This document shows positions 1 to 64,000 of a DNA stretch of 64,000 bases, piece after piece (positions within the stretch are counted from its first letter, which is position 1; the number at the start of each line of letters is the position of its first letter). The translations under genes were made by a program, and so were the position numbers. Under the pieces are notes generated by a model. That model was not told the origin of the DNA and did not search any database. It saw only the letters and a list, made by a program, of their open reading frames with translations. Origin of the DNA: Brenneria rubrifaciens (lineage in GTDB: Bacteria; Pseudomonadota; Gammaproteobacteria; Enterobacterales; Enterobacteriaceae); NCBI RefSeq assembly GCF_005484945.1, contig NZ_CP034035.1:3596001-3660000 (forward strand). The letters run 5' to 3'.

Positions 1-2038
1 TCACCGCTTTGAAACGTCCCGGCTCCTGATGCGTACTGGTTAAGCGTAGCTCAATACATTCCGAGACCAGTTGCTGCACACGAGTACGAATCAACCCGCG
101 TAAATGCTGGCTATAGCAGAATACTTCCAGCGATTCCGGCAACGCGGCATCCTGATGCATCTTGCCCAAAATGGTCCTCAGCGCTTCCAATACCGCTTGT
201 TCCCCACTGAAATGCAGCGTACGCACTTCATTCCAGGAGTTGCGATAAAGCAAGTCGACACTCCCCACCAGACATTGCTGCTGTTGGCCGAAACTGAAAA
301 CATCCAACTGGCGAAAATCAAAATGCACCACCTGATTACGGAAGGCCGCGGTAGGATCATGTTCCAAATTCACGATGATCGCCAGATGACGAATCTCACA
401 CGGGCTGTACAACGCTTTCGGCGTCGGCGCAGGCAAGCGTAGTGGGAAATGGCTTGACACATCGGCGACCAAGGCCTGCAAACGAGTGACGTCGCACAAC
501 GCATTACCCTTGATATACAAACGCGTGCTGGGCGTCAGCAAGCCGTTGAAGTAGGCCCAAGCCACCAACTTGTTTAAATAGCGGTTATATTCCAGCGGCT
601 GATGACTGACGATGGCGTCCATTGACGGCGCCTGATTGTACAGATACCAGCCGGAACGGTTGGCTCGCCCGGCGGGAACATAAATAAAGGTTAGATTCGG
701 CTCTGATAAATCGGGGGAAATCTGCGGATTCAGCAATGTGACTTTGCCTGGCAGGGCTTCAAATGCGGCATAGAGCTTACGGGTTAATACGCCGATATCT
801 TGCGGGCTGGCGCTCACGCTCAGATTGTTGCGGCGGGCGAAACGGATCAAGTTGCGATAGGTCTGCATCATTGCGTCGAGCAGTTCATTGTGCGCTTCGC
901 GAACCCGTTCAATTTTCCAGTTGGCGCGGTTATCCAGCATGGCCAGATGTTCATCGGTCCAGCCCCATTCCTGTACCAATTGGCTCAGGATCTGACGCCG
1001 CCAGCCCACACAGGCATGCTCGCTTGATAATTTTTCACAGACTTTCAAATAAAAACATCGGCGAGCCAAATCCAGACGGGTAGGGTCATTTATTGCCGTC
1101 AGATAATGGGTCACTCGTTCCAGCATCATGCAGTAAGGATCGAGGCCGAAAGAGACAATCTCGCCGTGATGCAAACGCTGTTTTATATCCATGGAAAGCA
1201 GGCGGGTATCAGGATATTCCCAGGAGTAGGCTTCCAGCAGCAGCGTTTTCAATACGGCCTTGTAAGGGGAATCGATACTTTTATAGAGTTGCCACAAACT
1301 GGCGCCGAAATACTCTTCGGCGGAAAGCGTACTCAGCCCGCCCAAATCCAGCCACTCGTTAGGGGCCAGTACGCCCTGTGCATACAGAGACAAAACGTAT
1401 TCGTCGTAGTTTGATTCTTCTTCCACCGGCACCATGTTCCACAAAACGCGCTTGCCCGCCATGCGGACGGCGGTACGGTAGAACTCATCCAGCAACAGAA
1501 TATGTTGTGTGGAACCGCAATCCTCACCGCCGAGACTGCCGCTTTCGTTATGGCGGAAGCGATTTTCGTCCATCAGGAAGAAGCTGACATCCACGCCCTG
1601 CGCGGCGGCCCATTGCTCCAGCAGCGTACATTTCTGCTGTAACCGCAAACGCTCTTCATTATCGAGCCAGGACTGATGACAAACCCAGATATCCAGATCG
1701 GAACTGAAACTCTGTCCAATCGAGGCTGTGCTGCCCATAGAGTAAACGCCAGTAATCGGCAATTCGCCTTGCTGGTGCGAATTTTCCAACTGACCCCATC
1801 TTAATTCGATGTTATCCAGGTAGTGTTGCTGTTTTTCATCAGGCGTGTAAAAACAGATGCCGTGCGGAACCTTGCCTTCAAGGTAGCCCGGCATCAGCGG
1901 GTGATGATGATGTAATAAAATCGGCAGAAGACTGTAAACCCGCTGAAAAGCGGGCTTCATCGCTCCCAGAGCACGGTCAACACGCAGTTGGTTGATCGCA
2001 TCCAGTCTTTGCTTCAAAGTCTCGATGTAAAAGTACAA
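1..2038 (-). CDS. cyaA: Adenylate cyclase, class I (3' end outside window)
   Basis: Class I adenylate cyclase makes cAMP from ATP in the cytoplasm and feeds CRP-dependent catabolite control. The reading frame is open from a TTG start at 2038 to the window edge, 679 complete codons out of about 850 expected, so the C-terminal regulatory part lies outside. The N-terminus begins [13 protein letters not shown], as in enterobacterial CyaA, and the nucleotidyltransferase motif [17 protein letters not shown] is near residues 99-115. The TTG start is the known weak start of enterobacterial cyaA; the nearby ATG is out of frame. The gene is divergent from hemC, and a CRP site sits in its promoter region. 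Confidence 0.97.
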
Positions 2039-2136
2039 GACATTATCGCCTGATTATCCCAGTGCCTATAAAAAACCCCGTATTCCAAATTCGCCAATGA
2101 TGAAATTAGAAGAATGTTTGGCAAAATATTGCTGGA

Positions 2137-2156
2137 AACGTGATCAATTTAACACC
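2137..2156 (-). promoter_or_regulatory. CRP-cAMP site upstream of cyaA
   Basis: On the minus strand the sequence reads AGGTGTTAAATTGATCACGT. It carries the TGTTA/GATCACG half-sites and is nearly identical to the CRP site that represses the cyaA P2 promoter in E. coli. It lies about 100 bases before the TTG start. The remaining bases of the roughly 300-bp cyaA-hemC gap must hold the two divergent promoters; I see no gene in it. Confidence 0.75.
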
Positions 2157-2338
2157 TTGCTGATTAAGCGTAAAGAAAGTAAAGAAAGTTAGACTTATCT
2201 GTCTTGCTTTTATTATGTTTTTTCATTACTGAATCAGCCCAACGTCTCATCCCCTCCTCCCTGCGTCCCACTATCATTGTGCTAAAGGCGCACCATCAAT
2301 GATACGATAGCGGAAAATCATAAAAACGGTATCAAAGC

Positions 2339-3280
2339 ATGTTAGATAATATTATTAGAATTGCCACCCGACAAAGCCCGCTTGCGCTGTGGCAGGCACA
2401 ATATGTTCAACAGCGTTTGATGCACTTCCACCCTGGGCTTCAGGTCGAGCTGGTTCCCATGGTGACCCGTGGTGATATCATTCTTGATACGCCGTTGGCG
2501 AAGGTCGGCGGCAAGGGTTTGTTTGTTAAAGAGTTAGAGTTAGCCCTGTTGGAAGACCGTGCCGATATCGCCGTTCACTCCATGAAAGATGTGCCCGTTG
2601 AATTCCCTGACGGTCTTGGTCTGGTCACGATTTGTGAGCGCGACGATCCCCGGGACGCCTTCGTTTCCAATCACTATGCCAGTCTTGATCAACTGCCGCC
2701 GGGCAGTTGTGTCGGCACTTCCAGCCTACGCCGCCAGTGCCAGTTGCGCGCCAGACGGCCCGACCTGATTATTCGGGATTTACGCGGCAACGTGGGCACG
2801 CGCTTGTCAAAACTGGATCGCGGTGAATACGACGCCATCATTCTGGCGGTCGCAGGCTTAAAACGCCTGAAGCTGGGCGGTCGCATACGCAGTGCGCTCA
2901 GCCCGGAAGAATCGCTGCCCGCCGTCGGTCAGGGGGCGATTGGCATCGAATGCCGCCTGAATGACGACCGTACCCGGCAGTTGCTTACGCCGCTGAATCA
3001 CGCCGCTACCGCCGCGCGCGTTGAGGCGGAACGGGCGATGAACGTACGTCTGGAAGGCGGGTGTCAGGTGCCTATCGGCAGTTATGCCGAACTAGAGGGC
3101 GATACCCTGTGGCTACGCGCGCTGGTTGGCGTTCCCGATGGCAGCCGGACGATCGTCGGTGAACGCACTGGCAACATCGCCGACGCACAGCAAATCGGCA
3201 TTGCGCTGGCGGAAGAACTATTGGAGAAAGGCGCCCGCGAGATCCTACGTGCCGTCTATCAGGAAACGCCTCCATTATGA
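2339..3280 (+). CDS. hemC: Porphobilinogen deaminase (hydroxymethylbilane synthase)
   Basis: This cytoplasmic enzyme condenses four porphobilinogens into hydroxymethylbilane in tetrapyrrole and heme synthesis. At 313 residues it has the usual length. The catalytic aspartate D84 lies in HSMKDVP, and C242 in EGGCQVPIG is the cysteine that carries the dipyrromethane cofactor; both numbers match the E. coli enzyme. It is the first gene of hemCDXY and overlaps hemD by four bases (ATGA), so the two are probably translationally coupled. The start follows a GTATCAAAGC stretch with no strong ribosome binding site. Confidence 0.98.
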
Positions 3281-4017
3281 CCATTCTGGTGACCCGTCCG
3301 TCGCCGGCTGGTGAGCAACTGGTGACTCGCTTGAGAAAACTGGGCTATAGCGCCTGGCATAGCCCGTTGATTGAATTCTCTCCGGGGGGTGAACTGGACC
3401 GGCTACCCGCTTTAGTGGCGGGCTTACGGCCCGGCGGCATGGTGTTCGCCCTTTCACGGCATGCGATAGACTATGCCGATCCGCTGCTGAGCCGTGCTGG
3501 TGGTGGCTGGCCGTCTACGCTTGACTATTATGCCATCGGCCGGACAACCGCGCTGGCATTGCACAAGGTCAGCGCACAACCTGTTTCCTACCCTCAGGAT
3601 AGAGAAACCAGCGAAACTTTATTACAACTCCCCGAACTTCAGCATATTAATGGCAAACAGGCACTATTATTACGGGGTAATGGCGGCAGAGAGCTATTAG
3701 CGACCACCCTCACCGAACGCGGCGCCGAAGTGGTTTACTGTGAATGCTATCAGCGCCGCGCCGTGCATTATGACGGGCTGGAACAAAGCCACCACTGGCA
3801 ACAGGCAGGTATTGACAGGTTAGTGATCACCAGCGGAGAAATGCTACAACGGATCTATACTTTAGTTCCTGATTACTATCGGGCTTCCTGGCTACTGGGA
3901 TGCCAGGTGATCGTAGTCAGTGAACGTCTGGCAGCACAGGCCCGTCAGCTCGGCTGGCGTGATATTCGAGTAGCCGATAACGCCGACAACGATGCGCTCA
4001 TGCGCGCACTACAATAA
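3277..4017 (+). CDS. hemD: Uroporphyrinogen-III synthase
   Basis: HemD cyclises hydroxymethylbilane with inversion of ring D to give uroporphyrinogen III, directly after HemC. The 246-residue protein starts [15 protein letters not shown], the conserved N-terminus of the family, and has the two-lobed organisation typical of HemD, with the TSGEML segment in the second lobe. The family is poorly conserved, so the assignment leans on the hemC overlap and the order hemC-hemD-hemX-hemY. Its ATG is contained in the ATGA overlap with the hemC stop. Confidence 0.96.
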
Positions 4018-4040
4018 ACCTGATCATGGGATGTACCATT

Positions 4041-5168
4041 ATGACGGAACACAATACCCCCACAGCCCCATCCGAAGAGGTTGCAGAGCGGGTTGAACCC
4101 GCGCATCAACCGCAGGAACCCGAACCGCAACCGGCCAGGCGAACGGGGATATTGTTGGGAGCTATCGCGATCGTGATTGCACTGGCGCTGAGCGGTGGGC
4201 TTTACTATTACGGTCATCAGCAGGCGCAGCAAGAGACCGCGGCCATTCAACGGTTGGAATCCCAGCTACTCTCGTTGCAACAACAGCTACAGCAGCAAGG
4301 CCGGCAGTGGCAAGATACGCAACAGGAATACGCCAAAGCGCAGGACGCAGCCGAACAGCGTCTGAATGCCCTGACTCGTCAATCAGATGAACAGCGTGAA
4401 AAACTGGCCGCGCTTTCCAATCACGACACCAATACCTGGTTGCTGGCGCAGTCTGATTTTCTGGTCAAACTGGCCGCCAGAAAGTTATGGAGCGATAAAG
4501 ATGTCACCACGGCAGGCGCGTTGCTGAAAAGCGCGGACGCCAGTCTGGCGGAAATGAACGATCCGAGCCTGATTGAAATCCGCCGCGCGTTGACCAGTGA
4601 CATCAGTACGCTGGCAAGCATAAGCCAGATCGATTTCGATGGTATCATTCTTAAAGTGAACCAATTGACCGATCAGGTCGATAACTTGCGCCTTGCCAAT
4701 AACGATACCGATAACGCGCCAATGGATGAAGACGGCACGGAACTGTCCGCCACGCTCAGCGAATGGCGGCAGAATCTCAGCAAAAGCTGGCATAACTTTC
4801 TGGCGGACTTCATTACCATTCGGCGCCGGGACAGCGCGGCAGAACCGCTGTTAGCCCCCAGTCAGGATGTTTATCTGCGCGAAAATATCCGTTCTCGTTT
4901 GCTGGTCGCTGCTCAGGCGATCCCGCGCCATCAGAATGAAGTGTATAAACAATCATTGGAAACCGCTTCCACGTGGGTAAGAGCGTATTTCGATACGGCC
5001 GATCCAACGACTCAGGCATTTCTGGAACAGCTTGATGCGCTGAGCCAACAATCGATCTCGATGGATGTGCCTGCTGAATTGCAAAGTCAGCCGCTGCTGG
5101 AAAAACTGATGCAAACCCGGGTTCGCAACTTACTGGCTCAGACGCCAGCGACGCAGCAGGAGGGCTGA
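4041..5168 (+). CDS. hemX: HemX family inner-membrane protein
   Basis: HemX is a membrane-anchored protein of the hem operon, long annotated as a putative uroporphyrinogen-III methyltransferase although it lacks a convincing methyltransferase domain; its real role is unclear. The N-terminus is acidic and proline-rich, followed by one membrane segment near residues 40-60 and then a glutamine-rich coiled coil ([13 protein letters not shown]). The periplasmic or cytoplasmic remainder is helical. I chose ATG 4041 (MTEHNTP) by similarity to E. coli HemX rather than the upstream in-frame ATG at 4026. It ends two bases before hemY. Confidence 0.93.
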
Positions 5169-5170
5169 AC

Positions 5171-6364
5171 ATGCTGAGAGTTTTGTTGCTGTTTCTGATC
5201 CTGATTGCGGGCGTGGTGCTCGGCCCGATGGTCGCTGGTCATCAAGGCTATGTACTGATTCAAACGCATAGCTACAACATTGAAACCAGCGTTACCGGGC
5301 TGGCGATCATGTTGGTATTGCTGTTCCTTGCCCTGCTGAGCGTTGAATGGGTGATCCGTCGTATTTTTCGTACCGGCGCACGCACACGTGGCTGGTTCCT
5401 CGGCCGTAAACGCAGCCGGGCCAGAAAACAGACCAAAGCCGCGTTGCTCAAACTGGTGGAAGGGGACTATTTGCAGGTCGAGAAATTACTGACGCGCAAT
5501 GCCGATCATGCCGAACAACCGGTGGTCAACTACCTGCTCGCCGCAGAAGCCGCTCAGCAGCGTGGCGACGAATTTCGCACCAAACAGTATCTGGAACGGG
5601 CGGCGGAAATTGCGGACACCAACCAGCTACCGGTGGAGATCACCCGCGTACGCATTCAGTTGGCGCGTCATGAAGACCATGCCGCGCGTCACGGCGTTGA
5701 CCGTCTGCTGGAAACCGCACCGCGTCACCCAGAAGTCTTACGTCTGGCTGAACAGGCATTTCTGCGCACCAGTGCCTATAACGCGCTATTGGATATTCTG
5801 CCTGCCATGCGCAAAATGCCGGCGTACGACGAAGAGCATGTGCTGGCACTGCAACAGCAAGCCTATATCGGCCTGATGAATCAGGCGATGGCGGATGGCG
5901 GCAGTGAGGGCCTGAAACAGTGGTGGAACAGCCAAAGTCGCAAAATCCGCCATGAGGTGCCGTTACAGGCGGTCATGGTCGAACATTTGATTGAATGTGA
6001 CGATCACGATACCGCGCAAAAAATCGTCCTGGATGGTCTTAAACGCCAGTATGACGAACGGCTGGTTCTGCTGATGCCGCGCCTTAAAGCGGGCAACCCG
6101 GAGCAACTGGAAAAAATGCTGCGCCAGAAAATCAAACAGCAGGGCGCGACACCGCTTTTGAATAGTACGCTGGGGCAACTGCTGTTGAAGCACGGCGAAT
6201 GGCAACAGGCCAACGATGCGTTCCGCGCGGCGTTGGAACAACGCCCCGATGCGTATGACTACGCCTGGCGCGCGGATGCGCTCGATCGCCTGCATTTACC
6301 AGAGGAGGCCGCCCAAATGCGGCGCGAAGGGCTATTGCTCACCTTACAGCAGCCGACAACCTAA
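5171..6364 (+). CDS. hemY: HemY, inner-membrane TPR protein of the heme operon
   Basis: HemY is an inner-membrane protein with tetratricopeptide-like helical repeats. It is required for normal late steps of protoheme synthesis, but it is not the flavin protoporphyrinogen oxidase that shares its name. The 397-residue protein begins with two membrane segments (about residues 1-25 and 38-60), then a basic cytoplasmic loop rich in Arg and Lys (RTGARTRGWFLGRKR). Alpha-helical repeats follow to the C-terminus. It is the last gene of hemCDXY, two bases after the hemX stop. Confidence 0.95.
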   Translation: MLRVLLLFLILIAGVVLGPMVAGHQGYVLIQTHSYNIETSVTGLAIMLVLLFLALLSVEWVIRRIFRTGARTRGWFLGRKRSRARKQTKAALLKLVEGDYLQVEKLLTRNADHAEQPVVNYLLAAEAAQQRGDEFRTKQYLERAAEIADTNQLPVEITRVRIQLARHEDHAARHGVDRLLETAPRHPEVLRLAEQAFLRTSAYNALLDILPAMRKMPAYDEEHVLALQQQAYIGLMNQAMADGGSEGLKQWWNSQSRKIRHEVPLQAVMVEHLIECDDHDTAQKIVLDGLKRQYDERLVLLMPRLKAGNPEQLEKMLRQKIKQQGATPLLNSTLGQLLLKHGEWQQANDAFRAALEQRPDAYDYAWRADALDRLHLPEEAAQMRREGLLLTLQQPTT

Positions 6365-6402
6365 CCGCGTCAACGGAAGGGCCTCTCCCGCTTTGTTCAC
6401 TG

Positions 6403-6434
6403 AAAAAAAAACGCTTACCGATAAACGGTAAGCG
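6403..6434 (-). terminator. Rho-independent terminator, strongest on minus strand
   Basis: A 9-bp perfect stem CGCTTACCG/CGGTAAGCG with loop ATAAA is followed on the minus strand by nine T residues. On the plus strand an A-rich run flanks it, so it may also end hemY transcripts weakly. It faces the GNAT remnant and the operon that ends at 6910. Confidence 0.8.
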
Positions 6435-6473
6435 TCGAAAAAAATCAGGTCTTTAAGACAACAGTATGGTGCC

Positions 6474-6662
6474 TCACTCAACGTAATGTCCGGGAAAATA
6501 ATCCGATGGAGACAATATAACCTTCATCTGGAGTTGGACGATAGGCACCTCAAATTGGCTCTGCGTCATTCCCAGGTTTATGAAGCCGAGGCGAACATAG
6601 AAGGTGGAATGAGCATCTACCTCTGTATTTAAGCACGAACTATGCCAACAAACAAAAATCAA
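6474..6662 (-). pseudogene. GNAT acetyltransferase remnant (C-terminal part)
   Basis: A 62-residue frame contains FYVRLGFINLGMTQSQFEVP, which resembles the last conserved strand-helix-strand of GNAT N-acetyltransferases (the FYxxLGF motif followed by a VPxxQMxK tail). No acetyl-CoA binding motif is found upstream, where the frame is broken, so this looks like the truncated end of a lost gene. It lies in the otherwise AT-rich 545-bp gap between hemY and the lyase operon. Weak evidence: a short match to a very large family. Confidence 0.4.
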
Positions 6663-6840
6663 CTGGCGCGACGGCGTTATCTAATAATAACCACCTGATC
6701 ATTATAAATTATTTTTAAAACTTGATTAATGATACCGGCAGACAGAGCGCTGGAGGCGAGGGCTGACTCACAAAAACGTCGCCATTATGAGACACATTAG
6801 TGTATTTATCTACAAATCATTATTAATCAATATATTAAAC

Positions 6841-6904
6841 GTCTCCTTTCGGAGACATTAGACGAAGTCAGCCCATGCTGGCGTGCGTTCCGCCGGCATG
6901 GGCT
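6841..6904 (-). terminator. Two hairpins at the end of the lyase/ABC operon
   Basis: GTCTCC-TTTC-GGAGAC (6841-6856) is a perfect small hairpin. A second, larger one pairs AGCCCATGC (from 6870) with GCATGGGCT (to 6904). Neither is followed by a T run on the minus strand, so termination efficiency is uncertain, but they lie just after the last gene of the operon. Confidence 0.45.
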
Positions 6905-6909
6905 GTCCG

Positions 6910-8067
6910 CTAACGGGACGCCAGTTGTTCCAGACTTTGTTTCGCCATCTGGTACAAATAGTGGGCCGTAGGGAACAGGGCGCGATCATCCACGCGGAAC
7001 TTGGGATGATGCAACGCATATGGGCCGCCGGAACCGACCATCATAAAAGTGCCGGGCAACCTCTGCTGGTAGAACGCGAAATCTTCACCAATCGGGCTGG
7101 CTTCGATACGACGCGCTTCAAAGCCTTCTTCATCCGCCACCTGTAGCGCGAAATCAACCCATTCTGCCGTGTTGACCACGGACGGCGGTCCTGCATGCCA
7201 GATAAACTCAATTTCCGCGCCAAAGGTACTGGCAACACCTGCCACGATTTGACGAAAACGCTGTTCAATCAAATCGCGTACCTCCTGATTAAACGTTCTC
7301 ACCGTGCCTTCAAGATAAGCCGTATCAGGAATCACGTTCCAGGTACTGCCGCTATGCACCTGGGTAATCGACACCACGGCATTGTTATCAGAAGGAACGG
7401 TACGACTGATGATACTCTGCACCGATGAAATCAACTGGCCCAGAATAATAATCGGATCGTTGCCCTCATGCGGCTTCGCCGCATGGCAGCCTTTTGCAGC
7501 AATCTTGATTTCAAAACGGTCGACGCCCGCCGTCAGTGCGCCCTCTTTTCCGCCAATCACGCCGACGGGCAGCGTCGGATCATTATGAATACCAAAAATC
7601 GCCGCCGCATTATCCAGCGCGCCAGTCGCAATCACTTCCGGTGCGCCCAGACCGGTTTCTTCAGCGGCCTGGAACAGAATACGTACGGTGCCTTTCAATT
7701 CCGTTTCAATCTTCTTCAGCAAAATCGCGGCGCCCAGCGCGGCGGAAGAGTGGAAATCATGCCCGCAGGCATGCATTACGCCTTTGCTGGTTGAAGTGAA
7801 TTCCACGCCTGATTCTTCTTCGATCGGCAAGGCATCAATATCAGACCGGACGATCACCAGCGGCCCATCCTGTTGCCCGCCCACTTCAGCCACCAAACCC
7901 GTTTTCAGCGGCAGCTCTAGGATACGAATCCCTTCTTTCTCCAGCGCTTCTCTGATCTTGCGGGTGGTTTCAAATTCCTGGTTCGATAATTCAGGGTGCC
8001 GATGCAGATCGTGCCGGAATGCCTGAATAAATTGCGCCAGCGGTTCATGCTGAGATGCTATTTTCAT
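6910..8067 (-). CDS. M20D-family amidohydrolase (YxeP-like N-acyl-cysteine deacetylase)
   Basis: This is a cytoplasmic metal-dependent amidohydrolase of peptidase family M20D, expected to remove an N-acyl (probably N-acetyl) group from an amino acid. Visible motifs are RHPELS (residues 23-28), DIDALPIEEESG (76-87), HACGHDFH (99-106, metal ligands C101 and H103), AAEETG with the general-base glutamates (134-139), and a late LHHPKF. The 385-residue length is typical. It is the last gene of the operon, 63 bases after the ATPase gene. In Bacillus the homologous position is YxeP, which deacetylates S-substituted N-acetylcysteine. The exact substrate here is inferred from context. Confidence 0.85.
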   Translation of the reverse strand: MKIASQHEPLAQFIQAFRHDLHRHPELSNQEFETTRKIREALEKEGIRILELPLKTGLVAEVGGQQDGPLVIVRSDIDALPIEEESGVEFTSTSKGVMHACGHDFHSSAALGAAILLKKIETELKGTVRILFQAAEETGLGAPEVIATGALDNAAAIFGIHNDPTLPVGVIGGKEGALTAGVDRFEIKIAAKGCHAAKPHEGNDPIIILGQLISSVQSIISRTVPSDNNAVVSITQVHSGSTWNVIPDTAYLEGTVRTFNQEVRDLIEQRFRQIVAGVASTFGAEIEFIWHAGPPSVVNTAEWVDFALQVADEEGFEARRIEASPIGEDFAFYQQRLPGTFMMVGSGGPYALHHPKFRVDDRALFPTAHYLYQMAKQSLEQLASR

Positions 8068-8130
8068 TGATGTTTACTCCAACATTGTCCGCCCAATTTA
8101 CGGGCGTGCAGGTGAATCTTTTGTTTTCGG

Positions 8131-8892
8131 TTAAATATCATACTCAACCGGCTCAGGGATCTTAGTTAGCTGACGCAGGAAACGCTGTGTCTGCGGATTA
8201 TCAGAAAAACTGATCACTTTTTCCGCCGGACCTTCTTCAACAATATGACCGTCCGCCATGAAAATGACCCGATCCGCCACTTCCTGAGCGAATTGCATCT
8301 CATGCGTCACGATAACCATCGTCGTGTTGTTTTTCGCCAGTTTCTGAATAACCTGCAACACTTCATGGACGCGTTCCGGGTCCAGTGCCGACGTCGGCTC
8401 GTCAAACAGGATCGCTTTCGGATCGACCGCCAACGCCCGAGCAATACTCACGCGCTGTTGCTGCCCGCCGGATAACGTCACCGGATATTGCGCCGCCTGC
8501 GGCAACAACCCCACCTGTTCCAGCAGCGCAAGACCCATCTCATTCGCCTGTTTTTTAGGCATTTTCTTCACAACAATCAGCGCTTCAGTAATGTTTTCCA
8601 GCGCCGTCTTATTTTTGAACAGATTATAGTTCTGGAACACCATCGCCGTTTGGCGGCGCAGCGCATAGGCCGCCTTAGTTGAATAGTGGCGCGTGTCCAG
8701 ACGTTGTTCGCCGATCTCAATCGTTCCTGACTCCGGTGTTTCCAGCAGGTTCAAACAGCGTAATAGGGTCGATTTACCCGAACCGGATGGCCCAATAATG
8801 GCCACGACTTCGCCTTTGGCGATATCCAGACTGATGTTATTCAGCACCACCTGATCGCCAAAGCTTTTCGTGAGATTCTTTACACTGATCAT
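8131..8892 (-). CDS. Amino-acid ABC transporter ATP-binding protein (YxeO-like)
   Basis: The ATPase of a polar-amino-acid-type importer. Walker A GPSGSGKST lies near residues 34-42, the signature LSGGQQQR near 140, and Walker B AILFDEPTSALDP with the following H-loop EMQFA region. The 253-residue size fits the GlnQ/HisP/YxeO group. Its start is 9 bases downstream of the permease stop, indicating one transcript. It would energise uptake of the substrate captured by the lipoprotein encoded at 9652-10446. Group membership is clear; specificity is inferred. Confidence 0.9.
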   Translation of the reverse strand: MISVKNLTKSFGDQVVLNNISLDIAKGEVVAIIGPSGSGKSTLLRCLNLLETPESGTIEIGEQRLDTRHYSTKAAYALRRQTAMVFQNYNLFKNKTALENITEALIVVKKMPKKQANEMGLALLEQVGLLPQAAQYPVTLSGGQQQRVSIARALAVDPKAILFDEPTSALDPERVHEVLQVIQKLAKNNTTMVIVTHEMQFAQEVADRVIFMADGHIVEEGPAEKVISFSDNPQTQRFLRQLTKIPEPVEYDI

Positions 8893-8901
8893 TTCAGCCC
8901 C

Positions 8902-9573
8902 TTATCGCTGTAGCGAGTGATTTAGTTTCTTTTCCAGCTGCTTTTGCAGCCAGGCATAAACAATGATCACCAGCCAATAAATCAAACCCACAACCAGGAA
9001 GGTTTCAAAGAAACGCAATGACTCTGCGGCAATCATCTTGCCTTCCGCAAACAGTTCGGATACGCCCAGCGCAAATGCCACCGATGTATCTTTAATCAGG
9101 GAAATAAATGTGTTGCCCGTTGCGGGTAAGGCATTGAGCATAGCCTGAGGGAGCACAATCCTGCGGTAAATCTGCGCTTTGTTCATACCAATGGATAAAC
9201 CGGCTTCTGTTTGACCGAAATCCACAGACGCCAGGGCAGCGCGAAATATTTCCGCCATGTAAGCCGATGTCTTCAGACTGAAGCCAATGATCGCCGCCGT
9301 CATCGCATCGAGGTTGGATAGTCCGGGAAAAAGCTGCGGCAAACCAAAATAGATGATAAACAACTGTACCAGAGAAGGAATACCACGGAACAAAGAGATG
9401 TAGAGTTCCACGATTTTCACCACGATGATGTTTTTGGTTTCGCGAACCAGCGCCAATACCAAGCCGATGAGCATAGCAAAAAACATCGAAACCACGGCAA
9501 GCAACAACGTGGTCGGTAAATAAGCTAATACCTGGGGGAATACCTTTAACAGATAGGCGAGATCGATATTCAT
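8902..9573 (-). CDS. Amino-acid ABC transporter permease (YxeN-like)
   Basis: An inner-membrane permease of the HisM/GlnP family with about five membrane helices. It has the EAA-type coupling loop around ALASVDFGQTEAGLSIGMNK that contacts the ATPase. I set the start at MNIDLAYLLKVFPQV (9573), which fits the family N-terminus. In-frame starts at 9597 and 9582 would add eight or three residues, and none has a strong ribosome binding site. A single permease gene implies a homodimeric channel, as in the Bacillus YxeMNO importer. Confidence 0.88.
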   Translation of the reverse strand: MNIDLAYLLKVFPQVLAYLPTTLLLAVVSMFFAMLIGLVLALVRETKNIIVVKIVELYISLFRGIPSLVQLFIIYFGLPQLFPGLSNLDAMTAAIIGFSLKTSAYMAEIFRAALASVDFGQTEAGLSIGMNKAQIYRRIVLPQAMLNALPATGNTFISLIKDTSVAFALGVSELFAEGKMIAAESLRFFETFLVVGLIYWLVIIVYAWLQKQLEKKLNHSLQR

Positions 9574-9651
9574 GAGTGATACCATGGGTACTGCCATCGT
9601 ACGGTGGACACCGCGCCGACGGCATTAAGATTGTCGTGAGACTGCCACGAA

Positions 9652-10446
9652 TTACTGAGCAGAAGGGGGCGTCGTGATATCTTCACCGAAATATTTAATC
9701 GCCAGATCTTTCAAACGCCCGTCAGCACGCATTTTATCCAGCTCTTCATCAAACTGTTTACGCAGTGCATCACCCTTCTCGTTTTTATGGAACGGGAAAC
9801 TGACCTCTTCCACCACCAGCGAATTACCAACCAACTTGAATGGCAGGTTACGCTTGTTAATTTCCGCCAGCAGAATCGGACGGGAGTTCACGTAGCCCTC
9901 GACACGTTTGGACAGGGCATCGTTCATTGCGCCATCGCGTGTCTCATAAGTACGGATGTTCACGCTGCCGTCAGGGAACGCTTTCTTTAAATTGTTGATG
10001 TGGTTAGAGCCCAGCACACCGGCGACCGTTTTTCCTTTCAGATCGTCCAGCGAGTTGATATCGTTATTATCTTTGTGGGTTACAATCTGGCTGCCGTAGA
10101 AGCTGTAAGGGCGTGCGAAATTATACTTCTCCTGACGGACTGGCGTAATGGCCACCACATTGGCGACGGTATCCAGTTTACCCGCCTCCAATTGCCCCAT
10201 AAGGCCGCTAAAATCAGCCGTGACCCATTCAACTTTATAGTTTAAATCCTTAGCGATGGTTTCCGTGATCTCAACGTCAAAACCGACCAGTTTATTATCT
10301 TGCTTAAAACCGCTGGGATAGCTTTGGCCCGTTGACCCCACTTTCAACACTTTCTCACCCTGAGTCGTATCCTGAGAATCACAGCCTGCTACAAGAAAGG
10401 CAGTCGTCAGCGCTAAAACAGACAAAGTTAATTTTTTCATTATCAT
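9652..10446 (-). CDS. Amino-acid ABC transporter substrate-binding lipoprotein (YxeM-like)
   Basis: A periplasmic solute-binding protein of SBP family 3, tethered by a lipid. The signal peptide ends in the lipobox LVAGC, and the mature part shows the family pattern GFDVEITETIAKDL and SGLMGQLEAGKLD. ATG 10446 (MIMKKLTLSV) is preferred because AGAGG lies seven bases upstream; the frame extends to 10482 but the upstream ATGs are poorly placed. The gap to the permease (78 bases) is the largest inside the importer block. Lipid anchoring is unusual for Gram-negative binding proteins of this type, and the lipoprotein resembles Gram-positive YxeM. The ligand is unknown from sequence. Confidence 0.87.
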   Translation of the reverse strand: MIMKKLTLSVLALTTAFLVAGCDSQDTTQGEKVLKVGSTGQSYPSGFKQDNKLVGFDVEITETIAKDLNYKVEWVTADFSGLMGQLEAGKLDTVANVVAITPVRQEKYNFARPYSFYGSQIVTHKDNNDINSLDDLKGKTVAGVLGSNHINNLKKAFPDGSVNIRTYETRDGAMNDALSKRVEGYVNSRPILLAEINKRNLPFKLVGNSLVVEEVSFPFHKNEKGDALRKQFDEELDKMRADGRLKDLAIKYFGEDITTPPSAQ

Positions 10447-10457
10447 TTTCATGCCTC

Positions 10458-10985
10458 TTATTTTAAATTTCTTTTTTTCCACTGGTCATATAATGGGTCA
10501 TCAAGGATTTTTTGCATATAAATCGTCAGGTGCCCTTTCCCCAAATTGGCTTGCCCGACTTCCCTGAAACCATAATGCTTATACATCTCAATCAGCCAAG
10601 GATGGCTTTGCGCCGTCCCTAATGACACTGCGGGAGCCTTAAGCTGACCAATTAAAATATTCTGCTCAAGCCAGGCCATCATTTGCTTGCCCAGTCCCTG
10701 CTTTTTATAATCGGGATGCGTGGCAAACCATCCGAGATGCGGCAACCCATAAGGGCCGGGCTCCGGTCCCCAGGGATAACGGATAGTGAATGAGGACACC
10801 ATAATGCCGTCCTTCTCCATCACGTACACGCCGTGAGATGAAATGTGTCTGCGAACCATGTCAATGTCCGCATGCGCCGCAGAAAAATTGATGCCTAGCT
10901 GACGTATCGGCTCAAAAGCGGACAACGCCAACGCCAGGAATGATTCATCATCCTCCAGCATAGCCTGGCGAAATACAATACTCAT
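10458..10985 (-). CDS. GNAT-family N-acetyltransferase (YxeL-like)
   Basis: A 175-residue GNAT acetyltransferase. It shows the acetyl-CoA loop around HPDYKKQGLGKQMM and a C-terminal EMYKHYGFREVG that corresponds to the usual FYxxxGF element. ATG 10985 (MSIVFRQAMLED) has AAAGGTG as ribosome binding site; the frame is open further upstream into the lyase gene but has no reason to start there. It follows the lyase stop by 10 bases and precedes the lipoprotein start by 11. In the Bacillus operon YxeL N-acetylates S-(2-succino)cysteine, and the YxeP-type deacetylase here fits an acetylation/deacetylation pair. The substrate is inferred. Confidence 0.82.
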   Translation of the reverse strand: MSIVFRQAMLEDDESFLALALSAFEPIRQLGINFSAAHADIDMVRRHISSHGVYVMEKDGIMVSSFTIRYPWGPEPGPYGLPHLGWFATHPDYKKQGLGKQMMAWLEQNILIGQLKAPAVSLGTAQSHPWLIEMYKHYGFREVGQANLGKGHLTIYMQKILDDPLYDQWKKRNLK

Positions 10986-10995
10986 GATTTCACCT

Positions 10996-12360
10996 TTACG
11001 CAGGCAGCAGACCTGAGTTATTCGCGTAGCGTATAACATCATCTACTTTCTGAGGCGCGCTGCCCAGATAGTTAGCCGGGTTCAGCCATTCATCCAACTC
11101 AGCCGATGTCAGTTGAGCAGATAATACAGGGTGTTCCAGGAGGACAGATTTGAATGACTGGTTCTTCTCGAACGCCCGCATAGCGCATTCATAAACCAGA
11201 TGATGTGCCGTCTGTTTGCCAAGACGCGTGCCAATCTCAAACATCACCTTCTCGGATAGCAGCAACCCGTTTTGCAATTCCAGATTCGCCAACATCTGTT
11301 TTTCATTCACCGACATACCACGCAGAATACCCAACGCATTCTGGAGTTGTGCGGACAGATAGATGTTGATTTCCGGCAATGCGATCCACTCGGCACGCCA
11401 GCTCATGGCGTCACGCTCATGTTCCACTTTCATGGACTCATGGATGAGCGCGGCGCTTTTAAACACCGGCGCGGTCAGGCTGGCCAGCCCTTCCAGCGCG
11501 GCCGGGTTGCGTTTGTGCGGCATGGTCGTGGACCCGATTTTTCCTTCGGAAAAAGGTTCTTCGATCTCGTTAATTTCGGTACGCATCAGGTTATAAAGCT
11601 CGTTGCCGATCTTACCCAGCGTACCGCTGATAAGCACAACAATGGAAGCATACTCGGAGAAACGGTCGCGGGCGGACTGCCAGCCAATATTTGGCGTATT
11701 CAGACCCAGCTTATCCAGCGTCAGGCGCTCAATTTCAGGGCCTTTTTCACCAAAAGAGGCATAGGTTCCGATAGCGCCGTTGATGTTACCAACCAGTACA
11801 CGCTGTTTAATTTCGCTCAGACGTTCAAGATGACGGACAAACTCATCCAGCCAGACCGCCAGTTTAAAACCAAACGTGGTCGGCAGCGCTTGCATGCCGT
11901 GAGTCCGTCCGGTCATAAGTGTGTATTGGTGTTTCTTCGACAGGCGTTTTAATTCAACAGCCAGCAGTTGAGTATCACGGAAAACAATGTCAAAAGACTG
12001 CTTTAATTGCAGAACGGTAGCGGTATCGACAATGTCCTGCGTTGTTACGCCATAATGGATAAATTCGCCCGCCGCGCCACACTGCTTCTGAATCGCGGTA
12101 ATCGTCGGCATCAAGGAATGCTTCATGCGGGCGGCATCTTTGGCGATATCTTCCACATTCAGCGCGCCGGCATCCGCTTTTTCAGCAATGGTGTTCGCCG
12201 CTTCTTGCGGGATAATACCGAGCTCTCCTTCGGCCAGCGCCAAAGCAACTTCCACTTCAACCTGTTTTGTCAGGCGGTTCTGCTCTGACCACACGTCCCG
12301 CATTTCAGGCGTGCCAAAATTATTCCCTATAAGAAGAAAATCAATAAGATGTGATGCCAT
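10996..12360 (-). CDS. Aspartase/fumarase-superfamily lyase (candidate S-(2-succino)cysteine lyase)
   Basis: A 454-residue member of the superfamily that releases fumarate (or forms a lactone) by beta-elimination. Three conserved regions are present: FIHYGVTTQD (100-109), MTGRTHGMQ (149-157) and the signature GSTTMPHKRNP (276-286), whose loop holds the catalytic serine/threonine region. Overall it resembles PurB, but RAEWIALPE after the signature is more like carboxymuconate cycloisomerase. It is not next to the usual purB partner hflD. As first gene of an operon with acetyltransferase, amino-acid importer and deacetylase, a salvage lyase is more likely than purine synthesis. Best candidate: cleavage of S-(2-succino)cysteine to cysteine and fumarate. 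GAG seven bases before the ATG serves as ribosome binding site. Confidence 0.8.
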   Translation of the reverse strand: MASHLIDFLLIGNNFGTPEMRDVWSEQNRLTKQVEVEVALALAEGELGIIPQEAANTIAEKADAGALNVEDIAKDAARMKHSLMPTITAIQKQCGAAGEFIHYGVTTQDIVDTATVLQLKQSFDIVFRDTQLLAVELKRLSKKHQYTLMTGRTHGMQALPTTFGFKLAVWLDEFVRHLERLSEIKQRVLVGNINGAIGTYASFGEKGPEIERLTLDKLGLNTPNIGWQSARDRFSEYASIVVLISGTLGKIGNELYNLMRTEINEIEEPFSEGKIGSTTMPHKRNPAALEGLASLTAPVFKSAALIHESMKVEHERDAMSWRAEWIALPEINIYLSAQLQNALGILRGMSVNEKQMLANLELQNGLLLSEKVMFEIGTRLGKQTAHHLVYECAMRAFEKNQSFKSVLLEHPVLSAQLTSAELDEWLNPANYLGSAPQKVDDVIRYANNSGLLPA

Positions 12361-12446
12361 AATTTACTCGTTAGTATTGGATTTATCAGGCGGGGTTTAT
12401 GTCTTGTTTTTAATCTTTAAAAATATAACATGTGCAAATTAGGTGG

Positions 12447-12476
12447 CTTATACCTTCGGGATCTATCATAGATCAA
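12447..12476 (-). promoter_or_regulatory. Candidate promoter with palindromic operator for the lyase operon
   Basis: On the minus strand TTGATC (12471-12476) and TATAAG (12447-12452) are 18 bases apart, giving a plausible sigma-70 promoter with a leader of about 80 bases before the lyase ATG. A 15-bp perfect palindrome GATCTATCATAGATC (12460-12474) covers the -35 box and most of the spacer, a position typical of a repressor site. No regulator gene is adjacent. Confidence 0.5.
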
Positions 12477-12574
12477 AAAGTTTTATTAAAAGTTATGATG
12501 ATGGAAACCCCACCACGCCTTGAATGGTTTAGCGGCAGGGCAATAGCGCGGTGACGTCAAAACCGATGCAGACG

Positions 12575-12604
12575 AAAAAAAAGCACATCTTTCGATATGC
12601 TTTT
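12575..12604 (-). terminator. Terminator of the tRNA operon
   Basis: Minus-strand stem AAGCATATC/GATGTGCTT (one G-U pair) with a GAAA tetraloop is followed by eight T residues. It lies just after tRNA-Pro and ends the four-tRNA transcript. Confidence 0.85.
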
Positions 12605-12613
12605 CTCTGAAGT

Positions 12614-12690
12614 TGGTCGGCGAGAGAGGATTCGAACCTCCGACCCACTGGTCCCAAACCAGTTGCGCTACCAAGCTGCGCTACTCGCCG
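12614..12690 (-). tRNA. proM: tRNA-Pro (anticodon TGG)
   Basis: A complete 77-base tRNA gene with encoded CCA. The anticodon loop reads TTTGGGA within CTGG...CCAG, so the anticodon is TGG, and the T-arm has GGTTCGAATCC. It is last of four tRNAs in the order Arg-His-Leu-Pro, the same as argX-hisR-leuT-proM of E. coli. Confidence 0.97.
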
Positions 12691-12737
12691 AATGCACTGC
12701 TTTATTGCTTAAGCATCACGGATGCTTGTCGTCTGTG

Positions 12738-12824
12738 TGGTGCGAAGAGAGGGACTTGAACCCTCACGTCCGTTAAGACACTAACACCTGAAGCTAGCGC
12801 GTCTACCAATTCCGCCACCTTCGC
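12738..12824 (-). tRNA. leuT: tRNA-Leu (anticodon CAG)
   Basis: An 87-base class II tRNA with a long variable arm and encoded CCA. The anticodon loop TTCAGGT gives CAG. It lies 47 bases upstream of tRNA-Pro in the same transcript. Confidence 0.97.
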
Positions 12825-12852
12825 ATAACCCTATATCACAAACGCTTCAGTC

Positions 12853-12928
12853 TGGGGTGGCTAATGGGACTCGAACCCACGACAACTGGAATCACAATCC
12901 AGGGCTCTACCAACTGAGCTATAGCCAC
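12853..12928 (-). tRNA. hisR: tRNA-His (anticodon GTG)
   Basis: A 76-base tRNA with encoded CCA. The anticodon loop TTGTGAT gives GTG, and the acceptor starts GTGGCTATAGC as in enterobacterial hisR. Confidence 0.97.
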
Positions 12929-13016
12929 CATAAACCACGCTGACTTTTACTGCTTTATTACGCGGTACTTACTTTACGGGGTAAATGTACCACCGCAGCT
13001 CTTGCACACAACTTAG

Positions 13017-13093
<77 letters not shown>

Positions 13094-13114
13094 TTAGCGC
13101 CGTTGCGGGAGGGG

Positions 13115-13143
13115 ATACTACGTATTTAGCAGGTGCCTGTCTA
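13115..13143 (-). promoter_or_regulatory. Promoter of the argX-hisR-leuT-proM operon
   Basis: Minus strand TAGACA (13138-13143) and TAGTAT (13115-13120) are separated by 17 bases. They are followed by a C-rich stretch CCCCTCCC, typical of the GC-rich discriminator of stringently controlled stable-RNA promoters. Confidence 0.75.
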
Positions 13144-13232
13144 GTGCTTTTTTATCGAAATGTTGTGTTTGCTTATGCTTTGCTCATTTCACGTTAAATA
13201 ACGTACAAATCCGTTTTCCCCTCCCCGAAAAA

Positions 13233-14624
13233 CTACGATTTTGCCCCGATAATCACTCCTTTATTACCCAGCCCCAGCGCAAAATAACACAGGCTGACCA
13301 ACGCCAAAAACGCCATACCGACAAGTAATGACATACGCGTATCAATATTTATGTACATCCCCACCAGAACACACAGCAAAAACGCCATCGTCAAATAGTT
13401 CATCCAGGGGAAAAACACAGATTTGAACGGATGGTTCATTAAAGCCGCGCGATGCTGCTCACGAAAACGCAGTTGGCTAATCAGCACCACAAACCACGGC
13501 ACCATCCCCGGCAACACGCTGGCACTATACACATAAACAAATACCTTTTCTGGATTCGGGATAATGTAATTAAGCAGCGAACCCGCCAACAGGCAGAGAA
13601 TAGAAATTGTGACGCCGGCCGCCGGGACGCCACTGGCCGTCACTTTACCCAACCATGCAGGCAGTTGACGGTTATTAGCCAGTGAATAAAGCATACGCCC
13701 ACAGCTATACATTCCGCTGTTGCAACCGGATAACGCCGCCGTCAGGACGACAAAATTAATGATCCCAGCCGCCGCGGTGATGCCGATTTTTGCGAAGGTC
13801 AGGACAAATGGGCTGCCGGATGTGCCGATTTCATTCCACGGAAAGATGGTCACGATGACAAAAATCGCGCCCACGTAGAAAATCAGAATGCGCCATAAAA
13901 TATTATTGATGGCGCGCTTCAGCGTCACCTGCGGATTTTTGGCCTCACCTGCCGTGATGCCGACCAGCTCAACGCCCTGATAAGACGCTACGACCAGACA
14001 CAGCGCAAACAGCAAACCTTTCCAGCCGCCGGCAAGAAAACCGCCGTGCGCGGTCAGATTGGTTAAACCGGTCGCCTGCCCGTAATTACCGAAACCGAAG
14101 AAAATCACCCCCAGCCCGACCACGATCATCACAATAATCGTGGTGATTTTAATCATCGCGAACCAGAACTCGATCTCACCATACAGACGTACCGCCGCCA
14201 GATTTGCCCCTGCGACAAGTACAACCGCCGCAATCGCGGGTATCCATTGCGGCAATTCGGGAAACCAGTACTGCACATAAACCCCAATCGCCGTGATTTC
14301 GGAGATCCCGACAGCCATCCACATGAACCAATAACCCCATGCGGTGAGATAGCCGAAAAAAGGATTCATATACTTATGGGCGTACACCGCGAAGGAACCC
14401 GCAACAGGCTCCAGATACAGCATCTCGCCCATTGAACGCATGATAAAGAAAACGAATATCCCCGCGACGATATAGGCCAGCAAAACCGATGGCCCTGCCC
14501 ATTTTAGCGCACTGGCCGCCCCCATAAACAACCCGACGCCGATCGTCCCGCCCAGCGCAATCAGCTCAATGTGCCGCGCTTCCAAGCCCCGATGGAGCTT
14601 TTCCTGTTTTACATCTTCCGCCAT
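13233..14624 (-). CDS. yifK: APC-family amino acid permease (YifK/ThrP)
   Basis: A 463-residue inner-membrane permease of the amino acid transporter (AAT) branch of the APC superfamily, with about 12 helices. The family signature [14 protein letters not shown] lies at residues 25-38. The sequence is close to E. coli YifK (ThrP, reported to transport threonine and serine), and the location between wecG and the argX tRNA cluster is the same as in E. coli, so orthology is secure. It starts at ATG 14624 behind AAGGAC. In Salmonella, yifK is controlled by the small RNA GcvB, and the matching ACA-rich leader is present here. Confidence 0.93.
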
Positions 14625-14640
14625 AAATCTTCTGTCCTTA

Positions 14641-14653
14641 CTGTGTTGTGTTT
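14641..14653 (-). promoter_or_regulatory. ACA motif in yifK leader (probable GcvB target site)
   Basis: On the minus strand the leader reads AAACACAACACAG ending about 16 bases before the yifK ATG. The repeated ACA within CACAACA matches the seed-pairing target of GcvB region R1 and the translation-enhancing ACA motif described for Salmonella yifK. A small CCGG-based hairpin lies just upstream. The rest of the 284-base gap to wecG shows no gene. Confidence 0.55.
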
Positions 14654-14908
14654 ATCCCGGCGTCTGCCGGTTATTGTTGTTATCAGCCTCCAACGCACTG
14701 TGCGTTGCCGTAAATTAGCGGTTGCGAAGATACAACAATGTGAATTGGAATCACGCATCAGATTTGATCAACAAACCGATGAATAGGATTCTGTATTTCT
14801 TATCGATTGGCAAATAGGCAATTAAAACCAAATAAGCATAAAAAGATAGTTTTATATGCTAAGGAGAAAGGTTGAAGCAAGCGATCGCCGCGCTAATGAG
14901 AAGGAAAG

Positions 14909-15649
14909 CTACAAACGCCCGCTGTAGTGATAAGCAACATATTTAAGTAACTTCACCTGGCGGAAAATACGGCCGGGTTGAGACACCAAACGATAAAGCC
15001 ATTCCAGCCCCAAATTTTGCCAGACCAGCGGCGCCCGCTTTACCTGACCGGTAAACACATCATATGTACCGCCGACCCCCATATACAACGCATCGGGGTG
15101 ATAGCTGCGGCAATCACGCATCAGAATTTCCTGCCGCGGCGACCCCATCGCCACGGTGACAATCTGCGCACTGCTGGCGCGGACACGCTCAAACAATGCG
15201 TCACGCTCTGACGGGGCGAAATAGCCATCCTGACTGCCAACAATATTGACGCGCCACTGCACCCGAAGCTTCGCTGCCGTTTGTGCCAGCACATCAGGCT
15301 TACCACCGATCAGGAAAACCGGCGTCCCTTCCTGACCGGCCCTCTGCATCAGCGATTCCCACAAATCGGCTCCGGCAATGCGGCTTACATCAGCCTGCGG
15401 ATATTTGCGGCGAATCGAACGAACAATGCTGATCCCGTCCGCATATTTAAATTCAGCCTTATCCAGCAATGTACGCAGGGCGACATCTTTCTCGGCGGTC
15501 AAGACTTTCTCAGCGTTAATCGCCACCAGCGTGCCGGTCTGCACCCGATGCCCGGCAAACAGATAGTCGACAAACTGTGCAATGTGGCGAAATCCGTGGA
15601 TGGATAGTCCCCGAATCGAATACAGTGGGATCACGGTTTTTTCTTTCAT
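14909..15649 (-). CDS. wecG: UDP-ManNAcA transferase, ECA lipid II synthesis
   Basis: WecG adds N-acetylmannosaminuronic acid to lipid I of enterobacterial common antigen on the cytoplasmic face of the inner membrane. The protein belongs to the WecG/TagA/CpsF family, with [22 protein letters not shown] and [12 protein letters not shown] as recognisable blocks. ATG 15649 ([11 protein letters not shown]) follows a TAAGGG ribosome binding site and gives 246 residues, the E. coli length. It is the last gene of the ECA operon, 10 bases after wzyE. Confidence 0.96.
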
Positions 15650-15659
15650 TCTTAAACCC

Positions 15660-17045
15660 TTACAGCACCCCGCGAGAGGACGAAACCGGCGGCGTGGTTG
15701 ACGCTCCCGCCTGCTGCCGGGAAGACAATGCACGTTGCCTGATTAACCCCGCGCTTTCCAGCAGCCAATACAGTAATTTGGCCAGCAGTAAGCAGAGGCC
15801 AAAGACAAGGCAGAAAAACACCACGCGTGAAACAAACGCGTCCACCCCTTCACGCGTCAGGACAATGATGTTGAACACCGCCCCGAAGCAAAACGCCTGT
15901 AAAATCGCGGATTTATATCGATTACCGTCGTTCCTGCCCTGTTCGTAAACCCAGTCGAACCACTTGATAATCAACCCAACGGCAATTGCGCCCAGCGGAA
16001 TGAACAGCACCCCGCCCATCACCACCAGCGAGCCTAATAGCGTTGGGGAAATGGCCAGCCCGGAATGGTTATTCAACACATCCCAGGTAAAGTAGTTGGC
16101 GCTGTTCAGTACCAGATTGGGGCGTTCGGGCCACAGCCATGAAGGGATAAACACGTAGAAATCGCGTACGATAGGCGCAATCCCTTGAAAATCTATCTTG
16201 TCGTAGTTCTGCCACAACAACGCCAGGTTTTCCCACGGCGAGAAGGTATCGCGAGTCAGGTACAGGAAAGTATAAAATGCTTCATCGCCGTTGACATCCA
16301 TGCCGTAGCGTTTGAGCGCCAGCCAGAACATGCCCACGATCCCGAAAACCCCTGCCGCCGCCAGCATCCATAAGGTTACCCAGCCCCGCACAATGCCAAT
16401 AAACAGGAAGAGGGCAAACGCGATGATCACATTCGCCCGCGTGCCTCCGACGATTACATACGTCAGCATGCCAAATGCCACCGTCCCGATAAGAAACAGC
16501 AGCCAGGCTGACTGCGTCTGACGCAGGAAGTACACCACCAGCATGGACGGAATAAAGAAATAGAAAAAGCGCTTCAATGCCACGCCGGAAACTTCGCTGG
16601 AAAAAATCTGGTTGTAAGTGCTTAATTTGAATAGCAGAAAACCGTTGTTAAGGAAGAACATACCCACCGTCGCTACCGCGATCAGCGCCAGCAACATCCA
16701 AGTCAGATTGGTTTCCACTCGGTTCATGCTAAGAAACGGCGGACGCACGGTTACCGTTTTCCGCCGTAGGCGGGTTTTATAGCTGACATGGTAAATCGCG
16801 TAAAACGCCGTGGCGGAGAGCAGCGCCTGTAGCAAATACGGCACGGGCGCCACCTCAATGCCAAAGCGAAAGACCAACACGCAGGTGAACGGAAAACCAA
16901 AATAGAATGTCAGCAGATAAAGCAGCGAGAACAGAACATTGAAGTTAAAACGTACGCGGCGAAACTCCTGCCAGGTCAGCGTCAGGATAAAAATGACCGA
17001 AATAAGGTAAACCACAAACAGGCCGCCAAATTGTCCCAGCGTCAT
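15660..17045 (-). CDS. wzyE: ECA polysaccharide polymerase
   Basis: WzyE polymerises ECA trisaccharide repeats on the periplasmic side of the inner membrane. The 461-residue protein is strongly hydrophobic with about 11 helices and shares long identical stretches with E. coli WzyE, such as [17 protein letters not shown] and [19 protein letters not shown]. The start is ATG 17045, whose ATGA overlaps the wecF stop by four bases. Confidence 0.96.
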
Positions 17046-18127
17046 GTCGGTTCTCCCACTGCCAGCGCCAGCGCCTGCCGCCAACCGTGCAGATAATTAG
17101 GACTAAAGAACGCGATGCGATGCTTATTAACGGACGCCAGTTGACGCTGAGCTTCACGCACCAGCGCTTCGTCCAGGCTATCGCCGTAAAAAAGCACCGG
17201 CAAATGTTGCTGCGCCAAATCCTGCCAGAACGGATTTTTGCGGCTAATCACAAAGGGAACGCCAAACTGAATCAACAGGCACAGCGTGCCGATGCCCTGT
17301 TGACGATCAAAAATAAAGTAACCCAAATCACAGGTGCGCAGCATATTCAGATAATCATCAAACGCCAGTTGGTCTTTCAGTAACTGAAAATGTTTCACGC
17401 CGAACAGCGCCAGCCCTTCTTTCTCAACCTGCTCAATGTAGTCCGCGTTATTGGCGGGATAGCCCATCGGCACGATCACCCGCACATTGGCGCCGAACTG
17501 CTGGTGAATGGCGCGCAACGCTTCCTGATGGCGATTGGTGCGATCGCCTGAATTGCCCACCAGAATCGTCAGCGGCCCCGCCAGAGACTTGTCTACCTCA
17601 ATGCCCGTCAACGCGGGATTCATTCGCGTCGGGAAGTAAAGCAGGGACGTCGGCACATGCGGGTGCCGCTGCTGATACCATGCCAAATCGCCCTGCGTCG
17701 CAAAAACGTGTCCGACCCGGTGTTGCGCCATACGGCGCAACAGATAAAACAGGCGATACTTCAGGCCAGCGCCTTCTTCATACAGGTCCGCGCCCCAGAT
17801 ATGCCAATAGACCTGCGCGGGCTTGATTTTACCACTCAGCAACGCCAGCCACAGCGTGGGATTAAATTGCCCGTGCAGAAAGAAACGGGTGTTTCGATCG
17901 CCCTTTGCTTTCGCTATCACCGCCCGCGCCAGCGTCTTTTTATCCGCGTACATTTCAATATCGAGTGCCGGAAAATCGGCCCGCGGCAACGCCTCACGCG
18001 CCGCCGCCATAAAATGGCACACCTGCTGCCCCGGCAATTCGGCTGCCAGAACATCATTAAAGAAACGCAAAACTGTCTGGTTATGATGCGGGATATCAGA
18101 TCCCAGGACATGAATCAGTGTCGTCAT
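17042..18127 (-). CDS. wecF: TDP-Fuc4NAc:lipid II Fuc4NAc transferase
   Basis: WecF (RffT) adds 4-acetamido-4,6-dideoxygalactose to lipid II, completing the ECA repeat unit lipid III. The 361-residue protein has the conserved [18 protein letters not shown] start, [17 protein letters not shown] and the late [12 protein letters not shown]. It has four-base overlaps with both wzxE upstream and wzyE downstream, so translation of the three is probably coupled. Confidence 0.96.
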
Positions 18128-19374
18128 GTTCGCCTACGGTAAATAATGAAAACGCCACAACAAAGTAAAAAATAGACCAGATACGTTGCCATGTACGCCT
18201 GCGCCGCCCCCAACGCGCCATTGATGGGGATCAGCCAGTGCGCAAATCCGGTGAGCAGCAGGAACTGGCTCGCCTCGGTCAGCAGATAAAAACGCAGTGC
18301 GGCTTTGGCGATCACCAGATAACCAAATACGTAAGCACCCACTTTCATCACATCGCCCACCAGTTGCCAGGCGAATAAATCTCTCATCGCGGTAAACTGG
18401 CTGGAGAACAACAGCCAGATAGCAAAATCGCGCAGCAACCAGACGCTAAAACTGACCGCGGCGGCCACCGGTAAAACAAACTTCAGTGACCGGACGATTT
18501 CCTGCGTCAGTGCGGTTTTATCCGTCAAGCGTGAGAGCGTCGGCAGCAGATAAACCGTGAACGATGCGGTGATGAATTGCAGATAAGCATCGGAAATAGT
18601 ACTGACGCCCTGCCAGATGCCGACAGCGTCCCAGCCGTCATGCTCGGCCAGCAGGTTACGCATCATAATATACGCCACAGGCAGCGTCACCGCGGTCATC
18701 AACGCCATCAGGGTAAATTTGCCAAGCTGACCCGCCAGAGACTTGTCCCAGGCAGGTTTCAACGACGCCAATAAAATCGGCGTGCGCCGCAACATCAGCC
18801 AGCCGGCGGGCGCCACCACCAGCGACGGCACCAGCGCCAACCCCGCCAGTGCGCCAGGGTATCCGCCCAGCGTAAAACACAACCAGTAGGCAACCAGACC
18901 AATCAGGCTGCCGCAGATGATCGCCAGTGCATTCCCGATAGCGTCACGGTAGCCTTTCAGGATCGCCAGAAACAGGTTGGCGTAAGCGATACCCATCTGG
19001 ATAAAAGCCAGCGCCCGCACCACATCCTGGTAGTCATCGTGCCCAAACAACGCGTTGGCGACAGGCACCGCGGCAAACAGCAACACCGCCGCCAACAGCG
19101 TGGAAAAACCCAGCACCAGCGAGACGGCGGTGCCGAGCAAGGGCGTTAATCGGTTCGGCTGCTGATGATAGTCGGCTACGTACTTGGTCACACCGTTAAA
19201 AATACCCGCCCCGGACAAAACACCCAATACGGTAATTAACTGGCGAAAATTACCCGCCTGCCCGACCCCGCCAGGGCCGAATGCCACCGCCAGCAGCTTG
19301 ATCACGATTAGCCCTGCGCCGATTTTGATCAGCGTGGAGCACGCAGTCCAGACGGATGCTTTCGCCAGCGACAT
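18124..19374 (-). CDS. wzxE: ECA lipid III flippase
   Basis: WzxE flips undecaprenyl-linked ECA trisaccharide from the cytoplasmic to the periplasmic leaflet. The 416 residues form about 12 helices of the MOP/polysaccharide-translocase fold, beginning [21 protein letters not shown]. It starts one base after the wecE stop and ends overlapping wecF. Confidence 0.95.
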
Positions 19375-19375
19375 A

Positions 19376-20506
19376 TCAGGAGAAGAAACTCAGGATGGTG
19401 TTGATTACCGTACGCTGATTGACGTCAGACAGGTTGTAGAAGAGCGGCAGACGCACCAGACATTCACTTTCTTGCGTGGTATAACGATCTTCACCCGAAA
19501 ACAGTCCGAAGTTCAGCCCGGCAGGGCTGTCATGCAGCGGAATATAATGAAAAACCGTCAGGATTTCGGCTTCTTTCATCGCGTTGATAAAGTCGCGCCG
19601 ATCTTCCGCATCGCGCAGCTTGATATAAAACATGTGCGCGTTGTGAATACAGTTGGCCGGCACCGTCGGCAATGTAATGCGGCCGCCATCCGCCAGCGAT
19701 TTGAATGCGGCGTAATAGTTCTGCCACAGTCGTAAACGGCGTTCGTTAATCGGCCGGGCCGCCTCCAACTGGGCCCACAGGTAAGCGGCCTGAATATCCG
19801 CCATCAGATAGCTGGAGCCGATATCCCGCCAGGTGTACTTATCGACCTGCCCCCGGAAAAACTGGCTGCGGTTGGTGCCTTTTTCACGCACGATTTCCGC
19901 ACGTTCAATCAGATCAGGGTCATTAATCAGCGTCGCCCCGCCTTCACCGCCAGAGGTGTAATTCTTGGTTTCATGGAAGCTAAAACAGCCGATATGACCA
20001 ATCGAACCCAGTACGCGTCCTTTGTAGCTCGACATCATGCCCTGCGCCGCATCTTCAACCACAAAGAGATCGTATTTTTTCGCCAGCGCCATGATGACGT
20101 CCATCTCGCACGCCACACCCGCGTAATGAACCGGTACAATGATGCGCGTTTTATCGGTAATCGCGGCTTCGATTTTTGTTTCATCAATATTCATGGTATC
20201 CGGGCGAATATCGACAAACACGATTCTGGCGCCGCGCAGCACAAAAGCGTTGGCGGTCGAAACAAAGGTATAACTCGGCATGATGACTTCATCGCCGGGT
20301 TTGATACCCAGCAAGATGGCCGCCATTTCCAGTGAGGCGGTACAAGATGGCGTCAACAGGACTTTCTGGCTGCCGGAATAGTGCTCCAGCCACTGCTGAC
20401 AGCGACGGGTAAAACCACCGTCGCCGCACAGTTTGCCGCTACTCATGGCAGCCTGCATATAATCAAGCTCAGTACCTACGATCGGAGGCGCATTAAACGG
20501 AATCAT
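19376..20506 (-). CDS. wecE: dTDP-4-amino-4,6-dideoxygalactose transaminase
   Basis: WecE (RffA) is a PLP-dependent DegT/DnrJ/EryC1 aminotransferase converting dTDP-4-keto-6-deoxyglucose to dTDP-4-amino-4,6-dideoxygalactose for ECA. Visible features include VEDAAQGMMSSYKG with the cofactor aspartate and the FSFHETKNYTSGGEGG block with the Schiff-base lysine. ATG 20506 (MIPFNAPPIVG) gives 376 residues, as in E. coli; the longer upstream frame runs into wecD and is not used. Confidence 0.96.
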   Translation of the reverse strand: MIPFNAPPIVGTELDYMQAAMSSGKLCGDGGFTRRCQQWLEHYSGSQKVLLTPSCTASLEMAAILLGIKPGDEVIMPSYTFVSTANAFVLRGARIVFVDIRPDTMNIDETKIEAAITDKTRIIVPVHYAGVACEMDVIMALAKKYDLFVVEDAAQGMMSSYKGRVLGSIGHIGCFSFHETKNYTSGGEGGATLINDPDLIERAEIVREKGTNRSQFFRGQVDKYTWRDIGSSYLMADIQAAYLWAQLEAARPINERRLRLWQNYYAAFKSLADGGRITLPTVPANCIHNAHMFYIKLRDAEDRRDFINAMKEAEILTVFHYIPLHDSPAGLNFGLFSGEDRYTTQESECLVRLPLFYNLSDVNQRTVINTILSFFS

Positions 20507-20510
20507 GTGA

Positions 20511-21269
20511 TCACCTGTATAGCCAATAAGCCGTGTTCTCAACCCGGGCACCGCGGCGAAGATAAAGACGCAGCGCCGCCACATTACCGACCTGTGTCGC
20601 GATCTGTAAACGTTGTATCCCCTGCTGGCGGCACCACATTTCCGCCACCGACATCAGTTGTGAACCCACGCCGCGAACAGCGACGCCCGGAAAGACGCCG
20701 AGTAGCCCGATACGCGCTTGTGCATCGCCAAGCTGACGAATCGTCACCCAGCCTTGTGGCTGCCCGGCCTCGTTTTCCACCAGCAGACACAGGTTATCAA
20801 ACGCGCCGAGCACGGCATTTTCTATCCACTGGGCATAAAAACGGCCGCTGTCGGCGGGCTGATACCAGGGAGCGCGAAAACGGCTCAGGGAGAAAACCTG
20901 TGCTGCGGCCTGCCGCAACATCGGGATATCAGCGCTGTCGGCCACGCGCAAGCGAGGCAATGCCGTCGCCGTCGGCGTGTCATCCAGTGATAAGCAGAGA
21001 TCCACCTCACCTTCCACCAGACGAAAACCGGCATCAGCCAAAGCATCCGCCAGCACCAGATTATCTGCCGGTATCTTAGCCTGCGTCAGCCCATAGCGGT
21101 CCAGCGCCGCTGACGTCAAGACAGGCGCGGAAGACGAAAAATTCAGCTTGCCGCTAGCCAGGTTGAAAAATTCACTTTCCCAATTAAGCGGTTCAATCGT
21201 GGCGCGGATCGCAGGCGCGTCTGAGGACGTTTGCTTCTGCTCCGTCGGAATGAGGCCAGAATTTTTCAT
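20511..21269 (-). CDS. wecD: dTDP-4-amino-4,6-dideoxygalactose N-acetyltransferase
   Basis: WecD (RffC) acetylates the amino sugar made by WecE. The C-terminal half is a GNAT domain with LLGVFPGVAVRGVGSQLM as acetyl-CoA loop and NVAALRLYLRRGA near the end. At 252 residues it is slightly longer than the E. coli protein, with a divergent N-terminal extension of about 20 residues, so the start could be further in. It directly follows rffG; the rffH gene expected between them is absent. Confidence 0.93.
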   Translation of the reverse strand: MKNSGLIPTEQKQTSSDAPAIRATIEPLNWESEFFNLASGKLNFSSSAPVLTSAALDRYGLTQAKIPADNLVLADALADAGFRLVEGEVDLCLSLDDTPTATALPRLRVADSADIPMLRQAAAQVFSLSRFRAPWYQPADSGRFYAQWIENAVLGAFDNLCLLVENEAGQPQGWVTIRQLGDAQARIGLLGVFPGVAVRGVGSQLMSVAEMWCRQQGIQRLQIATQVGNVAALRLYLRRGARVENTAYWLYR

Positions 21270-21298
21270 GTCCGCTCCTTATCTCGCATGAATCAGCA

Positions 21299-22375
21299 TC
21301 AGTCAGCCTTCAGCCCCAAACGCTCGCCGGTGTAGGAGCCGTCCTGCACGCTGCGCCACCAAGGTTCATTATCCAGATACCAGTTGACGGTTTTTCTCAT
21401 ACCGGTTTCAAACGTTTCCTGTGGCCGCCAGCCCAGCTCGCGTTCAATTTTACCCGCGTCGATGGCGTAACGCATATCATGGCCGGGACGATCTTTCACA
21501 TAGGTGATTAAATCGCGATAGCGCTGCACACCAGCGGGTTTATTCGGCGCCAGTTGTTCCAGAAGGTCACAGATCGTCTGGACGACTTCAATGTTTCTAC
21601 GCTCGTTATGACCACCGATGTTATAGGTTTCCCCCACCTTGCCTTCCGTAGCCACTTTATAGAGTGCGCGAGCATGATCTTCTACAAACAGCCAGTCGCG
21701 GACCTGGGTCCCATCCCCATAAACCGGCAGTGGTTTACCGGCGATCGCATTCAGGATCGCCAGCGGAATCAGTTTCTCAGGGAAATGGTAAGGGCCATAG
21801 TTGTTGGAGCAGTTGGTGATAATGGTCGGCAGACCGTAGGTGCGCAGCCAGGCGCGTACAAGATGGTCGCTGGCGGCTTTAGACGCCGAGTAAGGGCTGC
21901 TCGGCGCATAAGGCGTCGTTTCCGTAAACAGATCGTCAGTACCGTGCAAATCGCCAAACACTTCATCGGTTGAGATGTGGTGAAAGCGGAACGCTTCTTT
22001 TGCCGCCGCCGCCATACTTTGCCAATAGCAGCGTGCCGCTTCCAGTAGATTGTAAGTGCCCACTATATTAGTTTCGATGAATGCCGCCGGAGCATCAATA
22101 GAGCGATCGACATGACTTTCCGCCGCCAGATGCATCACCCTCTCAGGCTGATAGTCGGCAAACACCCGATCCAGCGCCGCCCGATCGCCAATATCAACCG
22201 GTTCAAAAGCAAAACGGTCGCTGCCCACTACCGGCGCCAGAGAAGACAGGTTGCCGGCGTAGGTGAGTTTGTCCACCACCACTACGCTATCCGGCGTTTC
22301 GGTCAGAATATGCCTTACCAACGCTGAACCAATAAATCCGGCACCGCCGGTAATTAAAACGCGTTTCAACGCCAC
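21299..22375 (-). CDS. rffG: dTDP-glucose 4,6-dehydratase
   Basis: RffG makes dTDP-4-keto-6-deoxyglucose for the Fuc4NAc branch of ECA. It is a short-chain dehydrogenase-fold enzyme of 358 residues with GGAGFIG (10-16) for NAD binding, catalytic STDEVFGD (135-142, T136-D137-E138) and YSASK (Y162, K166). It overlaps the end of wecC by 10 bases. It needs dTDP-glucose, whose synthesising enzyme (RffH/RmlA) is not in this operon. Confidence 0.96.
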
Positions 22376-23628
22376 ACTCCTTTTGTATCAATCACCCACT
22401 TTTGTTTGATCTCTTCGGGGTTTATCGTTTTAAACTGTCGGTGATCGACCAGCATCACCAGCACATCGGCATCCCCTAACGCCGACGCGGTATCGGCCAA
22501 CTGTACATGCCCGGCCAGCGCTGCGGGCAGTTGTTTCACGTTGGGCTCTACCGCCAGCGTGCTCCCCGTGTGCCACTGCGCAATCATTTCCGTAATTTCC
22601 GCCGCCGGGCTTTCACGCAGGTCGTCAATATCCGGCTTAAACGCCAGGCCAAAGCAGGCTATCGTGACTTCGCTGGCGCGTTTGTCGGTCTGAGCCAGAT
22701 AATCGGCCACCGCCGCTTTAACCCGATCGACGACCCACAGCGGTTTGCCGTCATTCACCAGCCTGGCCGTGTGGATGAGTCTCGCCTGTTGCGGATTCTG
22801 AGCCACGATAAACCAGGGGTCCACGGCTATGCAGTGCCCGCCCACACCAGGACCGGGTTGCAGAATATTGACGCGCGGATGGCGGTTTGCCAATCGGATA
22901 AGTTCCCATACGTTAATATTCTGCTCGGCACAAATCAGCGATAGCTCATTGGCGAACGCAATGTTGACATCACGAAAGCTATTTTCCGTCAGCTTGCACA
23001 TTTCGGCCGTCCGGGAGTTAGTAACTACACACTCACCTTCAAGGAAGATTTTGTATAGTTCGCTGGCCCTGGCGGAACACGCCGGCGTCATACCGCCAAT
23101 GACCCGATCGTTTTTAATCAATTCGACCATCACCTGCCCCGGCAAAACGCGCTCAGGACAGTAGGCGATGTTGATGTCCGCCGCCGCGCCCGCCTGCTGC
23201 GGGAAAGTCAGGTCAGGACGGGCCTGAGCCAGCCACGCCGCCATCTGCTCGGTTGCACCGACAGGCGAGGTGGATTCCAGAACCACCAGGTCGCCCTTTT
23301 TCAGTACGGGAGCAATCGACTCCGCCGCAGCTTGTACATAGCACATGTCGGGTTCATGATCGTCCTTGAAAGGCGTCGGCACGGCAATCAGAAAAGCATC
23401 TGCCGCAACGGGCCTGCTCAATGCCTGCAAATAGCCGTTTTTTACCGCCGCGTTTACCAGCGTGTCCAAATCCGGCTCGACAATATGAATCTCCCCCCGG
23501 TTAATGGTGTCTACCGCCTGTTTGTTGACATCAATACCCACCACATTTTTTTTCCGAGACGCAAACGCCGCCGCGGTCGGCAAACCGATGTAACCCAGTC
23601 CAATAACGGAAATTGTGTCAAAACTCAT
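22366..23628 (-). CDS. wecC: UDP-N-acetyl-D-mannosamine dehydrogenase
   Basis: WecC oxidises UDP-ManNAc to UDP-ManNAcA with NAD, the donor used by WecG. The 420-residue protein starts [19 protein letters not shown], a Rossmann dinucleotide motif. It has the NAD-sugar dehydrogenase features [11 protein letters not shown] and [16 protein letters not shown], which contains the catalytic cysteine. ATG 23628 follows a GGTGAG ribosome binding site. A 121-base gap with a hairpin separates it from wecB. Confidence 0.96.
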
Positions 23629-23680
23629 AGTCTCACCTGGTATTCTTTGACGGTCAGTTTCCTGCCCGTCCCTCTTCGAG

Positions 23681-23696
23681 CCGCCGCAAGCGGCGG
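23681..23696. repeat. GC-rich hairpin between wecB and wecC
   Basis: CCGCCG-CAAG-CGGCGG is a perfect 6-bp GC stem with a tetraloop, followed on the plus strand by TTTTT. On the operon (minus) strand it is preceded by A residues, so it cannot act as a normal terminator for wec transcription. It may be a stability or pausing element, or a repetitive extragenic hairpin. Confidence 0.5.
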
Positions 23697-23749
23697 TTTT
23701 TACAGCGGGCTGAATGGCCACCCTTTCGGGCCGCTTAATCGAGCATGGA

Positions 23750-24871
23750 CTAGCGTGAACGTTTTAACGCTTCGATAATTCGCTGGCAGGCCTGACCATC
23801 ACCATAAGGATTGTGTGCGCGGCTCATGGCCTGGTATTCATTTTCATCGGTCAGAAGCAGGGAAACCGTATCCACAATCTTCACCACGTCGGTCCCCACC
23901 AATCTCACCGTCCCGGCCTCGATCGCCTCGGGACGCTCGGTGGTTTCACGCATAACCAGCACCGGCTTGCCTAATGACGGCGCCTCTTCCTGAATCCCGC
24001 CAGAATCGGTCAAAATCATATACGAACGATTCATCAGATAAACAAACGGCAGATAGTCCTGCGGAGCAATCAGCTTCACGTTGGCGATACCGCTCAGAAT
24101 ACGGTTCACTGGCTCACTGACATTCGGATTAAGATGTACCGGGTAAACCACCTGTACGTTTGGATGCCGTCTGGCGATATCGGCCAACGCACTGCATATG
24201 CGCTCAAAACCGCCGCCAAAACTTTCACGGCGGTGCCCGGTAACCAGAATCAGCTTCTTACTTTCATCCAGAAAAGCGTATTGCTGGTCCAGACGGCGAT
24301 ACAAGTCCGTATCGCTGATGATGCGATCCCGTACCCAGAACAACGCATCTATCACCGTATTCCCGGTAACCACAATATGCCGATCCGACAAATTCTCGCG
24401 CAGTAGATTCTGACGGGCATTTTCCGTTGGCGCAAAATGGTACATGGCCAGATGGCCGGTCAGCTTCCGGTTAGCCTCTTCCGGCCAGGGAGAATAGAGA
24501 TTGCCGGTACGCAGCCCGGCCTCCACATGCCCAACGGGAATACGTTGATAAAACGCAGCCAGACTGGTGGCGAGTGTGGTGGTGGTGTCGCCGTGCACCA
24601 GCACCAGATCGGGTTTAAATTCCGCCATAACCGGCTCAAGCCCCGCCAGAATGCGACAGGATATCTCACAGAGACTCTGTCCAGGCTGCATGATATTCAG
24701 ATCGTAATCTGGCGTAATACTGAACAAGCGCAATACCTGATCCAACATCTCCCGATGCTGGGCCGTTACGCAAACTCTCAATTCAAGAGCTTCATCTTGA
24801 GACAGGGCATGAACCAGCGGCGCCATTTTAATGGCCTCCGGCCGGGTGCCGAAAACAGTCAACACTTTCAC
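23750..24871 (-). CDS. wecB: UDP-N-acetylglucosamine 2-epimerase (non-hydrolysing)
   Basis: WecB converts UDP-GlcNAc to UDP-ManNAc for ECA. The 373 residues start [19 protein letters not shown], the hallmark of the family, followed by [21 protein letters not shown] and [18 protein letters not shown], all conserved active-site segments of the GT-B-like fold. It lies 68 bases downstream of wzzE. Confidence 0.97.
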
Positions 24872-24939
24872 AGCGAATCTCTTTAGTCAGGTTAGACGCA
24901 GACTTTTGACTGCGAATCGGATGTCAATCAACAAGCTGA

Positions 24940-25986
24940 TTAACGTGGACGGCGTAACAAAGCAAAACCTGCGCCCACTAAGGCACCGATCATTCCCCAC
25001 ATCACCATCAGAAAAGCGCGGCGCGGACTATCACGCTTCACCGGTTCTTCTGGCGTACGCAAGTAACGGTAGGTCTGGAAATCGGCGTCAAGTGTAGGCC
25101 CGACATTCAGAGTGGTCAGCATGGCGCGATTTTGATCGTACTCGAGATCATAGTGCGGCCCGCTGACTTGCAAAGACTCCAGACGTGCCTGCAACATTGG
25201 CCTTCCCAGTAAAAACATTTCTGATGCCGGCAGCTCATCCGTCGGCGTATCGGTCTGGCTACGGCTTATGCCTTGCTGCTGGGCGATTTTCAGCGCCTGT
25301 TCGACGCTACGGATTTCACGTTCATAAATCGCCCTGGCGACGGCTTCCTGCCGCTTGATCTGCGACTTGATAAAAATGGTTCTGGCCGCCCATGCGCCCA
25401 TGATCTCTTCATTCAAGTGGCCCGCCGCATGTTGACTGGCAAACGCCACATACTGACGAAGTAATGTATTGGCATCGGCGGGCGTTTCCGCGACCAGCTT
25501 CACCGTATCAAGGATTTTTTTAGCCTCATCACGCGGCGTAAACTGAATATTATTCACCAACTCATCCAGCAGCGCGGCATCAGCCTTCACGTCCCCTTCC
25601 TGACGCTGTTTGTAATAGTCGGTCTGCAACCAGAAATCCCGGCGGGTGTCATATGCCGCCAGTTGCATGATGAACTCATTATAAACATCGGCGGAAATAG
25701 AAGGCTGTTCCGATTGCGGGACAGAAAAGGCTTTCGCATCCAGATTGCGCAGAAACTGCTGCTGCGAATAGTACCCGCCTAACATCGTTACCGTCGGTTT
25801 ATCGGTAATCGCCATCGCACTCCACGCCTGTTTTACCAAGTAGGAATAGAGTAAAGCCGTCGCGCCAAACAGCAACGCAACAGCGATGATCCAAAGCTTA
25901 CCGCGCCACAGCGCGCGAGCTAAGCTGCGAATGTCCAACTCATTATCGACTAACGTATCCATGGTAGACAGGTTCTCTGATTTCAT
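24940..25986 (-). CDS. wzzE: ECA chain-length regulator
   Basis: WzzE is a polysaccharide co-polymerase that sets the modal length of ECA chains together with WzyE. The 348-residue protein shows the two expected membrane helices, one near residues 32-52 and one near the C-terminus (AFLMVMWGMIGALVGAGFALL). Between them is a long periplasmic coiled-coil-rich domain, and a proline-rich PEEPVKRDSPRR segment precedes the second helix. Confidence 0.95.
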   Translation of the reverse strand: MKSENLSTMDTLVDNELDIRSLARALWRGKLWIIAVALLFGATALLYSYLVKQAWSAMAITDKPTVTMLGGYYSQQQFLRNLDAKAFSVPQSEQPSISADVYNEFIMQLAAYDTRRDFWLQTDYYKQRQEGDVKADAALLDELVNNIQFTPRDEAKKILDTVKLVAETPADANTLLRQYVAFASQHAAGHLNEEIMGAWAARTIFIKSQIKRQEAVARAIYEREIRSVEQALKIAQQQGISRSQTDTPTDELPASEMFLLGRPMLQARLESLQVSGPHYDLEYDQNRAMLTTLNVGPTLDADFQTYRYLRTPEEPVKRDSPRRAFLMVMWGMIGALVGAGFALLRRPR

Positions 25987-26007
25987 TACTTCCCCAACGT
26001 TATTTGG

Positions 26008-27105
26008 TCAAGGTAACAGCTTCTGCTCATCGGTATGCCGCATGCGGCGTTTGATTCGCTTAATAAAACGCGCGACTCGCCATGCGCGTTTCAGGCAGTA
26101 GCCATAGAGCAAAAACACTAGCAAGAATAATGCCAACATAGTCCATTCTGGAACAAAAGAGAGATATTCTCCAAGTACGCCGATCGCCGCCAGTAGTGCT
26201 GCTGCTAATGTAATCAATACAAAAGCCTGCCGGGACGTAAAGCCCGCCCGCATCATTAAATGATGAATATGCTGGCGGTCGGGAGAAAACGGGCTCATCC
26301 CCTTACGTAAGCGGCGATACATAATCGCAATCATATCAATGAGAGGGATCGCGATAATCCATAATGCGGTAACTGGATTGATCGGATGCTGGTTACCTTG
26401 TGTGGTCTGAATCAGTATCCAAATCGCCGTGAAACCGATCATCGTGCTCCCGGCATCGCCCATGAACACCTTGAAGCGTTTACCGAAAACGCCGAGATTC
26501 AGTAGAATGTAGGGTAGCGTAGCGGCGATCATGGCAAAGCACCACAGTGCCAGATTCATATGGCCGTTCAGATAGAGCAATATCCCCATCGCACCAAACG
26601 AGACGCTGGATAATCCGCCCAATAATCCGTCAATCCCGTCGACCATGTTGAAGGCATTTATTGCGGCCCAGACCGCAAACAGCGTGAACAGATAACTAAA
26701 AGGCCCCAGTCCCATTTGCCACGGCCCCAAAATGTTTCCCAGATTATGTAAGGAGAGTCCTGCGAATCCCATCATGATGGCCGCGACGCATGCCTGCACG
26801 ACAGCTCGGATCTTCACGCTGATATCAAAACGGTCGTCCAGCGCGCCGACAAACACCAGCACACCGGCGCAAAACAGGTAAAGTCGGAAATTGGGAATGT
26901 AGAAATCGGTGATCAGAAAGGTAAAGCAAATCCCGGCGTACACGGAAATTCCGCCAACCAAAGGAATTACTCCCCGGTGCCGTTTACGGTAGTTCGGGCG
27001 ATCGACAAGCCCTATCTTTTTCGCCACCTGGCGAGCAAAAAACAGGAAGCCCAGAGAAAACAGGAAAATGATTAATAATTCGATACTCATAATGAGTAAA
27101 TTCAC
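26008..27105 (-). CDS. wecA: UDP-GlcNAc:undecaprenyl-phosphate GlcNAc-1-P transferase
   Basis: WecA starts ECA (and many O-antigen) lipid-linked sugars on undecaprenyl phosphate. The 365-residue integral membrane protein of about 11 helices has the PNPT-family motifs GALDDRFD, NAFNMVDGIDGL and FMGDAGST, and the HIHH motif in SPDRQHIHHLMM. First gene of the ECA operon; the frame start MNLLIMSIELL matches E. coli WecA. Confidence 0.97.
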   Translation of the reverse strand: MNLLIMSIELLIIFLFSLGFLFFARQVAKKIGLVDRPNYRKRHRGVIPLVGGISVYAGICFTFLITDFYIPNFRLYLFCAGVLVFVGALDDRFDISVKIRAVVQACVAAIMMGFAGLSLHNLGNILGPWQMGLGPFSYLFTLFAVWAAINAFNMVDGIDGLLGGLSSVSFGAMGILLYLNGHMNLALWCFAMIAATLPYILLNLGVFGKRFKVFMGDAGSTMIGFTAIWILIQTTQGNQHPINPVTALWIIAIPLIDMIAIMYRRLRKGMSPFSPDRQHIHHLMMRAGFTSRQAFVLITLAAALLAAIGVLGEYLSFVPEWTMLALFLLVFLLYGYCLKRAWRVARFIKRIKRRMRHTDEQKLLP

Positions 27106-27210
27106 CGTTCACAGCTCGCTGTGGCTGCTTAATATATGCTCGGTTTACGCCTTGAATACTACCAATCGCAATGATACTTCTCCATTCAGCAAGGCAACAT
27201 CACATCGACT

Positions 27211-27275
27211 CATCATACTTCAAGCTGCATATGCGTTGTTCAAAACGACAACGTGTTGTCCTGCAACTCGAATAG
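27211..27275. repeat. Imperfect palindromic intergenic repeat
   Basis: The segment has ends TACTTCAAGCTGCA and TGCAACTCGAA, with an inner perfect inverted pair CGTTGT/ACAACG. It resembles a dispersed intergenic element I associate with Pectobacterium, Yersinia and Serratia genomes, here partly decayed. It sits in the 312-base gap between rho and wecA, which otherwise contains the rho terminator and the ECA operon promoter region. Confidence 0.45.
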
Positions 27276-27370
27276 GATAAGCCTGCCTCCTGGCGGTCAG
27301 CATAGTCTAAAAGAACGCAGTTTATTACCTTAAATGGTTCAAATAACGCCCCATTTACCGGTACAGATAT

Positions 27371-27400
27371 AAAAAACGCCACGACCCTGCGTGGCGTTCC
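27371..27400 (-). terminator. rho gene terminator
   Basis: Minus-strand stem AACGCCACG/CGTGGCGTT with loop CAGGGT is followed by a T run (GTTTTTTAT). It lies 17 bases after the rho stop and separates rho from the ECA operon. Confidence 0.88.
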
Positions 27401-27417
27401 CCGAGTTCATCTGTGCT

Positions 27418-28677
27418 TTACGAACGCTTCATCATATCGAAGAATTCATCGTTAGTTTTGGTCATCGCCAACTTGTTAATCAAGAACTCCATCGCGTCAA
27501 TCTCACCCATCGGGTGAATGATCTTGCGCAGAATCCACATTTTCTGAAGTTCTTCAGACGTGGTAAGCAATTCTTCTTTACGCGTACCGGACCGGTTGTA
27601 ATCGATAGCCGGGAATACACGTTTTTCAGCAATTTTACGCGCGAGATGCAGCTCCATGTTACCGGTGCCTTTAAACTCTTCGTAAATCACTTCGTCCATT
27701 TTCGATCCGGTATCAACCAGTGCGGTGGCAATGATCGTTAAACTACCGCCTTCTTCAACGTTTCGGGCGGCGCCAAAGAAGCGTTTTGGACGATGCAGGG
27801 CGTTGGCGTCCACACCACCGGTCAATACTTTACCGGAAGCAGGCACCACAGTGTTATATGCACGCGCCAGACGTGTGATGGAATCCAGCAGAATGATGAC
27901 GTCTTTTTTATGTTCAACCAGACGCTTCGCTTTTTCGATGACCATTTCGGCAACCTGAACATGGCGGGAAGCCGGTTCATCAAAGGTAGAAGCAACGACT
28001 TCTCCTTTGACCAGACGCTGCATCTCGGTCACTTCTTCCGGGCGCTCGTCAATCAACAGCACCATCAGCACACAGTCAGGATGGTTGTAGGCAATGCTTT
28101 GTGCGATGTTTTGCAGCAGCATTGTTTTACCCGCTTTCGGCGGAGCTACGATCAGACCACGCTGACCGCGGCCGATAGGCGCTGCCAAATCCAGTACGCG
28201 GGCCGTCAAATCTTCTGTGGATCCATTACCCCGCTCCATACGCAGGCGGGAATTCGCGTGCAGGGGAGTAAGGTTTTCAAACAGGATTTTACTGCGGGCG
28301 TTTTCTGGTTTGTCGTAATTGACTTCGTTAACTTTCAGCAGGGCAAAATAGCGTTCGCCTTCTTTCGGCGGGCGAATTTTTCCTGAAATGGTGTCACCAG
28401 TACGAAGGTTAAAACGGCGGATTTGGCTGGGGGAAACATAGATATCATCAGGACCGGCAAGGTAGGAACTGTCTGCTGAACGGAGGAAGCCGAAGCCATC
28501 CTGCAATATCTCCAGCACACCGTCGCCGAAAATATCCTCGCCACTTTTCGCGTGTTGCTTGAGAATGGCAAAAATAATATCCTGCTTGCGCATGCGAGCG
28601 AGGTTTTCCAGTCCCATATTTTCGCCAAGAGTAATCAACTCAGAAACTGGCGTATTCTTTAATTCGGTAAGATTCAT
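27418..28677 (-). CDS. rho: Transcription termination factor Rho
   Basis: Rho is the hexameric RNA-dependent ATPase that ends many transcripts. The 419 residues equal the E. coli length. The N-terminal RNA-binding domain includes [21 protein letters not shown] (from residue 61), and Walker A is [12 protein letters not shown] (174-185), with Walker B and the Q/R loops following. Start ATG 28677 gives [16 protein letters not shown]. coli rho has a long autoregulated leader, and a leader of similar length is present here. Confidence 0.98.
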
Positions 28678-29096
28678 AGTGGTGGGTTCTTAAACTCGGG
28701 GTAAATCTCGAACTATTAACGTGAATGGTATGGCAGGGTCATCCGTGCCTCTATAATAACCTTCAACCACCGAACCCCCGTTTTGTTGCGTTCTTAACGC
28801 ATGCAGAGTCTGCGCAAAACGACAGCAAGGGATCGAAGATACTAAAACCAATTATTTTAAAACTATTAGATTGCCCAAACCAGTAACAAACGTTTTTGTA
28901 AATCAATGACTTTCCGGTTTTGGCACAGAATAATACTTTAGATTCAAACTTTCAGGTTTAAGCTTAAGGGCTCAAACGTAGGTAAGTACGATATGCAGTA
29001 TTGATGAATCTAACACGCTTCCTGATGGGCGGCAAGCGGTCAATAGAGAATTACTCATGTTGGCTGCCACCCTCAGGAATGGAAATACAAGACGAA
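28678..29096 (-). promoter_or_regulatory. rho leader and promoter region
   Basis: The 419-base gap between trxA and rho presumably holds the rho promoter and the untranslated leader where Rho autoregulates. I looked for a counterpart of the E. coli rhoL leader peptide on the minus strand and found only very short frames (for example eight codons beginning ATGACCCTG). The gap contains a C-poor, AT-rich stretch around 28,840-28,980. Confidence 0.5.
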
Positions 29097-29423
29097 TTAC
29101 AGGTTGGCGGTCAGGAACTCTTTCAATTGTCCTTTAGACAGCGCACCCACTTTGGTCGCCGCCACTTCGCCATTCTTAAACAACAGCAGAGTAGGAATAC
29201 CACGAATACCGTATTTCGGCGCAGTCGCCGGATTCTCATCAATATTGAGCTTGGCAACCGTCAGTTTATCGTAGAACTCTTCTGCAATTTCATCCAGAAT
29301 TGGAGCGATCATTTTACAGGGACCACACCACTCAGCCCAGAAATCAACCAGGGTTACGCCCTCAGCCTGCAATACTTTCGTATCGAAACAGTCATCGGTC
29401 AGGTGAATAATTTTATCGCTCAT
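29097..29423 (-). CDS. trxA: Thioredoxin 1
   Basis: The general cytoplasmic disulfide reductant, also reducing ribonucleotide reductase. The 108-residue protein has the active site WCGPCK at residues 32-37 and the conserved cis-proline segment [12 protein letters not shown] cysteine at residue 12 (TDDCFD) replaces the serine of E. coli thioredoxin, giving a third cysteine. It is divergent from rhlB, as in E. coli. Confidence 0.98.
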
Positions 29424-29542
29424 GTTTTACTCCACAGGATTATCTTTACCTTGTTGGTGTAGCATTAACCAACAACAAGGTTGACTTTATTTCACCGGAT
29501 ACGCTTTCGTAAAGCAATAGTTAGCTGATATTCTATCACACT

Positions 29543-30832
29543 ATGAGCAAAACACACTTAACAGAACAGAAGTTTTCCGACTTCGCCCTGCACCCGCTGG
29601 TTATCGAAGCTCTTGAAAGTAAAGGGTTTCATAACTGTACACCTATTCAGGCGTTAGCATTGCCGCTGGCTTTGTCAGGGCGTGATGTAGCAGGTCAGGC
29701 GCAAACCGGTACTGGCAAGACGCTGGCTTTTCTCGCGTCTACTTTCCATTATTTGCTTTCGCATCCTGCAAACGCAGAGCGTCAGATCAATCAGCCGCGT
29801 GCTTTAATCATGGCGCCGACGCGTGAATTAGCCGTGCAAATTCACTCTGACGCAGAAGCCCTTTCTCGCCTGACAGGATTGAAACTTGGTCTGGCTTATG
29901 GCGGCGATGGCTACGACAAACAGCTTAAGGTACTGGAAAGCGGCGTCGATATTCTGGTTGGCACTACAGGCCGCCTAATCGACTACGTCAAACAGAATCA
30001 TATTAATCTGGGCGCAATTCAGGTCGTGATTCTGGATGAAGCTGATCGCATGTACGACCTCGGCTTTATCAAAGATATCCGCTGGCTGTTCCGTCGCATG
30101 CCGCCGGTAACCCAGCGACTAAACATGCTTTTTTCCGCGACGCTTTCCTATCGCGTACGTGAACTCGCTTTTGAACAAATGAATAACGCCGAGTCTGTGG
30201 AAGTCGAACCAGATCAAAAGACCGGCCACCGCATCAAAGAAGAGCTATTTTATCCGTCTAATGAAGAAAAAATGCGCCTGCTCCAGACGCTGCTCGAGGA
30301 AGAGTGGCCGGATCGCTGCATTATTTTCGCCAATACCAAACACCGCTGTGAGGATATCTGGGGCCACTTGGCCGCCGACGGCCACCGCGTCGGTCTGTTG
30401 ACGGGTGACGTGGCGCAGAAAAAACGCCTGCGTATTCTGGATGAATTCACCAACGGCAATCTGGACATTCTGGTTGCGACTGACGTAGCGGCACGCGGGC
30501 TGCATATTCCGTCAGTCACGCATGTCTTCAACTACGATCTGCCGGATGATTGTGAAGACTATGTCCACCGTATCGGCCGTACCGGTCGCGCAGGCCAAAG
30601 CGGTTTCTCCATCAGTTTGGCCTGTGAAGAATACGCGCTGAATCTGCCCGCTATCGAAACCTACATTGGTCACGGTATTCCGGTCAGCAAATACAACAGC
30701 GATGCACTACTTACCGATTTACCGGCGCCCAAGCGCTTAACGCGCCCGACACGTAACAATCACGGCCCGCGCAGAAATAACGCTTCGCGCCGCAGCGGAG
30801 CGCCCCGTAACAATCGTAAACGGCCGGGTTGA
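29543..30832 (+). CDS. rhlB: ATP-dependent RNA helicase RhlB
   Basis: The DEAD-box helicase of the RNA degradosome, partner of RNase E. Motifs are the Q motif around CTPIQ (32-36), AQTGTGKT (53-60), PTRELA, DEAD (165-168), SAT (198-200) and [10 protein letters not shown]. The basic, Arg- and Asn-rich tail (after about residue 395) fits the RNA-binding extension of RhlB. It is followed after six bases by gppA, the same pair as in E. coli. Confidence 0.97.
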
Positions 30833-30838
30833 TCGCGA

Positions 30839-32335
30839 ATGCTAAGCGCCTCTTCACTTTATGCAGCTATCGATCTCGGTTCCAACAGCTTTCATATGCT
30901 GGTGGTCCGGGAAGCCGCAGGCAGCATTCAGACGCTGGCAAAGATAAAACGGAAAGTACGTCTTGCCGCAGGATTGGATAATCAGAATCGGTTATCGCAG
31001 GAGGCGATGCAGCGAGGCTGGCAGTGTCTGCAACTGTTCTCAGAACGATTGCAGGATATCCCGCGGGAACAGGTACGCATCGTCGCCACCGCCACGTTAC
31101 GGCAGGCCACCAACGCCGACGAATTTTTGCGACAGGCCCAACAAATTCTGGGATTACCGGTTCAGGTTATCAGCGGTGAAGAAGAAGCCCGGCTGATTTA
31201 TCAGGGTGTTGCCCACACCACGGGTGGACCGGATCAGCGTTTGGTGGTGGATATCGGCGGTGGCAGTACGGAATTGGCAACCGGCTTGGGCGCCAAAACA
31301 ACCAGGCTCATCAGCTTGCCCATGGGCTGCGTGACCTGGCTTGAGCGTTATTTTAGCGATCGTAATCTGGAAGCAGGAAATTTTGAGCGTGCTGAACAGG
31401 CGGCTCGAAAAATGCTGCGTCCGGTTGCGGCTTCATTGCGCGAACAGGGCTGGCAAATCTGCGTCGGCGCATCGGGTACGGTACAGGCCCTGCAAGAGAT
31501 TATGGTCGCGCAGGGGATGGACGAATACATCACGCTGGCGAAACTCCAGCAGCTAAAACAGCATGCGATCCAGTGCGACAAACTGGAAGAGCTTGAAATT
31601 GAAGGTCTGACGCTGGAAAGAGCCTTGGTTTTCCCCAGCGGGCTGGCGATCCTGCTGGCCATATTTCAGGAACTCGGCATAAAAACCATGACGCTGGCCG
31701 GCGGCGCGCTACGCGAGGGCCTGGTGTATGGCATGCTGCATCTACCGATTGAGCAGGACATCCGCCACCGGACTCTGCATAATCTGCAACGCCGCTATTT
31801 GCTGGATATTGAACAGGCCGAGCGGGTGAGTTCGCTGGCCGATAACTTCCTGCAACAAGTGGCGCGCGACTGGCAGTTGGACAATCGATGTCGTGAGCTA
31901 CTGCAAAGCGCCTGTCTGGTTCACGAAATCGGTCTGAGTATTGATTTCCGCCAATCCTGCCAACATGCGGCCTATCTCATCCGCAACAGCGATCTTCCCG
32001 GTTTTACCCCGGCGCAAAAAAAACTGCTGGCCACGCTGTTACAAAATCAAAGCAACCATGTCGACCTGATACCGCTTAGTCAGCAAAATGCGCTGCCGGT
32101 TGCAGAGGCCCAGCGTCTGTGCCGCCTGCTGCGTCTGGCGATTATTTTCGCCAGCCGCCGTCGAGACGACACGCTCCCCGCGGTGCGTCTGCGCGCAGAA
32201 GGTGAAGTTTTACGGGTCGTTCTGCCGGCGGGATGGATGGCGCAACACCCGTTGCGGACAGAAGCTCTGGAGCAGGAAAGCCGCTGGCAGAGCTATGTCC
32301 ACTGGCCGCTTATGCTGGAAGAAGGCCCTCGCTGA
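30839..32335 (+). CDS. gppA: Guanosine pentaphosphate phosphohydrolase
   Basis: GppA hydrolyses pppGpp to ppGpp and has exopolyphosphatase activity, so it tunes the stringent response. The 498-residue protein has the actin-like ATPase fold motifs [13 protein letters not shown] near the start, [12 protein letters not shown] and [11 protein letters not shown], followed by an HD-like C-terminal helical domain. It is encoded in an apparent two-gene unit with rhlB and is convergent with rep. Confidence 0.96.
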
Positions 32336-32367
32336 TCGAGGTGTTGAAGCCTTTAAACAAGGGAACG

Positions 32368-34389
32368 CTACTCCCCTTTGGCTTTCGCCAACTGTGCACG
32401 GATGCTGGCCAGATGACTTTGTCCTTTCTGCATCCGTTCCTGAGCGCTGACCACCTTGCGCTCAGTCTCCCAAATCAAATCATCCTGCGGTAGCTCAAGC
32501 AGGAAACGGCTGGGTTCGGGACGCACCAGTTCCCCGTATTGACGCCGCTCTTTGCACAGGGTAAATATCAGTTCGCGCCGGGCACGGGTAATACCGACAT
32601 ACGCCAGCCGCCGCTCTTCATCGACATTGTCTTCATCGATGCTGCTTTGATGCGGTAACAGCCCTTCTTCCATACCGATCAGAAACACATAGGGAAATTC
32701 CAGGCCTTTCGAGGCGTGCAGCGTCATTAACTGTACCTGATCCAGTTCTTCATCATTTTCCCCTCGTTCCATCATATCCCGCAGGGTGAAGCGTGTGACG
32801 ACCTGCGTCAGCGTCATCGGCTCATCCAGATCTGAACCTTCGAGCATTTCCGTCATCCAGCTAAAAAGCTGATTCACGTTTTTCATCCGCATTTCTGCGG
32901 CTTTGGGACTGGGCGAGGTTTCATACAGCCAGCTTTCATAATCCAGCCCGTGGATCAGATCGCGAACCGCCGCCACCGGTTCTCGATCGGCCAGACGGGA
33001 AATGTCCGCCAGCCACTCAGTAAACCGTTGCAGGGACTCCAGCCCGCGCCTGGTCAGTGACTGCCCCAACCCCAGGTCAAAGCTGGCGTTAAACAGGCTT
33101 TTGTTGCGCTGATTTGCCCACTCTCCAAGCTTCTTCAACGTCGCCGGTCCAATCTCGCGTCTTGGCGTGTTGACGATACGCAAGAACGCGCTATCGTCAT
33201 CCGGGTTGGTCAGAACGCGCAAATACGCCAGCAGATCCTTTATCTCGGGACGCGAGAAAAACGATGTGCCGCCAGAGATCCGGTAAGGGATACGATTCTG
33301 CATCAGCATTTTTTCAAATAGCCGGGATTGGTGATTACCGCGATACAAGATGGCATAGTCGCCATACTGGGTCTTTTTGATGAAATGGTGCGCAATCAGC
33401 TCGCCCACCACGCGTTCGGCTTCGTGATCCTCGTTATTGGCGGTAATCACTTTCAGCTCATCACCATATCCCAGCGCTGAAAACAGCTGTTTTTCAAAAA
33501 CATGCGGATTGTTGGCAATCAGGATATTGGCGGCTTTCAGAATGCGGCCGGAAGAACGGTAGTTCTGCTCCAGCTTGATGACTTCGAGCGTTGGGAAATC
33601 CTGCTGCAACAGCGCCAGATTTTGCGGCCGGGCACCACGCCAGGAATAAATCGACTGGTCGTCATCGCCCACCACGGTAAACCGCGCCCGATTACCCACC
33701 AGCAATTTCACCAGTTCATATTGGCTGGTGTTGGTGTCCTGATATTCATCCACCAGCAAATAACGCAAGCGGTTCTGCCAGCGTTCCCGCACTTCATCAT
33801 TACGTTTGAACAGCAGCGTCGGCAACAGGATCAGATCGTCAAAATCCAGTACATTACAGGCGCGCAGATGGTCGTGGTACAGCGAATAGCAGTGGGCGAA
33901 CAGCTTATCGCGCTCGGAACTCGCCGTTACCGCCGCGCCGGAGGGATCGACAAGATCGTTTTTCCAGTTTGAGATCGTCGACGTTAACTGCTGCAACAGC
34001 GTTTTGTCGTTTTCCAGCCACTGCTCGGTCAACTCTTTCAGCAATGCCATCTGGTCCTGATCGTCAAACAGAGAGAAATTGGCTTTCATACCTAGCGCCG
34101 CGTACTCGCGCTTGATGATCTCCAGCCCCAACGTATGAAAGGTTGCAATCATCAGCCCGCGGGTTTCCTTACGCCCCAGCGTTTGCGATACCCGCTCTTT
34201 CATCTCACGCGCCGCTTTGTTGGTGAAGGTTACGGCGGCGATGTGCCGGGCCTGATACCCGCACTGACGAATCAAATGCGCAATTTTATTGGTGATAACG
34301 CGAGTCTTGCCCGTACCCGCCCCCGCCAACACCAGACAAGGGCCGGTAACAAATTCGACAGCGTGTTGTTGGCTGGGGTTTAAACGCAT
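32368..34389 (-). CDS. rep: ATP-dependent DNA helicase Rep
   Basis: Rep is a 3'-5' superfamily 1A helicase that helps the replisome pass bound proteins. The 673-residue protein has Walker A AGAGTGKT (22-29), FTNKAAREM, the DEYQDTN motif [15 protein letters not shown] and the C-terminal [16 protein letters not shown] 34389 (MRLNPSQQ) is preferred by family comparison; an upstream in-frame ATG at 34404 would add MSNIV. Confidence 0.97.
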
Positions 34390-34550
34390 AACGATATTGC
34401 TCACTCATCAAACGGAAAGGGATTGTAGCAGAAAGCAGAATCAATCTTGAGCGGGGAATGATCATCGCGGAAAGCACGCCGCAATCCACATCTGACGTTG
34501 CAGATGTTACATTGCGTACAGGAATCTCTCTCTCTTAAATAGGTAACGAC

Positions 34551-34832
34551 ATGGCAAATACCGCAGCAGCACTGCACATCCTGGTGGATACCGAGCAGCA
34601 GGCTAATGATATTCTGGCGCAGTTGGAGCAGGGCGCCGACTTTCAGAAACTGGCGCAACAATATTCCACCTGCCCGTCAAAACGTAACGGCGGCGATTTG
34701 GGCGAATTTCGCAAAGGCGACATGGTGCCCGCCTTCGATAAAACGGTCTTTTCCTGCGAGTTACTGAAGCCCGTCGGCCCGGTGAAAACCCAGTTTGGCT
34801 ATCACCTGATTAAAGTGCTGTACCGTAACTGA
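34551..34832 (+). CDS. ppiC: Parvulin-type peptidyl-prolyl isomerase
   Basis: A small cytoplasmic parvulin that isomerises prolyl bonds. The 93-residue single-domain protein carries the parvulin pattern [25 protein letters not shown] and FGYHLIKV. It is divergent from rep as in E. coli, but its downstream neighbour here is putA rather than ilvC. Confidence 0.96.
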
Positions 34833-34840
34833 CCCAGTTT

Positions 34841-34864
34841 CCCCTTTCCCGCAAAGGAAAGGGG
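34841..34864. terminator. Hairpin between convergent ppiC and putA
   Basis: CCCCTTTCC pairs with GGAAAGGGG across a seven-base loop (CGCAAA region). A T run is lacking on both sides, so its strength is uncertain, but its place between two convergent genes fits a shared terminator. Confidence 0.5.
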
Positions 34865-34881
34865 ACAATCTTCCCACGGGG

Positions 34882-37800
34882 TTAGCCAATCGTCATCAGG
34901 CTGGCGTTGCCCCCTGCGGCGGCGGTGTTAATACTCAGCGAACGTTCATACAATAGCCGCTCCAGCAAGATATGGGTTTCACCGCGGTTCAAGCCCTGTA
35001 AGGAAACGATCGGGCCTTGACGTTCGGCAAGCTGTTGGCTCAATTGGCGTAATTGATCCGCATCGCCATGATAGATTACCGCATCAAATCGCCGATCGTC
35101 TTGCCGCCAGTCCTGGCTGAACTGAATACGTGATTGAACGACATCCGGCAAACGGCGATACAGCGCTTGCAGGAACATCGTCTCCTCCCATAGCACATGT
35201 CCTCCCGTTGCCAGCACCGCGGCCAGTTGAATCAGCGCATCCTCATCGTTATCCGCCAGGCACAACACGCGCTCACGCGGCGTCAACGTATAGGTGTTGC
35301 GTTCTCCGGTCGGCCCCGGCAGCAGACGCGTTGTGCCGCCCAATCCTTGCACCGCATATTGCTGGCATATCACCGCCAAATCACGATGTTGCTCGGCAAC
35401 GGCCCATTTTTCCAATGCCTGCAATGCTGTCAATAACGTCACTCGCGCGCTGTCATCCACCGGTTGCCCGCGATCCCGCCGAGCCAGTCCGTTCAGCACC
35501 GCGTCATCCGGTTTGTATGACAACAGCCGGTAAAGATAGAGCGGCCCGCCCGCTTTCGGTCCAGTGCCGGACAAACCCTCGCCGCCAAACGGCTGAACGC
35601 CGACCACGGCGCCGACCATATTGCGATTGACGTACTGGTTGCCCACTCTGGCATGACGGGTTACGCGCGTGATGGTTTCATCAATGCGGGTGTGCAGGCC
35701 CAGCGTCAAACCATATCCTGCCGCATTAATCTGCTCGATCAGCGCATTGAGATGTTGGCTTTGATACCGCACGACGTGCAATACCGGGCCAAATATCTCC
35801 TTTTGCAGTTCGTCTACGCTTTCCAGCTCGATCAGCGTCGGTTTGACAAACGTTCCCCGTGCCCATTCCTGCTCATCCTGCGGCTGCGACTCTGCCTGAA
35901 ACACCTTGCGGCCTTTCGAGCGCATCGTCTGAATATGGCGTTCAATGGCGTTTTTCGCATCCGTATCAATCAGCGGACCGATATCGGTGGTTAAGCGCTC
36001 CGGGTTCCCCATTCGGCATTCGGCCATCGCACCGCGCAGCATTTGCAGCGTATGATCCGCGATATCCTCCTGAACACACAGAATGCGCAACGCCGAGCAG
36101 CGCTGGCCGGCACTGTCGAAAGCGGAAGCGATCACATCGTTAACCACCTGCTCTGTCAGCGCGGAAGAATCGACGATCATGGCGTTCAGCCCGCCCGTTT
36201 CGGCAATCAGCGGCGTCAGTCGCCCCTGCGGGTCCAGCCGATCGGCGATACTGCGCTGCAACAAACTGGCGACGTCCGTCGATCCGGTGAACATGACGCC
36301 GCGTACCCGGTTGTCATTGACCAGTGCGGCCCCCACAGTGTCTCCCTGCCCCGGCAACAGTTGCAGAACACCCGCCGGAATACCGGCTTCCAGCAGGATT
36401 TGCACGGACTGAGCGGCAATCAGCGGGGTCTGTTCGGCGGGCTTCGCCAAAACGCTGTTACCCGCCGCTAGCGCGGCCGCTATCTGCCCGGTAAAAATCG
36501 CCAGCGGGAAATTCCACGGACTGATACAGACCACCGGCCCCAGCGGTCGGTGTGAGTCATTCGCAAACTCCTCGTCTACCTGAGCGGCGTAATAGCGCAG
36601 GAAATCAACTGCCTCACGCACTTCGGCAATCGCATTCGCGAACGTTTTACCCGCTTCGCGAACCAATAATCCCAGCAGTTGCTGCAACTGGCTTTCCATC
36701 ATATCAGCCGCGTTGTTCAGCACGGCCGCGCGCTCTGCCGGCGGCGTTGCAAACCAGATCGCCGCCGCGCCGACTGCCGCATCCAGCGCACCTGCAACGT
36801 CCCGTTCACTGGCTTCACGGACATATCCCACGATATCGCGGGAATCAGCAGGATTGCGCACCGGTTTTGCCGCTTGCGGTGAAGATTCAGCGTCAATAAG
36901 CGGCCCGGCGTACCACGGCTGCGCCGCGCCGGTTAGCAACGCGCTGGATAAGGAGGCAAGACGATGTTCATTGGACAGATCCAGCCCGCTGGAATTATAG
37001 CGTGAATCACCATACAGGCAGCGCGGCAGCGCAATACGGGGATGCGGCAAACCGATTCGCCCTTCCGATTCCGCCAGCATTTCCACATCGCTGACCGGGT
37101 CAGCCACCAGCTTCTCAAGCGGCAGGCTCATATCGGCAATGCGGTTCACAAAAGAGGTATTGGCGCCATTCTCCAGCAGACGGCGAACCAGATAGGCCAG
37201 TAGCGTTTCATGTGTTCCGACCGGCGCATAGATGCGGCACGGGCGATTCAGTTTTCCCTCGGCGACATTGCCCACCACCTGTTCATACAGGGGTTCACCC
37301 ATGCCGTGCAGACACTGAAATTCGTATTGGCCGGGGTAGTAGTTATTCCCGGCCAGATGGTAAACCGCACTTAAGGTCTGTGCATTGTGGGTGGCGAACT
37401 GGGGATAAATCAGGTTGGGCGCCGCCAATAATTTACGCGCGCAAGCCAGATAGGAGACATCGGTGTAAACCTTGCGCGTATAGACCGGATAGCCTTCGAG
37501 TCCGTCGACCTGGGCACGTTTGATTTCGCTGTCCCAATAGGCGCCCTTCACCAGACGAATCATCAGACGCCGATGACTGCGCTGAGCCAGATCGATGATG
37601 GCGTCAATGACGAATGGGCAACGCTTCTGATAAGCCTGAATAACAAAGCCGATGCCGTTCCATCCGGCCAGTTGTGGCTCAAAGCAGAGTTTTTCCAGTA
37701 GATCGAGGGAAATCTCCAGCCGATCCGCCTCTTCCGCATCAATATTGATCCCAATGTCATACTGGCGCGCTTGTAATACCAGCGAAAGCAGACGCGGGTA

Positions 37801-38853
37801 CAACTCTTCCATCACCCGCTCATATTGCGCCCGGCTATAGCGGGGATGCAGCGCGGACAGCTTGATGGAAATACCCGGTCCTTCATAAATGCCCCGTCCA
37901 TTGGAGGCTTTCCCAATGGCATGAATGGATTGACTGTAAGACGCCAGATAAGCGGCGGCATCTTGCTCCGTCAGCGCCGCTTCCCCCAGCATGTCATAGG
38001 AGTAGCAGAATCCCTGCGCTTCCCGTTTGCCGGCATTGGCCAGCGCCTCAGCGATGGTTTCGCCGGTCACAAACTGCTCCCCCATCAGCCGCATCGCCAT
38101 GTCCACGCCTTTACGAATCAACGGTTCACCGCTTTTGCCGACGATCCGGTTCAGCGAATGCGACAAGCTCGCCTCATTGTGCGTGGCAACCAGCTTACCG
38201 GTGATTAACAGTCCCCAGGTCGCCGCGTTTACAAACAGCGACGGGCTGTGTCCGAGATGCGCATGCCAGTCGCCCGCGCTGATTTTGTCGCGAATCAACG
38301 CATCACGCGTGGGTCTATCGGGAATGCGCAGCAATGCCTCGGCCAAACACATCAACGCCACGCCCTCCTGCGAAGAGAGGGAGAACTCCTGCAATAACCC
38401 CTGTACCATGCCGGCCCGACCAGTCGCCCCATTATGCCCGCGCAGGCGTTCCGCCAGACGATAAGCCATTTTCTGCGACAATTGCGCCATCTCGCCAGGA
38501 AGTTTCGCCTGTTCAAGCAACATTGGCACCAGTTCGGTTTCAGGACGACGGTAGGCGGAGGTGATGGCTGCTCGAATAACGGATTGGGGTTGTATCTGCT
38601 CCGCAAATTCAAGAAAAGGCTGATAAGTTCCTTCTTCCTGAAATTGCGGCGTAATCTCTTCCCCTTCAATGTTGCCGGGCATAACCGATTGCGGAATTTC
38701 AGGTGTGTCGATGCCACTTTCGAGACGTTCGAGATAGTTAAAAATAGCCTGTTTGATCAGCCAATGCGGCGTGCGATCGATTCGCTGTGCAGCGGCCTTG
38801 AGACGCTCGCGCGTTGCCTCGTCGAGTTTGACACCCATCGTAGTAAAACCCAT
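34882..38853 (-). CDS. putA: PutA: proline dehydrogenase / P5C dehydrogenase and put repressor
   Basis: A trifunctional protein oxidising proline to glutamate at the membrane and repressing put genes when proline is absent. The 1323-residue chain has an N-terminal ribbon-helix-helix domain ([18 protein letters not shown], residues 1-45), a FAD proline dehydrogenase barrel (roughly 90-570) and an NAD-dependent glutamate-semialdehyde dehydrogenase. The latter has the [12 protein letters not shown] and [12 protein letters not shown] motifs, with the catalytic cysteine in the second. A C-terminal domain follows. ATG 38853 lies behind AAGGAG and matches E. coli PutA. It is divergent from putP; GTTGCA operators lie between them. 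Confidence 0.97.
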
Positions 38854-38907
38854 TCTCTCCACTCCTTAGACAGAAAAGTACATTTAGTCCGCATCAATAT
38901 TGATCAT

Positions 38908-38925
38908 GTTGCAACTTTGTGCAAC
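38908..38925. promoter_or_regulatory. Paired PutA operators
   Basis: GTTGCA (38908-38913) and its inverted copy TGCAAC (38920-38925) stand 6 bases apart in the putA-putP control region. GTTGCA is the known core recognised by the PutA ribbon-helix-helix domain in E. coli. The position 55-70 bases before the putA ATG fits autorepression. Confidence 0.65.
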
Positions 38926-39203
38926 CTTGTTAGATCGGGACGTGAAAAAGTAAACAAACATTCAGCTATTTCAAGCGCGAAGGCTGGGTGCCCAGCAAGA
39001 GGGAAAGCGAGGATAAATCAACATAAAAAGGATAGCTTATATCATTTTAGCAGAGCACTTATCCGGTTTATTAGGAGATAAACGGTTTTAAAAATTAACA
39101 TGGCATGGGAAATATGCAATTCCTATGTTAAAAAATATTGTTGATAAATCACTCACTCAATTAGGATAGCCTTCAGCCGCCTGAAATGAAAAAGGTGGCG
39201 CTT

Positions 39204-39209
39204 GTTGCA
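39204..39209. promoter_or_regulatory. PutA operator near putP
   Basis: A further GTTGCA core lies about 105 bases before the putP start, within CTTGTTGCAACC. With the paired sites near putA this gives at least three operators in the 460-base divergent control region, which otherwise shows no gene. Confidence 0.55.
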
Positions 39210-39313
39210 ACCAACAATATCTCGTCTCTGCGCCCGATATGGACAGAGTGGCAAATACAAAGATTCATCGCAGCCAAAAAGCGGCGGGAATTTTAATGAA
39301 AATGGAGAATCAA

Positions 39314-40798
39314 ATGATGATGAGCACACCCATGTTGGTGACTTTTCTGGTGTATATTTTCGGGATGGTACTCATTGGGCTGTATGCCTATCGCGCGACC
39401 AATAGTTTTGGCGATTACATTCTGGGCGGACGCAGAATGGGGAGCATGGTGACGGCGCTCTCCGCCGGTGCCTCAGACATGAGCGGCTGGCTCCTGATGG
39501 GATTGCCGGGCGCCATCTTTATTTCCGGTATTTCGGAAAGCTGGATCGCCATCGGCCTGATGATCGGCGCCTACCTTAACTGGAAATGGGTAGCTGGTCG
39601 CCTACGCGTTCATACCGAGGTCAACCACAATGCGCTGACGCTGCCAGACTACTTTACGCATCGCTTTGAAGATAGCAGCAAGCTGCTGCGCGTAATTTCC
39701 GCATTGATTATTCTGGTATTTTTCACCATTTATTGCGCATCCGGCGTGGTCGCCGGCGCCCGCCTGTTTGAAAGCACTTTCGGCATGAGCTATGGCGCAG
39801 CGCTATGGGCCGGCGCCGCCGCCACCATTGCCTATACGTTTATCGGCGGGTTTCTGGCGGTAAGCTGGACCGATACCGTACAGGCCAGCCTGATGATTTT
39901 TGCCTTGATTCTGACGCCGGTGATGGTGATCCTGTCGCTGAATGGGGTTGATGCTTCGCTGATGGTGATTGAAGCGAAAAATCCGGCCGATCTGGATATG
40001 TTTAAAGGTCTGAATTTCGTCGCCATCATTTCACTCATGGGCTGGGGCTTGGGCTATTTTGGACAGCCGCATATCCTGGCGCGTTTTATGGCTGCGGACT
40101 CCCACCACACCATTCGCAGCGCACGTCGTATCAGTATGACCTGGATGATTCTGTGTCTGGCGGGCGCGGTGGCCGTTGGCTTCTTTGGCATTGCTTACTT
40201 TACCAACCATCCCGATCAGGCGGGCAACGTCTCACAAAACAGCGAGCGCGTATTTATTGAGCTGTCCATGCTGCTGTTCAATCCGTGGATTGCCGGGGTT
40301 CTGCTGTCGGCGATCCTGGCAGCGGTCATGAGTACCCTAAGCTGCCAGCTTCTGGTCTGTTCCAGCGCGATCACGGAAGATTTATATCGCCCCTTTTTTC
40401 GCCCAAAAGCTACCCAGAAAGAGTTGGTGTGGGTAGGGAGAGCAATGGTGCTGCTGGTATCGGCCATCGCCATCGCGCTGTCGGCAAATCCAGAGAACCG
40501 TGTACTGGGGCTGGTGAGCTATGCCTGGGCTGGTTTCGGCGCGGCATTCGGTCCGGTGATACTGATTTCCTTGCTGTGGCCGCGAATGACCCGCAACGGG
40601 GCGCTGCTCGGGATGATTGTCGGCGCGGTAACCGTGATTGTCTGGAAACAGTATGCCTGGCTGGGGCTATATGAAATCATCCCCGGCTTCCTGTTCAGTT
40701 GCCTGACCATCTTTATCGTCAGTCTGATGGGTCGTGCACCCTCTCAGGTGATTACCGATCGCTTCAATAAGGCGGAAGCGGAATTCAGGTCGGTTTAA
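39314..40798 (+). CDS. putP: Sodium/proline symporter
   Basis: PutP imports proline with sodium for use by PutA. The 494-residue inner-membrane protein of the SSS family has about 13 helices, with GGRRMGSMVTALSAGASDMS and GLGYFGQPHILARFMAADSHH among the conserved segments. I chose ATG 39314 (MMMSTPMLVTFLVYIFGM) because GGAG lies six bases upstream and the family starts here; the frame is open upstream to 39239 without support. It is divergent from putA. Confidence 0.97.
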   Translation: MMMSTPMLVTFLVYIFGMVLIGLYAYRATNSFGDYILGGRRMGSMVTALSAGASDMSGWLLMGLPGAIFISGISESWIAIGLMIGAYLNWKWVAGRLRVHTEVNHNALTLPDYFTHRFEDSSKLLRVISALIILVFFTIYCASGVVAGARLFESTFGMSYGAALWAGAAATIAYTFIGGFLAVSWTDTVQASLMIFALILTPVMVILSLNGVDASLMVIEAKNPADLDMFKGLNFVAIISLMGWGLGYFGQPHILARFMAADSHHTIRSARRISMTWMILCLAGAVAVGFFGIAYFTNHPDQAGNVSQNSERVFIELSMLLFNPWIAGVLLSAILAAVMSTLSCQLLVCSSAITEDLYRPFFRPKATQKELVWVGRAMVLLVSAIAIALSANPENRVLGLVSYAWAGFGAAFGPVILISLLWPRMTRNGALLGMIVGAVTVIVWKQYAWLGLYEIIPGFLFSCLTIFIVSLMGRAPSQVITDRFNKAEAEFRSV

Positions 40799-40803
40799 TC
40801 CAG

Positions 40804-40836
40804 AAAAAAAGGCACAGCGTCGCACTGTGCCTTTTT
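40804..40836. terminator. Bidirectional terminator between putP and ilvC
   Basis: GGCACAG and CTGTGCC form a 7-bp stem flanked by AAAAAAA on the left and TTTTT on the right. It can therefore terminate putP on the plus strand and ilvC on the minus strand. Confidence 0.88.
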
Positions 40837-40855
40837 AGCGTATTACAACAGAAGG

Positions 40856-42334
40856 TTAACCCGCGACGGCGATGCGTTTCATATCCGTCATATAGCCACG
40901 CAATTTGCGGCCTACGGTTTCGATCGGGTGGTTGCGAATCGCTTCGTTAACGTCGCGCAGTTGCGCGTTATCCACCGCTGCCGCCGCAACGGTTTTACCT
41001 AAATCACCCGGTTGCAGTGACGCCATGAATTTTTCTTTCAGCAACGGCACGGCGGCGTTAGCGAACAGGTAGTTACCGTATTCCGCCGTATCGGAGATCA
41101 CCACGTTCATTTCATACAGACGCTTACGCGCGATGGTGTTGGCAATCAGCGGCAACTCATGCAGCGATTCGTAGTAAGCGGACTCTTCAATAATGCCCGC
41201 GCTCACCATGGTTTCGAATGCCAGTTCAACGCCGGCTTTCACCATCGCGACCATCAGCACGCCGTTATCAAAATATTCCTGCTCGGCGATTTTACCGTCA
41301 AATTGCGGCGCATTTTCGAACGCGGTTTTTCCGGTCTCTTCACGCCAGGTCAGCAGTTTAACGTCGTCGTTCGCCCAGTCCGCCATCATGCCGCTGGAGA
41401 ATTCGCCAGAGATGATGTCGTCCATGTGTTTCTGGAACAACGGCGCCATAATCTCTTTCAGTTGCTCAGACAGCGCATAGGCGCGCAGTTTCGCCGGGTT
41501 GGACAGCCTGTCCATCATCAGCGTGATACCGCCCTGTTTCAGCGCTTCGGTAATGGTTTCCCAGCCAAACTGAATCAGTTTTTCCGCATAGGCCGCATCA
41601 ACGCCGTCAGCAACCAGTTTGTCAAAGCTCAACAGAGAGCCCGCCTGCAACATCCCGCACAGGATAGTCTGCTCGCCCATCAGGTCGGATTTTACTTCGG
41701 CAACGAAAGAGGATTGCAGCACCCCGGCACGATGACCGCCGGTCGCCGCGGCCCAGGCTTTGGCAATCGCCAAGCCTTCGCCTTTCGGATCGTTTTCCGG
41801 GTGAACCGCAATGAGCGTCGGCACGCCAAAACCACGTTTGTATTCTTCCCGTACTTCCGTACCCGGACACTTCGGCGCCACCATTACGACCGTGATGTCT
41901 TTACGGATCTGCTCGCCAACTTCCACAATGTTGAAACCGTGGGAGTAGCCCAGCGCCGCGCCCTGCTTCATCAGCGGTTGAACGGCCTGAACCACGGCGG
42001 AGTGCTGTTTGTCCGGCGTCAGGTTAACCACCAGATCGGCTTGCGGGATCAGTTCTTCGTACGTGCCAACGGTAAAACCGTTTTCAGTGGCTTTACGCCA
42101 TGACGCGCGCTTCTCGGCGATGGCTTCCTGACGCAGCGCATAAGCGATATCCAGACCGGAGTCACGCATGTTCAGCCCCTGGTTCAGACCTTGTGCGCCA
42201 CAGCCCACAATCACCACTTTTTTACCTTTCAGGTAGCTCGCTTCATCGGCGAATTCATCACGTTCCATAAAACGACACTTGCCCAATTGCGCCAACTGCT
42301 GACGCAGGTTCAATGTGTTGAAATAGTTAGCCAT
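40856..42334 (-). CDS. ilvC: Ketol-acid reductoisomerase
   Basis: IlvC converts acetolactate or acetohydroxybutyrate to dihydroxy-acids with NADPH in valine, leucine and isoleucine synthesis. The 492-residue product is a class II (long) enzyme. It has the Rossmann motif [20 protein letters not shown] and a duplicated C-terminal knotted domain with the magnesium ligands. ATG 42334 ([13 protein letters not shown]) is the family start; the upstream open frame covers the ilvC-ilvY control region. It is divergent from its activator ilvY. Confidence 0.97.
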
Positions 42335-42432
42335 TTCATGCTCCGTATACTGTTTTGTTTGTCTGTTGTTCAGGAACGGTTTCCCGCCCGGCGGGAAAAC
42401 CTGTATGGCGCTCATCATATGACAGGAAATTC

Positions 42433-42479
42433 GTTGCTTAAATTGATATATTAACAACGTCATATTGCAAGATCTGCAA
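42433..42479. promoter_or_regulatory. IlvY operators in the ilvC-ilvY control region
   Basis: Two LysR-type inverted sites lie side by side: GTTG...CAAC spanning 42433-42457 around an AT-rich core, and TTGCA-AGATC-TGCAA (42465-42479), a perfect 5-bp inverted repeat. Tandem operators of this kind mediate IlvY autoregulation and acetolactate-dependent activation of ilvC in E. coli. Confidence 0.6.
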
Positions 42480-42502
42480 GGTAAAAGCGAGGCTCGCATC
42501 GC

Positions 42503-43393
42503 ATGGATTTACGTGATCTCAAATTATTTCTGCATTTGGCGGAAAGCCGGCACTTTAGCCGCACCGCCAAAGCGATGCACATCAGCCCTTCCACGCTGTC
42601 GCGGCAAATTCAACGCCTGGAGGAAGACCTGGGTCAGATGCTGTTCCAGCGCGATAACCGCACCGTGCAGCTTACCGATGCCGGGGAGCATCTGAAACTG
42701 TTCGCGCAACAAACGCTGTTGCAATATCAGCAACTCCGGTACGCCATCGGCCAACGCGGGCCGTCGCTCAGCGGCGAGCTGCGTATTTTTTGCTCCGTCA
42801 CCGCCGCTTACAGCCATTTACCGCCTATTCTGGATCGCTTCCGGGCAGAACATCCGCTGGTGGAGATTAAACTGACGACGGGTGATGCCGCCGACGCCGT
42901 TGAAAAAGTCCAGTCGAACGAAGCCGATCTAAGCATCGCCGGACACCCGGAAACCTTGCCCGCCAGCGTGGATTTTATGCCCATCGGTAAAATTCCGTTG
43001 GTGCTGATAATTCCCGCGTTGCCGTGTCCGGTTCAGGCGCAGGTTAAAATCCCCAATCCTGACTGGGCGCAGATCCCATTTATTCTACCGGAGCACGGCC
43101 CGGTGCGTAAGCGCATCGACCTGTGGTTTCGCCGCCACCACATCACCAATCCTCAAATTTATGCCACTGTCTCCGGCCATGAAGCTATGGTATCGATGGT
43201 CGCACTGGGCTGCGGCATTGCGCTTATCCCGGATGTAGTGCTGGAAAACAGCCCGGAACCGGTGCGCAACCGCGTTTCCGTATTTACCGAACAAGCCATG
43301 GAACCCTTTGAACTGGGTGTCTGCGTACAGAAAAAACGGCTCAGCGAACCGCTCATCGCCGCCTTCTGGGAAACATTGCAGGATAAAGCGTGA
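42503..43393 (+). CDS. ilvY: LysR-type activator of ilvC
   Basis: IlvY activates ilvC in response to acetolactate or acetohydroxybutyrate. The 296-residue protein starts [25 protein letters not shown] with the LysR winged-helix ([19 protein letters not shown]). It has a C-terminal inducer-binding domain close to E. coli IlvY throughout ([20 protein letters not shown]). It is divergent from ilvC with operators in the shared gap. Confidence 0.96.
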
Positions 43394-43411
43394 TATTAAG
43401 GGAAAGTGTTG

Positions 43412-43870
43412 ATGAAATCGTATTTACTGGCCGTGATATTGCTGTTCTCCCTCCCCGGTCTGGCGGCGACGCTCAATGGCAAGGTAGTGAAAGTCGTTGA
43501 CGGCGACACCCTTATTGTGCGTCAAAGCGGAATCAATCATCGCATCCGCCTGTTGGGTATCGATGCGCCGGAATATCGCCAGCCTTACGGCAAGAACGCC
43601 CGTCGGACGCTGGAGAGGAAAATTGGCGGGAAATGGGTGACGGTACGATATGAGGCGAAGGATCGGTACGCTCGCTACCTGGGCACGGTCTATTACTGGA
43701 ATAACAATATCAATCTGGCGCTGCTGCGTACCGGTCAGGCGTGGGTATACAAATATAATCGTAACAACCGTGAGTTAATGCGCCATGAAAACGCGGCTCG
43801 CCGGCAACGGCTGGGCCTGTGGCGGCAGACCTATCCTCAATCCCCCTGGGTATACCGCCGGACACACTGA
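43412..43870 (+). CDS. Exported thermonuclease-family (SNase-like) nuclease
   Basis: A 152-residue protein with a hydrophobic signal peptide (MKSYLLAVILLFSLPGLAA) and a staphylococcal-nuclease domain. The latter has VVDGDTLIV, IRLLGIDAPE with the metal and catalytic residues, and YEAKDRYARYLGTVYY, whose lysine/arginine set fits the active site. It is probably a periplasmic or secreted nuclease. ATG 43412 follows AAGGGAAA; GTG and TTG codons just upstream are in frame but badly spaced. It is 18 bases after ilvY, on the same strand, in a place where E. coli has no such gene. Confidence 0.85.
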   Translation: MKSYLLAVILLFSLPGLAATLNGKVVKVVDGDTLIVRQSGINHRIRLLGIDAPEYRQPYGKNARRTLERKIGGKWVTVRYEAKDRYARYLGTVYYWNNNINLALLRTGQAWVYKYNRNNRELMRHENAARRQRLGLWRQTYPQSPWVYRRTH

Positions 43871-43891
43871 CAGCACAGACCGCCTTCCCGC

Positions 43892-44641
43892 CTACCGTTC
43901 AACCCCTTTCTTTGCCGACAGGAAGTGCGCCTGAATCTGGCGATTGCGTTTTCTGAGCGGCTTTTTCATGGTTTCGATTTTCATCAGATAGCGATAAAGC
44001 GGTTCAAGCTGGGTAAACCCATGCGCAAGCATCGTCACCAGTTCACCGGAAAACAGCGCTTCCCTATCGTGGCGGGTACAAATCGCCGCAAAAGATTTAC
44101 GGTTGTACCAGTCGGCCAGCGCCGCCGGTTGATCTTTCACCAACGGACGTCGATAACTCTCGCCTTCCAGCATGAAGGTATCCCGCAGGCAGTTCGCCAC
44201 CTTAAGAAACGTTTGTGGATTACCGCGCATCGTCTGGCGGAAAAGTTCCATGGTCTGACGCGTCGCGCTGTAATATCCCAGTCCGTAACGCCAGGCATCC
44301 GGGGCAATTTCAAAAAAATAGACCGGCGCGTCCGTCCAGTCTTTACGGGGACGTTTGAAGGTCAGCCACATCTGGCTGCGGTAACGTGATTTATCGTGGG
44401 AAAACCGGGTGTCGCGATGAATGCGGGAAAGCGTTTTTCCGATTGCCGGACGCGTTTCAAAATGATCGTCAATCTGCAACATGGTCAGGCTGAGTTCATC
44501 AACCAATGCCCGAAAGGGTGCGACTAATTGCTCATCGTAAATACCACGATGTTTATCAAACCAGTTTTTATCATTGTGTTGACGAACCTGCTGAAGAAAG
44601 ATCAGCCCCTGCTGAGAAAACCCCTGGAAGCGCGGCGCCAT
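43892..44641 (-). CDS. DUF2461 family protein of unknown function
   Basis: A 249-residue cytoplasmic protein of the DUF2461 (TIGR02453) family. The family features F..F...L...N.K.WF...R..Y and the R.HRDTRFSHDKSRYRSQM block are clear (here NDKNWFDKHRGIYDEQLVAP and RIHRDTRFSHDKSRYR). The function is not known. The C-terminus is strongly basic (KKPLRKRNRQ), which may point to nucleic acid contact, but that is a guess. It is convergent with the nuclease gene and lies between it and the ilv operon terminator. Confidence 0.75.
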   Translation of the reverse strand: MAPRFQGFSQQGLIFLQQVRQHNDKNWFDKHRGIYDEQLVAPFRALVDELSLTMLQIDDHFETRPAIGKTLSRIHRDTRFSHDKSRYRSQMWLTFKRPRKDWTDAPVYFFEIAPDAWRYGLGYYSATRQTMELFRQTMRGNPQTFLKVANCLRDTFMLEGESYRRPLVKDQPAALADWYNRKSFAAICTRHDREALFSGELVTMLAHGFTQLEPLYRYLMKIETMKKPLRKRNRQIQAHFLSAKKGVER

Positions 44642-44682
44642 CGTTATCTGTCATCCACATTGTCTGTCTGATGGCATTAAAG

Positions 44683-44721
44683 ATAACGCGCCCGGCGGTG
44701 AAACACCACCGGGCGCGTTAT
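44683..44721 (-). terminator. Terminator of the ilvGMEDA operon
   Basis: A long stem pairs ATAACGCGCCCGG on the left with CCGGGCGCGTTAT on the right, extended by GGTG/CACC around a single mismatch and a three-base loop. On the minus strand it is followed by CTTTAATG, a weak T run. It begins 17 bases after the ilvA stop. Confidence 0.75.
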
Positions 44722-44738
44722 GGGAACAGGCCCTACCG

Positions 44739-46283
44739 CTAGCCCGCCAGAAAGAAACGGAATGACGGATTATCGGTTTCATCATGGCACTCATAGCCCA
44801 GCGCGTGCAGATGTTGCTCAAACTCAGGGTCGCGCTCGTCCAGTTCGAATGCCGCCAATACGCGACCAAAATCCGTACCGTGGCTGCGATAATGGAAAAG
44901 CGAGATATTCCAGTGCGTGCCCAGCGTATTCAGGAACTTCAGCAACGCGCCCGGCGACTCAGGGAATTCAAAGCTATAGAGCCTTTCCTGTAATGCTTTT
45001 GAGGGCCGGCCGCCGACCATATAGCGAACATGCAGCTTCGCCATCTCATCATCAGACAAATCCACTACGTCATAACCGCCGGCAAACAGCTCGGCAATGA
45101 TTTCCTCACGCTCGGCATAGCCACGCGTGAGGCGTACGCCGACAAAAATGCAGGCGTCTTTGGCATTAGCATAACGATAGTTGAATTCGGTCACTGCACG
45201 ACCACCCAGCAGACGGCAAAATTTCAGGAAGCTGCCTTTTTCCTCTGGAATGGTGACCGCCAGCAACGCTTCACGCTGCTCGCCCAACTCACAACGTTCG
45301 GAAACGTAACGCAAGCCGTGGAAGTTAACATTGGCGCCCGAGAGCACATGCGCCAGACGTTCGCCCTGAATCTGATGCTGCTGGATGTATTTTTTCATCC
45401 CCGCCAGCGCCAGCGCACCAGATGGTTCAGCAATCGCGCGCACATCTTCGAACAGATCCTTGACCGCCGCGCAAATCGCATCGCTGTCAACCGTGATCAC
45501 ATCGTCCAGATATTCCCGGCACAGACGGAAGGTTTCATCACCGATGCGTTTAACAGCCACGCCTTCGGCAAACAGACCTACACGCGCCAAATCCACAGGA
45601 TGGCCCGCGTCCAGCGCCGCCCGCAGACAGGCGGAATCTTCGGCTTCCACGCCAATGACCTGAATCTGCGGCATCAGTTGTTTAATCAACACCGCCACGC
45701 CCGCCGCCAGACCGCCGCCGCCGACCGGCACAAACACCCGATCCAGATGCGCGTCCTGCTGCAACAGCTCCATCGCCAACGTGCCCTGCCCGGCGATGAC
45801 CGCAGGATGATCGAATGGGGGCAGGAAGGTCATTTTCTGCTGCTGCGACAATTCAATGGCTTTGGCTTTCGCTTCATCAAAGTTGGCCCCGTGCAACAAC
45901 ACTTCGCCACCGAAGCCGCGCACCGCGTCAACCTTGATGTCGGCGGTCGCCACCGGCATCACGATCAACGATTTGATACCCAGCTTACTGGAAGAGAGCG
46001 CCACGCCCTGCGCGTGGTTGCCCGCCGATGCCGTCACCACGCCGTGCGACTTCTGCTCATCGCTCAGCCCGGTCATCATGGCGTAAGCGCCGCGCAGCTT
46101 AAAACTGTGCACCGCATGACGGTCTTCACGTTTGACCAGAATGACATTCCCCAGCCGGGAAGAAAGCTTGTCCATTTTCTCCAGCGGCGTAACCTGTGTA
46201 ACCTCGTAAACCGGCGAGCGCAGGATTGCCCGCAGGTACTCCGCGCCACAGGGCGCGGAAGGTAGTGGTTGTGACACTGCCAT
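44739..46283 (-). CDS. ilvA: Threonine deaminase (biosynthetic)
   Basis: IlvA makes 2-oxobutanoate from threonine, the first committed step to isoleucine, and is inhibited by isoleucine. The 514-residue PLP enzyme has the Schiff-base lysine K62 in HSFKLRGAYAMM, the glycine loop VPVGGGGLAAGVA, and two C-terminal ACT-like regulatory domains (from about residue 335). Last gene of ilvLGMEDA, five bases after ilvD. Confidence 0.97.
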   Translation of the reverse strand: MAVSQPLPSAPCGAEYLRAILRSPVYEVTQVTPLEKMDKLSSRLGNVILVKREDRHAVHSFKLRGAYAMMTGLSDEQKSHGVVTASAGNHAQGVALSSSKLGIKSLIVMPVATADIKVDAVRGFGGEVLLHGANFDEAKAKAIELSQQQKMTFLPPFDHPAVIAGQGTLAMELLQQDAHLDRVFVPVGGGGLAAGVAVLIKQLMPQIQVIGVEAEDSACLRAALDAGHPVDLARVGLFAEGVAVKRIGDETFRLCREYLDDVITVDSDAICAAVKDLFEDVRAIAEPSGALALAGMKKYIQQHQIQGERLAHVLSGANVNFHGLRYVSERCELGEQREALLAVTIPEEKGSFLKFCRLLGGRAVTEFNYRYANAKDACIFVGVRLTRGYAEREEIIAELFAGGYDVVDLSDDEMAKLHVRYMVGGRPSKALQERLYSFEFPESPGALLKFLNTLGTHWNISLFHYRSHGTDFGRVLAAFELDERDPEFEQHLHALGYECHDETDNPSFRFFLAG

Positions 46284-46288
46284 TAAAA

Positions 46289-48139
46289 TCAGCCTCCCAG
46301 CTTACTCTTATCTCGTACCGCGCCTTTATCGGCGCTGGTCGCCAGACTCGCATAGGCGCGCAGAGCAAACGACACCTGACGATCACGATTATGCGGCGTC
46401 CAGGCCTGTTCGCCCCTTGCCTCTTCCACTTCGCGACGGCTGGCGAGCTCATTGTCGGCAACGTCCAGCACAATGCTACGATTCGGAATATCGATGGCAA
46501 TCATGTCACCGTTTTGTACCAGACCAATAGTACCGCCGCTTGCCGCTTCCGGCGACGCGTGGCCGATGGACAAGCCAGAGGTTCCGCCGGAAAAACGGCC
46601 ATCCGTAATCAGCGCGCACTGTTTACCTAATCCCATCGACTTCAGAAAACTAGTCGGATAAAGCATTTCCTGCATTCCCGGCCCGCCTTTCGGCCCCTCG
46701 TAACGGATCACAACGACATCGCCCGCGACGACTTTGCCGCCCAGAATCGCTTCAACCGCGTCATCCTGGCTTTCATAGACTTTGGCCGGCCCGCGGAACA
46801 CCAAGCTGCCTTCATCCACACCCGCCGTCTTCACGATACAGCCGTTTTCCGCCAGGTTACCGTACAGCACGGCCAGGCCGCCGTCCTGACTGTAGGCGAA
46901 CTCGCGGGAACGAATGCAACCAGCCTGACGATCGGTATCCAACGAATCCCAACGGCAGCTTTGCGAAAACGCCTTAGTCGTACGAATCCCCGCAGGGCCA
47001 GCGGAATACATGCTTTTCACGCCGTCGTCCTGCGTCAACATGACGTCATAGGCTTCCAGCGTTTGCGGCAGGGTTTTACCCAGCACGTTATTCACATCCC
47101 GGTTCAACAGACCGGCTCTGTCCAGTTCGCCCAGAATACCAATCACCCCGCCTGCGCGGTGAACATCTTCCATATGGTATTTCTGCGTGCTCGGCGCAAC
47201 TTTACACAGATGCGGCACCTGACGAGACAGGCGATCAATATCAGTCATGGTAAAATCGACGTCACCTTCCTGCGCCGCCGCCAGCAGGTGCAGCACGGTA
47301 TTGGTGGAGCCGCCCATCGCAATATCCAGGATCATGGCGTTTTCAAATGCGGCTTTATTGGCGATGTTGCGCGGCAACACGCTTTCGTCATCCTGCTCGT
47401 AATAACGTTTCGCCAGACTGACAATGCGTTTACCCGCATTCAGGAACAGTTCCTTACGATCGGTATGCGTCGCCAGCAGCGACCCGTTCCCCGGCTGCGA
47501 CAACCCCAACGCTTCGGTCAGGCAATTCATGGAGTTGGCGGTAAACATCCCGGAACAGGAACCGCAGGTCGGACAGGCGGAACGTTCAATCTGATCGCTG
47601 TCGGCATCGCTGACATTCGGATTGGCGCCCTGGATCATCGCATCGACCAAATCCAGTTTGATCAGTTGATCGGACAGTTTGGTTTTTCCGGCTTCCATCG
47701 GCCCGCCGGAAACGAAAATCACCGGAATATTCAGGCGTAGTGACGCCATCAGCATGCCCGGGGTGATTTTGTCGCAATTGGAAATGCACACCATTGCATC
47801 GGCGCAGTGCGCATTCACCATGTATTCCACTGAATCAGCGATTAACTCACGTGAAGGCAGAGAATAGAGCATACCGCCATGCCCCATGGCGATACCATCA
47901 TCAACCGCTATCGTATTGAATTCTTTTGCTACGCCGCCGGACGCTTCAATTTGGTCGGCAACCAGTTTTCCCAGATCGCGTAAATGCACATGGCCGGGAA
48001 CAAACTGGGTGAATGAATTAACCACCGCGATAATAGGTTTGCCGAAATCGTTATCGGTCATCCCGGTGGCGCGCCACAAAGCTCGGGCACCCGCCATATT
48101 ACGGCCGTGCGTGGTTGTGGCTGAACGGTACTTAGGCAT
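46289..48139 (-). CDS. ilvD: Dihydroxy-acid dehydratase
   Basis: IlvD removes water from dihydroxy-acids to give the keto-acids of valine and isoleucine, using an iron-sulfur cluster. The 616-residue protein has the three cluster cysteines in [12 protein letters not shown] and [12 protein letters not shown] regions, plus [11 protein letters not shown] near the C-terminus. ATG 48139 ([14 protein letters not shown]) is the family start, and an upstream in-frame start at 48181 is ignored. It lies between ilvE and ilvA in the expected order. Confidence 0.97.
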
Positions 48140-48211
48140 GCTCTTATTACTCCAATAATCGCTTAATGGGCGATGACGCAACGAACCATCGCCTGATTTT
48201 ATTTGTATTAA

Positions 48212-49138
48212 TTAACGGGTTACTGGATCAAGCCAGCCCCATTTATCTTCCGTCTCACCGGTGAACAGGCCAAAGAACGCCTGCTGTAATTTTTTCGTGA
48301 CCGGGCCACATTTACCAATACCCACCTGAATACCGTCAACGCTGCGGACTGGCGTGATTTCCGCCGCGGTGCCGGACATAAACACTTCATCGGCCAGATA
48401 GAGCGATTCACGTGACAGCACCTGCTCACGAATTTCAAAGCCTAAATCTTTTGCCAGTTTGATGATGGCGTCACGCGTAATACCCGGCAGTGCGGAAGAG
48501 GTAAACGGCGGCGTGAAGATGATGCCGTCTTTCACTTCAAACAGGTTTTCACCCGCGCCCTCTGACACATAGCCATGCACGTCCAGCGCAATCCCTTCCT
48601 GATAGCCGTGCCGACGGGCTTCGCTTCCTACCAGCAACGAGGAAAGGTAATTACCGCCCGCTTTCGCAGCGGTAGGAATGGTATTCGCCGCCACACGGTG
48701 CCAGGACGACACCATGGCATCAATCCCCTGATCCAGGGCGTCCTCACCCAGATAAGCCCCCCACGGGAAAGCGGCAATGATAACGTCGGTTTTATAGTCG
48801 TCTGGCGGGTTAACGCCCATGCCGACATCACCGACAAATATCAGCGGACGAATGTACGCGCTGGTCAGGTTATTTTTACGTAGCGTTTCACGACAGGCTT
48901 CCATCAGTTCATCTACGCTTTGCTGTACCGGCATCCGATAGATTTTTGCCGAATCGTGCAAACGCTGCATATGCTCGCGGTGGCGGAACACCACCGGGCC
49001 TCTGTGCGAGCTATAGCAACGCACGCCTTCAAACACCGAAGTACCATAATGCAAGGCGTGAGACATCACATGTACTTTCGCTTCCGCCCACGGAACCATC
49101 TCGCCGTTGAACCAAATATAGTCAGCTTTCTTCGTCAT
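48212..49138 (-). CDS. ilvE: Branched-chain amino acid aminotransferase
   Basis: IlvE, a fold-IV PLP transaminase, converts the keto-acids to valine, isoleucine and leucine. The 308-residue protein shows MVPWAEAKVHVMSHALHYGTSVFEG, the Schiff-base lysine in AAKAGGNYLSSL, and EVFMSGTAAEITPVRSVDG. It follows ilvM by 24 bases. Confidence 0.97.
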   Translation of the reverse strand: MTKKADYIWFNGEMVPWAEAKVHVMSHALHYGTSVFEGVRCYSSHRGPVVFRHREHMQRLHDSAKIYRMPVQQSVDELMEACRETLRKNNLTSAYIRPLIFVGDVGMGVNPPDDYKTDVIIAAFPWGAYLGEDALDQGIDAMVSSWHRVAANTIPTAAKAGGNYLSSLLVGSEARRHGYQEGIALDVHGYVSEGAGENLFEVKDGIIFTPPFTSSALPGITRDAIIKLAKDLGFEIREQVLSRESLYLADEVFMSGTAAEITPVRSVDGIQVGIGKCGPVTKKLQQAFFGLFTGETEDKWGWLDPVTR

Positions 49139-49162
49139 TTTTTATTTTCCTTACCTTGCACG

Positions 49163-49423
49163 TTAAGCACTGATCTGCTGTGTCGCTGTCATTGGTTGGA
49201 TGTCGACACAGGAAATATCGAGTAATTTACTCAATTGTGCCGACAATAGATCTACCGGACGATGGCTGGCAACGGTCAGTTCAATATTAATATGTTCGTT
49301 ATTCGTCGTGTGCACCATGTTCATGGCGCAGACTTTAAAACCGCGATGGCGGGTAACGCGTAATACACGCTCCAGAACCTCAGGACGGAAGCGCGCCTGA
49401 ATAGAAAGTTGATGGTGTGTCAT
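49163..49423 (-). CDS. ilvM: Acetolactate synthase II small subunit
   Basis: The regulatory ACT-domain subunit of acetolactate synthase isozyme II. The 86-residue protein shows ARFRPEVLERVLRVTRHRGFKVCAMNM and NIELTVASHRPVDLL, the conserved ACT pattern (first residues QLSIQ). It starts 35 bases after the ilvG stop, so the direct stop-start overlap seen in E. coli is absent. Confidence 0.95.
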   Translation of the reverse strand: MTHHQLSIQARFRPEVLERVLRVTRHRGFKVCAMNMVHTTNNEHINIELTVASHRPVDLLSAQLSKLLDISCVDIQPMTATQQISA

Positions 49424-49458
49424 TCTGTTTTCTCCAGCACTTATTTATTAGCCCGCAA

Positions 49459-51105
49459 TTACTCGGTTTTATCCAACATCGTTTCATTACCGGCACCGGG
49501 TGGAACGAGAGGCCAGACATTTTCGTATTCATCAATGGAGACATGCAGTAAGTAAGGCCCTTCGCTGTTGAACAGGGCACCCAATGCAACATCAATCTGA
49601 TCTTTACGGGTGATACGTTGGCCGGGGATATCAAACGCACTTGCCAACGTCAGGAAATCAGGGTTATCGGAGAGGTCGGTTTCACTATAGCGCTCATCAA
49701 AAAACAACTGCTGCCACTGTCTCACCATGCCTAACCGTTGGTTATCCAGCAAAACGATTTTCAGCGGCAGGCGTTTTCGCTTGATGGTGCCCAGTTCCTG
49801 AACATTCATCATAAATGAACCGTCGCCCGAGATACAGATCACCTTGTCTTCAGGACGGGCAACCTGCGCGCCGACGGCGGCAGGCACTCCGAACCCCATG
49901 GTGCCCAGACCGCTGGAGGTGATGAAATTTTCCGGCCGGCTGAATGTCATATGCTGAGCCGCCCACATCTGATGCTGGCCCACATCTGTCGTCACCACGG
50001 TTTCTTTATCCATACGATCGGAAATAGCCTTCAGCAAAGCCGGCGCATAAATAGACTGCCCTGGATGGTCATAACGCCACGGATACTCCGATTTCATCAT
50101 CGACGCGTGCTGTTGCCATTCGGCAATATTCAGGGATTGTTGCAGCGCGGGTAACAGCGCGTTCAGGTCACCCTGCAACGCCACATTAGCTTGACGCAAT
50201 TTACTCAGTTCGGCCGGGTCGATATCCATGTGAATCACCCTGGCTTGGGGCGCAAAGGCGCTCAACTTACCGGTGACACGGTCGTCAAAACGCGCGCCGA
50301 CGGCAACCAACAGATCACATTGCTGCACCATCAGGTTAGCGGCTTTCGTGCCGTGCATCCCGATCATGCCCAGGTAGTAAGGATGATCAGCGTCAACCGC
50401 GCCCAGTCCCTTCAACGTAACGGCCGAAGGCATACCGGTCACCGCCAGGAACTCACGCAGGGCGGGCACCGCCTGCGCCATACCGACCCCGCCGCCGATA
50501 TACAGAACCGGCTTTTTCGCCCGCGACAGCATGTCGCGGGCCGACGCGATATCCTGATCCGGAAAATCAATATCGTTATCGACAGGGGCAAAGTTCGGTG
50601 TGAAATCCCCGATGGCCAGTTGTATGTCCTTTGGAATATCCACCAACACCGGGCCGGGACGACCGCTGCTGGCAATGGCAAACGCCTCGGCCATGACTTC
50701 AGGCAACGACGCCAGTGACTCAACCAAAAAGCTGTGCTTCGTACAGGCCAGAGACAAACCTAAAACATCGATCTCCTGAAAAGCATCCGTACCAATCAGC
50801 GCCGAACCAACCTGACCGGTGATAGCCACGACGGGAACAGAATCCAGCAAAGCATCAGCCAGACCGGTGATCAGATTGGTTGCTCCAGGACCTGATGTGG
50901 CGATACAGACGCCAACCTTTCCGGTTGCACGGGCATAGCCGATCGCCGCCATTGCCGCGCCCTGCTCATGGCGACACAGCAGGTGTTTTACGCCGCCGTC
51001 ATAAAGCGCATCATAGACAGGCATTATTGCGCCCCCTGGATAACCAAAGACAGTTTCCACTCCCTGCGCTCGCAATGCTTGTACCACCCACTGAGCTCCA
51101 TTCAT
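49459..51105 (-). CDS. ilvG: Acetolactate synthase II large subunit
   Basis: The catalytic TPP- and FAD-dependent subunit that makes acetolactate and acetohydroxybutyrate. The full 548-residue frame is intact, unlike the frameshifted ilvG of E. coli K-12. Motifs include the TPP glutamate E47 in [11 protein letters not shown] and the cofactor motif [10 protein letters not shown] near residue 430. It is the first structural gene after the ilvL attenuator. Confidence 0.97.
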
Positions 51106-51194
51106 AGTTATTTCTCCGAGCTCTTATTGAAATAACAGAATTTTATGCTGCCAATCATTCGCTGTTCCCTTACGTTGTATATTTGCACCCAACA

Positions 51195-51225
51195 AAAAAA
51201 CCCCCGACCTTGCGGTGCGGGGGTT
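51195..51225 (-). terminator. Attenuator terminator of the ilvLGMEDA operon
   Basis: Minus-strand stem CCCCCGCACC/GGTCGGGGG is followed by seven T residues just before ilvG. Its position after the valine-, leucine- and isoleucine-rich leader peptide marks it as the attenuator that is avoided when branched-chain aminoacyl-tRNAs are scarce. Confidence 0.9.
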
Positions 51226-51247
51226 TTCTTGAATTCGGGCTTGATTT

Positions 51248-51346
51248 TTAAGCCATTCTTCGTCCAAGTGCTGCCCCGCACGGTGGGATAATAATCACCA
51301 CCACGCTAATCACGACTAGGCTAATCACCAAGGAGAAGGATTTCAT
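51248..51346 (-). CDS. ilvL: ilv operon leader peptide
   Basis: A 32-codon frame starting ATG 51346 and ending TAA 51248. Residues 6-20 (LVISLVVISVVVIII) are a run of Leu, Val and Ile codons, with six valines, five isoleucines and two leucines between residues 6 and 20. The remainder IPPCGAALGRRMA matches the tail of E. coli IlvL. A strong AAGGAG-like sequence is not obvious, but length and codon content make the call firm. Confidence 0.95.
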   Translation of the reverse strand: MKSFSLVISLVVISVVVIIIPPCGAALGRRMA

Positions 51347-51391
51347 AAATTAGGTTGTTCAATAATCTACTGTCGAACGGATGCCTACAGA

Positions 51392-51419
51392 GTTATCACA
51401 GTCAGGTATAGGATGACAA
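51392..51419 (-). promoter_or_regulatory. Candidate promoter of the ilv operon
   Basis: On the minus strand TTGTCA (51414-51419) and GATAAC (51392-51397) are 16 bases apart, about 50 bases before the ilvL ATG. The -10 match is modest. The remaining AT-rich gap up to comM (51420-51700) holds no gene I can support; it would carry the comM promoter. Confidence 0.4.
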
Positions 51420-51700
51420 CCATTTTTACATGATTAATGCTAATCAGCGGCGGATAAACATTAAAAATGTATAGCCTAATCATAGAGTAAACAGACATCC
51501 GCTTATTTTCACCGAAGCCCGGCAAAAACCCGCGAAGCGCTTCCCCTTACCATCGAAAATCGCAAAGTGGCTCGTACTAATGTAGCAAGTCAATGAGACA
51601 AGACACTTTTCCTCGCATCCACTTCGCAAATTCATCACGTCACACTCCCCTCAGGAACAACGATGGCGCATCATGCCGCCATTCACAAGGAGAGAAGAAC

Positions 51701-53227
51701 ATGTCACTGGCGGTTACCTATACACGGGCAATGATAGGCGTAGAGGCACCCGATGTGTGCATTGAAGTGCACCTCAGCAGTGGATTACCCGCGTTAACCC
51801 TTGTGGGGTTGCCGGAAACCACCGTGAAAGAGGCGCGTGACCGTGTACGCAGCGCGCTGATTAACTGTGGCTTTACGTTTCCCGCCAAGCGAATAACAGT
51901 GAATCTTGCGCCAGCCGATCTTCCCAAAGAAGGCGGGCGTTATGATCTCCCTATTGCTCTGGCTATTCTGGCGGCCTCAGAACAGATTGATGGGGCGAAA
52001 CTCAGCCAGTATGAGTTTCTTGGCGAGTTGGGCCTCTCAGGCACATTACGTGGAGTAAACGGCGCTATTCCGGCAGCGCTGGAAGCCATAAAATCTGGTC
52101 GTCAGTTGATTTTACCTGAAGACAATAAACAGGAAATGGCCCTGATCCCCCAGGGGGAGTCGCTGATGGCCGGGCATCTGCTACAGGTTTGCGCTTTCTT
52201 GCAGGGCAAAGACGTGTTACTCGACGGCCGTGACACTCCATTGGAGACGGTGACCGAGGATGACACATCGGATCTGAAAGATATTATTGGTCAAGAACAA
52301 GCAAAACGGGCGTTGGAGATCGCCGCAGCTGGTGGCCACAACCTGTTGTTGCTTGGCCCACCCGGTACGGGAAAAACCATGCTGGCCAGCCGATTAGGCA
52401 ACCTGATGCCGCCCCTGAGCGATGAAGAAGCACTGGAAAGCGCAGCGATAAACAGTTTGATCAATATCGATGCGGCCATGAAGCACTGGCGTGCCCGACC
52501 GTTCAGGGCGCCGCATCATAGCACCTCAATGGCAGCGCTCGTCGGTGGCGGATCGCTCCCTAAACCGGGAGAGATTTCTCTTGCGCACAATGGCGTCCTG
52601 TTTCTGGATGAACTTCCAGAGTTCGAGAGACGGGTTTTAGATTCATTGCGAGAACCGCTGGAGTCGGGGGAAATCATTATTTCCCGTACGCGTGCCAAAG
52701 TTTGCTACCCCGCGCGGGTTCAGCTTGTTGCCGCCATGAACCCAAGTCCTTCAGGCCATTACCAAGGGGTACATAATCGTCTTCCGGCACAGCAGATTTT
52801 ACGCTATCTCAGCAAACTCTCCGGCCCGTTTCTGGATCGCTTTGATATCTCCATTGAAGTGCCACTCTTGCCGCCTGGCATCTTACGGCAGCAAAGCGCT
52901 CAGGGGGAAAGCAGCACCATCGTCAGGGAACGGGTGCGGGTTGCAAGGCAGAAACAAATCCTCCGGGCAAACACAATCAACGCAAGGCTGAAACCAAATG
53001 AAATTGAGAAATACTGTCGTTTGAAAGCGGAAGACGCCGCTTATCTGGAAGACGTGATGAGCAAGTTGGGGCTATCAGTACGTGCCTGGCACAGAATATT
53101 AAGAGTTGCTCGTACCATTGCCGACCTCAGCGATCAGGAAAATATTCATAAAAGGCATCTCGCCGAAGCGCTTAGCTACCGATGTATGGATCGGTTGCTC
53201 ATACAACTACACAAGAATCTTGAATAA
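51701..53227 (+). CDS. comM: ComM/YifB AAA+ ATPase (Mg-chelatase-like)
   Basis: A 508-residue AAA+ protein of the magnesium-chelatase-like YifB/ComM group, which promotes branch migration during integration of DNA in natural transformation. An N-terminal Lon-like fold (MSLAVTYTRAMIGVEAPDV...) is followed by Walker A GPPGTGKT (219-226), the Walker B region VLFLDELPEF, and RAPHHSTSMAALVGGG, a family hallmark. ATG 51701 behind AGGAGAG is chosen over the upstream frame. It is divergent from the ilv operon, as in E. coli. Confidence 0.95.
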   Translation: MSLAVTYTRAMIGVEAPDVCIEVHLSSGLPALTLVGLPETTVKEARDRVRSALINCGFTFPAKRITVNLAPADLPKEGGRYDLPIALAILAASEQIDGAKLSQYEFLGELGLSGTLRGVNGAIPAALEAIKSGRQLILPEDNKQEMALIPQGESLMAGHLLQVCAFLQGKDVLLDGRDTPLETVTEDDTSDLKDIIGQEQAKRALEIAAAGGHNLLLLGPPGTGKTMLASRLGNLMPPLSDEEALESAAINSLINIDAAMKHWRARPFRAPHHSTSMAALVGGGSLPKPGEISLAHNGVLFLDELPEFERRVLDSLREPLESGEIIISRTRAKVCYPARVQLVAAMNPSPSGHYQGVHNRLPAQQILRYLSKLSGPFLDRFDISIEVPLLPPGILRQQSAQGESSTIVRERVRVARQKQILRANTINARLKPNEIEKYCRLKAEDAAYLEDVMSKLGLSVRAWHRILRVARTIADLSDQENIHKRHLAEALSYRCMDRLLIQLHKNLE

Positions 53228-53316
53228 GAAATCGACACCGCGGGCAGACTTAAGTCGGGTAAAATAGCTACCCCTACAAAAAGGCGTAAAAAATGGGGCT
53301 TTTTACCCTACTCCGA

Positions 53317-53655
53317 TTAATCGTCACTTTCGGTATATTCTTCGACCGCGTCCATTTGCGGTTTACCGCCGGACAATGTATGAAAACGTTTAGGACGACG
53401 GATTCGATCCAGATATTTAGACCATATTTTTTCCATGTCCGTCTCAGCCTTACGCTCGCCACGGCACATCTCAACAAACTGTACTTCTTCCTCGGTAATA
53501 GGTTCGCGTTTACCCAGATCAAGTTCGTTAAAAGCATGGCCGTGGCGTTCCAACAATTGTGCTTCTTTAATTGTAAAGTCGCCGTGCCGGGAAAAACCAC
53601 GTGGGTAAAACTTGTTATCAAAAAAACGATTATTGGTAGAGAAGCTTTCCGCCAT
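53317..53655 (-). CDS. maoP: MaoP, Ori macrodomain organising protein
   Basis: MaoP (YifE, DUF413 family) acts with the maoS site to organise the Ori macrodomain in E. coli. The 112-residue protein starts [21 protein letters not shown] and contains [22 protein letters not shown] 53655 behind AGGAG is the family start; the longer frame to 53739 lacks support. It is divergent from hdfR, and the maoS site is expected in their 120-base gap, though I could not identify it by eye. Confidence 0.93.
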
Positions 53656-53774
53656 CTTACACGCTCCTAATTCTTCTATGGTCGCGTTGTTTATGGCGCG
53701 GAGTATTAGATAGGCTTGACATTGTGTAAAACAAAACATTTAAATCATTACGACAAAATTTTTTGGAGATAGGC

Positions 53775-54602
53775 GTGGATACCGAATTACTCAAAACCTT
53801 TCTGGAAGTCAGCAGGACAAGACACTTTGGCCGCGCCGCAGAATCACTTTATCTAACACAGTCGGCGGTGAGTTTCCGTATTCGTCAGTTAGAGACACAG
53901 CTTGGTGCAAATTTATTTACCCGTCATCGTAACAATATCCGTTTAACGCCAGCGGGAGAGCGGCTTCTACCCTATGCGGAAAGTCTGATAGGCACCTGGC
54001 AGATTGCCAAAAAAGAGGTCGCGCGTTCGCAACAGCACAGCCTCCTCTCAGTCGGCGCCACTGCCTCACTGTGGGAGGCATATCTGACACCGTGGTTACA
54101 GTCACTTTATCAGCAACGGCCTTTGTTACAGTTGGAAGCACGTATCGCACTGCGTCATTCGTTGGTAAAGCAGCTTCATGAACGGCAGTTGGACCTGTTG
54201 ATCACGACAGAACAACCAAAAATGGAAGAGCTGGCTAGCCAACTTTTGGGAAATTTTTCACTCTCTCTCTTCATATCCGCAGAAAACGAGAGCACTCAGG
54301 AGTTACCCTATATCAAGCTGGAATGGGGCGCTGATTTTCATCAGCAAGAAAGTCGACTGTTACCCAGCGATCAACTTCCCGTGCTCACCACCACGTCTGC
54401 GCATCTTACACGCCAGTTACTGCTGACCACGGGGGGCTGCGCGTTTCTGCCCAGCCACTGGCTACAAACCTATCCTCATCTGAAAGCATTAAACGATACA
54501 CCGCCCGTGGTGCGGCCATTTTATGCCGTCTGGCTGCAAAATAGTGATCAGCAGACGCTGATCCGACAGTTGCTCAAAACACCGATTGCCATATCGACGT
54601 AG
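53775..54602 (+). CDS. hdfR: LysR-type regulator HdfR
   Basis: HdfR is a LysR regulator that represses flhDC and affects other genes in E. coli. The start is GTG 53775 ([24 protein letters not shown]) with GGAG six bases upstream, matching the family; a TTG at 53763 is in frame but less likely. The 275 residues have the LysR winged helix ([19 protein letters not shown]) and a diverged effector domain. Downstream, a 553-base stretch has no intact gene but holds a decayed ABC ATPase. Confidence 0.93.
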
Positions 54603-54810
54603 ACAGCACTTCGCTTAGGCACGTTTGGCTAACCAGGACGTGCTTAATGCCTTTTGTAAACCGATAAGGAGTCCGATGACAACCTATGTCCACCATAATC
54701 AAACCTGATAATTGTCCAAGTAGCCAGTTAAACCAACGATCTTCTTAGGAAATACAGCAAGATCGAACTAGCTTGCCACTGAGTAATACCGTCATTCGAT
54801 GGCGTAACTA

Positions 54811-55100
54811 TTATAGATAGTCCCCAAAAGGCACTTTGGCAAAAAGATCTATTGCCTTTGCAATGGAAACAATCCTGATCATGTTTTTTAATTGACAATA
54901 ATTAAATCGGGTTGGTTTACAGCCAATAAATAAACTCGCTGCGATAGACAAATTTGGTAATAAATTCACTTCCTGATAAACCGTACCAATACCTAATAAT
55001 TATACGTGTGCGGCATCGGTTGTATTAATTGCCCCCTAAAAAAATATATTTCTCCCGCTGAACGACGATAAACGCTTGCAAATGCTTTCATCCGGCCTGG
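54811..55100 (-). pseudogene. Remnant of a simple-sugar ABC transporter ATPase (YtfR/RbsA type)
   Basis: Translated on the minus strand, about 290 bases show broken pieces of a sugar-type ABC ATPase. In order these are a GVY-like segment with GEIYF...GQ, then LGIGTVYQEVNLLPNLSIA, then a shortened stretch, then IVSIAKAIDLFAKV. The order and wording match YtfR/RbsA-type proteins (GIGTVYQEVNLLPNMSVA and IVAICRAIDLSAKV), with an internal deletion of about 30 residues, frame changes and a TAA stop at 54811-54813. The P-loop and second ATPase domain are missing. No partner genes are nearby. Confidence 0.6.
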
Positions 55101-55155
55101 GCCAACCTATAGGCCAGAATAGCTATTAACATAAAAGTCATCTACCCAATAAACA

Positions 55156-56420
55156 TTAAGATGCAGGTTTAAGCACCTGAACACGATCGTGAATTCGGGA
55201 CGTTAGGGAACCTGCTATTTCTGGCAGCGTGGTTGAGAAAAAATTGAATATCGCATCTCGTAATTCGCGAGTGTTTTCAAAATAGCGATTATTCCGCGCA
55301 TGCTCATTCATCACTTTCGACAAGCGCTCTATCGCGTTCAGACTCGGACTGTAGAACGGTAAATAGTGAAGTTCTATATTCACTCCAAAGGCACAGTCTT
55401 TAATCAACGGGGTCGGTGATAACCCGCTCCGTCCAGAATGACGTGGACTTTATCTCGGTAGTTTGGGTTATTTTTCGTATCTCATTGAAAAAATGAGCAA
55501 CATTGTAGTCATTAATGGTTTTATAGGCATGAATGACCGTACCGACGATATCGTTCAGATTCATCGCGCCCGGAATATTCAGGCGGGTACGGCTTCCCGT
55601 TGTTTCTACTGCCTTTTTATGATCTTTTGCTATCCATCCATAATTGAGTTTGGTCGCCTGTGTCGAATGGACAGCATCCAGAAACAGAATCGGTTCATCA
55701 CCAGCGTTTTTTTAAATTCGCATAATATTCAATGAACTGCTTATGTTTTCCCTCCCTGAATTTATGAGGAATGCCTGACGGTTTCTTGTAGGTGAAACCG
55801 TTATCCTGCCAAGTTTGTCAGACAGACGTTCGCGGAATGGACTGCCTAAACGGTTAACTCATCATACTGGACCAAACTGTATTATCAGGGACAGCGAGAA
55901 AAAGGAAAATCGCATCGATCCGGGCTCTGGCGTTCAAGTGGATAAGGATCATTTACTGCTGCTAGAAGACCAGAACTCGCTACGACGAAAAGAAATATTT
56001 ACTGCCACTTAAAGAGCGAAATTCGCCCTGACTGAAGCCTTAAACAAGCTTGTCGAATGTCTCAGGGCATGAAGCGTGCATTAAAATGGCGAAAAACGGT
56101 CATAAATCTTGGCGTTGACAACAAATTCAGAGACAAATGCGTGAGTAAACTTTCTGTCTGTTCAGCACTGAGCATGCCGTCAGAGCCGCCGTTTTCGGAT
56201 TTCAGCCTGCGGTCGTTAAGGTAATCACTGATATGGCGGTTTATGGAGGTTTCAAAAAGCCGCAGAGCCTGCGCTATCATGGCCGAACTCCAGCCTTCAG
56301 ATGCGAGAAGAACGGCTTTGATGCGTCACGAACACGGCCATTACTACGCGTGGTGTCGTGCAGGCGTTCAAGTTCGATTTTTTGCTCATCAGTGATAAAT
56401 ATTTTCATGCTGGAAAGCAT
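55156..56420 (-). mobile_element. IS630-family transposase gene, decayed and interrupted
   Basis: The C-terminal part (55156-55830) has FLDAVHSTQATKLNYGWIAKD, TTGSRTRLNIPGAMNL and LHYLPFYSPSLNAIERLSKVM, the D...D...E core of IS630 transposases, but with frameshifts and stops. The N-terminal part (56062-56420) has TDEQKIELERLHDTTRSNGRVRDASK and IAQALRLFETSINRHISDYL, with at least one frameshift. Between them sits about 230 bases of unrelated IS110-type sequence. ATG 56420 has AAGGAG before it. The terminal inverted repeats were not recognised with confidence, so the outer limits are approximate. Confidence 0.75.
55860..56030 (+). mobile_element. IS110/IS1111-family transposase remnant (C-terminal)
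   Basis: On the plus strand, two frames read LYYQGQREKGKSHRSG and then, after a one-base shift, RALAFKWIRIIYCC-stop-KTRTRYDEKKYLLPLKERNSP. This is the tail of an IS110-type transposase, where ALAFKWIRIL..CWKTRTPYDE is a common C-terminal signature. It is oriented opposite to the surrounding IS630 gene and lies inside it, so the IS110 copy probably inserted into the IS630 element and later decayed. Borders are approximate. Confidence 0.65.
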
Positions 56421-56663
56421 GATCTCCTTAAATACATAAAATCAAGTATCTTCGATGATCACGGCTAGAGCGGGTGACAATACCCGCTATAGGAAATATC
56501 AGGAACTCCATCAATAGAAACGCGACTTTTATCTGTGAACCCGGATTTAATCCCGGCACCTTGCCTTCGTACACATGGTCAAAGGATGGCGCATTAACAC
56601 TGTCGAGTATTTGATTACAGGGCAGAAGTGTGAGTAAAAATTGAGAAAAGAGACAACAGAGAT

Positions 56664-56700
56664 GAAAAAAACCCTTCACGAGAAAGTGAAGGGTTTTTAT
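56664..56700 (-). terminator. Terminator of the tRNA-Asp/tRNA-Trp transcript
   Basis: Stem ACCCTTCAC/GTGAAGGGT with loop GAGAAA, flanked by A runs on the left and TTTTT on the right; on the minus strand it is followed by seven T residues directly after tRNA-Trp. The 240 bases between it and the IS630 start contain no gene I recognise. Confidence 0.85.
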
Positions 56701-56701
56701 C

Positions 56702-56777
56702 TGGCAGGGGCGGAGAGACTCGAACTCCCAACACCCGGTTTTGGAGACCGGTGCTCTACCAATTGAACTACGCCCCT
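56702..56777 (-). tRNA. trpT: tRNA-Trp (anticodon CCA)
   Basis: A complete 76-base gene with encoded CCA. The anticodon loop CTCCAAA gives CCA. It follows tRNA-Asp by 10 bases, as trpT follows aspT in E. coli. Confidence 0.97.
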
Positions 56778-56787
56778 ATAATTAAGG

Positions 56788-56864
56788 TGGCGGAACGGAC
56801 GGGACTCGAACCCGCGACCCCCTGCGTGACAGGCAGGTATTCTAACCGACTGAACTACCGCTCC
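56788..56864 (-). tRNA. tRNA-Asp (anticodon GTC)
   Basis: A complete 77-base gene with encoded CCA. The anticodon loop CTGTCAC gives GTC. Its left partner (tRNA-Trp) is that of E. coli aspT, whereas its right neighbour (dnaQ) is that of E. coli aspV. Confidence 0.97.
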
Positions 56865-56889
56865 ACTCTGTGCTCGTTAAGCGCGGTGA

Positions 56890-56918
56890 ATACTAAGATG
56901 ACGATGCTAATACGTCAA
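56890..56918 (-). promoter_or_regulatory. Promoter of the tRNA-Asp/tRNA-Trp operon
   Basis: On the minus strand TTGACG (56913-56918) and TAGTAT (56890-56895) are separated by 17 bases, followed by a TCACCGCGC discriminator typical of stable-RNA promoters. So these tRNAs have their own promoter and do not depend on an upstream rRNA operon. Confidence 0.78.
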
Positions 56919-56990
56919 TGATTTTTATAACTAACCAATTCTGTCTGCTCATAATTTCATCTTGACGATGATTCCGTTACCGCTGGAGAG

Positions 56991-57728
56991 CTACTCGCTG
57001 CGCCACAGGCAGTTGCCCCCCTTCTTCGTGATCAGATCCAAACGCTGTTCATGTGCATATAATTCTTCTTCATTCGCATAAAGCACTTTCAATACTGATG
57101 CGGGACGCGTTATGCGCTGTATCGATTCGTTCTCATTTTCCTGTCGCTGCGTTTCGCCTTCCACTAAAAATGCCAGTGACGTTTGGCCACCGGTCATCGC
57201 CAGATAGACTTCCGCCAGTATTTCGGCATCGAGTAATGCGCCGTGCAGCGTTCGTTTGCTGTTATCTATCTGATAACGATCGCATAGCGCATCCAAGCTG
57301 TTGCGTTTACCTGGGAATATCTTACGCGCCATCAATAGGCTATCAGTGATCTTACAGAACGTTTCCGTCTTTGCAATATCCCGATTCAACATTCGGAACT
57401 CGTAGTCCATAAAGCCGATATCAAACATCGCGTTGTGGATAACGAGTTCGGCACCACGGATAAAATCGAGAAAATCATCGGCAATGTCGGCGTAAGTTGG
57501 CTTGTCCGCCAGAAACTCATCACTGATACCGTGTACGTTATAGGCTTCGGGATCGACTAACCGATCGGGTTTGATATAAACGTGAAAATGGCGGCCGGTT
57601 AGACGACGGTTGATAACCTCAACGGCGCCAATCTCGATAATTTTGTGTCCTTCATAGTGAACCCCCAGTTTGTTCATACCGGTGGTTTCAGTATCCAGGA
57701 CGATTTGTCGCGTAATTTCAGTGCTCAT
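56991..57728 (-). CDS. dnaQ: DNA polymerase III epsilon subunit (proofreading exonuclease)
   Basis: DnaQ is the 3'-5' exonuclease of the replicative polymerase. The 245-residue protein has all five active-site residues at the E. coli positions: D12 and E14 in LDTETTG, D103 in NAMFDIGF, H162 and D167 in [11 protein letters not shown]- and E-rich linker follows residue 185, then the C-terminal segment that binds the alpha subunit. It is divergent from rnhA with a 54-base gap, the arrangement in E. coli. Confidence 0.97.
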
Positions 57729-57782
57729 CGTTTTCGTTTATGTCAGACTTCCCATTTTAACATAAGGGAGAGTCTACCAGAG

Positions 57783-58247
57783 ATGCTTAAACAGGTAGAA
57801 ATTTTCACCGATGGTTCTTGTCTGGGGAATCCGGGCCCAGGCGGTTATGGTGTTCTGTTGCGTTATAAGCAGCACGAAAAAACATTAAGTGCAGGCTATC
57901 GATTAACCACCAACAACAGGATGGAACTGATGGCGGCCATCGTTGCACTTGAAACGTTAACCTCTCCGTGTGAAGTGATGCTGAGTACCGACAGCCAGTA
58001 TGTCCGGCAAGGGATCACCAGTTGGATTCATAACTGGAAAAAACGCGGCTGGAAAACCGCAGATAAAAAACCGGTAAAAAATGTTGATCTCTGGCAGCGT
58101 CTTGATCTGGCGATTCAACACCATACGCTGCGCTGGGAGTGGGTAAAGGGACATGCCGGACACCCTGAAAATGAACGCTGTGACGAACTTGCACGTAGCG
58201 CCGCCAGTGCGCCAACACTCGATGACGCTGGTTATAAACCCGAATAA
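57783..58247 (+). CDS. rnhA: Ribonuclease HI
   Basis: RNase HI cuts RNA in RNA-DNA hybrids. At 154 residues from ATG 57783 it carries the catalytic set D10 (IFTDGSCLG), E48 (NRMELMAA), D70 (LSTDSQYV), H124 (KGHAGHPEN) and D134 (RCDELA), identical in position to E. coli RnhA. The longer frame to 57645 overlaps dnaQ and is not the start. It is convergent with yafS. Confidence 0.97.
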
Positions 58248-58257
58248 CACTCTTCCT

Positions 58258-58968
58258 TCAACGCCGATAGATTTTCGTTGCGCCGACCGTGTGGCGCAGA
58301 GGTGCCTTACGTAATTTGGCGCGCATCGGCGTAGCAATCAGCGGAATCGTCCTTTTGCGCGCCACAAACAATGTCATGCAGCCAAAGACCGGAAAATGCT
58401 TATTCAATTTTCCCTTATTTCTTCGCCACGGCGTCACTTGAAAGCTGGTTTGGTGTACTACCTCGTAGTTCAGTAAACTAAGCCAGTCCATTATCCGCAT
58501 TTGCGTAAACATCCGACTGCAATAAGGCTCCCGTTTGTTTAGTCCTGGTATCAGTTTACCCAGCCCCACAAAACTGATCGGATTGAAACCGCTCAATATT
58601 ATCCAACCATCATCGATCAACACCCGATCGACTTCGCGTAATACTCGGTGCGGATCCGAGGAATAAGACAGCGTTTGAGCCAGTAAACACACATCAACTG
58701 ACTTCTCAGAAAAGGGTAACTGATGAGGGTCGGCAATAATCTGCAAATTATTACCACAGGGCCCAACGTTGACCTGATGCGAAATCGAACATTCGCTCAC
58801 CGTAATTTCTGCACTCAATTGCCCTATCTTGAGCAGATGGAAACCAAATAGTTTCGGCCACCAGGGTAATAATGCCTGTTCGAGTGATTCACGATAGTAT
58901 TGACCACAGGTGATATTATCCCATGAACTAGGAGTAATCAGAGTCTGAGGTGTTTGCGCTGGCTTCAT
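58258..58968 (-). CDS. yafS: YafS, predicted SAM-dependent methyltransferase
   Basis: A 236-residue protein of the class I methyltransferase fold, methyltransferase-11 type. The acidic loop after strand 2 reads [30 protein letters not shown], followed by [24 protein letters not shown], a common pattern for SAM enzymes. The first glycine-rich loop is weak, as in other YafS proteins. Substrate unknown. It sits between rnhA and gloB and is divergent from gloB, as in E. coli. Confidence 0.88.
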
Positions 58969-59011
58969 GTTCTATTATCTTCCTCAGGCTGATATCAAAA
59001 CGAGGTCATCA

Positions 59012-59767
59012 ATGAATCTTATCAGTATTCCTGCCCTTCAGGACAACTACATTTGGCTATTGAGTAATAAAGAGAAACACTGCGTGATTGTCGATCCCGG
59101 CGAAGCAGAACCGGTGTTGAAAGCGCTGAATGAATACCAGTTGTCTCCCGAAGCCATTTTACTCACACACCACCATAAAGATCATGTTGGTGGCGTCAGC
59201 AGAATTGCCGAGCAGTATACAAATCTGCCCGTTATTGGCCCTCCAGAAACTGTCAAAAGTGGCGTAACCGCCATTGTTGATGCCGGAAAAACCATCAAAT
59301 TGTTAAATTCGGAATTTTCCATACTCGGCGTTCCAGGCCATACAATTGGTCACATTGCATACTATAGTCATCCGTTTTTATTCTGCGGCGATACCCTTTT
59401 TTCCGCCGGATGCGGCAGGATCTTTGAAGGCACGCCAAAACAAATGTTTGAATCTGTTAATAAAATATCCAACCTACCTGACGATACTCTGATTTGTTGC
59501 GCACATGAATACACACTCTCAAATTTAGAGTTTGCTCATGCAATCTGGCCAGAAGAACCCACTATTAAGGCTTCTCTTTATAAAATCAGGCAGATACGAG
59601 AAAAATTACAATCTACTTTACCGACAACACTGGGGGTGGAGCGAAAAATAAACCTATTCTTAAGGTGTCATGATATTGATTTAAAGAGAAAAATATCATC
59701 AGAACCTGAAACTATAGATGATTGGGAAGTTTTTGCTCTGTTACGCAGTAAGAAAGACGCCTTCTAA
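59012..59767 (+). CDS. gloB: Hydroxyacylglutathione hydrolase (glyoxalase II)
   Basis: GloB hydrolyses S-lactoylglutathione to lactate and glutathione, the second step of methylglyoxal detoxification. The 251-residue metallo-beta-lactamase-fold enzyme has the binuclear metal motif [10 protein letters not shown] (52-61, with H53, H55, D57, H58), then [10 protein letters not shown] and the [17 protein letters not shown] segment. ATG 59012 ([15 protein letters not shown]) is the family start. Confidence 0.96.
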
Positions 59768-59837
59768 AGGTACAGGTTGTGCTAATCCACTAATCAAAGT
59801 ATTATTGCTCGTCTTTTAAGCAACCATTGATATATAT

Positions 59838-61223
59838 ATGAAGGCTAAAGCGATGATATTCGCCTCAGTCTTGCTAGTCGGTTGTCAGGTTTCACCTCAT
59901 GATACCTCTCAACCAAAACAGCATGCACAGAGTTTGTCTTCGGCAAGTCAAAGTGAAACAGAAAAGTATACAGGTGGTCGAGAGACCTCGGCGCGATGGC
60001 TGGATGATGATAGCTTCGCGCAACGAGATCTGTGGAGCTTCATTGGCGACGAACTGAAGATGGAGGTTCCGGATAACGCCCGGGTCCGCGAGCAAAAAAA
60101 ACGTTATTTAAAGAATAAGAGCTATCTCCACGATGTAACATTACGGGCAGAGCCGTACATGTACTGGATTGTCGAGCAGATAAAGCAGCGTAATATGCCG
60201 ATGGAACTGGTACTGCTACCCATAGTGGAGAGCGCTTTTAACCCTCACGCCACATCATCCGCCAACGCCGCAGGGCTATGGCAGATAATTCCTGGCACGG
60301 GGCGTAATTATGGTTTGAAACAAAACCAATGGTATGACGGACGTCGTGACGTTGTTGCTTCCACTACCGCAGCACTGGATATAATGCAGCGTCTTAACAC
60401 CATGTTCGACGGTAACTGGCTATTGACGGTCGCTGCCTATAACAGTGGTGAAGGCCGCGTTATACAGGCGATTAGAGCGAATAGAGCAAAAGGTAAATCA
60501 ACCGATTTCTGGGCATTGGCGTTACCACGGGAAACATCAGTCTATGTTCCAAAAATGCTGGCTCTGAGCGATATTCTTAAGAATAGCAAAAAATACGGCG
60601 TTAACCTGCCCCAACCTAACGAAAGCCGCGCATTGGCCAGAGTAGACGTTGGCCAACAAATGCAATTGACGCAGGCCGCAGAAATGGCTGGGCTGTCGTT
60701 GACCACGCTAAAGAGCTACAATCCGGGCTACAAACGCGGTGTAACCGCGCCAAATGGCCCGCATTACATAATGGTTCCGAAAGCGCATGTCGAGCAGTTG
60801 AAAGTTTCGCTGGCTGATGGTGACATCGCCGCGATCCAGCCAACCCGCTTGGCGCAGTCAACGTCAGGATCGCAGTATAAGGTTCGTTCCGGCGATACGC
60901 TATCGGCAATTGCGGCACGGCTGAATGTGAGCACCAAGGATTTGCAAAGCTGGAATAATCTACGTAGCGCAAGCACACTCAAGATTGGCCAGACGCTGCA
61001 AATTGCAACAGTGTCTAACAACAGCGTCAGCAGCAGCAATAAAGGCGATTCAATCACCTATCAGGTACGTAAAGGTGATTCACTTGCCAGCATTGCCAAG
61101 CGCCACGGTGTAAATATTGAGGATGTCATGCGCTGGAATACGGTTGTCAACAAGAATGCCAATATTCAGCCAGGTGACAGACTGACGCTTTATATCAGCA
61201 ATGGCACAAAGCCTGACTCTTAA
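59838..61223 (+). CDS. mltD: Membrane-bound lytic murein transglycosylase D
   Basis: MltD cleaves peptidoglycan glycan strands at the outer membrane. The 461-residue lipoprotein has the lipobox LLVGC (C16), and a family-1 transglycosylase domain with catalytic E131 in VESAFNPHATSSANAAGLWQ. Two C-terminal LysM domains (about 347-390 and 408-453) bind peptidoglycan. It follows gloB as in E. coli. Confidence 0.96.
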   Translation: MKAKAMIFASVLLVGCQVSPHDTSQPKQHAQSLSSASQSETEKYTGGRETSARWLDDDSFAQRDLWSFIGDELKMEVPDNARVREQKKRYLKNKSYLHDVTLRAEPYMYWIVEQIKQRNMPMELVLLPIVESAFNPHATSSANAAGLWQIIPGTGRNYGLKQNQWYDGRRDVVASTTAALDIMQRLNTMFDGNWLLTVAAYNSGEGRVIQAIRANRAKGKSTDFWALALPRETSVYVPKMLALSDILKNSKKYGVNLPQPNESRALARVDVGQQMQLTQAAEMAGLSLTTLKSYNPGYKRGVTAPNGPHYIMVPKAHVEQLKVSLADGDIAAIQPTRLAQSTSGSQYKVRSGDTLSAIAARLNVSTKDLQSWNNLRSASTLKIGQTLQIATVSNNSVSSSNKGDSITYQVRKGDSLASIAKRHGVNIEDVMRWNTVVNKNANIQPGDRLTLYISNGTKPDS

Positions 61224-61231
61224 ATCGTGCA

Positions 61232-61263
61232 CAAAAACCGCTTTTTTTAGGCGGTTTTTTTTC
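61232..61263. terminator. Bidirectional terminator between mltD and yafD
   Basis: AAAACCGC/GCGGTTTT stem with loop TTTTTTTAG, preceded by A residues and followed by a run of T. It can end mltD on the plus strand and yafD on the minus strand. Confidence 0.85.
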
Positions 61264-61279
61264 GCTACTTATCAGCAAA

Positions 61280-62068
61280 TCATCCAAGCTGAAATTCGAC
61301 CAGCAAAGGATTATGATCTGATGCCTGCGTCACCAGTATTGAAGATTGAACAACGTCCAACTCACGATAGAACACAAAGTCCAGAGGCCGCCCAAACGCT
61401 TTGCGACGATGATCGTCAACAAAACCGACTTCTTGCAATGTCATACGTTTAGCAAAGCGATAAAGTGCATTACTGCGAGGTTGGCTCCAGGCATTAAAAT
61501 CCCCCGCCATAATAACCGGGCCTCGATGATGCGTAAGCTGCTCGCCAATAGCCTCTAGCTGTTTACTGTAGACTTCAACACCGAAACTGAAATTTACTGC
61601 ATGAATATTGATAACCATCAGTTGTCGGCCATCATGCAACAAATACACAGTCACTAGCGCGGACTTAGATAAGCGCAGTAACGGTTCTCTTTCACGAAGC
61701 GGGCAGCAATATATAGGCTGAGCAGCCGATAACGTCATCACCCCAGAGGGATGTTGTGGCAAAACAACAGCGGGGACCTGATCGGTAGAAAGATAGTTAG
61801 ACGTTGCAAAACGGATAAGTTCTGGCGTGCTCTGTGCCTCCTGCAATAGAACCAACTGGGTATTTCTACCAAAATTCTGCAAAACAGAAAGCCAGTTCAT
61901 CTTTTGCTGCTTGAAGATGTTCCACACCATTACACGCAAAACATCATGTTCCAGCAGCAACGGACCGGTTTGTAGCGCCTGTTCCAGAGGAAACATTTTC
62001 CGGGGTGGGAAGATACGCTCTGCTGGTTGGCCAGCAACATATCTCATCGCATAGGTTTTTTTTCGCAC
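61280..62068 (-). CDS. yafD: YafD, endonuclease/exonuclease/phosphatase-family protein
   Basis: A 262-residue protein of the EEP fold. It has [23 protein letters not shown] with the metal-binding glutamate, [21 protein letters not shown] and [13 protein letters not shown], the full family motif set. It is close to E. coli YafD throughout, beginning [19 protein letters not shown]. The function is unproven; a stress-related nuclease or phosphatase role has been suggested for the family. It is convergent with mltD. Confidence 0.92.
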
Positions 62069-62500
62069 GCCTCGCCTGCTATAAATTCAGTATGCCAATG
62101 CAACAACTTAAGCAGAGGTATTCTTCTGTTATAGGGATTTTATAGCAGACTTTCAATGCATGCCTGTCGTTAAGTAAGAGAAATAAAAAAATAATCTTTT
62201 AAAATAGAGAATTAAAATCAACCTAACGCAGTCGATAGCGGTCATTACCCAGTCATGGCCAAATGATCAAATCGCCAAAATATCATTTCATTTTTGTTAA
62301 AAGGACAAAGACAATAATGAATCGACATCCGAAAACCTCACCCTCTTTGTTGTGGTTGTTTAAAGATGCATTTTAGCCTCTCCCCACTATCTACCACAGC
62401 CAGCGTTCCAATGGGGGAAATATGACAACACTCAACCGACTGGTTTTCGGTCTTGTATCAGTGTTGCTGACACTGCCGCATCAAGAAAATATTGTCTTCG

Positions 62501-62536
62501 AAAATAAAAGGCGATCCATATCAACAACGGATCGCC
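62501..62536 (-). terminator. Terminator downstream of the integrase remnant
   Basis: On the minus strand GGCGATCC/GGATCGCC forms an 8-bp perfect stem with an 11-base loop, followed by TTTTATTTT. It ends transcripts coming from the integrase side. The surrounding 62,070-62,580 is AT-rich and holds no gene I can support. Confidence 0.7.
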
Positions 62537-62582
62537 CTAACTGGATAAATATCGCTATAGCATTACCGACCGTACCGACTCA

Positions 62583-62856
62583 TCAACTTTTTGCCCCCCA
62601 CCACGCCATAACTTCAACGCGCTGCGTCAGATAGGTTGAGCGATTATAGGCAACCCGCGTCTGGTTGGTAACGGAGTGCGCCAACACAACTTCAATCACA
62701 TCCGCCGAAAGCCCAGACTCTCATCGTCGTACTACTGCCCAGCGTCCGAAAACCGTGTGATACCAGTTCTCCTCCTAGGCCCATGCGATGCAACGCCTTA
62801 TTAACCGTTTCGCTATGCATCGGCTTGCTGCGCTTGACCCTGCCAGATAAAAGGAA
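62583..62856 (-). pseudogene. P4-type tyrosine recombinase (integrase) remnant, C-terminal
   Basis: On the minus strand, across one or more frame changes, the pieces ALHRMGLGGELVSHGFRTLGSS, DVIEVVLAHSVTNQTRVAYNRSTYL and EVMAWWGAKS can be read. They correspond to the HGFR box, the LAH box and the catalytic tyrosine region of P4-type prophage integrases, ending with the characteristic MAWW segment. Only the last 90 or so residues remain, the frame is broken, and the upstream part has been removed by the IS3 element whose left end lies directly beside it. Confidence 0.7.
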
Positions 62857-62874
62857 TGAACCGTACCGGGTTTT

Positions 62875-62954
62875 CTGGAGACTAAACTCTCAGTGGAAGG
62901 CGATCCTAAATAAAATCAAAATCAGCAAACCGTTATCCGCCAGAGCTACGTGAA
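62875..62954 (+). repeat. Left arm of an 80-bp perfect inverted repeat
   Basis: These 80 bases, beginning CTGGAGACTAAACTCTCAG and ending GAGCTACGTGAA, occur again exactly, inverted, at 63915-63994. This arm is the interior left end and orfA start of the IS3 element. Confidence 0.95.
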
Positions 62955-63265
62955 CGTGCCGTCAGGATGATTCTTGAACACCGCGCTGAATATGACTCCG
63001 AGCCGGATGCCATTCGCGCCATCTCATCAAAAATTGGCTGTCATTACGATACCTTGCGGGCCTGACTGCGACAGCACAGAACTGATACCCATGGCGATGT
63101 TTCCCCCAGAAATTTTGACGATATGGGAGACTGACTGTTGATGAACGCTGGCGTTTAAAAGAACTGGAGCGTGAAAATCGGGAACTCCGCCGAAGCAATG
63201 ACATATTGCGTCAGGCCTCTGCTTATTTTGCGCAGGCGGAGCTCGACCGCCACTGGAAAAAATAA
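62911..63265 (+). pseudogene. IS3 orfA, nonsense-mutated
   Basis: The frame encodes KSKSANRYPPELRERAVR, a helix-turn-helix region SSKIGCHYDTLRA, then a stop in GCCTGACTGCG where a tryptophan codon TGG is expected. A second stop follows near 63131, then the leucine-zipper-like [15 protein letters not shown] and [19 protein letters not shown]. The TAA at 63263-63265 overlaps the orfB start (TAATG). The beginning of the frame is an ATA in both copies, so the true start is unclear. Confidence 0.7.
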
Positions 63266-63872
63266 TGCCACTTATGGAACTTCTGAGTGGTACGCACGGG
63301 GTCGGGCCGGTATGTCGCGAGCTAGATATTGCCCCGTCGACATATTACTGGCATCAGCAACGCCGGCAGCACCCCGAAAAATGTCGCTAACGAGAAAAGC
63401 GTGATGCTCAGATCAGCCTGGAGATAAAACGCGTTTATGAAGAAAATTACCGTGTTTACGGGGCACGAAAAGTTGCTCCGCGAGGGCTTCAGCGTTGCAC
63501 GATGTACGGTGGAGCGTCTGATGAAAATGATGGGCCTGCGGGGCGTACTCCGTGGCAAGGTCATCAGGACTACGATCAGCCGCAAAACAGCGGCGGCAGC
63601 AGAGCGGGTAAACCGTCAGTTCGTGGCAGAGTGCCCCAATCAACTTTGGTGGACTCCTACGATAATGCTCTGGCCGAGAGTATCAACGGCCTTTACAAAG
63701 CTGCATACACCGTAAAAGCTGGAAAAATCAGGCAGAAGTGGAGTTGGCAACGCTGGCGTGGGTGGACTGGTACAACAATCGACGGTTGCTCGAACGCATC
63801 GGTCACATACCACCAGTGGAAGCCGAGAAAGCATATTATGCTTCCAGAAAATGTAACAATCTGGCAGCCTGA
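63265..63872 (+). pseudogene. IS3 orfB transposase, core deleted and frameshifted
   Basis: The reading MPLMELLSGTHGVGPVCREL and IAPSTYYWHQQRR matches the orfB N-terminus. A stop occurs near 63,389 and a frameshift after VYGARKV, then SVARCTVERLMKMMGLRGV and VNRQFVAECPNQLW follow. The text then jumps to DSYDNALAESINGLYKA, leaving out about 90 residues that normally include the first two catalytic aspartates. Only the glutamate region (DNALAES) remains. The protein cannot be an active transposase. Confidence 0.75.
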
Positions 63873-63914
63873 GCGTCCTGCTTTAACCCTCTCCAAGAAA
63901 ACCGGGGCGGTTCA

Positions 63915-64000
63915 TTCACGTAGCTCTGGCGGATAACGGTTTGCTGATTTTGATTTTATTTAGGATCGCCTTCCACTGAGAGTTTAGTCTCCAGGAAACT
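63915..64000 (-). mobile_element. Inverted fragment of a second IS3 copy
   Basis: From 63915 the sequence is the exact inverted copy of the left part of the IS3 element (80 identical bases to 63994). It then continues as CCAGGAAACT towards what should be that copy's left terminal repeat beyond the window. Its orfA is cut off exactly where the right terminal repeat of the first copy ends. Confidence 0.85.

Follow-up and report, generated by a model that had tools for sequence, protein, structure and literature searches.

A probable S-(2-succino) lyase variant of the yxe operon in Brenneria rubrifaciens

The six-gene block and its surroundings

We analysed a stretch of 64,000 nucleotides from Brenneria rubrifaciens (contig NZ_CP034035.1, positions 3,596,001 to 3,660,000), referred to as the window, and all positions below are counted within it. 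The minus strand carries six intact, co-directional genes between positions 6910 and 12360, as judged from the ORF listing and Pfam. Read from 5' to 3', they encode a lyase, a GNAT acetyltransferase, a solute-binding lipoprotein, a permease, an ATPase and an M20 amidohydrolase. Pfam confirmed the family of all six proteins, which bears out the block as the first-pass annotation had drawn it. NCBIfam gave matches for five of the six; the GNAT protein found no match in NCBIfam and no PDB relative at an E-value of 0.001.

The first gene (10996-12360, minus strand) encodes a protein of 454 residues belonging to the lyase class I or fumarase/aspartase superfamily (PF00206, 157.9 bits), a probable orthologue of S-(2-succino) lyase (2SL). 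It is followed on the same strand by the GNAT N-acetyltransferase (10458-10985; 175 residues), the counterpart of YxeL/ScmL, for which the longest ORF begins at 11042 within the lyase gene and a likely ATG was picked by eye. The family 3 solute-binding lipoprotein, corresponding to YxeM (9652-10452, minus strand), comprises 266 residues from its likely ATG. Its longest ORF runs from 10482, and both the likely start at 10452 and an LVAGC lipobox were read from the sequence. Next come a polar amino acid type ABC permease corresponding to YxeN (8902-9597, minus strand; the exact start is unsure) and an ABC transporter ATPase corresponding to YxeO (8131-8892, minus strand). The best NCBIfam model for the ATPase is that of the L-cystine protein TcyN, with a score of 315.1 bits that lies below the cut-off of 406. 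The last gene (6910-8067, minus strand) encodes an M20 family amidohydrolase, the counterpart of YxeP/ScmP, which is predicted to be an N-acetylcysteine deacetylase. Among solved structures in the PDB it comes closest to B. subtilis YxeP (1YSJ), with 399 bits over residues 17-380, against 207 for the next best entry. With the likely starts of the GNAT and binding-protein genes, the intergenic gaps from lyase to amidohydrolase measure 10, 5, 54, 9 and 63 bp. A hairpin of -32.6 kcal/mol (RNA fold) extends from the amidohydrolase stop codon (6861-6912, minus strand) and is a possible terminator of the operon; it has no clear T run and does not appear in the list of the terminator scan.

The operon fills the gap between hemY and a tRNA cluster, where the first-pass annotation had located it: hemY (HemY_N) stops at 6364, and the operon is preceded by a set of four tRNA genes, for Arg, His, Leu and Pro, at 12614-13093. 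Between hemY and the operon lies the gene of the small RNA GlmZ (RF00083, 175.3 bits; 6405-6620, minus strand), which closes with a terminator-like hairpin (6436-6410). All 22 loci from Brenneria, Pectobacterium, Samsonia, Symbiopectobacterium and Dickeya (L001-L019, L044, L048 and L054) carry the same four tRNA genes ahead of the lyase, and in 13 of them the fetched stretch also includes hemY downstream.

Identity of the lyase

A 2-succino lyase of the aspartase/fumarase superfamily, which the first-pass annotation had mentioned, is indeed in print. Hillmann et al. 2022 describe S-(2-succino) lyase as a replacement of yxeK in yxe loci, where it is part of 27 of 102 loci and occurs together with yxeK just three times (PMC9706529). 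Two such enzymes, one each from E. italicus DSM 15952 and from D. dadantii DSM 18020, were able to complement a yxeK mutant of B. subtilis, and both converted N-acetyl-S-(2-succino)cysteine (N-acetyl-2SC) to fumarate and N-acetylcysteine (PMC9706529). The B. subtilis yxe operon itself comprises YxeL, the YxeMNO transporter and YxeP, next to the monooxygenase (PMC9706529).

The operon of E. italicus DSM 15952 (L047) contains counterparts of all six window genes in the same order and on one strand, with identities of 63% for the lyase, 38% for GNAT, 68% for the binding protein, 64% for the permease, 65% for the ATPase and 54% for the amidohydrolase. Together with the closeness of the amidohydrolase to YxeP, this shared order supports the assignment of the last five genes as YxeL-M-N-O-P, which lie contiguously in the window. 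The L-M-N-O part of this match is based on the E. italicus operon and PMC9706529, YxeP being the one B. subtilis protein compared directly.

The window lyase aligns to that of E. italicus over 452 residues with no gaps (286 identical), and its signature loop GSTTMPHKRNP aligns with GSSTMPHKRNP. Identity rises to 96% for the lyases of Brenneria izbisi and B. salicis and reaches 87% for Dickeya oryzae, 86% for D. undicola and 87% (393/452) for a cluster labelled D. zeae; D. dadantii is represented in these comparisons by its congeners and not by its own sequence, E0SKP1. In a tree of 39 rows, made up of 37 chosen fetched lyases, the window lyase and the PurB of this genome as root, the yxe-type lyases, those of the window and of E. 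italicus among them, form one group of 28 rows with a bootstrap of 91 and an SH-aLRT of 99, on a branch that is not starred by the rule of the tool and in a tree with long-branch warnings, above all for PurB. Three groups of paralogues with 39-44% identity stand outside. This tree replaced an earlier 77-row tree whose outgroup combined fumarase, ArgH and PurB; there, end branches attained a length of 10 and the outgroup did not fall on one side of any branch.

Thus, the window lyase groups with a characterised 2SL and apart from the paralogues, and within the yxe locus it sits in the place of yxeK. YxeK is presumably a member of TIGR03860. A search with this model recovered the B. subtilis control and found no match in the genome of the window, as expected if the lyase replaces YxeK. 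Judging from its position, the missing TIGR03860 match and the identity to the E. italicus enzyme, the lyase appears to take the role of YxeK, as had been proposed at first reading. From these sequence comparisons, we consider it highly probable that the six-gene block represents a yxe (scm) operon of the 2SL type, acting on S-(2-succino)cysteine (2SC).

The names given to its relatives suggest another identity. Sources label them adenylosuccinate lyase or 3-carboxy-cis,cis-muconate cycloisomerase, so that the protein might be a PurB or PcaB whose place beside transporter genes is incidental. In line with this, the broad purB model TIGR00928 scores 378.4 bits against the window lyase, above its cut-off of 326.2, and NF006500 and the PcaB models also match, though below their cut-offs (393.8, 275.7 and 189 bits for the PcaB models, against 595, 355.75 and 371). 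However, the genome encodes a separate PurB (L063) that scores 758.9 bits with PRK09285 against a cut-off of 446, and the same model gives the window lyase 97.5 bits. The first-pass annotation had named the lack of a second purB as a finding against its reading; the gene is present, and the window lyase is just 23% identical to its product. An incidental neighbourhood also fits poorly with the 57 of 58 loci that have a GNAT gene following the lyase, and a PurB or PcaB identity with the high similarity to the lyase of the very E. italicus strain whose 2SL was assayed. As PurB serves as outgroup, the 39-row tree itself is no test of PurB membership. Both memberships were rejected on the PRK09285 and PcaB cut-offs and on the separate PurB, the TIGR00928 pass counting against the rejection in the case of PurB. 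We read the names and this pass as superfamily-level labels and regard a PurB or PcaB identity as extremely improbable. Membership in XcbD, a 3-sulfopropionylcysteine synthase, was likewise rejected (445.7 bits against a cut-off of 600). Lyase_1 has six matches in the single-contig genome of 4,028,093 bases, of which the window lyase is one.

Gene order among relatives and the predicted pathway

Fifty-eight loci were fetched by similarity to the window lyase, a set weighted to close kin. In all of these loci except L056, a 33% identical outlier, a GNAT match begins no more than 1.7 kb downstream of where the lyase starts. The order lyase-L-M-N-O-P is complete in 34 loci; 13 others have all components except P, five have lyase, L and P, and six show none of these arrangements. 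This grouping of genes exceeds chance, as judged by the frequency of GNAT and of the full order.

The layouts vary between lineages. Five loci (L023, L024, L025, L041 and L058, from two Rahnella, Klebsiella michiganensis, Winslowiella and Serratia rubidaea) carry only lyase, GNAT and amidohydrolase; further along, they have a different ABC transporter that points in the opposite direction. In L023 an MmgE/PrpD-family gene lies between these genes and that transporter, and in L058 the lyase match is broken. Gilliamella loci (L026-L031, L038, L040 and L051) combine lyase, GNAT and transporter, and their fetched stretches show no match for an amidohydrolase; in L029 an MmgE/PrpD-family gene follows on the other strand.

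Among 149 genomes drawn from the same family, a sample that includes the genome of the window, 21 contain a lyase match at an E-value of 1e-100. Nine of these have a lyase of at least 70% identity, and the other 12 have 39-44% identical paralogues only, which makes 2SL sporadic across the wider family. The paralogues were not counted as 2SL. A scan of ten neighbour proteins in the loci L088-L091 found no yxe-type component among those with a family match. Seven of the ten matched a family at an E-value of 1e-30, namely two DASS anion symporters, argininosuccinate synthase, cystathionine beta-lyase, a branched-chain amino acid carrier, a LacI-type regulator and a hydrogenase small subunit; the other three had no family match at this threshold. 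In L088, from the genus of the window, and in L091, a 41% identical paralogue lies directly beside the gene of a DASS-family anion symporter, and in L088 an argininosuccinate synthase gene is nearby. Perhaps this paralogue is a lyase for another succino compound.

For the pathway of the window operon, gene content, order and homology are observed, and each reaction as well as the transported substrate is carried over from characterised relatives. The YxeMNO-type ABC transporter would import 2SC or a close derivative, which the GNAT enzyme would N-acetylate. The lyase would then strip the succino group by beta-elimination, yielding fumarate and N-acetylcysteine, and the M20 amidohydrolase would deacetylate the latter to cysteine. 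As the equilibrium of the lyase would lie on the substrate side, the amidohydrolase may pull the lyase step forward. The first-pass annotation had suggested that the lyase releases cysteine and fumarate directly. The catalytic efficiency with N-acetyl-2SC is higher than that with 2SC by about 320-fold for the E. italicus enzyme and about 60-fold for that of D. dadantii (PMC9706529). Given this preference of the published enzymes for the N-acetylated substrate, the main products of the window lyase are most likely fumarate and N-acetylcysteine rather than free cysteine; direct release would be equivalent to the minor activity that the published enzymes show on 2SC.

The same operon logic might also serve a different natural substrate, another S-succino or S-carboxyalkyl thioether that perhaps comes from plant tissue. 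Several small thiols serve in the reactions of 2SL enzymes (PMC9706529), XcbD is the second-best NCBIfam match of the lyase, albeit below its cut-off, and some lineages keep the different, oppositely directed transporter beside the lyase-GNAT pair. Yet the E. italicus operon encodes equivalents of the transporter, acetyltransferase and amidohydrolase, arranged in the same order. The amidohydrolase is also similar to YxeP, and Zmuda et al. 2025 characterised B. subtilis YxeP (ScmP) as a deacetylase specific for N-acetylcysteine (PMC12757645). We therefore deem another substrate very unlikely and retain 2SC as the predicted one.

The upstream inverted repeat and comparison with known systems

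Between tRNA-Pro and the lyase lies an inverted repeat with the core GATCTA-N3-TAGATC (12454-12480, minus strand). It overlaps the -35-like hexamer of the presumed lyase promoter, TTGATC-18-TATAAG, which was read by eye. A sigma-70 scan listed no lyase promoter and found eight promoters against 7.3 expected, which is chance level; the scan requires a T as the final base, which TTGATC-18-TATAAG lacks.

Without any mismatch, the core occurs in the window and in 16 of the 22 loci that share the four tRNA genes. One further locus has a single mismatch, three (Symbiopectobacterium) have two, and the two Dickeya loci have three or four. The remaining 31 loci examined come no closer to the core than four or five mismatches. 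When the letters of the 22 upstream regions were shuffled, 4,400 times in all, no shuffle produced a perfect core and 0.05% produced one with at most one mismatch. As this shuffling takes no account of kinship and the loci are close relatives, these values speak for conservation and not for independent recurrence. Pairing of the arms is complete (12 of 12 positions) in B. izbisi, B. roseae and B. salicis, the last of which shows one paired change, and covers nine of 12 positions in the window. In the whole genome, the core occurs perfectly at one place, upstream of the lyase, and with one mismatch at two places, and a control with the reversed pattern found none; by arithmetic for equal base frequencies and 4.03 Mb, one would expect about nine places with no more than one mismatch.

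We consider the inverted repeat a candidate operator. In Brenneria, Pectobacterium and Samsonia, a dedicated regulator might bind the repeat over the lyase promoter and sense 2SC, N-acetyl-2SC or fumarate, a speculative proposal that we hold to be rather unlikely. To our knowledge, no sensor of succination damage has been described earlier, and such a regulator would, if real, be the first. The repeat is the only new lead from this locus.

In other respects the operon resembles systems that are already known. The Dickeya congeners D. oryzae and D. undicola have the complete gene order with the same four tRNA genes ahead and hemY downstream on the other strand, as in the window; unlike in Brenneria, the upstream repeat is not kept, with two and four of 12 arm positions pairing. 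E. italicus differs from the window by an MmgE/PrpD-family gene directly upstream of the lyase, which we take to be of the YxeQ type. The window lacks an adjacent one, and a single MmgE/PrpD match lies elsewhere in its genome. Compared to the B. subtilis yxe operon, the oxygen-requiring monooxygenase YxeK, which gives oxaloacetate, is replaced by a lyase that would give fumarate.

Brenneria and Pectobacterium are not named in the main text of PMC9706529. Since one of the two characterised enzymes comes from D. dadantii, the literature in effect already covers the lineage, and as Dickeya lyases of 86-87% identity lie in the same operon, the case of the window is not new. The locus extends the known system by a taxon, a correction concerning the N-acetylated substrate and a candidate operator; it brings no new chemistry. 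It links a published cysteine-repair pathway to a gene order that the majority of the examined loci from related soft-rot enterobacteria retain, and to a lyase whose close relatives carry the name adenylosuccinate lyase in databases. Taken together, the system is already known, and the window lyase is an ordinary close relative of the characterised 2SLs.
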